Shown piece by piece: positions 1 through 39,385 of a stretch of DNA of 39,385 bases (positions are counted from its first letter, which is position 1; each line of letters opens with the position of its first letter). The translations under genes were made by a program, and so were the position numbers. This DNA is from Actinomycetota bacterium (GTDB lineage: Bacteria; Actinomycetota; Thermoleophilia; Gaiellales; Gaiellaceae): contig PMOB01000005.1 in assembly GCA_003161615.1 (NCBI GenBank), positions 320-39,704 on the forward strand, in the 5' to 3' direction. A model generated the notes under the pieces. It was given only the letters and a program-made list of their open reading frames with translations. It was not told the DNA's origin and did not search any database.

Positions 1-111
1 CGGTCCCCCCACGGACCCCCTCCTTCTGCTTGCTGCTCGGCGAAGCTGGACGTGCCTCCCGCCCGGCGAAGCCGGGCTCCGGCGACGCGAGGCTGCTCTC
101 GTGGGAGAGCG
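1..111. other. Left edge, noncoding as far as visible
   Basis: No gene end can be recognised here. The first 18 bases are C-rich and can fold (GGTCC at 2-6 against GGACC at 13-17). A perfect 7-bp hairpin with a GAA loop occupies 61-77 (GCCCGGC / GCCGGGC), and the nine bases CGGCGAAGC occur twice, at 38-46 and 64-72. The hairpin could be the terminator of a gene outside the window, but no T-run follows it. A purine-rich GGGAGAG just before 112 is the likely ribosome binding site of aroE. Confidence 0.5.
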
Positions 112-753
112 ATGAGCCGCGTCATTCTTCTTGGACACCCCGTCGCGCATTCGCTCTCGCCGGCCATGCAGAACGCAGCGTTCGTAGCCGCCGGGCTCGA
201 CTGGGAATACGTCGCGCGGGACGTCCTGCCCGAAGAGCTCGAGGCGGCGCTGCGCGAGGTCGAGTACGCAAACGTGACGGCGCCGCACAAGCTCGCGGCG
301 GCGCGGATCCTCGGGAGCGAGCTCCCGTCCGTGAACACGATCGTGCGCGGGCGCGGCTACTCCACCGACACCGCAATTTTGCGGCAAGTGACAAATAGTC
401 ACGAGGCCGCGATCGTGGGAGACGGGGGCGCGGCGGCGGCGTTTTGCGCGGCACTGCCGGAGGCTCGCGTCTTCTCCCGCCGTGGCGCCTGGCCGCCGGA
501 CGTCCGCGACGCCGAGCTCGTGATCCACGCGACGCCGGTGCGCGACGAGGTGCTGTTCGAGCTGGGGGAGGGGCAGACGCTGATCGATCTCCCGTATCCG
601 CGCACCGCGACGGCGGAGGGGGCGGCCGACGCGGGCGCGCGTGTGCTCGACGGCTTGGAGGTCCTCGTCGCGCAGGGGGCAGCGAGTTTCGAGCTCTGGA
701 CGGGCGTCGCGGCTCCCGTTGCGGCGATGCGCGCGGCGCTCGGCTTGACGTGA
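112..753 (+). CDS. aroE: Shikimate dehydrogenase, compact form
   Basis: Reduces 3-dehydroshikimate to shikimate with NADPH in the cytoplasm. Visible motifs are the substrate-binding SLSP near residue 14, NVTAPHK with the catalytic lysine, a STD motif in place of the usual NTD with the second catalytic residue (Asp) kept, and the nucleotide-binding VGDGGAAAAF. The end (LEVLVAQGAASFELWTG) is the typical AroE C-terminal helix region. At 213 residues it is clearly shorter than the usual ~270, with the losses spread over loops and helices rather than in one block. ATG 112 was chosen because it follows GGGAGAG and begins the first beta strand; an in-frame ATG at 52 would add a low-complexity Arg/Ala tail. 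It heads a shikimate-pathway block. Confidence 0.9.
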   Translation: MSRVILLGHPVAHSLSPAMQNAAFVAAGLDWEYVARDVLPEELEAALREVEYANVTAPHKLAAARILGSELPSVNTIVRGRGYSTDTAILRQVTNSHEAAIVGDGGAAAAFCAALPEARVFSRRGAWPPDVRDAELVIHATPVRDEVLFELGEGQTLIDLPYPRTATAEGAADAGARVLDGLEVLVAQGAASFELWTGVAAPVAAMRAALGLT

Positions 754-773
754 GCCGGCCGCGGGCATAGAAC
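745..773 (+). promoter_or_regulatory. Sigma70-type promoter for the zinc-ribbon gene
   Basis: TTGACG (745-750), a 17-bp spacer and TAGAAC (768-773) form one of the best housekeeping promoters in the window. The -35 overlaps the aroE stop codon. The -10 ends 7 bases before ATG 781, so transcription would begin at or next to the start codon (leaderless). Confidence 0.65.
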
Positions 774-780
774 GGCCCTG

Positions 781-1089
781 ATGCATACATGCGGCAGCTG
801 TGGAGGCGAGGTGCGGGACGAGTTCCGCTTCTGCCCGCACTGCGGCAAGGCGCAGCGCACGAAGATCGTCGAGTACTTCCGCGGCCACCCTGACGTCGGC
901 GACGGCGGCCTTCGTGTCTCCGTCTATCTCGGGGAGCCGCAGCACGCGCGTTTGAGCGTCTGGCACGGCGAGGAGGCGGAGGCGGCGATCTCCCTCGCGC
1001 CGGACGAGATGCGGCGGCTCGGTCGCTTCCTCCTCGCGACGCCGACCGCCACGCGGCGCGGCATCGCCCGCGTGCTCTCGCGCCTCTAG
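781..1089 (+). CDS. Small zinc-ribbon protein of unknown function
   Basis: A 102-residue protein with an N-terminal zinc ribbon, Cys4-x2-Cys7 and Cys18-x2-Cys21 (CGSCGG and CPHCGK), followed by a soluble domain of about 75 residues that I do not recognise. The ribbon probably binds one structural zinc and may contact nucleic acid or protein. There is no signal peptide or membrane segment. The gene sits between aroE and aroC with its own promoter, so a role in the shikimate pathway cannot be inferred from position alone. The TAG stop is also the first half of the aroC -10 element. Confidence 0.75.
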   Translation: MHTCGSCGGEVRDEFRFCPHCGKAQRTKIVEYFRGHPDVGDGGLRVSVYLGEPQHARLSVWHGEEAEAAISLAPDEMRRLGRFLLATPTATRRGIARVLSRL

Positions 1090-1092
1090 GCT
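1087..1092 (+). promoter_or_regulatory. -10 element of aroC (leaderless layout)
   Basis: TAGGCT ends 7 bases before ATG 1100. Its first three bases are the TAG stop codon of the preceding gene. No clear -35 is visible 17 bp upstream. Confidence 0.45.
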
Positions 1093-1099
1093 CCTATCC

Positions 1100-2161
1100 A
1101 TGATCTTGGAGCTCGCAACGGCGGGCGAATCGCACGGGCCGGCGCTCGTCGCGATCGTCTCCGGCCTGCCGGCCGGGCTGATGCTGGACAAGGACGCGAT
1201 CGACGCCGACCTCCGCCGCCGGCAGAAGGGCTACGGACGCTCGCCGCGCCAGCAGATCGAGACGGACGAGGTCGAGGTGCTCGCGGGCCTCCGCCACGGG
1301 CGCACGCTCGGGACGCCGCTCGCGCTCGTCGTCCGCAACCGTGACCACAAGAACTGGACATGGGGGATGAATCCATGGCCGCCCGACGGCGAGCCGGAGG
1401 GGAAGGGGACAAAGCCCGTCACGCTGCCGCGGCCCGGTCATGCCGACCTCGCGGGCGTCCAGAAGTTCGGGCTGACCGATGTGCGCGACGCGCTCGAGCG
1501 CGCCTCGGCGCGGCACACGGCGGTGTACGTCGCGGCCGGCGCCGTGGCGAAGGCTCTTCTCCGCGAGATCGGCATCGAGGTTGCCGGCGAGGCGCTGCCC
1601 GAGGCGGGGGCGGATCCCGCCGCCGTCGATGCGGCGCGCAAGGACAAGGACACGCTCGGCGGCCGCGTCCAGGTGCGGGCGCGCAGCGTCCCGCCGGGTC
1701 TCGGCTCCTACGCGAGGCGCGAGGACAGGCTCGACGCCCGGCTCGCCGCGGCGGTCATGGGGATCCAGGCCGTGAAGGGCGTCGAGATCGGCGATGGCTT
1801 CGCGCTCGCCGGCCTCCGCGGCTCGGAGGCGCACGACGAGATCGGCACCGACAAGCGGCGCACGTCGAACCGCGCCGGCGGCATCGAGGCCGGCGTCTCG
1901 AACGGGGAGGAGATCGTCGTCCGCGCCGCGATGAAGCCGCTGCCGACGCTGATGAAGCCGCTCGGCTCTGTCGACCTCGCCACGGGTGAGCCTGCCGAGG
2001 CGCTCGTCGAGCGGAGCGACGTCTCGGCCGTCGAGGCGCTCGCCGTCGTCGCCGAGGCGGCGGTCGCGTGGGAGCTCGCGCGCGCGGCAAGGGAGAAGTT
2101 CGGCGGCGATGCGCTCGCCGACTTCGTCGGCGCCTGGCGCGCGTACATGGAGCGTCTCTGA
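1100..2161 (+). CDS. aroC: Chorismate synthase
   Basis: Converts 5-enolpyruvylshikimate 3-phosphate to chorismate using reduced FMN. Family signatures are GESHG near the N-terminus, RRQKGYGRSPRQQIETDE with the conserved Gly-Arg stretch, RPGHAD and DVRDALERASARHTA, all in order. The length of 353 residues is slightly under the usual 360-400 but both ends look complete. The stop overlaps the start region of the fused aroK-aroB gene, which indicates translational coupling. Cytoplasmic homotetramer by family knowledge. Confidence 0.97.
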   Translation: MILELATAGESHGPALVAIVSGLPAGLMLDKDAIDADLRRRQKGYGRSPRQQIETDEVEVLAGLRHGRTLGTPLALVVRNRDHKNWTWGMNPWPPDGEPEGKGTKPVTLPRPGHADLAGVQKFGLTDVRDALERASARHTAVYVAAGAVAKALLREIGIEVAGEALPEAGADPAAVDAARKDKDTLGGRVQVRARSVPPGLGSYARREDRLDARLAAAVMGIQAVKGVEIGDGFALAGLRGSEAHDEIGTDKRRTSNRAGGIEAGVSNGEEIVVRAAMKPLPTLMKPLGSVDLATGEPAEALVERSDVSAVEALAVVAEAAVAWELARAAREKFGGDALADFVGAWRAYMERL

Positions 2162-3498
2162 ACAAGCGCGTCGCGATCGTCGGGTTCATGGGGTCGGGGA
2201 AGTCGAGGGCCGCCCGCGCCCTCGGCGGCGTCGACACGGACAACCTCGTCGCGTCCGCCGCTGGGAAGCCCATCCCGGAGATCTTTCGCGACGAGGGCGA
2301 AGCGGTCTTCCGCAACCTCGAGGAGCAGACGGTCGTGGCGGCGCTCGGCGGCGGGGCGGTCACCTCGCCGGCCGTCCGCGACTCGCTCGGCAACGCGTTG
2401 ACGATCTGGCTCGACGTCGACGTCGACACCTGCTGGGAGCGCGTTCGCCGCAGCGACCGGCCGCTAGCGCAGGACGAGGCCGAGTTCCGGCGCTTGTACG
2501 AGGAGCGCCGCGCCCTGTACGCGGAAGTCGCGGACGTCGTCGCCAAGGACATGCACGACGTCGTCCTCGCCGCCGCCGGCGTCCACGTCGAACGCGGCGC
2601 GATCAAACGGCTCGGCGACCTCGTCCCGGGCAACGGCCCCGTCGCGCTCGTCTCCGACCCGCACGTCGCCGGCATCCACGGCATGGACGCGCAGCTCGCG
2701 CTCGGCGCCCGACTGACCGAGATGCACGAGCTGCCGCCCGGCGAGGAGGCGAAGACGCTCGCGGCGCTCGACCGCCTCTGGCAGGAGCTGCGCCTCGACC
2801 GCGGCGGCACGATCGTCGCGCTCGGCGGCGGCTGCACAACCGACGCCGCCGGGTTCGCCGCTGCGGCCTACCTGCGCGGCATCGACTGGGTGCCTGTCCC
2901 GACCAGCCTCGTCGCCCAGGTCGACGCGGCGATCGGCGGCAAGACCGCGATCGACCTCCCGCAGGGAAAGAACCTCGTCGGCGCCTTCCACTGGCCGGCG
3001 CGCACGGTCATCGACCCGGCGCTGCTCGAGACGCTGTCCGAGGCGCAGCGGCTCGAGGGGATGGCGGAGGTCGTCAAGACGGGCCTTCTCGCCGGCGAGC
3101 CGTTCTGGGAGTTGCCGGACGACGAGCTCGTGCGCCGCTGCGCAGCGTTCAAGGCAGCCGTCTGTCTTCGCGATCCGCACGACCGGGACGAGCGGAAGAT
3201 GCTCAACCTCGGCCACACGTTCGCCCACGCTCTCGAAGCGGCGGCCGGCTACGAAAGCGTCACGCACGGGCAGGCGGTCGCGCTCGGACTGCTCGCCGCG
3301 CTGCGGCTCTCGGGAGCCGAGACGGCTGTCGTCGAAGAGCTCCTGCAGCCGAAGCCGGTACGCGTCGACCGCGACCGGGCCTGGGAGGCGCTGCTGCGCG
3401 ACAAGAAGGGCGCGCTCCGGCTCGTCCTTCTCCAGGGCTACGACGTCGCCGTCCCGGAGGAAGACGTCCGGCGCGAACTCGGTAGGTTGATCGCGTGA
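2158..3498 (+). CDS. aroKB: Fused shikimate kinase / 3-dehydroquinate synthase
   Basis: One reading frame carries two pathway enzymes. Residues 1-141 are shikimate kinase with the P-loop GFMGSGKS at 9-16, DTD at 26-28, the GGG substrate loop near 64 and RPL at 101-103. Residues 142-446 are 3-dehydroquinate synthase with ALGGGCTTDAAG, PTSLVAQVDAAIGGK, GMAEVVKTG and the zinc-ligand motif NLGHTFAHAL. The kinase part is compact (about 25 residues shorter than free AroK) while catalytic motifs are kept. No ATG, GTG or TTG lies between the aroC stop and the P-loop. The best start is CTG 2158, which forms a CTGA overlap with the aroC stop and has GGAG at 2149-2152 five bases upstream. AroK-AroB fusions are known, for example in Thermotoga. 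Confidence 0.93.
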   Translation: MNKRVAIVGFMGSGKSRAARALGGVDTDNLVASAAGKPIPEIFRDEGEAVFRNLEEQTVVAALGGGAVTSPAVRDSLGNALTIWLDVDVDTCWERVRRSDRPLAQDEAEFRRLYEERRALYAEVADVVAKDMHDVVLAAAGVHVERGAIKRLGDLVPGNGPVALVSDPHVAGIHGMDAQLALGARLTEMHELPPGEEAKTLAALDRLWQELRLDRGGTIVALGGGCTTDAAGFAAAAYLRGIDWVPVPTSLVAQVDAAIGGKTAIDLPQGKNLVGAFHWPARTVIDPALLETLSEAQRLEGMAEVVKTGLLAGEPFWELPDDELVRRCAAFKAAVCLRDPHDRDERKMLNLGHTFAHALEAAAGYESVTHGQAVALGLLAALRLSGAETAVVEELLQPKPVRVDRDRAWEALLRDKKGALRLVLLQGYDVAVPEEDVRRELGRLIA

Positions 3499-3926
3499 GG
3501 GTGCTCGTCCTCAACGGGGTCAACCTCAACGTCCTCGGGCGGCGCGATCCCAAGCTCTACGGCGGCCTGTCGATCGCGGAGCTCGAAAGCCGCATCTACG
3601 GATGGGCGCGCGAGCTCCAGCTGACCGTTCAGTGCCGGCAGACGAACGACGAGGGCGAGTTCATCAAGTGGTGCCACGACAGCTACGACGTCGTCGACGG
3701 GATGGTCGTCAATCCGGCTGCGTGGACGCACTACGCGTGGTCGATCCACGACGCGCTCGAGCCGCTCACGATCCCGATCGTCGAGGTGCACCTCTCCAAC
3801 ATCGACGAACGGGAGGAATGGCGCCGGACGTCAGTCCTCTCCGATCTCGTCGCGGCCCGTTTCATCGGCCACGGGCCTGACGGCTACAAACTCGCCCTCG
3901 ACTACCTGAAGGAGAACGCCGGATGA
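3495..3926 (+). CDS. aroQ: Type II 3-dehydroquinate dehydratase
   Basis: Dehydrates 3-dehydroquinate to 3-dehydroshikimate. The type II signature NGVNLNVLGRRDPKLYG with the flexible-loop Arg and catalytic Tyr is at the N-terminus, followed by QTNDEGEFI and NPAAWTHYAWSIHDAL; the usual NPGAYTHTS is altered (Trp in place of Tyr), yet the His is kept. The length of 143 residues is normal for the dodecameric enzyme. GTG 3495 overlaps the aroKB stop as GTGA. It lies in an uninterrupted run of overlapping genes aroC-aroKB-aroQ-pepP. Confidence 0.95.
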   Translation: MRVLVLNGVNLNVLGRRDPKLYGGLSIAELESRIYGWARELQLTVQCRQTNDEGEFIKWCHDSYDVVDGMVVNPAAWTHYAWSIHDALEPLTIPIVEVHLSNIDEREEWRRTSVLSDLVAARFIGHGPDGYKLALDYLKENAG

Positions 3927-4960
3927 GCCGCATCGGCCGCCTGCGGGAGCTGCTCTCCGAGCCGCTCCTCGTCACGAACCTCGTCAACGTCCGCTACCTG
4001 ACCGGCTTCGACAGCTCGAACGCCGCGCTGCTCGTCGAGCCCGACCGTGCGCGCCTGTTCACGGACTTCCGCTACATCGAGGCCGCACAGGGGATCGAGG
4101 GAGTCGAGACGGTGCTGACGAAGCGCTCGCTGATGGGCTGGCTGGGAGAGGAGCTGTCGGGCCGAGTCGGCTTCGAGGCGAATGTCCTCCCGTGGTCGTT
4201 CGCGGAGGATCTCCGCGCCAACGGCGTCGACCTCGTGCCGCGGAAGGGGCTCGTCGAGCAGCTGCGCGCGGTCAAGGACGAGGGCGAGCTCGAGACGATT
4301 CGGCGCTGCTGCGCGATCACCGACCGGATGTTCGAGCGGCTGGTCACGGAGATCCCGTTCGTCGGCCGCCGCGAGCGCGAGGTCGCCTGGGACATACAGC
4401 GGCTCTTCCACGAGGAGGGCGCGGAGGAGATGGCGTTCGAGTCGATCGTCGGCTCCGGCCCGACTGGTGCGCGGCCGCACGCGCGCGCAGGCGACAAGGT
4501 CATCTCCGAGGGGGAGCTCGTCGTGATCGATACCGGCTGCAACGTCGCCGGTTACGTCTCCGACTACACGCGGACGCTCGCCACCGGCGAGCTCGACCCC
4601 GAGCTGCAGGAGACGTACGCCGTCGTCCTCGCCGCGCAGCAGGCCGGGCTGGACGCGATCCGCCCCGGCGTCACCGGCATCGACGCCGATGCCGCCGCGC
4701 GGGACGTGATCGAGGCGAGCGACTTCGCGGGCACGTTCGGGCACGGGCTGGGCCACGGCCTCGGACTCGACGTGCACGAGGCGCCGCGCCTCTCCACCGA
4801 GAGCCCCGACACGCTCGCTCCCGGCAACGTCGTCACCGTCGAGCCAGGCGTCTACCTCGAGGGACGCTTCGGCATCCGGATCGAGGACGACGTCTTCGTC
4901 ACCGCCGACGGCATCGAGAATCCCGTCCGGTTCACCAAGGAGCTGACGACCGTCTCCTAG
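3923..4960 (+). CDS. pepP: Xaa-Pro aminopeptidase (M24 family)
   Basis: A pita-bread metallopeptidase that removes an N-terminal residue preceding proline. The N-terminal creatinase-like domain covers about residues 1-115. The catalytic domain holds the five expected metal ligands: Asp203 (VIDTGC), Asp214 (VSDYTR), His278 (GHGLGHGLGLDVHE), Glu307 (TVEPGVY) and Glu321 (RIEDD). The 345-residue length matches the short PepP/PepQ group. ATG 3923 overlaps the aroQ stop as ATGA. The order aroQ-pepP-efp is widely conserved in Gram-positive bacteria, which supports the assignment. Confidence 0.94.
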   Translation: MSRIGRLRELLSEPLLVTNLVNVRYLTGFDSSNAALLVEPDRARLFTDFRYIEAAQGIEGVETVLTKRSLMGWLGEELSGRVGFEANVLPWSFAEDLRANGVDLVPRKGLVEQLRAVKDEGELETIRRCCAITDRMFERLVTEIPFVGRREREVAWDIQRLFHEEGAEEMAFESIVGSGPTGARPHARAGDKVISEGELVVIDTGCNVAGYVSDYTRTLATGELDPELQETYAVVLAAQQAGLDAIRPGVTGIDADAAARDVIEASDFAGTFGHGLGHGLGLDVHEAPRLSTESPDTLAPGNVVTVEPGVYLEGRFGIRIEDDVFVTADGIENPVRFTKELTTVS

Positions 4961-4961
4961 C

Positions 4962-4967
4962 TACGCT
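4962..4967 (+). promoter_or_regulatory. -10 element of efp (leaderless layout)
   Basis: TACGCT ends 7 bases before GTG 4975, immediately behind the pepP stop. No convincing -35 is seen at 17 bp. Confidence 0.45.
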
Positions 4968-4974
4968 GCCCGCC

Positions 4975-5541
4975 GTGGCCGAGCAGGTAGATACGAACAG
5001 CTTCAAGAACGGGATGCACATTGAGCTCGACGGCAAGGTGTGGCGGATCGTCGAGTTCCAGCACGTCAAGCCCGGCAAGGGCGGCGCCTTCGTCCGCACG
5101 AAGCTCAAGAGCCTCGAGGCCGGCGCCGTCGTCGACCGCACCTTCCGCGCCGGCGAGAAGTTCCCTCGCATCAGGACGGAAACGAAGAGCGTCCAGTACC
5201 TCTACGACGACGGCACCGAGGCGCATTTCATGGACGAGGAGACGTACGACCAGTTCTCGCTCCCGCACGCCGAGCTCGCGGACGAGCTGCCGTACATGCA
5301 GCCGAACACGTCGATCCAGATCCTCAGCGTGAGCGGGAAGCCGTCGAGCGTGCAGCTGCCGTCGTCGGTCGAGCTGCTGGTCGTCGAGACGGAGCCGGGG
5401 ATCAAGGGCGACACGGTCTCGAACGTGACCAAGGCCGCGACGCTCGAGACGGGGGCGGTCGTCCAGGTGCCGCTGTTCGTCAACATCGGCGACCGGCTCA
5501 AGGTCGACCCCCGCGAGGGTCGCTACATCTCCCGCGCCTAA
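4975..5541 (+). CDS. efp: Translation elongation factor P
   Basis: Rescues ribosomes stalled at polyproline stretches. The three-domain beta-barrel protein is complete at 188 residues. The N-terminal KOW-like domain carries the tip loop HVKPGKGGAF with Lys35 at the position modified in other EF-Ps, and the C-terminal OB fold ends in the conserved DPREGRYISRA. No modification gene (epmA, ymfI or similar) is seen nearby. The frame stays open far upstream only because it is a shadow of pepP; GTG 4975 is the real start because it gives the conserved (M)AEQVDTNSFKNG beginning and follows a -10 element. Confidence 0.97.
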   Translation: MAEQVDTNSFKNGMHIELDGKVWRIVEFQHVKPGKGGAFVRTKLKSLEAGAVVDRTFRAGEKFPRIRTETKSVQYLYDDGTEAHFMDEETYDQFSLPHAELADELPYMQPNTSIQILSVSGKPSSVQLPSSVELLVVETEPGIKGDTVSNVTKAATLETGAVVQVPLFVNIGDRLKVDPREGRYISRA

Positions 5542-5553
5542 AAGCCCCCTTTC

Positions 5554-5569
5554 GAGGCCTTGTGGCCTC
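5554..5569 (+). terminator. Hairpin after efp
   Basis: GAGGCC-TTGT-GGCCTC makes a perfect 6-bp stem with a 4-base loop, 12 bases after the efp stop. There is no T-run on the plus strand, so it may terminate poorly or with Rho. On the minus strand it is followed by a run of A, G and T that also lacks a clear U-tract. Confidence 0.4.
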
Positions 5570-5594
5570 TGCAGGCAACACACAGAATGCAGCC

Positions 5595-7088
5595 GTGCTG
5601 CGGCGGCTCTTTCTATTCGTGCGCCTTGTGACCGTGATCGCGGTCGCCGGCGTCGCCGTCGCCGTGCTCTCGGCAGCCACAGGCGCGTCGGCATCGTCTC
5701 GTCTGAGCGTGGGGCCGGCCGGAATGGTGCGACCGCTCGGGACGGCATCGCCCCTCCGCACGAGCTCATCGCCGCCTCTACTCCAGTACTGGGGTGGCGC
5801 GGTGATGCGCACGAACACGACGTACGCGATCTTCTGGATCCCTGCCGGGTCGGCTCTGTCCTACGGCTCCAGCAACGCGGCCTACGAGCAGGGGATCTCC
5901 CAGTTCCTCACCGACGTCGGCCACGACAGCGGCACGGCGTCGAACGTCTTCGGCCTCGACACGCAGTTCTACGACACGCTCTCGGGCGGCATCACCCACA
6001 TCGCCTACAACTCGACCTTCGGTGGCTCGGTGGTCGCCACGGATCCGCTCCCGACGAAGCAGTGCAGCGAAGGCTCGGACAAGTACTGCGTGACGGACGC
6101 CCAACTCCAGGCCGAGATCCGGAGCGTCGTCGGTGCCAAGGGCTGGCCGCAGGACACGTCCCACGCGTACTTCATCTTCACGCCGGCAGGGCTCGGGAGT
6201 TGCGTCAGCGGCTCGAACGTCAGCTGCTCGTACTCCTCCTACTGCGCGTACCACGGCGCGTTCTCGAATGGGGCCACGAGCACGATCGTCTACGGCAACG
6301 AGCCGTGGCTGTACGGCCGCAGCGGCTGCGACACCGGCCAGTACCCGAACGGCGGCCAGGCGGATCCGACGATCAACGTTCTCAGTCACGAATTCAGCGA
6401 GGCGATTACCGATCCGGTGCCCAACTACGGCTGGGCCGACGCGAGCGGCTCGGAGATCGGGGACAAGTGCGCGTGGACGTTCGGGACGTTCAGCGGCTCG
6501 AAGGGAGCCGAGTACAACCAGACGATCAACGGCCACCACTACTTCCTCCAGCAGGAGTTCGACAACGCGAGCGACGCGTGTCAGTTGCGCGCAGCGGCGG
6601 CGCCGGTCGTCGCTCCGGCGATCACCTCCTTCTCGCCGGCGAGCGCGAAGGACGGAGCGCAGGTGAAGATCAACGGCAGCGGCTTCACCGGCGCGACTGC
6701 CGTGAAGTTCAATGGGATTAGCGCGAGCTTCTCCGTCACGTCCGGCGCACAGATCCAGGCGACGGTGCCGACGGGCGCGACGAGCGGGACGATCACGGTG
6801 ACCGCGCCGGCGGGCACGGCCACGAGCTCGACGCCGTTCCTCGTGCTGCCGACGGTGACCGCATTCACTCCCGCAAAGGGCAAGGTCGGGATCAGCGTGG
6901 TGATCACCGGCAGCGGCTTCACGGGCGCGACCTCGGTGACGTTCAACAAGACCGCCACGAAGACGCTCACGGTCAACTCCGACGGCAAGATCACGGTCGC
7001 GGTGCCGACGGGCGCGACGAGCGGGACGATCTCGGTGACGACGCCGAGCGGCACCGGGGCGAGCTCCTCCACCTTCACCGTCTCGTAG
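5595..7088 (+). CDS. Secreted protein with HExxE-type motif and two IPT domains
   Basis: A 497-residue exported protein. A signal peptide spans about residues 1-33 (basic LRRLFLFVR, then a Val/Ala-rich core ending ASA). The globular part (about 60-330) contains LSHEFSEAITDP at 264-274 followed by EIGDKCAW near 287, a combination I recall from EXORDIUM/Phi-1-like and related putative metallopeptidase proteins; His265, Glu266 and Glu269 could be zinc ligands, but that is inference. Several cysteine pairs suggest disulfides outside the cell. Residues ~341-417 and ~419-497 are two IPT/TIG immunoglobulin-like domains, each with a GSGFTGAT motif. The start GTG 5595 gives the best signal peptide; no strong ribosome binding site precedes it. 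It interrupts the otherwise conserved efp-accB order, so it may be an insertion. Confidence 0.75.
   Translation: MLRRLFLFVRLVTVIAVAGVAVAVLSAATGASASSRLSVGPAGMVRPLGTASPLRTSSSPPLLQYWGGAVMRTNTTYAIFWIPAGSALSYGSSNAAYEQGISQFLTDVGHDSGTASNVFGLDTQFYDTLSGGITHIAYNSTFGGSVVATDPLPTKQCSEGSDKYCVTDAQLQAEIRSVVGAKGWPQDTSHAYFIFTPAGLGSCVSGSNVSCSYSSYCAYHGAFSNGATSTIVYGNEPWLYGRSGCDTGQYPNGGQADPTINVLSHEFSEAITDPVPNYGWADASGSEIGDKCAWTFGTFSGSKGAEYNQTINGHHYFLQQEFDNASDACQLRAAAAPVVAPAITSFSPASAKDGAQVKINGSGFTGATAVKFNGISASFSVTSGAQIQATVPTGATSGTITVTAPAGTATSSTPFLVLPTVTAFTPAKGKVGISVVITGSGFTGATSVTFNKTATKTLTVNSDGKITVAVPTGATSGTISVTTPSGTGASSSTFTVS
6765..7031 (+). repeat. In-frame duplicated IPT domain
   Basis: Two identical 30-base stretches lie at 6765-6794 and 7002-7031, exactly 237 bases (79 codons) apart, inside the two IPT domains. 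A further near-identical stretch encodes GSGFTGAT in both copies. The identity at DNA level points to a fairly recent tandem duplication of the domain or to gene conversion between copies. Confidence 0.8.
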
Positions 7089-7117
7089 CCCCGCGGTCTG
7101 CCGCTACGCGCCCGCGG

Positions 7118-7123
7118 TAGGCT
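7118..7123 (+). promoter_or_regulatory. -10 element before the carboxyltransferase-like/BCCP gene
   Basis: TAGGCT ends 6 bases before GTG 7130, matching the leaderless layout seen at many other genes here. It supports 7130 as the true start of the fusion gene. Confidence 0.45.
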
Positions 7124-7129
7124 CCGGCC

Positions 7130-8923
7130 GTGCCGTCTCTAGCCGACACGACGATTCGCCTGCTTGGCCAAGAGCCGCTTGCGGGGCGGATTCCCGCCGC
7201 TGAGCAGCTTCGGCTCGCGGAGATCCTCGACCGCGCCGGCTTCGCCTATCTCGAGGTTTCCGGAGGCGGCTGCTTCGAGTCCGCGGTCAAGCGCGGGGTG
7301 GAGAGCCCGTGGGAGCGGATCCGAGCGCTCAAGTCGCGGGTCAAGACGCCGCTAGGGCTAGCGCTGCGCGGCCGCTTCCTCGTCGGCTCCCGGCCCGTGG
7401 ACGCCGACTTTGCCCGCCGCTTCGTCGCGACCGCCGCCGAGAACGGGATCGACGTTTTCCGGCTCCATGACCCTCTCAATGACATCTCGAACCTCCGTGA
7501 AGCGGCGGAGGCGATCGTCGCCGCCGACCGCGACTTCGAGGCGGGTCTCGTGTACAGCCCGGGCCGCACCGGCGAGGTCGAGACGCTGATCGAGCGCGCC
7601 AAGATGCTCCCCGAGCTCGGCGCTGTCCGCGTCCTGCTCCACGACCCGACGGGAGGCTTGCAGCCGCATAGGGCGGAGGAACTCGTCCACGCGCTCGCGG
7701 AGGCGAGCGGACTGCCGGTCGGGATCTACGCCCAGGGCGCCGGTGGCAGTGCGCTCGCGGCCACGCTCGCGGCCGCCCGCGCCGGCGCACAGCTCATCGC
7801 CTGCGCGATCTACCCGCTCGCGTTGACCCTTCACCGCGTCTCCGGCGAGGCGCTCGCGGACGCGCTCGCGGGCGAAGGCCTCGCCTCCGGCGTCGACGTC
7901 GACGTGCTCTGGGAGGCGACGGATCTCGTCGACGAGCACATCGGCGACGAGCTCGTGACGCCGCTCGTGCCGCGGATCGCGGTTTTGGCGGCTCGCCACG
8001 ACGTTCCCGCCAGTGTCGTCGCCGGCGTCGACCAGGCGCTGCAGGCGGAAGGCGCGGGCGACCGGCTCGACGAAGTGCTCGCGGAGCTCGACCTCATCCG
8101 TTCCGAGACCGGCTCGCCGCCGCTCGCCTCTCCGATCGGACAGGTGCTCGCGTCCCAGGCGCTCATCAACGTTCTCTCGGCAAGCCGCTATCTCACGATC
8201 GTCGACGAGCTGCGCGCCCTCGTCACCGGCGCCTTCGGCACGCCACCGGCGCCGATCGATCCTGCCCTCGAGCGGGTCGTGCAGCTGACTCACGACCCGG
8301 AGTCGGAGGAGGACGTGACGCCGGCGTTCAGCGAGATCCGCGAGCGCGCCGAAGGGATGGCCGCAAGCGAGGAGGAGCTGCTCCTCCTCGGGCTCTTCGG
8401 CGAGGACGCCGAGCAGCTGCTGCGCGGCATTCGCGGCCGCGGCCGCCGGGACGACGACATGGCCACGCTCGACGAGGGCCGTGCTGAGCGGATCCGCGAG
8501 GTGGTGCGGATCGTCCAGGAATCCGGGATCGGCGAGGTGACGATCGAGGAAGAAGGCCTGCGGATCTCCGTCCGCTCGACGCCGGATGCTCCGGCCGGTG
8601 GCGGCGAGCCGTCGCTCGCGATCACCGAGCCCGATCTGCCGGCGGTCGCGCCGGTGAGCGGGAGCCTCGTCCGCGTCGAGTCGCCGATGGTCGGCACGTT
8701 CTACCGCTCGCCGCAGCCGGACGCGCCGTCGTTCGTCGAGGTCGGCGACGTCGTCGCCCCCGGTCAGACCCTTTGCATCCTCGAGGCGATGAAGCTGATG
8801 AACGAGGTCAAGGCGGACGTCGAGGGAGTCGTCCGGGCGGTTCACGTCGAGAACACCCAGCCGGTGGAGTTCGGGCAGCTGCTTTTCGAGCTCGAGCCGC
8901 TCGCGAGCCGTCCCGCGCTCTAA
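7130..8923 (+). CDS. accB: Degenerate carboxyltransferase domain fused to biotin carboxyl carrier protein (AccB)
   Basis: A 597-residue fusion. Residues ~1-430 have the fold signatures of the carboxyltransferase of pyruvate carboxylase/oxaloacetate decarboxylase alpha (DTTIR at 6-10, [25 protein letters not shown] near 110). All expected metal-site residues are changed: the Asp of LRDAHQ is Leu11, the carboxylated Lys of IKDMAG is His171, and both His of HTHD are Tyr200 and Gln202. Residues 444-597 are a complete AccB: a leading helix pair ([14 protein letters not shown]), a Pro/Ala-rich linker and a biotinyl domain with EAMKLMNE, Lys555 being the biotin site. An in-frame ATG at 8459 could give a free 154-residue AccB. 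The gene sits 4 bases before accC, so the carrier probably serves acetyl-CoA (or acyl-CoA) carboxylase; the front domain may be structural. Confidence 0.85.
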
Positions 8924-8927
8924 CGAG

Positions 8928-10292
8928 ATGTTTTCCCGTGTCCTCGTAGCGAACCGCGGCGAGATCGCCGTCCGCGTCATCCGTGCGCTCCACGAGCTCC
9001 GGATCGAGGCGGTTGCCGTCTACTCGACCGCCGACGAGGATGCCCTCCACGTCCGGCTCGCCGACCGTTCCGTTCGGATCGGCCCGCCGCCGGCTGCCGA
9101 GAGCTATCTCAACGTCGCCTCGATCGTCGCCGCGGCGAAGACGACCGGCTGCGAGGCCGTGCATCCCGGCTACGGCTTTCTGGCCGAGAACGCCGAGTTC
9201 GTCCGGATGTGCGAGGACAACGAGCTCGTCTTCATCGGCCCGACCGCCGAGGTGATGGAGCGGATGGGGGACAAGGCTCGTGCGAAGGCGGAGATGCGCG
9301 CCGCAGGCGTCCCGCTCGTGCCGGGAACAGAAGGCATCGCGGGGCCGGAGGATGCGCGAGTCGCGGCGGCGGAGCTCGGCTTCCCCGTGCTCCTCAAGGC
9401 AGCGGCGGGCGGCGGCGGCAAGGGCATGCGGCTCGTGTCGGCCCCGGAGGAGCTCCACGACGCCTACCAGCGCGCTGCCGGCGAGGCGCACGCAGCGTTC
9501 GGCGACGGCTCGCTCTACGTCGAGAAGGTGATTACGCCGGCACGGCATGTCGAGATCCAGGTTCTCTGCGACAACCACGGCCACGTCCTCACATGCGGTG
9601 AGCGCGAGTGCTCGATCCAGCGCCGCCACCAGAAGCTGATCGAGGAGTCGCCGTCGCCTGCGCTCGACGCCGAGCTGCGCGAGGAGATGGAGGCCGCGGC
9701 CGAGCGCGCCTGCGAGCACATCGGCTACCGCAACGCCGGGACGATCGAGTTCCTTGTCGGCCCGGACGGATCGTTCTCTTTCATCGAGATGAACACGCGA
9801 CTCCAGGTCGAGCATCCCGTCACCGAGCTCATCTCCTCGATCGACCTCGTCCGGGAGCAGGTGCGGATCGCGGCCGGCGAGGCGCTCGCGCACGGCGGCC
9901 GCTCCGGGCCTCGCCTCGGGCATGCGATCGAGCTGCGCATCAACGCCGAGGACCCGAGGCGCGATTTCGCGCCCGCGCCGGGAAAGATCGTGCGCTTCCG
10001 GCCGCCGCTCGGCCCCGGCGTCCGCGTCGACACCTTCGTCGAAGAGGGGACGGTCATCTCGCCGTACTACGACTCACTCATCGCCAAGGTCGTCGTTCAC
10101 GACGCGAGCCGCAAGCTTGCGATCGAGCGGTCGCTTCGCGTGCTCGGCGAGTTCGAGATCGAGGGAGTCCCCACGACGAAGGCCCTCCTCGCCGACATCC
10201 TCGCGAGCGACGAGTTCCGCAGCGGCGAGTACTCGACGGCGTTCCTCGAGGAGGCGGGCGCGCGGCTCCCCGCCCTCGCGGGCTCCGAATGA
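8928..10292 (+). CDS. accC: Biotin carboxylase subunit of acyl-CoA carboxylase
   Basis: Carboxylates the biotin of the carrier domain encoded just upstream, using ATP and bicarbonate. The ATP-grasp enzyme is full length (454 residues) with LVANRGEIAVRVIRA at the start, HPGYGFLAEN, the glycine-rich loop AAAGGGGKGMR, and EMNTRLQVEHPVTE carrying the catalytic Glu/Asn/Arg residues. No carboxyltransferase beta/alpha subunit genes (accD, accA) are in the window. The stop overlaps the next start as ATGA. Confidence 0.97.
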   Translation: MFSRVLVANRGEIAVRVIRALHELRIEAVAVYSTADEDALHVRLADRSVRIGPPPAAESYLNVASIVAAAKTTGCEAVHPGYGFLAENAEFVRMCEDNELVFIGPTAEVMERMGDKARAKAEMRAAGVPLVPGTEGIAGPEDARVAAAELGFPVLLKAAAGGGGKGMRLVSAPEELHDAYQRAAGEAHAAFGDGSLYVEKVITPARHVEIQVLCDNHGHVLTCGERECSIQRRHQKLIEESPSPALDAELREEMEAAAERACEHIGYRNAGTIEFLVGPDGSFSFIEMNTRLQVEHPVTELISSIDLVREQVRIAAGEALAHGGRSGPRLGHAIELRINAEDPRRDFAPAPGKIVRFRPPLGPGVRVDTFVEEGTVISPYYDSLIAKVVVHDASRKLAIERSLRVLGEFEIEGVPTTKALLADILASDEFRSGEYSTAFLEEAGARLPALAGSE

Positions 10293-10594
10293 CGCGCGTC
10301 CTCTCGAAGGACGAAGCCGGCTCGGTGCGGGTCAGCGAGGCGGCACTCGCGCAGATCGTCGGCGGTGCCGTCTCGTCCGTGGAGGGAGCGCGGCTGCGTA
10401 CGGGACGGCGGCGGCTCGCGCTCGAGCTCGCTGACGGCCACGTGCGGGCGGAGCTCGAGGTCGCGGTCGCGTACGGGCTTCTCCTCCAGGACGTCGCGCG
10501 CGCGGTGCAGGAACGGGTCGGCGAAGCACTCGCACGCATTTGTGGGGCCGAGGTGGACGCCGTGAACGTGAGCGTTGTGGAGCTCGTCCGGTGA
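10289..10594 (+). CDS. Asp23/Gls24 family envelope-stress protein
   Basis: A 101-residue Asp23/Gls24 (DUF322) protein: GSVRVSEAALAQIVGGAVSSVEGA is the family N-terminal motif and VAYGLLLQDVARAVQERVGEAL the central helix. Members associate with the membrane through partners and are often alkaline-stress or cell-wall linked; the exact role is unknown. The position accC-asp23-nusB is the same as in Bacillus and relatives, which strengthens the call. ATG 10289 overlaps the accC stop. Confidence 0.85.
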   Translation: MTRVLSKDEAGSVRVSEAALAQIVGGAVSSVEGARLRTGRRRLALELADGHVRAELEVAVAYGLLLQDVARAVQERVGEALARICGAEVDAVNVSVVELVR

Positions 10595-10977
10595 GCGAGG
10601 TCAGCCGCCGCGAGGCGCGCCGCGCCGCCGTGTTCATCCTCTTCCAGTCGGACGTCACCGGCCGGCCGCTCGGCTCGCTCTACGAGGGCGAGGTCGACCC
10701 GTACACGGAGCGGCTCGCGCAGGCTGTCTCGGGCCGGACGGAAGAGCTCGATGCCCGGATCACCGAGGCATCCGACGACTGGACGGCGGACCGGCTCGGC
10801 GCCGTCGAGCGCAACGTCCTCCGTGTTGCGCTCGAGGAGCTCGACGAAGGCGAGGTGCCGGTCGAGGTCGTCCTCGACGAGGCGGTGACGCTGTCGAAGC
10901 GGTACGCATCGGAGGACGCTGCGAGGCTCGTGAACGGGATCCTCGGTAGGGTCGTGCGCGAGGCCGCCGGCACATGA
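10591..10977 (+). CDS. nusB: Transcription antitermination factor NusB
   Basis: Binds boxA of rRNA leaders with NusE/S10 during processive antitermination. The all-helical protein of 128 residues shows the family start RREARRAAVFILFQSDV, then VERNVLRVALEELDEG and VVLDEAVTLSKRYASEDAARLVNGILG, the conserved C-terminal helices. GTG 10591 overlaps the previous stop as GTGA and the stop overlaps the next ATG, so it is inside a tight operon. Confidence 0.93.
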   Translation: MSEVSRREARRAAVFILFQSDVTGRPLGSLYEGEVDPYTERLAQAVSGRTEELDARITEASDDWTADRLGAVERNVLRVALEELDEGEVPVEVVLDEAVTLSKRYASEDAARLVNGILGRVVREAAGT

Positions 10978-11189
10978 GCACAGAGGATTCCCTGACGAAA
11001 GCGGAGGAGTTGCTGGCGCGGCTCGAGGCGGCGCGCGCGGAGCTCGAGCAGCTCTCGCAGGGCGAGCCGGCCTCGCCGGAGCGCGCGATCGAGCTGCTCG
11101 CCGAGCTTGCCGAGCTCGCGAAGGCAGTCGAGGAGGAGCTCGAGCGGGCGCAGCGGCAGGCGGAGTCCGGCGGCGATGCACAGTCCTGA
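10974..11189 (+). CDS. xseB: Small coiled-coil protein, possible XseB
   Basis: A 71-residue, highly charged helical protein. The position between nusB and ispA is where xseA-xseB usually lies, and the pattern AIELLAELAELAKAVEEELERAQRQ resembles the second helix of exodeoxyribonuclease VII small subunit. The first helix and the loop (QGEPASPERA) fit only loosely. No xseA is in the window, so if this is XseB its large subunit is encoded elsewhere. It could instead be an unrelated coiled-coil protein. It overlaps both neighbours. Confidence 0.5.
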   Translation: MSTEDSLTKAEELLARLEAARAELEQLSQGEPASPERAIELLAELAELAKAVEEELERAQRQAESGGDAQS

Positions 11190-11946
11190 CGAGCTGAAGG
11201 CGCTCGCCGAGGAGGCGCTCGCGCAGCTCGACTTGTGGCCGGAGCTCCACGGACAGGGGACGTCCGTCCGCTATTCGCTCGAGGTCGGCGGCAAGCGCGT
11301 GCGTCCCGTGATCGCGCTCGCGGTCGGCGAGGCGCTCGGCGCACCCGTCGAGCAGGTCATGCCGGCGGCCCTCGCGATCGAGCTCGTCCACACGTTCTCG
11401 CTCGTCCACGACGACTTGCCCGCGATGGACGACGACGAGGAACGGCGCGGCAATCCCTCCACCTGGAAGAAGTTCGGCGAGGGGACGGCGGTGCTCGCCG
11501 GCGACGCGCTGCTCGCCGAGGCCTTCCGGCTCGCCGCCCGTTACCCGTCGTCGGCCGTCGCGCGTGAGCTCGCCGAGGCGACGCTCGGCATGATCGGCGG
11601 CCAGTACCTCGACACGATGGTCGAGGGCTACGACCTCGCCGCCGTGCACCGGCTGAAGACGGGCCGGCTCTTCTACGCGTCCGTAACGCTGGCGCTCTGG
11701 GCGGCGGAGCTGCCGGAGGCCTCGCAGGCGCCGTGGCGCGCGTTCGCGGAGGAGCTGGGGCTGCTCTTCCAGATCGTCGACGACATCCTCGACTCCGACG
11801 GCTACGTGCGCGAGCACGGCTTGGACGGCGCTCGCCGCTTCGCCGACGACGCTGCCGAGCGGGCGCGGGAGCGGCTCGGCGAGGTGGAGGCGGACACGGC
11901 CGTCCTGCGCGAGATCGTCGACGGGCTCGCGGTCCGAACGGCTTGA
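11176..11946 (+). CDS. ispA: Short-chain polyprenyl synthase (FPP/GGPP type), shortened C-terminus
   Basis: Condenses isopentenyl diphosphate with allylic diphosphates in isoprenoid synthesis. Seen: GGKRVRP (38-44), the first aspartate-rich motif DDLPAMD at 79-85 in bacterial short-chain form, Lys161-Thr162, FQ and the second motif DDILD at 202-206. The stretch that normally follows, with GK and the conserved Lys of the GxDxxxGK segment, is absent: DILD is joined by three residues to the next helix (YVREHGLDGARRFA). The protein is thus about 256 residues instead of ~295. Phe74 and Ser75 before the first motif suggest a C15-C20 product. The start overlaps the upstream gene by 14 bases. Confidence 0.88.
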   Translation: MHSPDELKALAEEALAQLDLWPELHGQGTSVRYSLEVGGKRVRPVIALAVGEALGAPVEQVMPAALAIELVHTFSLVHDDLPAMDDDEERRGNPSTWKKFGEGTAVLAGDALLAEAFRLAARYPSSAVARELAEATLGMIGGQYLDTMVEGYDLAAVHRLKTGRLFYASVTLALWAAELPEASQAPWRAFAEELGLLFQIVDDILDSDGYVREHGLDGARRFADDAAERARERLGEVEADTAVLREIVDGLAVRTA

Positions 11947-12710
11947 AGAAACGCCTCGACGTCCTCCTCGTCGAGCGCGGGCTCGCGGAGTCGCGGGCGC
12001 AGGCGCAGGCGCTCGTCCTCGCGGGACGGGTTCATGGTCACGACAAGCCGGGCCAGCAGGTGGACGAGATGGTCGAGCTCGTCGTCGAGCAGCCGCCGCC
12101 ATACGTCTCGCGCGGCGGCGAGAAGCTCGCGCACGGCCTCGACGGGCTCGGCGTGGATCCGGCAGGCCTCGACTGCGTCGATGTCGGCGCCTCGACGGGC
12201 GGGTTCACGGATGTTCTCCTCCAGCGCGGCGCCTCCCGCGTGATTGCGATCGACGTCGGTTATGGACAGCTCCATCCGCGGCTGCGCAACGACCCACGCG
12301 TCACCGTCCTCGAGCGAACGAATGCGCGGACGCTGAGCGACCTCCCGTACGCGCCGCAGCTCGCTGTCTGCGACGTCTCCTTCATCTCCGTCCGCACGGC
12401 GCTGCCGCCGGTGCTGCGGCTGTGCGCGCCGGGCTGGCAGACCGTCGTGCTCGTGAAGCCGCAGTTCGAGGCCGGGCGCGCCGACGTGGGGAAAGGAGGC
12501 GTCGTGCGCGACGACGCCGTGCGGCATCGGGTCGTGCGTGAGGTCGCCGAGGCGGCGCTGAGCTGGCAGGCGGCCGTCGCCGGCGTCGTAGACTCGGGGC
12601 TGCCGGGCCCGAAGGGAAACCGCGAGATCTTTCTCCACCTCGTCCACTCCGACCAGCCCACGCTTCCCGATGACTTCGACGAGCGGATCGAGCATGCACT
12701 CGCCGGTTGA
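11943..12710 (+). CDS. tlyA: TlyA-family rRNA methyltransferase
   Basis: Probable 2'-O-methyltransferase of 16S and/or 23S rRNA. The N-terminal S4 RNA-binding domain (KKRLDVLLVERGLAESRAQA) is followed by a linker with YVSRGGEKLAHGL and an FtsJ-like Rossmann domain with DVGASTGGFTDVLLQ, VCDVSFIS and LVKPQFEAGR. The Lys-Asp-Lys-Glu type catalytic residues of the family appear to be present. The start is TTG 11943 overlapping the ispA stop as TTGA. The ispA-tlyA-nadK-recN order is conserved in many Gram-positive genomes. Confidence 0.93.
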   Translation: MKKRLDVLLVERGLAESRAQAQALVLAGRVHGHDKPGQQVDEMVELVVEQPPPYVSRGGEKLAHGLDGLGVDPAGLDCVDVGASTGGFTDVLLQRGASRVIAIDVGYGQLHPRLRNDPRVTVLERTNARTLSDLPYAPQLAVCDVSFISVRTALPPVLRLCAPGWQTVVLVKPQFEAGRADVGKGGVVRDDAVRHRVVREVAEAALSWQAAVAGVVDSGLPGPKGNREIFLHLVHSDQPTLPDDFDERIEHALAG

Positions 12711-13479
12711 GACGGCGGCGATCGTCGCGCACGGCCGCGTCGACGTCGGGCCGGCGGTCGAGCGCGTGCGCGCGGTCGCGGCGTCCGGTGGCGTCGAGCT
12801 CGTCGACGATCCGGAGCGCGCACAGCTCGTAGTCGCCGTCGGCGGTGACGGGACGATCCTCCGCATCCTCGCCCGGCTGCTCGGGACCGGCATCCCGGTG
12901 ATCGGCGTCAACTTCGGGCGCGTCGGCTTCCTCGCCTCGATCGAGCCGGAGGAGCTCGAGACCGACCTTAAGCGCGTCTTCGCCGGTGAGTACCGCGTGA
13001 TCGAGCAGCCGACGCTCGAGGCGCAGCTCGACGGGAGAACGTTCGTCGCGGTCAACGACGTCGTCGCGACGAGCTCCACCCTCGGCCGGATGGTCGAGCT
13101 CGGCTGGGCGGTCGGGGGAGAGGACCTCGGGATCGTGTCGTGCGACGGGATGATCTGCTCCACGCCGTCCGGCTCGACCGCCTACAACCTTTCGAACGGC
13201 GGTCCGGTGCTCGTGCGCGGACTCGACGCGATGGCGATCACGTTCATCGCGCCGCACTCCCTCGAGGCGCGACCGCTCGTCGTGCCGCGGGGCGTGGAGC
13301 TGACCGTCCGCAATGCGACGGCGGATGTCGGCGCGGCCGTGCTCGTCGACGGTCACCGGAGCGGCGATCTCGCGCCCGACGCGTCGCTATCGATCGGGCT
13401 GGGCGAGCAGCGGAGCCTCCTCGCGACGCTTCCCGAGACGACGTTCTTCGTGCGCTACCGCGAAACGTTTACCGGGTAG
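12694..13479 (+). CDS. nadK: NAD kinase
   Basis: Phosphorylates NAD to NADP. The diagnostic GGDGT is at 50-54, followed by GVNFGRVGFLA, the second motif CDGMICSTPSGSTAYNLSNGG and the C-terminal beta structure. The length of 261 residues is slightly short because the N-terminal Rossmann part is trimmed. ATG 12694 lies 17 bases inside tlyA and gives a normal first strand (AAIVAHG). Confidence 0.94.
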   Translation: MHSPVETAAIVAHGRVDVGPAVERVRAVAASGGVELVDDPERAQLVVAVGGDGTILRILARLLGTGIPVIGVNFGRVGFLASIEPEELETDLKRVFAGEYRVIEQPTLEAQLDGRTFVAVNDVVATSSTLGRMVELGWAVGGEDLGIVSCDGMICSTPSGSTAYNLSNGGPVLVRGLDAMAITFIAPHSLEARPLVVPRGVELTVRNATADVGAAVLVDGHRSGDLAPDASLSIGLGEQRSLLATLPETTFFVRYRETFTG

Positions 13480-13516
13480 TCCCGAATGGCCAATGGTCGG
13501 CGTCGGACCGTCGATC

Positions 13517-13522
13517 TACGAT
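13517..13522 (+). promoter_or_regulatory. -10 element of recN (leaderless layout)
   Basis: TACGAT ends 7 bases before GTG 13530. No LexA-type palindrome lies in the 50-bp gap after nadK, although recN is an SOS gene in some bacteria. Confidence 0.45.
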
Positions 13523-13529
13523 CGGTTCC

Positions 13530-15146
13530 GTGCTTCGGCGTCTCCGCATCGAGAACCTCGTCCTGATTCGTGAGGCCGAGCTCGAGCTTGCGCCCGGGCT
13601 CAACGCGATCACCGGCGAGACCGGCGCGGGCAAGACGATCCTTGCGCAGGCGCTCGGCCTGCTTCTCGGCGCGAAAGGTGGGGAGGGCTACGTCGGCGCC
13701 GCGGGCGAGGAGGCGTACGTCGAGGCCGAGCTCGACCTGCCGGAGGAGCTCGACGAGCTCGGCGAGCTGCGGCCGGAGGACGAGGAGGCGCTGCTCGTCT
13801 CGCGCCGGGTCTTCTCCGACGGCCGAACGCGCGCCTACGCGTGGGGTCGCGCCGCCGCGCGCGTGGACGTCGCGGCCGCGGTCGAGCGCGTCGTCGCGAT
13901 GTCGGGGCAGTTCGAGCAGCGCCGGCTGGCGCGGCCGTCCTACCAGCTCGAGGTGCTCGATCGCTTCTGCGGCGAGGAGCAGCTCGCGCGCCGGAGAGAC
14001 GCGCGCACCGCGTGGCGAGATCTGCAGGCGGCGCGGCGCAGGCACGAGGAGCTGACCGTGAACGCCGCGGTCGCGGAGGCGCGGCTGGCGGAGCTGCGCG
14101 CGCTCGCCGAGGACACCGAGGGGATGGAGCCGGAGGACGAGGAGCGGCTGCGTACGGAGCGCGAGCGTCTGCGTCACGTCGCCGAGCTCGCGGCCGGAGC
14201 GGCGGAAGCGGCGGAGGCGTTGGCGCCCGACGAAGGGGAGGGCGCGAGCGGTCTTGTGGGTCTCGCCGAGCGGGCGGTCGCGCCGCTCGAGCACATCGCG
14301 CCCGAGCTGAAGCGCGCCGGCGACGAGCTGCGCGACGCCGAGCTTCGGCTGCGGGAGACGGCGTCCGATCTCCACTCCTTCCTCGCCTCGCTGGAAGCGG
14401 AGCCAGGCAGGTTGGAGCAGCTGGAAGCCGACCTCGACCGGATTGCCGAGACGAAGCGCCGCTTCCGGTGCGAGACCTACGCGGAGCTGCTGGCGCGCGC
14501 CGCCGAGGCGCGAGCCGAGCTCGCCGCGCTCGAGGACGGCGTCGATCCGGCGGAGATGGCGGCGCGCGAGCTCGCCGCCGCCGAGGAGCGCGTCCACGTG
14601 CTCTGCCTCGAGCTGCGCGCCGAGCGGAACGCCGCCGCGCCCGCCTTCGCGGACGCCGTTGCCGCGGAGCTCCGCGACGTCGGGATGGGCGACGGTGAAT
14701 TCGTCTGCGAGCTGCGGGAGCGAGAGGAACCCGGCTCGACAGGATCCGACGACGCCGTCTTTCTCGTGCGCCCCAACGCCGGCCTGCCGTTCGCGCCGGT
14801 CGCCGAGACGGCATCCGGTGGTGAGCTCTCCCGCATCGCACTCGCGATCGCAGCCGTCGCCGGCGGGGACACACTCGTCTTCGACGAGATCGACGCGGGC
14901 ATCGGCGGCGAGACGGCGCACGCGGTCGGACGGCTCCTGCAGCGGCTCGGCGAGAGGGCGCAGGTCGTGACGATCACGCACCTGCCGCAGATCGCCGCGC
15001 TCGCCGACCGCCATTTCCGCGTCGAGAAGACGCCGGGCGATCCGACCCACACGCGGATCGAGCAGCTCGGCGACGAGGAGCGGAAGGCCGAGCTCGAGCG
15101 GATGCTCGGCGGCGAGGAATTCCTCGCGACCGTGCGCGCGGGCTAG
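13530..15146 (+). CDS. recN: DNA repair protein RecN
   Basis: SMC-like ATPase acting in double-strand break repair. Walker A GETGAGKT is at 29-36, the ABC signature SGGELSRIALAI near the C-terminus, then Walker B LVFDEIDAGIGG and the H-loop THLPQIAALAD. The middle (about residues 150-380) is a Glu/Arg/Ala-rich antiparallel coiled coil. With 538 residues it is near the usual 550. The frame is open far upstream inside nadK, but the conserved start LRRLRIENLVLI fixes GTG 13530. Confidence 0.95.
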   Translation: MLRRLRIENLVLIREAELELAPGLNAITGETGAGKTILAQALGLLLGAKGGEGYVGAAGEEAYVEAELDLPEELDELGELRPEDEEALLVSRRVFSDGRTRAYAWGRAAARVDVAAAVERVVAMSGQFEQRRLARPSYQLEVLDRFCGEEQLARRRDARTAWRDLQAARRRHEELTVNAAVAEARLAELRALAEDTEGMEPEDEERLRTERERLRHVAELAAGAAEAAEALAPDEGEGASGLVGLAERAVAPLEHIAPELKRAGDELRDAELRLRETASDLHSFLASLEAEPGRLEQLEADLDRIAETKRRFRCETYAELLARAAEARAELAALEDGVDPAEMAARELAAAEERVHVLCLELRAERNAAAPAFADAVAAELRDVGMGDGEFVCELREREEPGSTGSDDAVFLVRPNAGLPFAPVAETASGGELSRIALAIAAVAGGDTLVFDEIDAGIGGETAHAVGRLLQRLGERAQVVTITHLPQIAALADRHFRVEKTPGDPTHTRIEQLGDEERKAELERMLGGEEFLATVRAG

Positions 15147-15164
15147 CTCTCCGGCCGCTCGTAC

Positions 15165-15173
15165 TGCTACCCT
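15165..15173 (+). promoter_or_regulatory. Extended -10 of pyrG
   Basis: TGC followed by TACCCT (15168-15173) is an extended -10 (TGN-TANNNT). It ends 8 bases before GTG 15182, within the 35-bp gap after recN. Confidence 0.5.
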
Positions 15174-15175
15174 GA

Positions 15176-16822
<1,647 letters not shown>

Positions 16823-16833
16823 CCGCCTCTGCG

Positions 16834-16839
16834 TACGAT
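16834..16839 (+). promoter_or_regulatory. -10 element before the M20 peptidase gene
   Basis: TACGAT ends 6 bases before GTG 16846, in the 23-bp gap after pyrG. Confidence 0.45.
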
Positions 16840-16845
16840 CGCGGC

Positions 16846-17928
16846 GTGTCCGAGGCGGTCGACCTTTTCCTCGAGCTGGCCGCGCTACCGACGCCGCCCG
16901 GCGATGAGCAGGCTGCCGCTGACCTCGTCTCCCGCTACCTGCAAGGGCTCGGCCTCGAGCCGGACGAGGATTCGTTCGGCAACGTCTACGCGCGGATCGG
17001 GCCGACGGCGGAGGGGACGCCGCTCTTCTTCTGCGCCCATCTCGACACCGTGCCGCCGAACGGCGAGCTCCGGCCGGTGGTCGCGGACGGCGTGATTCGC
17101 AATGCCGGAGGGACGATCCTCGGTGGCGACAACAAGGCTGCGATCGCGCAGATGTTGGAGGGCGTGCGCCGTGTCCTCGTCGAGAACATCCCGCACGCCG
17201 GGATCGAGCTCCTGTTTACGCGGCAGGAGGAGATCGGCCTGAACGGCGCGGCGGCGTTCGACCACACGCGGCTGAGTGCGCGGCTCGGGTTCGTCTACGA
17301 CCAGGAGGGGCCGATCGGCGAGATCATCCTCGGCGCTCCGTTTGCCCAGGGACTGGAGATCACGTTTCTCGGCCGGGCGGCGCACGCGGGCATGTCTCCG
17401 GAGGAGGGGAGGTCGGCGATCCAGGCGGCAGCGAAGGCGATCGCCGACATGCGGCTCGGCCGCGTCGACGAAGAGACGACGGCGAACGTCGGGGTCATCT
17501 CCGGCGGAACGGCGGGCAACATCGTCCCCGACCGCTGCTCGTTCATGGCGGAGGCTCGGTGCCATGACGAGCGGAAGCTGGGCGAGCTCGTGCAGGAGAT
17601 GCTCGACGTCTGCGCGTTCGCGGCGAGCGAGGCGGAGTGCGAGATGCAGAGCGAATCGCGGAAGTCGTACCGCGGCTACCGGTTCGGGAAGAGCGAGGAG
17701 GTCGTGCAGCTCGCTGCGGGTGTGCTGGAGCGGTGCGGGCACGAGGTGCGGTACGCCCTGTCGGGCGGCGCCGCCGACGCGAACGTATTCAACGAGCGCG
17801 GTCTTCGCTGTATCAACATGACGCACGGTGTCTACGACTTCCACAGCCCGGACGAGCGGATCGCCGTGACCGATCTCGAGGCGATGGTCGACGTGACCGT
17901 TGCGCTGGTCGAGGCCGCGCGAGCGTGA
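16846..17928 (+). CDS. M20 family peptidase, peptidase T-like
   Basis: A di-zinc aminopeptidase/tripeptidase of the PepT group. Metal and catalytic motifs are FCAHLDTVPP (His and the Asp two residues after it), GGDNKAA (bridging Asp), FTRQEEIGLNGA (catalytic Glu pair) and DQEGPIGE; the dimerisation/lid domain starts at GRAAHAGMSPEEGRSAI. The length of 360 residues suits the family. GTG 16846 was chosen because it follows a -10 element and the upstream in-frame part is a shadow of pyrG. The substrate cannot be told from sequence. The stop overlaps the Nudix gene as GTGA. Confidence 0.85.
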   Translation: MSEAVDLFLELAALPTPPGDEQAAADLVSRYLQGLGLEPDEDSFGNVYARIGPTAEGTPLFFCAHLDTVPPNGELRPVVADGVIRNAGGTILGGDNKAAIAQMLEGVRRVLVENIPHAGIELLFTRQEEIGLNGAAAFDHTRLSARLGFVYDQEGPIGEIILGAPFAQGLEITFLGRAAHAGMSPEEGRSAIQAAAKAIADMRLGRVDEETTANVGVISGGTAGNIVPDRCSFMAEARCHDERKLGELVQEMLDVCAFAASEAECEMQSESRKSYRGYRFGKSEEVVQLAAGVLERCGHEVRYALSGGAADANVFNERGLRCINMTHGVYDFHSPDERIAVTDLEAMVDVTVALVEAARA

Positions 17929-18428
17929 AGCCCGACGAGAGTACAACCGTGTACCAAGGCCGGCTGCTCGGGTTGACCGTCGAGCGCTGGGGCGAGAACG
18001 AGCGCGAGATCGTCGAGCATCCGGGCGCAGTGGCGATCGTCGCCGTGGACGAGGAGGGCTTCGTGTGGCTGGTACGGCAGCTGCGCGAAGCGACGAGGGG
18101 GAGACTGCTGGAGATTCCGGCGGGGACGGCCGAACCGGGCGAGGAGCCGCTCGAGACGGCGCAGCGCGAGTTGCAGGAGGAGTGCGGACTGACCGGCGGC
18201 GAATGGCGCAGGCTGGCGGCGTTCTGGACGACGCCGGGCTTCTGCCGGGAGCGGATGGTTCTGTTCGCCGCTGAGGGCGTGGTGCCGGGTGAAGCGTCGC
18301 CGGAGGAGGACGAGGAGCTCGAGATCGTCCGCTGGCCGGTCGCGGAGATCGGCGCACGGCTCGGTGAGATCGAGGACGCGAAGACGCTCGCCGGCCTTCT
18401 CCTCTACCTCCACTCTCGGCCGGAGTAG
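17925..18428 (+). CDS. Nudix hydrolase, ADP-ribose pyrophosphatase-like
   Basis: A 167-residue hydrolase with a complete Nudix box, G-x5-E-x7-REL-QEE-xGL, beginning at GTAEPGEEP and ending QEECGL. The preceding strand LVRQLREATRGRLLEIPAG is typical of ADP-ribose pyrophosphatases (NudF/YqkG type), where Arg and Glu outside the box bind ADP-ribose. GTG 17925 overlaps the peptidase stop, so the two genes are co-translated; a functional link is not obvious. Confidence 0.87.
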   Translation: MKPDESTTVYQGRLLGLTVERWGENEREIVEHPGAVAIVAVDEEGFVWLVRQLREATRGRLLEIPAGTAEPGEEPLETAQRELQEECGLTGGEWRRLAAFWTTPGFCRERMVLFAAEGVVPGEASPEEDEELEIVRWPVAEIGARLGEIEDAKTLAGLLLYLHSRPE

Positions 18429-18611
18429 CCAGGTCCGGAGACGGCGGCGCAAACGGCATGCCCCACCCAAAGGGCGGGGTTGCGGTCCCTCCGCCCTCGG
18501 CGTCGACGCTACTCGGTCAACCGTGGCTGGTCCGAGCCAGGACGGCACTGAAGGCGGAAATCTGCGTTGCGTCTACGTCGCGCGTCGCTCGCGAGATAGT
18601 GTCTTCCCGCT
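18429..18611 (+). promoter_or_regulatory. Structured 183-bp leader before ald
   Basis: The gap between the Nudix gene and ald holds a strong hairpin at 18461-18479 (CCCCaCCC / GGGcGGGG with loop AAA and one internal mismatch). The GGGCGG at 18472-18477 can instead pair with CCGCCC at 18491-18496, so two mutually exclusive stems are possible. No U-run follows either. The first stem may simply end the upstream operon. A -10-like TAGTGT (18597-18602) lies 9 bases before TTG 18612. I match it to no known riboswitch class. Confidence 0.4.
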
Positions 18612-19736
18612 TTGCGGATCGGGGTTCCAAAGGAGATCAAGACGGACGAATATCGCGTCGCGCTGACGCCCGCCGGTGCGCGCGAGCTCGTCCAGCGCGG
18701 CCACGACGTCCTCGTGGAAGCGTCGGCCGGGAACGGCAGCGCCTTCACGGACGCCGACTACGAGCGTGCCGGCTCCAGGATCGGCTCGGTCGACGCAGTC
18801 TGGGCCGAAGCCGATCTCCTGCTCAAGGTCAAAGAGCCGATCGAGCCGGAGTACGCGCGTCTCCGCGAGGGTCTCGTCCTCTTCACGTATCTCCACATCG
18901 CCGCCGACGAGCCGCTGACGCGTGCCCTCGCCGTCAGCGGCATTACGGCCGTCGCCTACGAGACGGTCGAGACCGACGACCGCCGGCTGCCGCTGCTCGC
19001 CCCGATGAGCGAGATCGCCGGCCGGCTCGCGCCGCAGGCGGCAGCTCACTTCCTCGAGAAGCCGCTCGGCGGCCGAGGCGTCCTCCTCGCCGGCACACCC
19101 GGCGTCCAGCCGGGACGCGTCGTCGTGCTCGGCGGCGGCATCGTCGGTTACAACGCCGCGATCATCGCCCTTGGCCTCGGCGCCCAGGTCACGATCCTCG
19201 AGCGCTCCATTGACCGGATGCGGTACCTCGACGAGATCCTCTCGGGCCGGGTCACATTGCTGATGTCCTCAAGCCTCGAGGTGGAGGAGCGGATCGCGAC
19301 CGCCGACGTCGTGATCGGCGCCGTCCTCATCCCGGGCGCGCGAGCTCCGAAGCTCATCAGCCGCGCGATGCTCTCCGAGATGCAGCCGGGTGCCGTGATC
19401 GTCGACGTTGCAATCGACCAGGGCGGCTGCATCGAGACGGCGCACCCGACGACTCATTCCGATCCGACCTACGAGGTCGACGGGATCATCCACTACTGCG
19501 TTGCGAACATGCCCGGCGGCGTGCCGGTCACTTCGACGAAGGCTCTGACGAACGCCACGCTTCCCTATGTGGAGGCGATCGCCGAGCATGGGCTGGCCAA
19601 TGCGATAGCCCGCGACCGCGCAATCGCGCGCGGAGTCAACGTCCTCGACGGGAAGATCACGCACGAGGCGGTCGCGGAGGCGCACGGCCTCGAGTACTCG
19701 CGACTCGAGGACGTCCTCCCGCTCGCGCGCGTCTAG
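18612..19736 (+). CDS. ald: Alanine dehydrogenase
   Basis: NAD-dependent interconversion of L-alanine and pyruvate plus ammonia. The family start RIGVPKEIKTDEYRVALTP is seen, then LLKVKEP with the substrate Lys, LFTYLHIAAD with the catalytic His, the NAD fold VVVLGGGIVGYNAA and the C-terminal VANMPGGVPVTSTKALTNATLPY. The length of 374 residues is standard. TTG 18612 is the only start that gives the conserved N-terminus. The stop TAG is shared with the opposed small gene as CTAG. Confidence 0.96.
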   Translation: MRIGVPKEIKTDEYRVALTPAGARELVQRGHDVLVEASAGNGSAFTDADYERAGSRIGSVDAVWAEADLLLKVKEPIEPEYARLREGLVLFTYLHIAADEPLTRALAVSGITAVAYETVETDDRRLPLLAPMSEIAGRLAPQAAAHFLEKPLGGRGVLLAGTPGVQPGRVVVLGGGIVGYNAAIIALGLGAQVTILERSIDRMRYLDEILSGRVTLLMSSSLEVEERIATADVVIGAVLIPGARAPKLISRAMLSEMQPGAVIVDVAIDQGGCIETAHPTTHSDPTYEVDGIIHYCVANMPGGVPVTSTKALTNATLPYVEAIAEHGLANAIARDRAIARGVNVLDGKITHEAVAEAHGLEYSRLEDVLPLARV

Positions 19737-19849
19737 TTCGACTTCTGGCCGGGCGTCACTCGCACCACGACCCACGTGATGCCGGCGGCGACGCCGACGA
19801 TCACGACGCAGTAGGCGGCAAAGGCGAGGAGTCCGAGGGCGTCTGACAC
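19733..19849 (-). CDS. 38-residue single-span membrane protein
   Basis: A tiny gene filling the ald-deoB gap on the minus strand. It starts with GTG at 19849 and encodes one hydrophobic segment (LGLLAFAAYCVVIVGVAAGITWVV, about residues 5-29) followed by a short basic tail ending in GQKSN. Its TAG stop and the ald TAG stop are the two strands of CTAG at 19733-19736. Upstream, TATTCT on the minus strand overlaps the deoB -10, ten bases before the GTG. The much longer minus-strand frame reaching to 21133 is a shadow of deoB. Function unknown; it could be a subunit of a larger membrane complex. Confidence 0.5.
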   Translation of the reverse strand: MSDALGLLAFAAYCVVIVGVAAGITWVVVRVTPGQKSN

Positions 19850-19858
19850 AGCCGTACC

Positions 19859-19865
19859 TAGAATA
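19859..19865. promoter_or_regulatory. Overlapping divergent -10 elements of deoB and the small membrane gene
   Basis: On the plus strand TAGAAT (19859-19864) ends 6 bases before GTG 19871 of deoB. On the minus strand TATTCT (19865-19860) lies 10 bases before GTG 19849. The two hexamers overlap by five bases, so the two promoters can hardly be occupied together. Confidence 0.45.
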
Positions 19866-19870
19866 GCCTC

Positions 19871-21037
19871 GTGCCCAGGGCGTGCGTCATCGTGCTCGAT
19901 GCCGTCGGCGCCGGCGAGCTGCCGGATGCCGACCAGTACGGCGACGAAGGTTCGGACACTCTCGGCAACATCGCGCGAGCCGTCGGCGGTCTCGACCTGC
20001 CGAGCCTCGAGGCGCTCGGCCTCGGCAATGTCGAGCCGCTCGAGGGATGTCCGCCGCAGCCGGGGGCGCCAGCCGTGGCCGGCCGGCTGATCGAGCGCTC
20101 GAAGGGCAAGGACACCACGACAGGGCATTGGGAGCACATGGGCATCGTCACCGCCCAGGCCTTCCCGACCTACCCGCACGGCTTCCCGCATGACGTGATT
20201 GACCCGTTCATGCACAAGACCGGGCGTGGAGTGATCGGCAACAAGCCGGCGTCCGGAACGGAGATCATCCAGGAGTTGGGGGAGGAGCACCAGCGGACGG
20301 GAAAGTGGATCGTCTACACGTCGGCCGACTCCGTCTTCCAGATCGCCGCCCACGAGGAGACGATCCCGCTCGAGGAGCTCTATGACGCCTGCCGCGACGC
20401 GCGCGAGATCCTGACGGGCAAGCACGCCGTTGGTCGCGTGATCGCGCGACCGTTCACCGGCGAGGCCGGCAACTATGTACGGACGCCGAACCGACACGAC
20501 TTCTCGCTCGTGCCGCGCCGGCCGAATTACCTCTCGCTCGTCCGCGACGCGGGCCAGAAGGTCTACGGCGTCGGGAAGATCGGTGACATCTTCGCCGGCC
20601 AGGACATCGACGAGTCGCATCCGACGAAGTCGAACATCGAGGGGATCCAGGTGACGGAGAAGCTCCTCCAAGAGGTCGACGACGGCTTCGTGTTCGTCAA
20701 TCTCGTGGAGACGGACATGCTCTGGGGACACCGGAACGACCCGGTCAACTTCCACCGCTGCCTGCAGGACTTCGACCGGCGGCTCCCCGACCTCCTCGAC
20801 GCGCTCCGGCCCGGAGACCTGCTGATCATCACCTCGGACCACGGCTGCGACCCGACGACGCCGTCGACGGACCACTCGCGGGAGCACGCGCTGCTCCTCG
20901 CCTATGTCGAGGGTCGCAACGCAGCCGGACAGGTCCACGAAGGCGAGTTCGCCGACGTGGGGGCGACGGTGAACGCGTGGCTCGGCGGCAAGGCGCCGTC
21001 GCGCGGGATCCCCGGGCAGCCCATCGTCGCGCTCTAG
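19871..21037 (+). CDS. deoB: Phosphopentomutase
   Basis: Interconverts (deoxy)ribose 1- and 5-phosphate in nucleoside salvage. Alkaline-phosphatase-fold metalloenzyme with IVLDAVGAGELPDA at the start (first metal Asp), the phosphate-accepting Thr in GKDTTTGHWEHMG, and ITSDHGCDPTTPSTDHSREH with the C-terminal metal ligands. The length of 388 residues is standard. No nucleoside phosphorylase gene is adjacent. GTG 19871 follows a TAGAAT element. Confidence 0.96.
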   Translation: MPRACVIVLDAVGAGELPDADQYGDEGSDTLGNIARAVGGLDLPSLEALGLGNVEPLEGCPPQPGAPAVAGRLIERSKGKDTTTGHWEHMGIVTAQAFPTYPHGFPHDVIDPFMHKTGRGVIGNKPASGTEIIQELGEEHQRTGKWIVYTSADSVFQIAAHEETIPLEELYDACRDAREILTGKHAVGRVIARPFTGEAGNYVRTPNRHDFSLVPRRPNYLSLVRDAGQKVYGVGKIGDIFAGQDIDESHPTKSNIEGIQVTEKLLQEVDDGFVFVNLVETDMLWGHRNDPVNFHRCLQDFDRRLPDLLDALRPGDLLIITSDHGCDPTTPSTDHSREHALLLAYVEGRNAAGQVHEGEFADVGATVNAWLGGKAPSRGIPGQPIVAL

Positions 21038-21039
21038 TC

Positions 21040-21948
21040 GTGCCCGAGTTGCCGGAGGTCGAAAGCGTCCGGCGGGCGCTCGAGCCCGTCCTCGTGGGGC
21101 GGCGCTTCGACCGTGTGCGGATCGACGACGCACGCCTGGTACGTCCCTTCGAGCCGGCCGAGGTGGCGGCCGAGTTGGAGGGCGAGCGGGTCGCGAGCGT
21201 CGAGCGGCGCGGCAAGTATCTGATTGTTCGGTTCGAGAGTGGTCGCGTTCTCCTGATTCACCTCCGGATGACTGGGAGCCTTTTGCACGTGGCCCGTGGG
21301 TCGCTCCCGGACGACCCGCACCGGCGTGCTGTTGTCAATCTAGACGACGGATCGGACGTCGCATATCGCGACGTGCGCCGCTTCGGCACCTGGCTCCTGC
21401 TCGAAGCGGGCGAGGCCGAGCCGTATCTCGCCACGAAGGTGGGGGACGAGCCACTCGACGCGCTCTTCACGGCCGCGCGGCTCGGTGAGAGGCTCGCGGG
21501 CAGACGCGGCGCGCTCAAGGCGGCCCTGCTCGATCAACGCACGCTCGCCGGGCTGGGGAACATCTATGTCGACGAGGCGCTCTGGCGGGCGCGCATCAAC
21601 CCGCTTCGCCCGGCAGGCAGCCTCGAACAGCCTGAGCTCCGGCGTCTGCAACGAGGGATCCGTGCGGCTCTCGAGCACGGGCTAGCGCGGCACGGGTCGA
21701 CGCTGCGCGACTACCGGCTTCCGGACGGAAGCGGCGGCTCGATGCAGGACGAGTTCCACGTCTACGGCCGGGGCGGCGAGCCGTGCGGCCGGTGCGGCAC
21801 GCCGATCGCGCGGACGCGGATCGCGGGACGCAGCAGCTGGTTCTGTCCGGACTGCCAGCCCGAAGAGCCGGCGCCGGCGCCTAGTTCTCAGGCAGCGAGG
21901 AGCTCGGCGAGGCGTCCGTCGCGGTCGAGGCGCCAGAGCTCCGCGTAA
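21040..21948 (+). CDS. mutM: Formamidopyrimidine-DNA glycosylase (Fpg/MutM)
   Basis: Excises 8-oxoguanine and other oxidised bases. The catalytic N-terminus PELPEVE (Pro2 nucleophile, Glu3) is intact, as are the H2TH region TLAGLGNIYVDEALW and the zinc finger EPCGRCGTPI...WFCPDCQ. The protein normally ends right after the finger; here 35 further Ser/Ala/Arg-rich residues follow, and that tail overlaps the 3' end of the opposed glutaredoxin gene by 61 bases. GTG 21040 lies two bases after the deoB stop. Confidence 0.95.
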   Translation: MPELPEVESVRRALEPVLVGRRFDRVRIDDARLVRPFEPAEVAAELEGERVASVERRGKYLIVRFESGRVLLIHLRMTGSLLHVARGSLPDDPHRRAVVNLDDGSDVAYRDVRRFGTWLLLEAGEAEPYLATKVGDEPLDALFTAARLGERLAGRRGALKAALLDQRTLAGLGNIYVDEALWRARINPLRPAGSLEQPELRRLQRGIRAALEHGLARHGSTLRDYRLPDGSGGSMQDEFHVYGRGGEPCGRCGTPIARTRIAGRSSWFCPDCQPEEPAPAPSSQAARSSARRPSRSRRQSSA

Positions 21949-22142
21949 CCGCCGATTGGGCGGCCGTGGAGGAGGATCTGCGGCACCGTCCAGCCGCCGG
22001 TCGCGTCGAACACCGTCTGGCGAAAGGCCGGATCGTCATCGAGCGAGACCTCCTCGTACTCCAAGCCGCGCGACTCGAGCAGCGTCTTTGCGCGAACGCA
22101 GTAGCCGCACCAGTGCGTCGTGTAGATCCGGATCGGCTCCAT
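21888..22142 (-). CDS. Glutaredoxin/mycoredoxin-like protein
   Basis: An 84-residue thioredoxin-fold oxidoreductase. The redox motif Cys12-Gly-Tyr-Cys15 follows the first strand and Trp11, TVPQI supplies the cis-proline, and IGGY is the conserved glycine motif. In Actinomycetota proteins of this kind (mycoredoxin-1) work with mycothiol rather than glutathione, so that is a reasonable but unproven role. It lies convergent to mutM and divergent from recO. AGAGG just before ATG 22142 is close for a ribosome binding site. Confidence 0.87.
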   Translation of the reverse strand: MEPIRIYTTHWCGYCVRAKTLLESRGLEYEEVSLDDDPAFRQTVFDATGGWTVPQILLHGRPIGGYAELWRLDRDGRLAELLAA

Positions 22143-22195
22143 TACCTCTTACAACGCTCGGGCAGCGCGGCGCGTTCCCCGCCCGATGCCACTTC

Positions 22196-22201
22196 TAGAC
22201 T
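22196..22201 (+). promoter_or_regulatory. -10 element of recO
   Basis: TAGACT ends 9 bases before ATG 22211, giving at most a 2-3 base leader. It lies in the 68-bp divergent gap with the glutaredoxin gene. Confidence 0.4.
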
Positions 22202-22210
22202 GGACAGGCC

Positions 22211-22960
22211 ATGGCCGGAAGGGCGTACAGCACGGACGCGGTCGTCCTCCGGTCGATGAGGCTCGGAGAGGCGGACCGCGTGCTGCACCTCTACACGCGC
22301 GCGCGCGGCCGGGTCGGAGCGGTGGCGAAGGGAGTGCGGAAGACGATGTCGCGCTTCGGCGGCCGGCTCGAGCCGCTGTCGCACGTCGAGCTCATCCTCC
22401 ACCGCGGTCGCGGCGAGCTCGAGACGGTGACGGCCGCGCAGCTCGTCGACTCGCACCACGACACGCGGGAGGACTACTACCGCTTCTCCGTCGGGATGAT
22501 CGGCGCGGAGGCAATGTTGCGGCTGTTCAGCGAGCAGGAGCCGAACGAGCGCGCCTTCACGGCGGTGACGCGCTTCCTCGAGCTCCTCGACGAGGCGCCG
22601 CATTCCGCTGACCGGCCGGCGCTCGATCCGCTCGGGCTCGCCTTCCAGCTGAAGCTGCTCTGGCTGTCCGGCTACCTCCCGCACGTCTCGGGCTGCACGG
22701 AGTGCGGGGCGGAGGGGGATCCGCTAGTCGGCTACTCGCCCCGGTCCGGCGGCGCGGTCTGCGCGCGCTGTGCGCCGGCCGCGGAGGCGCTAGCCCTCTC
22801 TGCCGACGGGATTGCGGGGATCGCAGCCCTTCTCGCGCAGCCTCTCGCGGATGCCGTGCCGCTTGGCCTGTCGGAGCGCTCCCGGCGCGATGCGCTCCGG
22901 CTGGTCACCGCGTCGTACGAGTACCACGGCGGTTTTCGGTTGCGGACGCTGAGCGCATGA
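22211..22960 (+). CDS. recO: DNA repair protein RecO
   Basis: Helps RecR load RecA at single-stranded gaps. The N-terminal OB fold starts YSTDAVVLRSMRLGEADRVLHLYTR, the family hallmark, followed by a helical domain and a zinc-binding site SGCTECGAEGD...CARC (the fourth Cys is kept). The length of 249 residues is normal. The stop overlaps the GNAT start as ATGA. Confidence 0.94.
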   Translation: MAGRAYSTDAVVLRSMRLGEADRVLHLYTRARGRVGAVAKGVRKTMSRFGGRLEPLSHVELILHRGRGELETVTAAQLVDSHHDTREDYYRFSVGMIGAEAMLRLFSEQEPNERAFTAVTRFLELLDEAPHSADRPALDPLGLAFQLKLLWLSGYLPHVSGCTECGAEGDPLVGYSPRSGGAVCARCAPAAEALALSADGIAGIAALLAQPLADAVPLGLSERSRRDALRLVTASYEYHGGFRLRTLSA

Positions 22961-23379
22961 GGCGGGAGCTCGGGGACGGCTACGCGCTCGACGACGATCC
23001 CGAGCGGGTCGACGTCGACGCCGTCCACGCCTACATCTCCGGCGAGTCGTACTGGGGAGCAGGACGTCCCCGCGACGTGGTCGAGCGGCTGATCCGAGAG
23101 TCGCGGCGCGTCGTCGGGTTGTACAAGGACGGTACCCAGGTCGGTTTCGCCCGCGCGACCTCCGATGGCGTGTGCGCCGTCTATCTCGCAGACGTTTACG
23201 TCCTCGCGGATCATCGTGGCCGCGGGCTCGGGCTCGAGCTCGTTCGCGAGATGGTCGAGAACGGCCCGCTCGTCGACGAAGGCTGGCTCCTCCACACGCG
23301 CGACATGCACGCGCTCTACGCGAAGGTCGGTTTCGGGCCGCCGGGCGAGCGAGTGATGGAACGGCCGCGTCCCCGCTAG
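22957..23379 (+). CDS. GNAT family N-acetyltransferase
   Basis: A 140-residue acyl-CoA dependent acetyltransferase. The central strand and acetyl-CoA motif LADVYVLADHRGRGLGLELV (R-x-x-G-x-G type) and the terminal YAKVGFGPPGERVMER are typical of the small GNATs close to Arabidopsis NSI-like/YjdJ members. The substrate is unknown. It is co-translated with recO (ATGA overlap). The stop shares CTAG with the opposed lipoprotein gene. Confidence 0.85.
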   Translation: MRRELGDGYALDDDPERVDVDAVHAYISGESYWGAGRPRDVVERLIRESRRVVGLYKDGTQVGFARATSDGVCAVYLADVYVLADHRGRGLGLELVREMVENGPLVDEGWLLHTRDMHALYAKVGFGPPGERVMERPRPR

Positions 23380-23963
23380 GGGGCCGGAGCGAAGACGTCG
23401 AAATTCAGCGTGCCGCGCTCGCAGACGCTCGTCGGCGGGCGGATCGGCACGTCCACCGAGCCGCCGCCGTCCGGCGTGACGCGAAGCGTGGCCGCCTTCG
23501 GCTGGCAGGCGCCGCTTTGTGAGTCGCCAGTCCCGGGGACGCTGGGGGAGAAGCGCGCTTGGGCGACTGCGGACACTCCACGCGCGAGCACGATCCGGGC
23601 GCCGAGATGTAGCGAATCCGCAGCGGCGATGTGCGTCGGAAGACCGGAGCCGTCGGCTTCGAGGAGCTGTGCCTGAGGGAGCCCGAAGACAAAACAGCTC
23701 CCCAGGGACGTGTTCGTCAGCGTCAGGAGGTACGCGACCTGGCCCGCGCCGTGGCTGTCCGGGACGACCGCGAACGTGCCGGAGAGCTGGCTGCCTGTGC
23801 AGGCCGCAGCGGACGAGGTGGTCGGGGTCGTCGTCACGGTCGTCGTGACCGTGCGCGTGTGATTGACGGTGACGGTCTTCGTCGTCCCGCCGAGGCTGCA
23901 GCCGGCCGCCGTCAGCGCGACTGCGGCGAGCGCCAGTCCTGCGCCAGCGCGTCGTCCAGCCAG
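23376..23963 (-). CDS. DUF4232-type lipoprotein with Thr-rich linker
   Basis: A surface lipoprotein of about 195 residues. The N-terminus is AGRRAGAGLALAAVALTAAGC, a lipoprotein signal with lipid-acceptor Cys22, then a Thr/Val-rich linker (TVTTTVTTTPTT). The domain has the spacing of DUF4232: CTGSQL, YLLTLTNTSLGSCFVFG, then conserved Cys in GACQP and VCERG. Function of this family is unknown. No ATG, GTG or TTG exists near the signal; CTG 23963 gives the right length, with a 52-base overlap into the glyS end. An ATG at 24074 would add a long Arg-rich leader and is less likely. The stop forms CTAG with the GNAT stop. Confidence 0.65.
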   Translation of the reverse strand: MAGRRAGAGLALAAVALTAAGCSLGGTTKTVTVNHTRTVTTTVTTTPTTSSAAACTGSQLSGTFAVVPDSHGAGQVAYLLTLTNTSLGSCFVFGLPQAQLLEADGSGLPTHIAAADSLHLGARIVLARGVSAVAQARFSPSVPGTGDSQSGACQPKAATLRVTPDGGGSVDVPIRPPTSVCERGTLNFDVFAPAP

Positions 23964-25276
23964 GCGCGGACGCCGGAGATGGGGAGGCGCTCCTGCGCGA
24001 GCGTGTCCCGGTCCCGAACGGTCACGGTCTCGTCCTCGAGCGTCTGTTCGTCGACGGTGAAGGCCCATGGCGTTCCTATTTCGTCCTGGCGACGGTAACG
24101 CCTTCCGATCTGGCCACCTTCGTCGTGCTCGACGATGTGGTGGCGGCGCAGCTCCTCGTAGAGCCCGCGGGCGCGCGTCGCCATCCCCTCGTCGCGTGGG
24201 ACGAGCGGGAGGATGGCCGCCTTGACCGGCGCGACGCGCGGGTGGAGGCGGAGGACGACGCGCTCGCGGTCGCCGACGGTCTCCTCGTCGTAGGCGTCGC
24301 AGAGGAGCGCGACGAAGATTCGCTCGATGCTGACCGCGGGCTCGATCACGTGCGGCGTATAGCGGGTGCCGTCCTGGTCGATCCACTCGAGCTTCGTGCC
24401 GGAGTGCTGGGTGTGTTGCGTGAGGTCGTACTCGCCGCGATTCGCGACGCCCTCGAGCTCCTGCCAGCCGATCGGGTAGAGGTACTCGATGTCGCTCGTT
24501 GCGCTCGAGTAGTGCGAGCGCTCGGTCTCGTCGTGCTCGCGGACGCGGAGGTTCTCGTCCCGGAGGCCGAGGCTGCGGTGCCAGCCGAGCCGCTGCTCGA
24601 GCCAGTAGTCGTGCCACTTCGGCGCCTCCGCGGGCGGGACGAAGAACTCCACCTCCATCAGCTCGAACTCGCGGACGCGGAAGAGGAAATTGCCCGGCGT
24701 GATCTCGTTCCTGAACGCCTTGCCGAACTGCGCGATCCCGAACGGCGGCTTGCGGCGCGCGAGCTGAGAGACGTTCTTGAAGTTGATGAAGATGCCCTGC
24801 GCCGTTTCGGGGCGGAGGTAGGCGGCCGAGCTCTCCTCCTGGAGGGCACCGACGTGAGTCTCGAACATGAGGTTGAACTGGCGTGCCTCAGTTAGGTCGC
24901 AGTCGGGCGTGTCGCCCGGTCGCTTGCTCGGCCTGCGGCCGCAGCTCGCCTGCTCGATCTGGTCGGCACGGAATCTCAGCTTGCAGGTGCGGCAATCCAC
25001 GAGCGGGTCGGTGAAGCCGGCGACGTGTCCCGACGCTTCCCAGACGAGCGGGTTAAGGATCACCGCCGAGTCGAGAGCGACGATGTCGTCCCGCTCCTGC
25101 ACCATCGCGCTGAACCAGAGCGAGCGGATGGTGTTCTTCAGGAGGACGCCGTAGTGGCCGTAGTCGTACGTCGAGCCGAGGCCGCCGTAGATCTCGGAGG
25201 ACGGGAAGACGAAGCCGCGGCGGCGGCAGAGGGAGACGATCTTCTCCATCGTCACTGTGGGTGCCGCCTCGGCCAT
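23912..25276 (-). CDS. glyS: Glycyl-tRNA synthetase, class II dimeric type
   Basis: Charges tRNA-Gly. Class II motifs are visible: CRRRGFVFPSSEIYGG and GLGSTYDYGHYG at the start, a zinc-site region CRTCKLRFRADQ, motif 2 GKAFRNEITPGNFLFRVREF, QLE-type EGVANRGEYDLTQH and motif 3 PAVSIERIFVAL. The C-terminal anticodon-binding domain follows. The length of 454 residues matches the eukaryote/Gram-positive alpha2 form, not the alpha2beta2 enzyme. A TAACCT element ends 6 bases before ATG 25276, so no long leader or T-box is possible from that promoter. Confidence 0.97.
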   Translation of the reverse strand: MAEAAPTVTMEKIVSLCRRRGFVFPSSEIYGGLGSTYDYGHYGVLLKNTIRSLWFSAMVQERDDIVALDSAVILNPLVWEASGHVAGFTDPLVDCRTCKLRFRADQIEQASCGRRPSKRPGDTPDCDLTEARQFNLMFETHVGALQEESSAAYLRPETAQGIFINFKNVSQLARRKPPFGIAQFGKAFRNEITPGNFLFRVREFELMEVEFFVPPAEAPKWHDYWLEQRLGWHRSLGLRDENLRVREHDETERSHYSSATSDIEYLYPIGWQELEGVANRGEYDLTQHTQHSGTKLEWIDQDGTRYTPHVIEPAVSIERIFVALLCDAYDEETVGDRERVVLRLHPRVAPVKAAILPLVPRDEGMATRARGLYEELRRHHIVEHDEGGQIGRRYRRQDEIGTPWAFTVDEQTLEDETVTVRDRDTLAQERLPISGVRAWLDDALAQDWRSPQSR

Positions 25277-25282
25277 GCGCGG

Positions 25283-25288
25283 AGGTTA
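25283..25288 (-). promoter_or_regulatory. -10 element of glyS (leaderless layout)
   Basis: On the minus strand TAACCT ends 6 bases before ATG 25276. It excludes a T-box leader for the transcript that starts here. Confidence 0.45.
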
Positions 25289-25369
25289 CCCGGCGAGGTT
25301 TCAGCCTCTCCCGACGAAGGTGCTACCTCAGGGGCACGCCTTCGCCTCTAACGTCTGCCTCCCCGTGGT

Positions 25370-25389
25370 GGGTGGGGGTTTGGGATGGG
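25370..25389 (+). promoter_or_regulatory. G-quadruplex motif in the glyS-ppsR divergent gap
   Basis: Four G-runs with short loops, G3-T-G5-TTT-G3-AT-G3, form a canonical three-tetrad quadruplex pattern. It ends 20 bases upstream of the ppsR -10, covering the place of the -35. The C-rich complement lies in the far upstream region of glyS. Confidence 0.5.
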
Positions 25390-25409
25390 ACCAGAGAACG
25401 CCTCCCGGT

Positions 25410-25415
25410 TACGCT
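25410..25415 (+). promoter_or_regulatory. -10 element of ppsR (leaderless layout)
   Basis: TACGCT ends 7 bases before GTG 25423. No -35 consensus at 17 bp; the G-rich tract lies there. Confidence 0.45.
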
Positions 25416-25422
25416 GACCCCC

Positions 25423-26253
25423 GTGCCCAACCCGCCGGTCGAGCTGCACGTCGTCTCCGACGCCACCGGCGAGACCGCTGCCCGGCTCGTCCAGGCGCTC
25501 GAGGCCCAGTTCCCCGAGCAGGAGTTCGTCGAGATCCGCCACCCGCGTGTCGAGTCGGAGGAGGATCTCCAGCTCGCCGTCAACCGCATGCGGGGCCGGC
25601 CTGCGGTCGTCGTCTACACGCTCGTCCAGCCCGAGCTGCGCGAGACGATGCGCACGCTTTGCCGCCGTGCCCGGCTCCATTACTGCGACCTTCTCGGCCA
25701 GCCGATCGACGCCGTCGCCCGCGTCTCGGGCCAGGCGGCGAAGATGACGCCCGGGTCGCGGCCGCCGCTCAACTCCGCCTACTTCAAGCGGATGGAGGCG
25801 ATCGAGTTCGCGGTGCGCTACGACGACGGCGTGTCCCAGGGCCTTCACGAGGCCGATGTCGTGTTGGTCGGCGTCTCCCGCACTTCGAAGACGCCGCTCT
25901 CGATCTACCTCGGCTACCTCGGCCACAAGGCAGCCAACGTTCCGGTCGTGAAGGGAATCGAGGCGCCGAAGGAGCTGTTCAGCATCGACCAGTCGAAGGT
26001 CGTCGGCCTTACGATCGACCCGAACCGTCTCGCCGAGATCCGCCGCGCCCGCGTCCGCACGATGGGCTCTCCCCGCAACCGCCAGTACGCCGAGCTGATG
26101 GAAATCTACGACGAGCTCGAGCTGGCGAAGAAGCTCCATCGCAAGCTCCGCTGTCCCGTGATCGACATCTCCGAGCTCTCGATCGAGGAAACGGCCCACC
26201 GTGTCCTCCGCGTGATCGAAGAACGCCGCACCGAGAAAGCGTCCGCCGGGTGA
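25423..26253 (+). CDS. ppsR: PPDK regulatory protein (bifunctional kinase/phosphorylase, DUF299)
   Basis: Inactivates its target by ADP-dependent phosphorylation of a Thr next to the catalytic His, and reactivates it by phosphate-dependent removal. DUF299 signatures are HVVSDATGETA at the start and the P-loop-like GVSRTSKTPLS at 150-160, ending KLRCPVIDISELSIEETAHRV. At 276 residues it is complete. The target is almost surely pyruvate phosphate dikinase (26461-28998), two genes downstream, rather than PEP synthase. Upstream in-frame sequence to 25261 is not conserved; GTG 25423 sits behind a -10 element. Confidence 0.95.
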   Translation: MPNPPVELHVVSDATGETAARLVQALEAQFPEQEFVEIRHPRVESEEDLQLAVNRMRGRPAVVVYTLVQPELRETMRTLCRRARLHYCDLLGQPIDAVARVSGQAAKMTPGSRPPLNSAYFKRMEAIEFAVRYDDGVSQGLHEADVVLVGVSRTSKTPLSIYLGYLGHKAANVPVVKGIEAPKELFSIDQSKVVGLTIDPNRLAEIRRARVRTMGSPRNRQYAELMEIYDELELAKKLHRKLRCPVIDISELSIEETAHRVLRVIEERRTEKASAG

Positions 26254-26408
26254 GCGCGAAGCGTCCGATCCCGTTCTACTACTGGCCGCTCTGGTGGCTC
26301 GTGCTGCTGGTCGCCGACGTCATTTTCTACGTCCTGCTGACGCCGATCTGGATCGGGCTCCGGTCGCTCGCGTGGGTGGCGGAATTCCGGGCGCGACGCC
26401 GGAACTGA
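26250..26408 (+). CDS. 52-residue membrane protein co-translated with ppsR
   Basis: Starts with GTG overlapping the ppsR stop as GTGA and ends 52 bases before ppdK. It has a short basic head (SAKRPIP), an aromatic stretch YYWPLWWLVLLVADVIFYVLL as a membrane segment (about residues 10-30), a second amphipathic or re-entrant piece WIGLRSLAWVAEF and an Arg-rich tail. I do not recognise a family. Placement between a kinase and its target enzyme suggests co-regulation with ppdK, possibly membrane tethering; this is speculation. Confidence 0.6.
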   Translation: MSAKRPIPFYYWPLWWLVLLVADVIFYVLLTPIWIGLRSLAWVAEFRARRRN

Positions 26409-26460
26409 GCGTGTCAACTACGCGCAGAACGACGGCGTCCTTGTGACAACATCAGGACAG

Positions 26461-28994
<2,534 letters not shown>

Positions 28995-28998
<4 letters not shown>

Positions 28999-29024
28999 CA
29001 TCCGGCGCTTCGGCGCCGTATAAC
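28995..29024 (+). promoter_or_regulatory. Promoter with a hairpin in its spacer
   Basis: GTGACA (28995-29000), an 18-bp spacer and TATAAC (29019-29024) precede ATG 29031 by 6 bases, again leaderless. The -35 overlaps the ppdK stop. The spacer is almost entirely the hairpin described next. Confidence 0.6.
29003..29018 (+). terminator. UUCG-capped hairpin after ppdK
   Basis: CGGCGC-TTCG-GCGCCG is a perfect 6-bp stem closed by a C-UUCG-G tetraloop, five bases after the ppdK stop. The downstream sequence is TATAAC rather than a T-run. It may stop or stabilise the ppdK transcript, and it lies between the -35 and -10 of the next promoter. Confidence 0.5.
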
Positions 29025-29030
29025 CGTGGG

Positions 29031-30092
29031 ATGAAGCGCGTAGTTGTCGCGATGGCGCTCGTCGTCGGCGTGCTGGCCGTCGTCGGCTCCGTTGCTCTCT
29101 CGTCCGGGGGCGGTCACATCGCCCGCTCGACGAGCATGCCTGCGGCGATCGCTCAGAAACTCCGGCAGACAAGGATCCGGTTCCACCTCGCTCCGCCTGG
29201 ACTCAAGCCGTCAATCGACAGCGGGCGAGCTCTCAAGAGCCTGACGGCCGACCTGTGGGAGGAGCACGCGCGGCCGCGGCAGCTCTACCTGGTGCTGATC
29301 AAGCACAACACGCGCACGTGGCTCGCCTGGATGGCGGTCGGACACGGCGTGGGCCCACCGGAGAAGTGCCCACCGAATACGCACGGCTGTCCACCTCGGA
29401 TCAACGGGTGGGCCGTCGCCCTCCTGAATGCGAAGGACGGCAACGGGATGATGGTCACCGGCCTCGCAACTGGCTCGACCCAGGCGGAGCTATCCGGAGC
29501 GCAGGTGCAGGTCGTCGAGTACTCGAGCGACGACGTCCGGATCTGCCCGCCGTACGCCGTCGCCACGAGCGCCGGCCCGCCGAGCGTCCCTGATTGCCAG
29601 GCCGGTCTGCGCGCCGTCGGCGTCGATACGTCGGCTCTGATGACTCACATCGCCGGCCATCCCGAGCGCTGGGACCTGCTCCACCTCGCCGGCGTCTACA
29701 GCAACGGGACGTTCCACGTGACCGCGCAGGGACCGTGGCAGGTGGCGCCGAACCCGCCGTCGCCGTTCGGAGCGCCGATCCCGTGCCCGGCGCCTGACGG
29801 CGGCTGGAGGTTCGCCGCTCCGACCCGGTCGCAGAACAAGGCGCTCAACCACTACTCCGTGCTCGCGCACCACCACGATCTCGTCTCGATCGCGATGTGG
29901 CACGACGCGTCGATTCTCGTCGTCTCCTCGGCGGATCCCGCGAGGACGCGGACCGTGCTCGGGAAGTACTGGCCGCGCCAGCTCTGTGTCGTCAAGGCTC
30001 GCTATCCACGGGCTCTCGTCGACCGTGTCAGAGCGCGGCTCATCTCACTGATAACGGCGCCGGGCTCGCCGAGCGCCGCGAAGTACGGCTAG
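29031..30092 (+). CDS. Exported protein of unknown function
   Basis: A 353-residue protein with an N-terminal signal or anchor (MKRVVVAMALVVGVLAVVGSVAL). I recognise no family. The body has a lone Cys-rich loop (PEKCPPNTHGCPP, residues ~109-121), several further Cys that could form disulfides outside the cell, and a C-terminal part KYWPRQLCVVKARYPRALVDRVRARLISL. The ATG at 29031 is preferred to the upstream GTG in ppdK because it begins the signal and lies behind a TATAAC element. The same frame stays open for 51 codons beyond the TAG stop (see next entry), so the gene may be shortened at its end. Confidence 0.65.
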   Translation: MKRVVVAMALVVGVLAVVGSVALSSGGGHIARSTSMPAAIAQKLRQTRIRFHLAPPGLKPSIDSGRALKSLTADLWEEHARPRQLYLVLIKHNTRTWLAWMAVGHGVGPPEKCPPNTHGCPPRINGWAVALLNAKDGNGMMVTGLATGSTQAELSGAQVQVVEYSSDDVRICPPYAVATSAGPPSVPDCQAGLRAVGVDTSALMTHIAGHPERWDLLHLAGVYSNGTFHVTAQGPWQVAPNPPSPFGAPIPCPAPDGGWRFAAPTRSQNKALNHYSVLAHHHDLVSIAMWHDASILVVSSADPARTRTVLGKYWPRQLCVVKARYPRALVDRVRARLISLITAPGSPSAAKYG

Positions 30093-30248
30093 CCAACTGG
30101 AGGGGGAGGAACAGGAGTCGACAGACGCGGCCAGCTCACGACGCAACTCGACGTGCTCCTCGTGACGCCGGAGCTGCGGGCGCTGCTGCGGAAACAACCT
30201 CGAGGGGTGGTCGAGGTGCAGACGACGCTCGCCCCGGTCAGCCGCTAG
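30093..30248 (+). pseudogene. Coding-like remnant between the exported protein and the rhomboid gene
   Basis: In the same frame as the preceding gene, 51 codons follow its TAG stop: a Gly/Thr linker (PTGGGGTG) and then QLDVLLVTPELRALLRKQP and GVVEVQTTLAPVSR, ending at TAG 30246-30248. From about 30117 most codons end in G or C as in real genes here. The stop is the complement of the rhomboid stop (CTAG), the pattern seen for genuine convergent genes in this window. No ATG, GTG or TTG precedes it before GTG 30153. It could be the severed C-terminus of the upstream gene, a readthrough extension, or a chance open frame. Confidence 0.35.
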
Positions 30249-31123
30249 GCGTAGCCGCGGACTTTCCAGTACGCGATCGCGAGGCTCCCCGCCGCGACGA
30301 CGGCCAACCCGAGGATCCCGCCGATCCCGAGCCGCCCGTACTGCGCTCGACCCGTTCCGCCCCAGTGGCCGTAGCCGAGCGTGATCAGGATCCCGCCGAT
30401 CAGGCCGCCGATGTGGCCACCGATCGAAATGTTCCCCCCGAGTCCATTGAAGGCGAAATTGAACAGCAGGTTGATCACGATCAGCGTCATCGCCTGGCCG
30501 GCGAGGCGACCGGTGATCTGCCATTCGAGAATCATCATCGCCCCGAGGACGCCGAAGATCGCCCCTGACGCTCCCACCACTGGTTGCGTCGGCGTCGCCA
30601 CGAGCGCACCCGCCGAGCCCGCGAGGCCAGCCACGAAATAGAGAAGAAGGAAGCGGGTTGGCCCGAGGTATCCCTCGACAAGCCTGCCGATGAACCAGAG
30701 CGCCCACATGTTCAGCGCGATGTGGAGGAAGAACCCATGGAGGAACATCGCCGTCACGAGCCGGTACCAGCCGCCGTGGGGGACGAATGGCCCGTAGAGA
30801 ACCCACTTGTAGTAGAGGGTTCCCGGCCCGCCTTGCGGGTTGTTGATCCCGGCTCCCTGCGCAGCGGTGATCAAGTAGACGATCACGTTGAGAGCGATCA
30901 GCCCGATCGTTGCGCGGGCGGCGAGCACGCGGTTCGGCGACCGGGCGATCTTCGGTGCCGGGATCCGGGGAGCATTCGGGCCGCGTGCATGATCGGGGCA
31001 GCGGATCCCGACCGGCGCGAACGTCGCGCAGTCGGCGCAGATCGGCCGGTCGCACTCGGAGCACGACAATCCCGTCTCGCGGTCGGGGTGCCGGTAGCAG
31101 TAGCGGGTCTCCAGGCTCGACAT
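30245..31123 (-). CDS. Rhomboid family intramembrane serine protease with N-terminal zinc finger
   Basis: A 292-residue membrane protease. Residues ~9-45 form a B-box-like zinc finger (CYRHPDRET, CSECDRPICADC, CPDH). Then six or more membrane segments from about residue 68, with HGFFLHIALNMWAL (oxyanion/HxxxN motif), the catalytic serine in GASGAIFG (Ser186) and catalytic His237 in IGGHIGGLIGG. Rhomboids cleave membrane-anchored substrates inside the bilayer; the target here is unknown. ATG 31123 is chosen because it starts just before the finger and follows a TAGGCT element 7 bases upstream. Confidence 0.93.
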   Translation of the reverse strand: MSSLETRYCYRHPDRETGLSCSECDRPICADCATFAPVGIRCPDHARGPNAPRIPAPKIARSPNRVLAARATIGLIALNVIVYLITAAQGAGINNPQGGPGTLYYKWVLYGPFVPHGGWYRLVTAMFLHGFFLHIALNMWALWFIGRLVEGYLGPTRFLLLYFVAGLAGSAGALVATPTQPVVGASGAIFGVLGAMMILEWQITGRLAGQAMTLIVINLLFNFAFNGLGGNISIGGHIGGLIGGILITLGYGHWGGTGRAQYGRLGIGGILGLAVVAAGSLAIAYWKVRGYA

Positions 31124-31129
31124 CCGGAC

Positions 31130-31136
31130 TAGCCTA
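31130..31136. promoter_or_regulatory. Interlocked divergent -10 elements of comB and rhomboid
   Basis: The two divergent start codons are separated by only 19 bases (31124-31142). On the plus strand TAGCCT (31130-31135) ends exactly 7 bases before GTG 31143. On the minus strand TAGGCT (31136-31131) ends exactly 7 bases before ATG 31123. The hexamers overlap by five bases, and each -35 must lie within the opposite gene. Confidence 0.55.
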
Positions 31137-31142
31137 ATCCGC

Positions 31143-31838
31143 GTGCAAGTCCACGTTGCCTTCACTCCGGGTGAGCAGACCCCCGCGCTGGTCGGGATCG
31201 TCGTCGACGTCCTGCGCGCAACGTCGACGATCTGCCAGGCGCTCGCGTCCGGCTACGCCCGCGTCCTTTGCTGTGCGGAGATCGAGGAGGCGCGTGCGAT
31301 CGCCACAAGCGAGGGGCCCGCGAAGCTCGCCGGAGAGCGGCGGCTCGAGCACATCGAGGGCTTCGACTTCGGCAACTCGCCGCGCGAGTTGGAAGGCGCG
31401 GCGGCTGCGGAGACGCTGATCCTGACGACGACGAACGGGACGCGCCTGCTCGTCGCCGCCGCCGAGCGCTTCGAGCGCGTCTACGTCGGCTCGCTCCTCA
31501 ACCTCGACGCCGTCGCCGCCGCGGCGCGCGAGAGCGGGGAGGATGTCGCGGTGCTCTGCGCCGGTGTCCTAGGCGAGCTTGCGCTCGACGATGCGTACTG
31601 CGCCGGCCGGATCGCGGCGGCGCTGGGCGGCGAGCCGGCGGACTCCGCCCGCGCGGCGATCCTCCTCGCACAGAGTTTCCAGAGCGCGGCCGAAGGCCTC
31701 GGCGCGAGCCGCAGCGCCGCGAATCTCCGCCGGCACGGGCTCGAGGCCGACATCGGCGTGTGCGCGCGGGAGAGCGTCCTCGACGTCGTCCCGCGCTACG
31801 TCCGCCGCGTCGGCCCCGCAGCCGAAGTGACGCTCTAG
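31143..31838 (+). CDS. comB: 2-phosphosulfolactate phosphatase (ComB family)
   Basis: The family hydrolyses 2-phospho-3-sulfolactate to sulfolactate with Mg2+; first known from coenzyme M synthesis in methanogens and widespread in bacteria. Seen are VGIVVDVLRATSTICQAL with the acidic/Arg motif, GFDFGNSPRELEG, LTTTNGTRLL and a C-terminal VCARESVLDVVP. The length of 231 residues is standard. No comA or other sulfolactate gene is nearby, so the true physiological substrate is open. The stop shares CTAG with the opposed ABM-like gene. Confidence 0.88.
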   Translation: MQVHVAFTPGEQTPALVGIVVDVLRATSTICQALASGYARVLCCAEIEEARAIATSEGPAKLAGERRLEHIEGFDFGNSPRELEGAAAAETLILTTTNGTRLLVAAAERFERVYVGSLLNLDAVAAAARESGEDVAVLCAGVLGELALDDAYCAGRIAAALGGEPADSARAAILLAQSFQSAAEGLGASRSAANLRRHGLEADIGVCARESVLDVVPRYVRRVGPAAEVTL

Positions 31839-32119
31839 GACTTCATCCGGACGGCGACCTCGTGCTTCGTCACCGAGGTGCGCTGGCCGGGCGTCTCGCC
31901 CGCCGGCATTGCGTCGAGGATCGCGTGCCCCGCGGCGTAGTCGTCCTCGTTGTCGAAGAAGACGATCGCGACCGCGCGCTCGGCCTCGGGGTCGTGGAGG
32001 ATCATCATCTCCGTCGCGTTCAGCCCTTCCGGCTGCTCGCCGCCTTCGATGTTCGCGGCCATCTCGGCCATCCGGTCTGAGCTGATCCCCTCGAATGTGA
32101 CGACGCGTGCCAGTGCCAT
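31835..32119 (-). CDS. Small alpha/beta-barrel (ABM-like) protein
   Basis: A 94-residue soluble protein whose pattern (ARVVTFEGISSDRMAEMAA, then MMILHDPEAERAVAIVFFD and a final strand TSVTKHEVAVRM) fits a ferredoxin-like dimeric barrel of the antibiotic-biosynthesis-monooxygenase superfamily. Catalytic function cannot be assigned. A near-perfect ribosome binding site AGGAGG lies 4 bases before ATG 32119, rare in this window. It follows the HslR-like gene by 28 bases on the same strand. Confidence 0.65.
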   Translation of the reverse strand: MALARVVTFEGISSDRMAEMAANIEGGEQPEGLNATEMMILHDPEAERAVAIVFFDNEDDYAAGHAILDAMPAGETPGQRTSVTKHEVAVRMKS

Positions 32120-32123
32120 GAAT

Positions 32124-32129
32124 CCTCCT
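32124..32129 (-). promoter_or_regulatory. Strong Shine-Dalgarno of the ABM-like gene
   Basis: AGGAGG on the minus strand, 4 bases from ATG 32119. It fixes this start against longer in-frame alternatives inside the neighbouring gene. Confidence 0.6.
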
Positions 32130-32147
32130 GTCGTGGATGTGAGGAGC

Positions 32148-32534
32148 CTACGCCCGGCGTTGTTTGCGTAGGGCTTCGAGGCGGCGACGATCCTGCTTCG
32201 TCGGCCGCATGCCGAGGTCGGCTCCGAGCGGGCGGGCGAGGCGGCGCTCGAGTTGGAGCCGTTCCCGCTGTTCGCTCGATTCCGGCGTCTCCTCGTAGAG
32301 CGTTGCCGCAACTTTCGCCGGGCCGCGGCGGTCGGCGATGCCGGTCACGACGACCGTGCGGGGAATCTGCCCGAGGCGGATCTCGACCGTGTCCCCGACG
32401 GCGATCTCCCGCGCGGGCTTGACCCGCTCGCCGCCGACCTTGACATGCCCGGCGAGGACGAGCTCCGTCGCGGCGCTCCGCGTCTTCGCGAAGCGCGCCG
32501 CCCAGAGCCATTTGTCGATGCGGACGCGCTCCAC
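32148..32534 (-). CDS. S4-domain RNA-binding protein, HslR (Hsp15) family
   Basis: Members bind stalled 50S subunits carrying a nascent chain after heat shock. The match to the E. coli family member is clear: VRIDKWLWAARFAKTRSAA (S4 domain), then VVVTGIADRRGPAKVAATLYEETPES and a basic tail RPTKQDRRRLEALRKQRRA. The start is GTG 32534, giving 128 residues; an ATG at 32582 would run through the imuB promoter and LexA boxes. It is divergent from imuB with 57 bases between starts. Confidence 0.85.
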   Translation of the reverse strand: MERVRIDKWLWAARFAKTRSAATELVLAGHVKVGGERVKPAREIAVGDTVEIRLGQIPRTVVVTGIADRRGPAKVAATLYEETPESSEQRERLQLERRLARPLGADLGMRPTKQDRRRLEALRKQRRA

Positions 32535-32550
32535 AGGTTTATCGTGCCGG

Positions 32551-32588
32551 TTGACAGGAGAACATGCGTTCGTATAGAACATACGTTC
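32551..32588 (+). promoter_or_regulatory. LexA-controlled imuB promoter with two SOS boxes
   Basis: A perfect -35 TTGACA (32551-32556) is followed 16 bp later by TATAGA (32573-32578), or 18 bp later by TAGAAC. Two LexA-type palindromes, GAAC-ATGC-GTTC (32560-32571) and GAAC-ATAC-GTTC (32577-32588), fill the spacer and cover the -10. Both fit the actinobacterial SOS consensus core CGAACRNRYGTTYG apart from outer bases. They are 17 bp centre to centre, which puts two repressor dimers at an offset of roughly one and a half turns. Confidence 0.85.
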
Positions 32589-32591
32589 CGA

Positions 32592-33773
32592 ATGATTGCT
32601 TGTCTCTCCATCCCAGGGCTCGAGTTGAAGGCGGCATTGCGCCGGACGCCGACGCTTGCTCTGCAGCCGGCGGCGCTCGCGCCGGAGCCGCAGGGAGAGC
32701 CGCTCGTCGGGCCGGTCACCGCCGCTGCCGAGGCCGCCGGCGTGCGGCCGGGGATGCGCCTGGGGGAGGCGCTCGCCACCTGTCCGGCGCTCGCGCTCGT
32801 CGAGCCCGACGCGGCCGGGGCGGAGCAGGCGTGGGAGGAGATCGTCCGCGCGCTCGAGGATGCGGGCTTCGCCGTCGAGCCGACTTCGCTCGGCGTCGTC
32901 TATTTCGAGACGCGGGGAGTCGAGCGGCTCTATGGCGGGCTCGAGCCGGCGCTGCGGCGCGCGCTCGACGCCGTCGGGAAGGAGTGGGACGCACGGATCG
33001 GCGCTGCCGGCCGGCGTTTCGCTGCACTTGCGGCAGCTTCTGTCGCGCGACCCGGGCAGGTAGTCGTGGTCGCCGCTGAGGAGCTGCCGCAGTTCCTCGC
33101 GCCGCTACCGCTCACGCTTCTCCCGCTCGAGCGTGGCCGCTACGAAGAACTGGAAGCGCTCGGAGTTCGCAAGCTGGGACAGCTTGCCGGGCTTCCGGGT
33201 GGCGCCGTCGCTGAACGCTTGGGGCCGGACGGCCGGCGCGCCTGGAGTCTGGCGAGGGGTGGGACGGCCGCGCGCGTGCGCGGTCGTCGCCCGCCCGCCG
33301 CAGTCTTCGCCTCACTCGAGTTCCCGGAGGCGATCGGCAACGAGCTCACGCTGCGCCGTGCCCTCGCCGGACTGATCGACAAGGCGCTCGCGCGGCCGGA
33401 ACGCCGCGACCGCTTCGTCCGCAAGCTCGCGCTCTCCGCGCGTCTCGAGACCGGGGGCTCCTGGCGCCGGACGCTGACGCTGCGCGAGCCGAGCGCCGAC
33501 TCCGAGCGGATCCGCGTCGCGCTCGCTCCGCGGCTCGCCGACCTGCCTTCGCCTGTCGTCGAGCTTCGTCTCGAGCTCGTGGAACTGACCGAGCCGGCCG
33601 GCCATCAGCTCGAGCTGCTCGCTGCGGGCGCGGAGGATCGCACCCGGCTGCGGGAAGGGCTGCGCCAGGTGCGGGCGAGCACCGGCTCAGGCTCCGTCTG
33701 CACCGTCGTGGAGGTGGCGCCGTGGTCTCGGGTTCCAGAGTCCCGCGCACTGCTGGTTCCGAAGGACGAGTAG
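32592..33773 (+). CDS. imuB: ImuB, catalytically dead Y-family polymerase homologue
   Basis: Adaptor of the mycobacterial-type SOS mutasome, bridging DnaE2 and the beta clamp. The N-terminus IACLSIPGLELKAALRR aligns with the Y-family start but lacks the DxD acidic residues, and the usual SxDE-x-LD is SLGVVYFETRGVERLYGG, so no polymerase activity is expected, as in known ImuB. A clamp-binding pentapeptide QLELL is at 339-343. At 393 residues it is shorter than mycobacterial ImuB (~500). ATG 32592 begins the first strand and lies just downstream of the LexA-box promoter. No imuA' gene is in the window. Confidence 0.9.
   Translation: MIACLSIPGLELKAALRRTPTLALQPAALAPEPQGEPLVGPVTAAAEAAGVRPGMRLGEALATCPALALVEPDAAGAEQAWEEIVRALEDAGFAVEPTSLGVVYFETRGVERLYGGLEPALRRALDAVGKEWDARIGAAGRRFAALAAASVARPGQVVVVAAEELPQFLAPLPLTLLPLERGRYEELEALGVRKLGQLAGLPGGAVAERLGPDGRRAWSLARGGTAARVRGRRPPAAVFASLEFPEAIGNELTLRRALAGLIDKALARPERRDRFVRKLALSARLETGGSWRRTLTLREPSADSERIRVALAPRLADLPSPVVELRLELVELTEPAGHQLELLAAGAEDRTRLREGLRQVRASTGSGSVCTVVEVAPWSRVPESRALLVPKDE
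33710..33714 (+). promoter_or_regulatory. Shine-Dalgarno of the DUF6504 gene inside imuB
   Basis: GGAGG 7 bases before GTG 33722. It lies in the imuB coding region and fixes the overlapping start. Confidence 0.5.
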
Positions 33774-34009
33774 CCCGGTTCAATGCGCCGCGGGCGGCGC
33801 GCGTCGAGGCGAACCCGAACGGGGCGCCGCTCGAGGTGAACCACCAGGCCGTCGGATGCGTGCGCGAGGAGTGGCGCGTCGTCGACCGCTGGTGGACGGA
33901 GGAGCCGGTCGTCCGCCGCTACTTCGAGATCGTCCTCGAGACCGGCGAGAACACCGTCGTGTTCCACGACGGCGCCGGCGGAGGCTGGTTCACGCAACGA
34001 GGCGCCTGA
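33722..34009 (+). CDS. DUF6504-like protein associated with imuB
   Basis: A 95-residue protein translated from within the imuB end (52-base overlap). The core EWRVVDRWWTEEPVVRRYFEIVLETG, followed by TVVFHDGAGGGWFTQRGA, resembles the DUF6504 family that commonly sits beside imuB and dnaE2 in Actinomycetota; its role is unknown. The first ~30 residues are low complexity. The 3' end overlaps the opposed thiE gene by 20 bases. Confidence 0.75.
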   Translation: MVSGSRVPRTAGSEGRVARFNAPRAARVEANPNGAPLEVNHQAVGCVREEWRVVDRWWTEEPVVRRYFEIVLETGENTVVFHDGAGGGWFTQRGA

Positions 34010-34622
34010 GCGCACGCGCAGCCGCCTCCGGATCGTCCGCATCCCGGATCGCCCGCACGACCGCCACGCCCGGAGCGCCTGCGCCCACCACCGCGGCGGC
34101 GTTCGACAGCTCGATCCCGCCGATCGCGAACCACGGGACTCTCAGGCTCTTGGCTGCAGCGTCGACGAGCTCGAGGCCGCCCGGGACGGCGTCCTTCTTT
34201 ATTGGAGTCGCGAAAGCGGTGACACCGACGTAGTCGGTGCCGGCGACGTCCTCCAGCTCGGCAAACGTGGACACCGAGATCCCGAGCAGCCGGTTCGGCC
34301 CCACGAGCGCCCGCGCCTCGATGACGGGCGCGTCGCTCCGGCCGACATGAGCGCCGTCCGCGTCGCACACCTCCACGAGGTCGGGACGGTCGTTGAGGAT
34401 GAAGAGCGCGTTGTGCTCCTCGCACGCGGCCCGAAAGACGATCGCCGCCTCGATCAGACCGTCGTCGCCGAGCTCCTTGTCCCGCAGCTGGACGATGTCG
34501 ACCCCGCCGCGAAGGGCCGGCTCGAGCACGTGCGCGTCGTCCGCGGCGAGCACGAGATAAAGCCGGGAAGCGGCGAGACGCTCGCGGCGGGCGGATACGT
34601 CCATCCGCGGAGCATTGCTCAT
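33990..34622 (-). CDS. thiE: Thiamine-phosphate synthase
   Basis: Joins HMP diphosphate and thiazole phosphate into thiamine phosphate. TIM-barrel motifs are VDIVQLRDKELGD, LFILNDRPDLVEVCDADGAHVG, LLGISVSTFAE, YVGVTAFATPIKKD and WFAIGGIELSNAAAVVGAGA. ATG 34622 gives 210 residues, the normal size; ATG 34604 is possible too. It stands alone with no other thi genes and no TPP riboswitch; it splits the SOS cassette. Confidence 0.92.
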   Translation of the reverse strand: MSNAPRMDVSARRERLAASRLYLVLAADDAHVLEPALRGGVDIVQLRDKELGDDGLIEAAIVFRAACEEHNALFILNDRPDLVEVCDADGAHVGRSDAPVIEARALVGPNRLLGISVSTFAELEDVAGTDYVGVTAFATPIKKDAVPGGLELVDAAAKSLRVPWFAIGGIELSNAAAVVGAGAPGVAVVRAIRDADDPEAAARALRRLVA

Positions 34623-34643
34623 GTGCGATTCACACCCCGCGGC

Positions 34644-34649
34644 TAGGGT
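34644..34649 (+). promoter_or_regulatory. -10 element of the beta-propeller gene
   Basis: TAGGGT ends 6 bases before GTG 34656, in the 33-bp divergent gap with thiE. Confidence 0.4.
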
Positions 34650-34655
34650 CGCGAG

Positions 34656-35729
34656 GTGCTGCGGTCGCGCCTCGCCATCGTCCTCGCCGTGCTCGCGGCG
34701 ATCGCGCTCGTGGGCGCGCTGCTGACGAAGAAGGGTCACACGCCGGGCGCGACGACCTCCACGCAGCCGAAGCAGAATCCGAATCGGGTTGTGACGCTGA
34801 AAGGGCCGCTACCCGGCGGCCTGCTGATCGCCGACCGCGGCAACAACCGCATCCTTCTCGTCGACCCACGCCGGCGCACGCTCTGGAACTTCCCGACCGC
34901 CCGTGACCGCGCCGGCGGCGCTCACCTGTTCTTCGACGACGACACCTTCGTCGAACCGGGCGGGAAAGCGCTCGTCACGAACGAGGAGGACAACCACGAC
35001 ATCCTCTCGATCAACATCAAGACCGGCCGGATCACGCGCCTCTACGGCCATCCCGGCGTCAGGGGAAGCAGCCCGGGTCTTCTGAACACGCCCGACGACG
35101 CGTACGTCCTCCCCGACGGGACGATGACCGTGGCGGACGCCTACAACTGCCGGATCCTCTTCATCCGTCATCACCGGATCGTCCGCCAGATCGGGACGAC
35201 GGGCGTCTGCGTCCACAACCCGCCGAGCACGCTCGGCTCGGTGAACGGTGACACGCCGCTCCCGGACGGCGGCGTCCTCGTCTCGGAGATCAACGGCTCG
35301 TGGATCGACAACTTCTCGAAGACGGGAAAGTTCCGCTGGGCCTTCCAAGCGCCGGTCTCGTATCCCTCCGACCCGCAGCCGCTCTCCGGCGGCCGGATCC
35401 TCCTCACGGACTACAACAAGCCGGGCGCCGCGCTGATCGTGAATCGCCACGGGCAGATCCTGTGGCGCTACGCGCCCGCGTCGGGGTGGGGGGAACTCAA
35501 CCACCCGTCGCTCGCGATCATGCTCCCGAACGGCGACATCGCGATCAACGACGACTACAACGACCGCGTCGTGATCGTGGACCCGAGAAAGCACAAGATC
35601 GTCTGGGACTACGGGCACCTCGGCCGTTCGGGCACGACGCGTGGCTTCCTCAACACGCCGGACGGGATGGACTACATCCCCCTTGGCCCGCACGAGAAGC
35701 CGCTCTGGCAGCTCGTGCACCACCCGTAG
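34656..35729 (+). CDS. Exported NHL/PQQ-like beta-propeller protein
   Basis: A 357-residue protein with an N-terminal signal anchor (LRSRLAIVLAVLAAIALVGALL), a Thr/Pro/Gln linker and then repeated propeller blades: GGLLIADRGNNRILLVDPRRRTLW, DGTMTVADAYNCRILFI, GGVLVSEINGSWIDNF, GGRILLTDYNKPGAALIV and NGDIAINDDYNDRVVIVDPRKHKIVWDY. About six blades can be counted. No catalytic site is evident; ligand binding on the cell surface is the likely role. It stands between imuB/DUF6504 and dnaE2 without obvious connection. Confidence 0.8.
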   Translation: MLRSRLAIVLAVLAAIALVGALLTKKGHTPGATTSTQPKQNPNRVVTLKGPLPGGLLIADRGNNRILLVDPRRRTLWNFPTARDRAGGAHLFFDDDTFVEPGGKALVTNEEDNHDILSINIKTGRITRLYGHPGVRGSSPGLLNTPDDAYVLPDGTMTVADAYNCRILFIRHHRIVRQIGTTGVCVHNPPSTLGSVNGDTPLPDGGVLVSEINGSWIDNFSKTGKFRWAFQAPVSYPSDPQPLSGGRILLTDYNKPGAALIVNRHGQILWRYAPASGWGELNHPSLAIMLPNGDIAINDDYNDRVVIVDPRKHKIVWDYGHLGRSGTTRGFLNTPDGMDYIPLGPHEKPLWQLVHHP

Positions 35730-35733
35730 CGAA

Positions 35734-35755
35734 CGAACATATGTTCGCCTAGACT
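35734..35755 (+). promoter_or_regulatory. Perfect LexA box and -10 element directed towards dnaE2
   Basis: CGAACATATGTTCG (35734-35747) is a perfect 14-bp palindrome that satisfies the actinobacterial SOS consensus at every position. TAGACT (35750-35755) follows two bases later. It lies in the convergent gap between the propeller and cupin genes, so the transcript would run antisense across the whole cupin gene into dnaE2. TAGACT is 6 bases before ATG 35762, which opens a 119-codon frame ending at 36121 and overlapping the dnaE2 start as ATGA. That frame looks like a codon-aligned shadow of the cupin gene in protein terms, but it could couple translation to dnaE2. Confidence 0.75.
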
Positions 35756-35767
35756 GGGTGGATGAAA

Positions 35768-36106
35768 CTACCCGCGCAGCGAGTCGAGGAAGCCGACGCG
35801 CGGCGTGTGGAAGTTGAGGAGGCGGATCGCCGTCCCCGCCGGGCGGAAGCCGTGCTCGATGTTCGGCGGGATCGAGACGAACGTGCCAGGCACGCTGAGA
35901 TGCCAGGCGCCGTCGAGGAAGAACTCGACCTCGCCCTCGAGGACGTAGAACGAATCCGTGTGGTCGGCGTGGGTGTGCGGGTCGACGCCCTCGAAGTCGG
36001 ATGGGAAAGAGAGCTCGAGCGCCTCGAGGTGCGACAGCTCGGCGAGGACACGGTGGTTCCCGATCCGCTCGCCCCCGCCGGCACTGGTGAAGACGGGCTC
36101 TCCCAT
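35768..36106 (-). CDS. Cupin-domain protein
   Basis: A 112-residue single-domain cupin. Motif 1 is DPHTHADHTDSFYVLEGE, with His44 and His46 and Asp51 near the usual Glu position, and motif 2 is PGTFVSIPPNIEHGF with His85; these bind a metal in the barrel. Many such proteins act on sugars or small aromatics or sense a ligand; no specific reaction can be named. The start codons of cupin and dnaE2 are 11 bases apart, facing away from each other. Confidence 0.85.
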   Translation of the reverse strand: MGEPVFTSAGGGERIGNHRVLAELSHLEALELSFPSDFEGVDPHTHADHTDSFYVLEGEVEFFLDGAWHLSVPGTFVSIPPNIEHGFRPAGTAIRLLNFHTPRVGFLDSLRG

Positions 36107-36117
36107 CGCGCAGGATC

Positions 36118-39100
36118 ATGACGTACGCGGAGCTCCATGCGCATTCCGCGTACTCGTTCCTCGACGGGGCGTCGCAGCCGGAGGAGCTCGCGGCGCGCGC
36201 GGCCGAGCTCGGCTACGAGGCGCTCGCGCTCACCGACCACGACGGCGTCTACGGCTCCCTCGAGTTCGCGCACGCGGCGAAGCACTTCGGCGTCCGCCCG
36301 ATCACCGGGGCAGAGATCACGCTCGCGGGCGGATCGCACGTCACGTTGCTGGTCGAGAGCGCGGCGGGCTACGCGAACCTCTGCCGGCTCCTCACCGCAG
36401 CGCACGCGCACACCCGCGACTCGACGAACCGGGAGCCGTCGCCGCCGCGGCTCGAGCAGACGCTCCTCGAGCAGCAGAACGAGGGGCTCGTCTGTCTGTC
36501 GGGTTGCGCGCGCGACGGGCTCGCCGTGCGGGACCCGAACGCGGCGGTGCGGCTCGCGCGCGCCTTCGGCCGCGACCGCTTCTTCGTCGAGCTGCAGCGT
36601 CCGTACGAGCGCGGCGACGCGCGCCGCAATGCCCGGCTGCGCGAGCTCGCCGAGGAGCTCGGGGTCGCGACGGTCGCGACCGGAGACGTCCACGCCCACG
36701 GCCGCCGCCGAGCAGCGCTGCAGGACATCCTCGTCGCCGTCCGCTGCCGCACCTCGCTCGAGGGCTGTGAGCGCGAAAGGCGCGGCAACCACGAGTCCGT
36801 GTTGCTGTCCCCCCAGGAAAGCCTCGATCGCTTTCCCGAAGATCGTGAGGCGGTCCTCCGCACCGGAGAGCTCGCCCAGCGGCTCGAGTTCGATCTGACC
36901 CAAGAGCTCGGCTACCGCTATCCCGACTTCTCCGATGGGGCGGAGCCGGCGATCGTCCAGCTCCGCCGCGTCTGCGAGGCGGCGTTCACCGAGCGCTACA
37001 GCGACCTCAACGGCCACAAGCGACGCGTCCGGAAGCGGCTGGAGGAGGAGCTCTCGCTCATCGACGAGCTCGGTCTCGCCGGCTTCTTCCTCCTCCACTG
37101 GGAGGTGCTCGAGCTCGCGCGCGAGGTCGCGCTCGAAGTACGCGGCCCCGGCTCGATGCGTCACGTCCTGCCGCCAGGCCGCGGGCGCGGTTCGTCCGTC
37201 GGCTCGCTCGTCTGCTACCTGACCGGCCTCTCACACGTCGATCCGGTCGCGAACAACCTCTCGCTCGGCCGCTTCCTCAACCGTGAGCTCGCGTCGGTGC
37301 CCGACATCGACCTGGACTTCCCGCGCGACATCCGGGAGAAGCTCATCGTCCGCGTTGTCGAGCGCTACGGATCCGAGCACGCCGCGCTCGTCGCGAGCTT
37401 CGCGACGTACCGCTCGCGCGGCGCGATCCGCGACGTCGGCAAGGCGCTCGGCCTCCCGTACGCCGACCTCGAGCGGCTCGCGCGCCTGACGGACGGCTGG
37501 AACGCGCAACGCGTCGCCGAGGAGATCGCGGCGCTCCCCGACGCTGCGACAAAGCTCCGTTCGCCGCGCTGGCGCGCCTTCGGCGCCCTGTGCAGCGAGA
37601 TCGCCGGCCTGCCGCGCCACATCTCCCAGCATCCAGGCGGGATGGTCATCTCGACACGACCGCTCGTCGAGCTCGTCCCCGTCCAGCCAGCCGCGATGGA
37701 AGGACGGCAGATGTGTCAGTGGGACAAGGACTCCTGCGCCGACGCGGGCTTCCTCAAGATCGACCTGCTTGGGCTGGGGATGCTGTCGGCGGTCGAGGAG
37801 TGCGTCGACCTGATCTCGAAGCACCGTGGCGAGCGGATCGACCTCTCGCGTGTGCGGCTTGACGACCCGGACGTGTTCGCCGAGATCCAGCGCGCCGACA
37901 CCGTCGGTTGCTTCCAGATCGAGAGCCGCGCCCAGATGCAGGTCATCCTCCGCACGCGCCCGGAGACGATCGACGACATCACCGTGCAGGTCGCGCTCGT
38001 GCGGCCGGGGCCGATCCAGGGCAAAGCCGTCCACCCGTACGTCGAGCGGCGGCAGAAGCTCCGCGACGATCCGTCCTATCGCGCGCCGGCGGATCATCCG
38101 CTGCTCGAGGAGCCGCTGCGGGAGACGCTCGGGGTGATCGTTTTCCAGGATCAGGTGCTCGACGTCGCCGTCCATCTCGCCGGCTTCTCGGTCGGCGAGG
38201 CGGAGGGGCTGCGGCGCGCGATGAGCCGCAAGCGCTCGCACGCGGCGCTCGAGGCGTGGCGGGATCGGTTCGTTGCGGGCGCGCTCGAGAAGGGGGTGGA
38301 GGACGCGAAGGCGCACGAGCTCTACGACAAGCTCGTCGCATTCTCCGGTTTCGGCTTCCCGAAGTCGCACGCGGCGGCGTTCGGGTTGCTCGCGTACCAG
38401 TCGGCGTGGCTGCGGCACCACTACGCGCCGGAGTTCCTCGCGGCGTTGCTCAACGCGCAGCCGATGGGCTTCTATCCGCCGGCGACGCTCGTACGCGACG
38501 GGCAGCGGCGCGGGGTGGAGACACGGTCGCCGCACATCAACCTCAGCGAGGTCGACTGCGTGATCGAGGACGGCGGAGTTCGCGTGGGCCTGAAGTACGT
38601 GGCCGGAGTGGGGGAGGACGACGCGGAGGCGGTCGTCGCCTCTCGCCCGTACTCCTCGGTGCGCGAGCTCGCGCAGCGGACGGGACTGTCGGAGGACGAG
38701 CTGCGCGCGCTCGCCGAGTCGGGCGCCTGCGACTGCTTCGGGCTGCGCCGGCGGGAGCTCCTGTGGCAGCTCGGCCTCGTGCCGCGGCCGGCGAGCGTTC
38801 CGGGGACTGAAGGGAAGGCGAAGCAGCTCGCGCTTCCTTTGGATCCCACGGCGGCGACGCCGGACCTGCCCGAGCCGACGGTGTGGGAGCGGATGCTGAC
38901 CGACTACCGGACGACGGGACTTTCGGTCGGCGTCCATCCGCTGGCGTTGCTGCGACCGCATCTGCCGCCCGGGACGCTGTCGAGCGAGGAGCTGCGCGTG
39001 CAGCCGCACCGTGCCGAAATCCAGTTCGCAGGGCTCGTCGTCGCACGCCAGCGGCCGGCGACGGCGAACGGCGTCTGCTTCATGCTCCTCGAGGACGAAC

Positions 39101-39327
39101 AGGCGCAGGTGAACCTCGTGATCGCGCCGCAGGTGTACGAGCGCTTCCGCGCGGTCGTGCGCAGTGAGCCGCTGCTACTCGTGCGCGGCCGCTACGAGCA
39201 CTCCGACCGGAACCGGAACGTCCTCGTCCGCGAGCTCGTCTCCCTGGCACCGCTGGCGCGACAGCTGACCGACGGAGCGGACGTCCATGCCGCTCTCCCG
39301 CGCGCCCACCACTTCGGGCACCGGTAG
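36118..39327 (+). CDS. dnaE2: Error-prone DNA polymerase III alpha subunit DnaE2 (ImuC)
   Basis: Translesion polymerase of the SOS mutasome. The PHP domain starts YAELHAHSAYSFLDGAS, with ALALTDHDGVYG and GAEITLAGG (metal His/Asp residues, degenerate as usual in DnaE2). The polymerase core has GRGRGSSVGSLVCYLTGL, PDIDLDFPRDIREK (two catalytic Asp), the finger-domain FLKIDLLGLGMLSAVEE and VQVALVRPGPIQG. An OB domain near 980 (IQFAGLVVARQRPAT) follows, and the protein ends in PRAHHFGHR, like the SRDFR-type end of DnaE2. At 1069 residues it is of DnaE2, not DnaE1 (~1180), length. Only AGGA two bases before ATG 36118 might serve as ribosome binding site, which suggests coupling to upstream translation. 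Confidence 0.95.
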   Translation: MTYAELHAHSAYSFLDGASQPEELAARAAELGYEALALTDHDGVYGSLEFAHAAKHFGVRPITGAEITLAGGSHVTLLVESAAGYANLCRLLTAAHAHTRDSTNREPSPPRLEQTLLEQQNEGLVCLSGCARDGLAVRDPNAAVRLARAFGRDRFFVELQRPYERGDARRNARLRELAEELGVATVATGDVHAHGRRRAALQDILVAVRCRTSLEGCERERRGNHESVLLSPQESLDRFPEDREAVLRTGELAQRLEFDLTQELGYRYPDFSDGAEPAIVQLRRVCEAAFTERYSDLNGHKRRVRKRLEEELSLIDELGLAGFFLLHWEVLELAREVALEVRGPGSMRHVLPPGRGRGSSVGSLVCYLTGLSHVDPVANNLSLGRFLNRELASVPDIDLDFPRDIREKLIVRVVERYGSEHAALVASFATYRSRGAIRDVGKALGLPYADLERLARLTDGWNAQRVAEEIAALPDAATKLRSPRWRAFGALCSEIAGLPRHISQHPGGMVISTRPLVELVPVQPAAMEGRQMCQWDKDSCADAGFLKIDLLGLGMLSAVEECVDLISKHRGERIDLSRVRLDDPDVFAEIQRADTVGCFQIESRAQMQVILRTRPETIDDITVQVALVRPGPIQGKAVHPYVERRQKLRDDPSYRAPADHPLLEEPLRETLGVIVFQDQVLDVAVHLAGFSVGEAEGLRRAMSRKRSHAALEAWRDRFVAGALEKGVEDAKAHELYDKLVAFSGFGFPKSHAAAFGLLAYQSAWLRHHYAPEFLAALLNAQPMGFYPPATLVRDGQRRGVETRSPHINLSEVDCVIEDGGVRVGLKYVAGVGEDDAEAVVASRPYSSVRELAQRTGLSEDELRALAESGACDCFGLRRRELLWQLGLVPRPASVPGTEGKAKQLALPLDPTAATPDLPEPTVWERMLTDYRTTGLSVGVHPLALLRPHLPPGTLSSEELRVQPHRAEIQFAGLVVARQRPATANGVCFMLLEDEQAQVNLVIAPQVYERFRAVVRSEPLLLVRGRYEHSDRNRNVLVRELVSLAPLARQLTDGADVHAALPRAHHFGHR

Positions 39328-39385
39328 CGCTCGCGTGTGCCGGTGCTCGGGAATGTCCCCTGACGGGGGGGGGGGGGGGGGGGGG
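39328..39385. other. Right edge with hairpin and 21-G run
   Basis: After dnaE2 comes a short stretch with GGGA-ATG-TCCC (39350-39360 region), then CCCC-TGAC-GGGG and an unbroken run of 21 G to the end (39365-39385). A real G run of this length is implausible in this genome. The hairpin suggests an intergenic palindromic repeat where assembly stopped, and the G run looks like two-colour sequencing no-signal calls. Confidence 0.6.

Follow-up and report, generated by a model that had tools for sequence, protein, structure and literature searches.

In acetyl-CoA carboxylase (ACC), the enzyme of the committed step in fatty-acid synthesis, the biotin carrier, AccB or BCCP, is usually seen as a passive arm. 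In plants, catalytically deficient relatives without the carrier's biotin lysine, the BADC proteins, are kept inside acetyl-CoA carboxylase and are thought to be regulatory. A carboxyltransferase (CT) joined to a carrier is not new, since PycB, the beta subunit of two-subunit pyruvate carboxylase (PC), and OadA are both regularly built from a CT and a biotin domain. PycB of M. flagellatus (5ks8) is a CT followed by a biotinyl domain and has a separate biotin carboxylase as partner; in two-subunit PC a C-terminal helix of the alpha subunit docks alpha to beta (PMC5059739). The metal ligands of L. lactis PC (LlPC) are Asp534, carboxylated Lys703, His732 and His734, Arg606 binds pyruvate, and Thr867 and Ser870 act at biotin (PMC9581989). 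In R. etli PC (RePC) the T882A change alone abolishes the CT reaction (PMC5895798).

We analysed a stretch of 39,385 nucleotides (the window) from a 2.3 Mb, 95% complete genome of a Gaiella-like Thermoleophilia, whose close named GTDB relatives are Thermoleophilia and Gaiellaceae MAGs including Gaiella sp. FR_16 and Ca. Gaiellasilicea maunaloa. The window holds a gene in which a CT-like domain precedes AccB, with the following features.

7118..7123, + strand: -10-like TAGGCT of a leaderless-type promoter, 6 nt ahead of the start codon (from sequence)
7130..8923, + strand: fused gene for a putative CT-like pseudoenzyme domain plus AccB, a single ORF of 597 aa with a GTG start
7130..8434, + strand: CT-like domain, TIM barrel and helical funnel (residues 1-435, or 1-437; structure match, PF00682 and PF02436)
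7160..7162, + strand: Leu11 in place of the metal-binding Asp (LlPC Asp534); clade L in 88 rows, V in 10, I in 1; intact homologues D in 16/16
7640..7642, + strand: His171 in place of the carboxylated Lys (LlPC Lys703); clade H 69, N 23, D 4, L 3, S 1; intact K in 16/16
7727..7729, + strand: Tyr200 in place of a metal-binding His (LlPC His732); clade Y 86, H 11, F 3; intact H in 16/16
7733..7735, + strand: Gln202 in place of a metal-binding His (LlPC His734); clade Q in 100/100; intact H in 16/16
8459..8920, + strand: complete AccB part with N-terminal helix, linker and biotinyl domain (residues 444-597; TIGR00531 at 454-589, PF00364 at 516-588)
8792..8794, + strand: biotin-accepting Lys555 in EAMKLMN (from sequence); K in 92/92 clade rows that reach the position
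8928..10292, + strand: accC, biotin carboxylase of 454 aa (PRK08591, 624 bits, cutoff 597)

There is no stop between the CT part and AccB in frame 7130-8923. The initial annotation had placed the feature at 7130-8455, which fits the CT part but not the whole gene, since this ends at 8923. It had also assigned the fusion its own -10 element. This TAGGCT is real and recurs in most family members, with TA[AG]G[GC]T lying 6-9 nt ahead of the start in about 18 of the 28 homologues compared. At one locus (L025, G029) the 3' AccB part is out of frame, by either a sequencing error or a real frameshift. Against TIGR00531 (BCCP) the AccB part scored 124.2 bits, above the curated cutoff of 115.2, and it has the biotin motif. 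The fused gene scored 350 bits against NCBIfam PRK09282 (PycB), below the cutoff of 402.

Sequence and predicted structure agree with the initial annotation that the N-terminal ~430 residues have the PC/OadA carboxyltransferase fold. The best PDB chain by sequence was 5ks8_C (E 9e-54). An AlphaFold model of the fused protein (mean pLDDT 86) showed the TIM barrel and helical funnel of a CT, and its best whole-length structural match was 5ks8_D (Z 45.8). Structural alignment with VIA-align superposed the CT domain on 2nx9_A with a Z of 45.4 and an rmsd of 2.5 A over 428 residues; 1rqh was a further match (Z 43.9). The match spans the strands that carry the ligands, at high pLDDT.

We found that the residues of the metal site are replaced. 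Ligand equivalence was taken from a sequence alignment, ungapped around the ligands, with 5ks8, 2nx9, 1rqb and intact homologues. LlPC positions 534, 606, 609, 703, 732, 734, 867 and 870 map with matching spacing to 11, 80, 83, 171, 200, 202, 334 and 337, where the protein has Leu11, Arg80, Phe83, His171, Tyr200, Gln202, Ser334 and Gly337. By this comparison the four ligands, the catalytic Thr and the biotin-contact Ser are gone and the pyruvate Arg (R80) is retained. The same four ligand substitutions had been read from the single gene at the outset, and the PDB chains, the intact homologues and the LlPC spacing all agree with that reading.

The substitutions are kept across related genomes, as a family alignment proposed with the initial annotation bears out. 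None of 100 alignment rows of the order (some of which are the same genome reached through two collections) and none of 80 loci from the GTDB scan alone has D11, K171 or H202. Position 334 (RePC T882, LlPC T867) is A in 58 clade rows, S in 37, Q in 2 and P in 1, against T in 16/16 intact sequences, and position 337 (LlPC Ser870) is G in all 98 clade rows that reach it, against S in 16/16. Since the substitutions hold across the 100 rows they are beyond chance. A mutation in a single genome was ruled out by the 80 GTDB loci and by the presence of the CT domain in 52 of the 61 genomes sampled from the order. The transferase had been called dead, and the ligands, Thr and Ser are lost clade-wide.

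Against 12 relatives, dN/dS was 0.11-0.19 in the CT part and 0.10-0.26 in the biotinyl domain. One family (f4) has no CT match and is also without an orthologous AccC. This purifying selection and the strict co-retention with accC support the conclusion that the dead CT domain keeps some function. Loss of catalytic residues from a domain under purifying selection likewise supports regarding the CT domain, as judged from sequence, as a probable pseudoenzyme.

The gene occupies the accB position before accC, as first annotated. Its stop codon is separated from the accC start by 4 bases, accC is next downstream in 64/64 GTDB loci with room (of 80), and efp is upstream in 69/69 (of 80 scanned). 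The efp and CT-accB genes, which lie almost side by side in many relatives, are here separated by an ORF (5604-7088, +). Its product looks secreted, carries a pair of IPT/TIG repeats (PF01833) at its C-terminus and contains a HEFSE stretch. A small ORF after accC (10289-10594, +) sits at the position of the Asp23/YqhY-family gene of Bacillus subtilis, which is reported to affect lipid synthesis (PMC5437119).

Of the three biotin carboxylases in the genome, two are each fused to a carrier, and just one EAMK carrier stands apart from any biotin carboxylase. Because the other two biotin carboxylases bring their own, CT-AccB is the sole carrier for the stand-alone AccC. The accD/accA genes are at G000:C4. 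The plain reading is that CT-AccB would be the BCCP of the housekeeping acetyl-CoA carboxylase and would be charged by AccC. We found no other CT of the PC/OadA family in the genome, intact or not, and neither PEP carboxylase nor GTP-PEPCK; ATP-PEPCK is present.

These results set the locus apart from each of the described systems. It resembles PycB in layout, but the metal site and catalytic Thr are gone, the carrier is of the AccB type and the operon is efp-accB-accC-nusB. OadA (2nx9) and transcarboxylase 5S (1rqb) share the CT fold over ~430 residues at 28% and 25% identity, whereas here the ligands are absent and the carrier is AccB; an OadB-like partner was not identified in the CT-accB operon. 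The C-terminal part passes as AccB and precedes accC as AccB/BCCP does, with an N-terminal 435-residue non-catalytic CT added. Unlike plant BADC, the protein has an intact carrier; what is dead in it is a pyruvate-type CT. Comparison of AccC tails showed that this AccC ends with the BC fold and has no C-terminal extension like that of the alpha subunit of two-subunit PC. Docking through a PC-type alpha helix was rejected, since the helix is absent, and the docking mode of two-subunit PC is thus not transferable. CT-AccB is built like PycB and probably works like AccB.

Intact CTs occupy the same slot, pepQ-efp-[CT-accB]-accC-nusB, in families f6 and f7 of the class and f29, f39 and f49 of the phylum. 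Intact relatives scored 797 and 807 bits against PRK09282 and also passed the AccB cutoff. The initial annotation had held that homologues with intact sites and the same gene order would speak against a pseudoenzyme. Such homologues exist in other families, but they represent the ancestral state; the clade itself has no intact copy, so the pseudoenzyme status stands. Since intact-site homologues share the operon slot, the CT-AccB fusion is ancestral and catalysis was lost later. Presumably the ancestral intact CT-AccB was a carrier shared by pyruvate carboxylase and acetyl-CoA carboxylase. AccA was found in 34 of 36 genomes checked. At L089-L091, L095-L098 and L101-L103 an intact CT-AccB and AccC lie in the accB slot with AccA elsewhere, a possible shared PC/ACC carrier.

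We built a CT tree without the site columns and used an AccC tree as independent support. The order and family f5 form one clade nested in intact relatives (support 100/99 in the CT tree and 98/94 in the AccC tree), and f14 with f32 form a second (100/98 and 89/97), with the CT-tree placement of f5, f14 and f32 less certain as it involves long branches. Both trees require that CT catalysis was lost at least twice. The losses took different forms. In f14 (L113-L121) Asp and Lys are kept and both His are lost, with these positions varying freely. In f32 (L108, L122, L123) the sole change is from the carboxylated Lys to Met. Because f14 and f32 differ in the ligand lost, f32 may represent an early stage or retain activity. 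Family f5 (five rows: L086-L088, L124, L125) keeps Asp, has Ser for Lys and has lost both His. It has the most degraded CT-AccB, in which the GGATF and substrate Arg/Gln motifs are lost (R80 to H/G, Q14 to T/P), still fused and in the operon; at L088 the carrier part seems frameshifted. Two genomes of the same genus as the one studied here (L110 and L111, in G008 and G006) have a separate accB and then a CT gene with an intact D, K, H, H site, besides the dead CT-AccB.

We compared the dead and intact sets position by position. In both sets 63 positions are frozen, 15 of them with switched identity. Eight of these 15 (W44S, A47G, Q82R, N83F, F113H, A115P, M173P and H202Q) fall among the 40 positions of the barrel mouth, defined as strand ends by DSSP of the model (OR 13.8, p=1e-5, in a test that ignores phylogeny), while the barrel bottom, which served as internal control, has 0/15. 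Within the dead set 20/40 mouth positions are frozen versus 92/394 elsewhere (p=5e-4). The pocket residues R10, Q14, R80, R82, H113, D114, D172 and Q202 are invariant in the clade. This clustering argues that the pocket has been remodelled and is in use, for a ligand or the biotin arm.

On the evidence as a whole, we put the probability at roughly 0.55 that, in the order studied, a CT platform without catalytic activity, its pocket re-used, bears the sole AccB of the housekeeping acetyl-CoA carboxylase. In the proposed course of events, an ancestor would have had a pyruvate-carboxylase CT fused to AccB, with AccC as partner, in a pepQ-efp-accB-accC-nusB operon. In the ancestor of the order and f5 the CT would have lost its metal site and with it the carboxyl-transfer chemistry. 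The remaining role would be that of BCCP of the housekeeping enzyme, which AccC would charge and the separate AccD/AccA would discharge. The dead CT may have been retained as a platform on which AccB depends, holding the carriers together, perhaps by the dimerisation that CT domains undergo in PC. The remodelled pocket would bind either the biotin arm of its own carrier or a metabolite from central metabolism, making assembly or activity of the carboxylase tunable. Tentatively, the pocket could be a metabolite sensor built into the carrier, with Arg80, Gln14 and the newly acquired His113, Arg82 and Gln202 holding pyruvate, oxaloacetate, PEP or a similar anion. Such a sensor would couple fatty-acid synthesis to central carbon flux, and in this reading comparable dead CTs arose independently in another lineage of the phylum.

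The strongest alternative, which we consider rather doubtful, is that the CT is a purely structural relic with an empty pocket, on which the solubility, dimerisation or linker geometry of AccB depends. It would explain why the domain is still fused in f5, where the pocket Arg and Gln are gone, and in f14, where both His are lost, and the proximal CT may be non-catalytic in two-subunit PC as well (PMC5059739). The f5 sequences do imply that a property common to all dead CTs is more likely structural. However, an empty pocket would be expected to drift freely, whereas the mouth is more frozen than the rest of the domain and gathers the switched residues. The pocket evidence thus tips slightly towards a scaffold that also binds something, as in the platform reading.

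It is unlikely that the domain has taken up a different, metal-independent chemistry such as a decarboxylation or an aldol-type reaction. The eight invariant pocket residues would suit an active site, and the structural matches include aldolases from its superfamily. However, the top-ranking relatives of solved structure depend on metal, the proton-shuttle Thr is Ala or Ser, and position 171 varies freely among H, N, D, L and S. Continued carboxylation of pyruvate, by an altered metal site or none, is very improbable. An anaplerotic activity would be useful to a cell in which neither another CT nor PEP carboxylase was found, but the ATP-type PEPCK could supply oxaloacetate, and the domain lacks all four ligands, the Thr and the biotin-contact Ser, when T882A alone is enough to inactivate the R. 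etli enzyme (PMC5895798). Least probable of all is an artefact (a decaying pseudogene, a misassembly, or a separate AccB translated from an internal start). The first stage of this work rested on one sequence and Met444 lies at the domain boundary, but the frame runs unbroken in dozens of genomes, purifying selection is strong, and Met444 lacks conservation as a start.

Searching the open literature, a set outside which most subscription papers fall, we found no dead CT in a biotin carrier or accB fusion of this type. In its accessible part, Lombard and Moreira 2011 treats fusions and divergent CTs and not a dead CT-AccB. A fusion as such is ordinary; a conserved dead CT that evolved repeatedly did not turn up in the papers searched. 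Genes of this kind resemble PycB and OadA, and annotation by resemblance would credit these genomes with a reaction that is probably absent. Since the same slot still houses the intact ancestor, its dead descendants and one or more independent losses, what a CT contributes to the holoenzyme beyond catalysis is directly testable. Across an order of uncultured bacteria from soil and sediment, the carrier of acetyl-CoA carboxylase is joined to a large, apparently dead enzyme derived from pyruvate carboxylase, and the preservation of this dead CT points to a second, non-catalytic job.

Follow-up and report, generated by a model that had tools for sequence, protein, structure and literature searches.

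The locus that we describe here, from a group of soil actinobacteria, raises the question of how a gene that is predicted to be inducible by DNA damage is expressed when an entire gene of the opposite strand is located between it and its apparent promoter. The gene is dnaE2, which encodes an error-prone DNA polymerase (ImuC; 36118..39327, plus strand; NF004225, 980 bits, cut-off 939), and all positions refer to the window, i.e. the whole stretch of 39,385 nucleotides that was analysed. As the first-pass annotation had reported, a perfect LexA palindrome and a TAGACT hexamer are situated about 370 bp upstream of dnaE2: the operator, CGAACATATGTTCG (35734..35747, no strand assigned), has its first base 384 nt and its last base 371 nt before the gene, and is followed by TAGACT (35750..35755, plus strand), the -10 element of the predicted SOS promoter, which has the same spacing to the box at other SOS genes of the genus. 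Between this promoter and dnaE2 lies a minus-strand Cupin_2 gene (35768..36106; PF07883, E 5e-11), divergent from dnaE2, with the two start codons 11 nt apart; judging from the position of the promoter, the entire cupin gene would be contained, in antisense, in the SOS transcript. Upstream of the box, a co-directional gene for an NHL/PQQ-type beta-propeller (34656..35729, plus strand) has its stop codon 4 nt before the operator. The same annotation had treated the region as a gap where no plus-strand gene should begin; the plus strand nevertheless has coding potential here, as an ATG at 35762 opens a frame of 119 codons (35762..36121, plus strand), antisense to the cupin gene and in register with its codons, which ends on the ATG of dnaE2.

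The operator is the sole perfect match to CGAACNNNNGTTCG that a pattern search has found within the window. Across the 2.3 Mb genome, the perfect pattern occurs 7 times, compared with 3 for a reversed control pattern, and the box combined with TANNNT at the right spacing gives 29 matches in 16 genomes of the genus, compared with 0 for the control. In the 1.5 kb upstream of dnaE2, a score matrix assigns 43.7 to the site and -7.3 to the next best one, with nothing else positive, i.e. no second SOS-like site; because the matrix was trained on related sites that include this one, it is the contrast that counts as evidence, and not the value of 43.7 itself. The genome also carries LexA boxes at lexA (TIGR00498), at uvrA, and at the genes of a YneA-like LysM protein and of an Rv2578c-like radical SAM protein, and the box of the window is, on this comparison, part of a real LexA regulon. 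The six closest genomes all share TA..CT within the -10 element. A LexA/SOS promoter is recognised by a near-perfect palindrome at the core promoter with the -10 element at a fixed spacing, and by the conservation of the site upstream of the same gene in relatives; both are found at this locus. No -35 hexamer is recognisable by eye at the promoter, and between 34600 and 36300 there is neither a sigma-70-type promoter match nor a plus-strand terminator-like site, the interval between the beta-propeller gene and the box included. Two further observations concern the regulon. In the window, imuB is likewise preceded by a LexA-like box (AGAACATGCGTTCG, 32559-32572; one mismatch), which is located shortly before the probable start codon of the gene. 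At the gene of the YneA-like LysM protein, a probable SOS division inhibitor, two LexA boxes flank the -10 element (L004:1249-1285); the pair also occurs in further species of the genus (L140 and L145), and L144 has at least the first box.

To which gene the promoter belongs can be read from the dnaE2 loci of 60 relatives. A cupin ortholog with 69-76% identity to the cupin of the window, and located within the genus only in the slot before dnaE2, is present in seven genomes of the genus, the one of the window included, and in all seven the box, followed by the -10 element, is found just beyond the cupin stop codon, 377-393 nt before dnaE2. It had been stated in advance that the arrangement would be refuted if relatives with the cupin-dnaE2 pair had lost the palindrome, and no such loss has been found. 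An eighth genome, G008 (locus L012), retains a remnant of the cupin gene and has the box at the same place relative to it. At the loci of the genus that have no cupin gene (L010, L011, L013, L015, L031, L036 and L052), as well as at L020 from another genus, the box is located exactly at -28 from the start codon of dnaE2. Since the beta-propeller gene is the upstream neighbour in L010, L013 and L015, as it is in the window, the two layouts remain colinear as far as the start codon, behind which the cupin gene sets them apart; and since the same module stands directly at dnaE2 in the cupin-less siblings, the module belongs to dnaE2. That the SOS promoter of dnaE2, for which we take 35734-35761, is set behind an antisense cupin gene, and that its transcript must cross the cupin gene, were both proposed by the first-pass annotation, and both are well supported by this comparison. 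In L009 and L037, where the beta-propeller gene is more distant on the upstream side, box, cupin and dnaE2 are still together, which points to a module to which the beta-propeller gene is not essential. The organisms are uncultured and most of the genomes compared are metagenome assemblies, and misassembly is unlikely given that the layout agrees in seven of them. At the relevant forks, the tree is compatible with a gain as well as a loss of the cupin gene, and with either layout as the ancestral one. Two distinct dnaE2 starts, each with its own surroundings, occur in one assembly (L052, G005:C58, and L011, G005:C104), and represent either a second copy or contamination.

The start codon of the upstream frame occupies a conserved position relative to the promoter. 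ATG 35762 is located at box +28, six bases after TAGACT, within the 6-8 nt after the -10 element that characterise a leaderless start, the transcription start being predicted from this spacing. Other SOS genes of the genus (those of a DEDD exonuclease, the radical SAM protein and the YneA-like LysM protein) also begin at box +28 to +30, with lexA (+43) and uvrA (+34) as exceptions, and at this spacing the start codon coincides with the expected start of transcription, which indicates a leaderless mRNA. In all eight genomes with a distant box, a start codon is present at box +28, +29 or +30 (ATG in six, GTG in two) and opens a frame that extends over 64-124 codons to the start of dnaE2; the stop codon overlaps the start codon of dnaE2 as ATGA, the geometry of coupled genes, in seven of the eight, and by a longer overlap in L037. 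Among the six closest genomes, the three positions of the ATG are all invariant, compared with none of the nine flanking positions (six of the spacer and three of codon 2), for which our own arithmetic gives a Fisher exact value of 1/220. The locus L054 has been left out of the resampling figure given next, and rejected as an independent instance of the start codon, because its start codon is found inside the cupin coding sequence, which there makes up the spacer, at a chance of 0.88. Resampling produces such a leader frame in 5-7% of trials per genome; as the eight genomes are related and the events non-independent, these values cannot simply be multiplied. Before dnaE2, no cupin-type genome has a conserved Shine-Dalgarno (SD) sequence.

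The open frame, taken by itself, has been rejected as evidence, since codon usage predicts an open antisense frame with P of about 0.7-0.9 per gene. We have also considered, and rejected, an overprinted functional peptide as the reason for the frame: the differences between species at fourfold sites of the cupin gene (about 0.25-0.40) are similar to those of dnaE2 (0.20-0.37), and a family profile search has returned no family match for the leader peptide. Because the synonymous sites of the cupin gene are not slowed, the peptide itself is probably not under selection, and is probably a by-product. The cupin protein, by comparison of its gene between species (dN 0.09-0.21, dS 0.37-0.62; the mis-framed L037 cupin rows were left out of this comparison and of that of frame openness), is under purifying selection. 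In most genomes of the cupin type, the minus strand of 36107-36120, over the start codon of dnaE2, reads CATGAT some 8 nt ahead of the cupin start, and this is a possible -10 element of the cupin gene that overlaps the dnaE2 start.

We consider it probable that damage induces a leaderless bicistronic mRNA, whose translated first cistron crosses the antisense cupin gene and is coupled to the SD-less dnaE2, and this explanation has to be weighed against three others. According to one of them, the box is not the promoter of dnaE2 at all: dnaE2 would be driven from inside the cupin gene or by read-through from the beta-propeller gene, and the LexA site would serve the small ORF or be a relic. The invisible -35 hexamer speaks for it, as do the beta-propeller gene that ends 4 nt before the box and the terminator-free junction between them, and a weak internal promoter within the cupin gene may be present; we regard this explanation as highly improbable, given the identical module directly at dnaE2 in the cupin-less siblings, the box that stays with the cupin-dnaE2 pair where the beta-propeller gene is more distant (L009 and L037), and the lack of any other SOS-like site in the vicinity. 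According to another, the promoter has been assigned correctly, but the antisense stretch forms a 5' leader that is not translated, ribosomes initiate on dnaE2 independently, and the 119-codon ORF is a side effect of codon bias in a GC-rich cupin gene. This agrees with the usual openness of in-register antisense frames in such genes and with synonymous sites that give no sign of a selected peptide; it is nevertheless unlikely, as it does not account for a start codon that lies outside the cupin gene, is invariant amid variable neighbours and occurs at the spacing of the other SOS start codons of the genus, nor for a dnaE2 without an SD sequence. The genome G008 also argues against it. Its cupin gene has lost about 55 codons in frame, the core of the barrel included, with only a 42-residue stretch that still matches, yet the box, the -10 element, a GTG at +29, the leader frame and the ATGA overlap have all been kept; this is the pattern that would be expected if the leader, rather than the cupin, is what dnaE2 needs.

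The same genome bears on the last of the three, in which the layout is mainly regulatory, an excludon or noncontiguous operon: SOS transcription would silence the cupin gene by antisense pairing or by collision of polymerases, and cupin transcription would damp dnaE2 in undamaged cells. Such systems exist (PMC7154746), and the inclusion of the whole cupin gene in the predicted SOS transcript, the purifying selection on the cupin, and an arrangement kept in seven genomes by an ortholog that occurs nowhere else in the genus are all in agreement with it. However, the SOS promoter and dnaE2 have been kept where the cupin gene is broken (G008) or absent (the sibling species), so that the coupling of cupin and dnaE2 is dispensable, and the function of the cupin gives no ground on which to argue a logic of silencing. 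We find mutual interference between the SOS transcript and the cupin gene plausible, and compatible with the bicistronic explanation; that regulation is the main purpose of the layout appears somewhat doubtful to us.

In the bicistronic explanation, for which sequence comparison establishes the promoter position, the conservation of the leaderless start codon and of the overlap, and the missing SD sequence, LexA would block the promoter of the undamaged cell by occupying the space between the -35 and -10 regions. After damage, LexA would leave, and transcription would start on ATG 35762 or immediately beside it, resulting in a leaderless mRNA. Ribosomes would load onto its 5'-terminal ATG, translate the 119-codon first cistron, which is wholly antisense to the cupin gene, terminate at the TGA that overlaps the ATG of dnaE2, and re-initiate there; in this manner, re-initiation would supply translation to a gene that has no SD sequence. 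Translation would be expected to shield antisense RNA from Rho, and translation of the first cistron would likewise stop Rho from terminating an antisense RNA that would otherwise be untranslated. Coupling through an ATGA overlap, by termination and re-initiation, is established elsewhere (PMC6728339), and leaderless bicistronic expression has been achieved with a synthetic cassette in Corynebacterium (C. glutamicum; PMC10367133); that design needed an active SD sequence before its second gene (PMC10367133), and the absence of one at dnaE2 counts against the coupling that we propose. More tentatively, the first cistron may exist in order to bring translating ribosomes across an antisense gene. 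The antisense strand of the cupin gene could then be viewed as a translated leader that guards the RNA from Rho and is coupled to dnaE2, in which case the insertion of a backward gene between promoter and polymerase gene would have been tolerated, and turned into a control that cupin and induced mutagenesis exert on each other.

The question extends beyond a single locus, as several other genera of the family have two antisense cupin genes between imuB and dnaE2 and their only LexA box before imuB. There, imuB, a small gene (which we take to be duf6504), two antisense cupin genes and dnaE2 follow in this order (L058, L067, L151, L152 and L155, also L059, L060, L061, L153 and L154); in the first five of these, a LexA box is present before imuB and none has been found near dnaE2. 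An SOS transcript would there have to cross two antisense cupin genes, unless the promoter of dnaE2 is SOS-independent. Two of the dnaE2 genes of the two-cupin type are preceded by AGGAG. In another genus (L065/L033), the box is located 118 nt before dnaE2, and a leaderless ATG at box +28 opens an ORF of 17 codons, by hand translation, that is followed by an SD-like GGGAGG; this short ORF is possibly an independent first cistron.

The locus offers a concrete case of how a GC-rich bacterium could place a gene backwards in a stress operon while keeping downstream expression: the antisense gene, by its codon bias, keeps a frame open, and a leaderless start would make of it a translated leader. 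If this is true, the SOS control of dnaE2 would escape LexA-box searches that are limited to about 200 nt from the gene, a cut-off that is in use (PMC9380542), and many of the antisense ORFs that are regarded as "spurious" in GC-rich genomes could act as translated couplers.

Lastly, we have compared the locus with known systems; a literature search for dnaE2 together with a cupin has turned up nothing relevant. Control of dnaE2 by a LexA box is known from the LexA-controlled imuA/imuB-dnaE2 cassette, and from S. venezuelae, where the box of dnaE2 is listed at -68 (PMC9380542). The present locus resembles the cassette in this control and in having, 2.3 kb upstream and on the same strand, an imuB gene that carries a LexA-like box, but here dnaE2 is detached from imuB and has a separate SOS promoter, which is located at a distance of 384 nt on the far side of an antisense gene. 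Antisense transcription also touches the SOS circuit in S. aureus, where an antisense RNA covers lexA (PMC8745188); that RNA arises by read-through of a terminator, whereas here the SOS transcript itself would be the antisense one. In the noncontiguous operon or excludon menE-menC-MW1733-ytkD of S. aureus (PMC7154746), a gene of the opposite strand lies wholly within the transcript of another and the mRNAs overlap, as is predicted from the sequence for dnaE2 and the cupin gene; here, in contrast, the antisense gene separates the first long gene from the promoter and its start codon, LexA and the SOS response act as the switch, and the antisense stretch is apparently translated, whereas the review describes an internal untranslated region. 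The leaderless bicistronic design (PMC10367133) and ATGA termination-reinitiation (PMC6728339) share with the proposed reading of the locus a leaderless first cistron and a stop codon that adjoins or overlaps the second start, by which ribosomes arrive at the second gene; what differs here is that the arrangement is natural and SOS-controlled, with a first cistron of 119 codons that is antisense to another gene and a second gene that is not preceded by an SD sequence.

What the first reader, a model, noticed from the sequence alone, without database searches (positions are those of the whole stretch)
35762..36121. Possible leaderless overprinted leader ORF coupled to dnaE2
The TAGACT element is 6 bases before an ATG, the exact spacing of the leaderless starts elsewhere in the window. 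The ATG opens a 119-codon frame whose TGA overlaps the dnaE2 ATG as ATGA, while dnaE2 lacks a well-spaced ribosome binding site. Three independent signals (spacing, uninterrupted frame, stop/start overlap) agree. Against it: the frame is codon-aligned with cupin on the other strand, where stops are rare in GC-rich DNA, and the predicted protein looks like a shadow. It may be translated only to deliver ribosomes to dnaE2.
Basis: partly seen in the sequence, partly recalled or inferred. Interest (0 to 1): 0.6.

Follow-up and report, generated by a model that had tools for sequence, protein, structure and literature searches.

The report
SOS-controlled leaderless leader ORF before dnaE2
A DNA-damage-controlled promoter appears to start an mRNA directly on a start codon whose otherwise meaningless reading frame runs backwards through another gene and hands ribosomes to an error-prone DNA polymerase gene, and this layout is kept in eight related genomes.

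Summary
In detail: TAGACT ends 6 nt before ATG 35762, and a 119-codon frame follows whose TGA overlaps the dnaE2 ATG as ATGA. In six congeners dnaE2 itself starts 14 nt after such a box, so the ATG occupies a real SOS leaderless start position. All 8 genus genomes whose box lies distal to dnaE2 keep an ATG/GTG 14-16 nt after the box and a frame open to the dnaE2 start. It ends as ATGA in 7; in the eighth the overlap is longer. One of the 8 has only a cupin remnant, yet the frame persists. In the six-genome clade the start codon is invariant while all nine neighbouring unconstrained columns vary. None has a well-spaced SD or a -10-like hexamer just before dnaE2. Against a protein: openness across cupin is expected from codon usage (P about 0.3), and cupin four-fold sites are no slower than dnaE2's. 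Best reading: a leaderless, SOS-induced leader ORF antisense to cupin, kept as a ribosome conveyor, not for its peptide. Translation and coupling are inferred; no expression data exist here.

The parts
35734..35747 (+). LexA/SOS box CGAACATATGTTCG (palindromic)
   Evidence: Only perfect match in the window; 7 in the genome, reversed control 3, including upstream of lexA and uvrA.
35750..35755 (+). -10-like element TAGACT
   Evidence: TAGACT in 6 of the 8 distal genomes read here besides variants TACACT (G004) and TAGGCT (G006).
35762..36121 (+). Leader ORF, 119 codons, predicted leaderless, antisense to cupin
   Evidence: start, phase and termination at the dnaE2 start kept in 8 of 8 distal-box genomes.
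36118..36121 (+). ATGA stop/start overlap with dnaE2
   Evidence: ATGA in 7 of 8; in G006 the stop begins 13 nt after the dnaE2 ATG.
36118..39327 (+). dnaE2, error-prone DNA polymerase
   Evidence: NCBIfam PRK05672 above its cut-off; Pfam domains.
35768..36106 (-). Cupin gene lying between the SOS promoter and dnaE2, codon-aligned with the leader ORF
   Evidence: Cupin_2 above cut-off; orthologues in six further distal genomes, a remnant in G008.
34656..35729 (+). NHL/PQQ-like gene ending just upstream of the box (flank, marks the locus)

Best explanation
An SOS-induced, LexA-repressed promoter lies beyond the far end of a cupin gene that sits head-to-head with dnaE2. Its transcript begins at or next to ATG 35762, so it is leaderless. 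Ribosomes start on that 5'-terminal ATG and read a frame antisense to cupin. They stop at the TGA inside ATGA and re-initiate on dnaE2, which has neither a usable SD nor a leaderless promoter of its own. The peptide is dispensable; start codon, phase and stop position are what is kept. Shown: box, spacing, conservation of start, phase and overlap, absence of other initiation signals, absence of peptide constraint. Inferred: LexA binding, the transcription start, translation, termination-reinitiation, and any effect of the antisense RNA on cupin.
For: Perfect LexA box 14 nt before the ATG, the same distance as to dnaE2 itself in six congeners. 8 of 8 distal-box genomes keep an RTG at 14-16 nt and a frame open to the dnaE2 start, 7 with ATGA, against 6.6-9.0% by chance per leader. 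The start codon is invariant in the six-genome clade while nine neighbouring free columns vary (1 in 220 if invariant columns fell at random). G008 keeps phase and ATGA although its cupin has lost its core and in-frame ATG. No TAnnnT and no well-spaced SD within 20 nt upstream of dnaE2 in any of the 8. Precedent: PPE2 without SD depends on an AUGA-overlapping uORF (passages of PMC11260477); 5' RTG suffices for leaderless initiation in mycobacteria (passages of PMC4633059).
Against: No expression data. The 8 genomes are one to three lineages, not eight, and the placing of G013 and G008 is weak. Openness is explained by cupin codon usage, and the short G008 frame is open in 52% of shuffles. G006 lacks the tight ATGA. 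ATGA is not significantly tied to the distal type (7 of 8 versus 3 of 8, p 0.12).
Confidence: 0.6

Rival explanations
1. The leader is in effect a long 5' region: the frame is a shadow of cupin, any translation from the 5' ATG is incidental (pervasive translation), and dnaE2 initiates on its own without an SD.
For: The frame would be open anyway; no peptide constraint; pervasive translation of leaderless ORFs is known in M. tuberculosis (passages of PMC9094748).
Against: Start codon invariant amid varying neighbours; phase kept in 8 of 8 despite starts at 14, 15 and 16 nt; kept in G008 without a working cupin.
Confidence: 0.2
2. The leader is translated to keep the long antisense RNA from Rho-dependent termination or decay, while dnaE2 initiates independently; the exact ATGA matters little.
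For: Open frame up to the dnaE2 start in 8 of 8; G006 has a 16-nt overlap rather than ATGA.
Against: dnaE2 lacks initiation signals of its own; ATGA in 7 of 8. In the uPPE2 case Rho did not account for the dependence (passages of PMC11260477).
Confidence: 0.12
3. The arrangement is kept mainly for SOS-induced antisense repression of cupin (excludon-like), with the ORF as a by-product.
For: The geometry fits: SOS promoter at the 3' end of cupin pointing through it.
Against: G008 keeps the layout with only a cupin remnant; no role of cupin in SOS is known to me.
Confidence: 0.05
4. The frame encodes a small protein with a function of its own.
For: Conserved length and start in the six-genome clade.
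Against: No Pfam match; cupin four-fold sites diverge 0.324 (306 of 944) versus 0.272 (1317 of 4839) in dnaE2, so no extra constraint; G008 carries only 64 codons.
Confidence: 0.03

Closest known systems
uPPE2-PPE2 leader ORF of Mycobacterium tuberculosis (AUGA overlap, termination-reinitiation; PMC11260477, passages read)
   Same: Out-of-frame leader ORF, AUGA overlap, downstream gene without SD.
   Different: There the leader ORF has an SD and a B12 riboswitch; here the start is predicted leaderless and LexA-controlled, and the ORF is antisense to another gene.
Leaderless small ORFs at 5' ends of mycobacterial transcripts (PMC4633059 and PMC9094748, passages read)
   Same: RTG at the transcript 5' end expected to be translated; many such ORFs without purifying selection.
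   Different: Here start, phase and stop are conserved across species and tied to a downstream gene.
SOS-regulated dnaE2 of actinobacteria (Streptomyces venezuelae LexA regulon, PMC9380542, passages read)
   Same: LexA motif tCGAAC-N4-GNNCGa and dnaE2 as SOS target.
   Different: Here the box lies 384 nt upstream, beyond an opposite-strand gene.
Excludon / noncontiguous operon (PMC7154746, search listing only; concept otherwise recalled)
   Same: A transcript spans a gene on the opposite strand to reach its own gene.
   Different: Mutual repression is not shown, and the antisense part is predicted to be translated.

Membership tests
LexA/SOS-regulated promoter | LexA-type palindrome in the promoter, shared with known SOS genes of the genome | tested here: met
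   Perfect box; same motif before lexA, uvrA and an Rv2578c-like gene.
LexA/SOS-regulated promoter | LexA binds and expression rises on DNA damage | not testable with these tools
   Needs an experiment.
Leaderless ORF | -10 element placed so that the transcript starts at the RTG start codon | tested here: met
   Sequence level only: TAGACT then 6 nt then ATG; same geometry in congeners and at the direct-type dnaE2.
Leaderless ORF | Mapped 5' end at the start codon and ribosome occupancy | not testable with these tools
   No transcriptome or ribosome data.
Translationally coupled leader ORF (NUGA overlap) | Stop overlaps downstream start, and downstream gene lacks own initiation signals | tested here: met
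   ATGA in 7 of 8, longer overlap in 1 of 8; no well-spaced SD or -10.
Translationally coupled leader ORF (NUGA overlap) | Downstream expression depends on upstream translation | not testable with these tools
   Reporter test proposed.
Protein-coding gene (overprinted) | Selection on the encoded amino-acid sequence | tested here: not met
   Cupin four-fold sites are not slower than dnaE2's.
Excludon | Antisense transcript lowers expression of the opposite gene | not testable with these tools
   Geometry fits; effect unknown.

The most novel reading that the evidence does not exclude
A coding-neutral 'conveyor' ORF: selection keeps only start codon, phase and stop, so that leaderless ribosomes loaded at an SOS promoter are carried about 120 codons antisense through another gene and delivered to dnaE2, while the same transcript shuts cupin off during SOS. 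Loss of the cupin segment turns the same promoter into a direct leaderless promoter of dnaE2.
Probability: 0.3. Interest if true: 0.65.

Novelty: new variant of a known kind. Interest (0 to 1): 0.5.

Why it matters
It would be a translated frame under selection for its start, phase and stop but not its peptide, and would show how a leaderless promoter can serve a gene hundreds of bases away across an opposite-strand gene. It also warns that unannotated 'shadow' ORFs antisense to real genes can act in cis, and it gives a simple reporter-testable case of coupling from a leaderless start to an SOS mutagenesis polymerase.

Tried and rejected
Frame openness as evidence: rejected, explained by cupin codon usage. 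Peptide selection: rejected. Shuffle test on the G008 frame alone: uninformative, 0.52. Other genera as extra cases: none of the further loci of the family examined has a distal perfect box with a cupin-spanning ORF. L033 has a box, a 17-codon leaderless-type ORF and then an SD-like GGGAGG before an in-frame dnaE2 ATG. L224 and L233 have a box at -51 with a frame that runs on into dnaE2 rather than stopping at its start, so they are not cases. Bridging frames from a small conserved upstream gene to dnaE2 in L075, L079, L029 and L063 were judged suggestive only, because start codons in range are likely by chance; L075 has ATGA at both ends. Cupins that overlap the dnaE2 start in L018-type loci have shorter frames in the ATGA phase (35-51 codons in L018, L019, L021, L022, L028, L068, L076; 108 in L070), but those cupins start at another distance from dnaE2 and most of those dnaE2 starts have a TAG-like hexamer of their own, so I do not take them as a fair control. 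RNA folding round the dnaE2 start (mean unpaired probability 0.27-0.54) had no shuffle control and is not used as evidence. Structure prediction was not run: the peptide shows no selection.

Rows left out: the tree used 33 chosen rows, five of them under half filled. Of 16 genus genomes, G011 has no dnaE2 start and was not classed; G005 has two dnaE2 starts, both direct; G002 has its box over the start (box at -13) and is not counted among the six at 14 nt. Cupin statistics use seven genomes, G008 left out because its cupin is a remnant. In one search, 15 of 44 fetched loci were duplicates of earlier ones and dropped. In one search, 82 of 103 family genomes had a dnaE2 start match.

Full report
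Setting. The window is contig 21 of a 2.3-Mb high-GC genome whose nearest named relatives are MAGs labelled Thermoleophilia or Actinomycetota. Sixteen genomes of its genus are held. Around the finding lie a Y-family-polymerase-like gene (ImuB-like by my reading; 32592-33773; IMS domain), a small conserved protein (match at 33857-34000; I recall it as DUF6504, but no library named it), a thiamine-phosphate-synthase-like gene on the minus strand, an NHL/PQQ-like gene (34656-35729), the cupin gene on the minus strand (35768-36106) and dnaE2 (36118-39327, NCBIfam error-prone DNA polymerase).

TAGACT ends 6 nt before ATG 35762; the 119-codon frame ends in ATGA on dnaE2. The same 6-nt spacing occurs at TAGGCT/GTG 7130 and TAGAAT/GTG 19871, the first codons of long ORFs, although the number of such matches in the window is what shuffles give. 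The codon-aligned antisense position of cupin makes an open frame likely: with dnaE2 codon usage, 1.15 stops are expected over seven cupins, so none at all is unremarkable (P 0.32).

CGAACATATGTTCG, a perfect LexA-type box, lies at 35734-35747, 14 nt before the ATG. The motif occurs 7 times in the genome (reversed control 3), including upstream of lexA, uvrA and an Rv2578c-like radical SAM gene, and fits the Streptomyces LexA consensus (passages of PMC9380542). It lies between the 3' ends of the NHL and cupin genes, so the gene it most simply serves is dnaE2, beyond cupin. Examples of other box-led genes of the genus begin 14-22 nt after the box (lexA later, 27-38 nt); one in G015 (exonuclease-like) has the same TAGACT and the same 14-nt geometry (L140).

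Comparison within the genus. In G015, G005, G007, G003, G012 and G010 the same box stands 28 nt before dnaE2 itself, with the start 14 nt after the box, and no cupin lies between. In G002 the box overlaps the start. In the window genome, G009, G001, G014, G004, G006, G013 and G008 the box is 220-393 nt from dnaE2. The NHL gene ends just before the box in both types (3 of the 7 direct genomes, L010, L013, L015; 5 of the 8 distal, L007, L008, L012, L023, L039), so this is one locus with or without the cupin segment; in the other genomes the upstream neighbour differs. G011 has no dnaE2 start and cannot be classed. Thus 8 genomes are distal, 7 direct and 1 unknown, of 16.

In all 8 distal genomes an ATG (6) or GTG (2) stands 14-16 nt after the box and opens a frame to the dnaE2 start. 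It ends as ATGA in 7; in G006 dnaE2 codon 2 differs and the frame stops at a TAG that begins 13 nt after the dnaE2 ATG. Only 6.6-9.0% of points within these leaders would give such a start 6-8 nt downstream. In the six-genome clade the start codon is invariant while all six spacer columns and all three columns of codon 2 vary; the next codon is the cupin stop. The cupin-to-dnaE2 spacer is 11 nt in 7 of 7 cupin-bearing genomes. In G013 the start is at 16 nt and in G008 at 15 nt, yet both are in the right phase. In G008 cupin has lost its core and has no in-frame ATG, but 64 codons remain open to ATGA. Openness of so short a frame is not unusual (0.52 in shuffles), so phase, start and stop carry that case.

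The tree of 33 chosen dnaE2 rows puts six distal genomes in one clade (100/98). G013 falls beside the direct-type genomes (91/85) and G008 apart, but G013 fills only 18% of columns and forks at the base of the genus are open. So there are one to three independent lineages, not eight. As a cupin next to dnaE2 is common in other genera of the family, I infer that the direct type arose by loss of the cupin segment.

What is not kept. Cupin four-fold sites differ at 0.324 (306 of 944 comparisons) against 0.272 (1317 of 4839) in dnaE2 of the same seven genomes. These sites are first positions of leader-ORF codons, so the peptide is not under visible selection. No Pfam family matches it.

How it most likely works. 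SOS relieves LexA; RNA polymerase starts at or beside ATG 35762; the 5' ATG loads ribosomes (ATG or GTG at the 5' end is necessary and sufficient in mycobacteria, passages of PMC4633059); they translate the antisense frame and stop in ATGA; dnaE2 is reached by reinitiation. dnaE2 has no well-spaced SD and no -10-like hexamer within 20 nt upstream in any of the eight. uPPE2-PPE2 of M. tuberculosis is a tested precedent for AUGA-dependent expression of a gene without an SD (passages of PMC11260477); ATGA overlaps and coupling by termination-reinitiation are widespread (abstract and passages of PMC6728339). All steps from LexA binding and transcription start onward are inferred.

Limits. No expression data; related genomes; incomplete MAGs; G006 departs from ATGA; the association of ATGA with the distal type is not significant on its own (7 of 8 versus 3 of 8, p 0.12). 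Searches for a printed description of this arrangement (open-licence PMC papers only) showed none among the titles and abstract starts listed; this is not proof of absence.

Noticed in passing
window 32559-32589: Two degenerate LexA-like boxes (1 and 2 mismatches) stand just before ATG 32592 of the ImuB-like gene, so the mutasome partner may be SOS-controlled separately from dnaE2.
   Followed up: partly
L018, L019, L021, L028, L068, L070, L076 and similar, just before dnaE2: In other genera a conserved CTAGGAG-like stretch 7-8 nt before a TTG/GTG dnaE2 start, inside the head-to-head cupin, with no perfect LexA box nearby: perhaps a different leaderless promoter.
   Followed up: no
L044 (G040), upstream of dnaE2: In another family of the order an SOS box is followed by a leaderless-type 83-aa conserved gene whose stop overlaps dnaE2 as GTGA: the same slot filled by a real gene.
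   Followed up: partly
L075 (JACDER010000037.1), between the small conserved gene and dnaE2: A 131-codon frame antisense to a cupin has ATGA overlaps at both ends, linking the upstream gene to dnaE2.
   Followed up: partly
L051, L141, L146, L156, L162: Tandem LexA boxes 23-25 nt apart precede a short membrane/LysM-looking protein in several genus members; the second box lies in or at the start of the gene (the protein type is my reading).
   Followed up: no
L140, L144, L150, L158, L165: A box-led leaderless-type gene starting MQLRLDAADRL with an exonuclease domain recurs in the genus: a candidate new SOS gene.
   Followed up: partly
L079 (JAICUZ010000134.1): A record titled Burkholderiales MAG carries a dnaE2 that groups with this actinobacterial family: likely mislabelled or mis-binned.
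   Followed up: no
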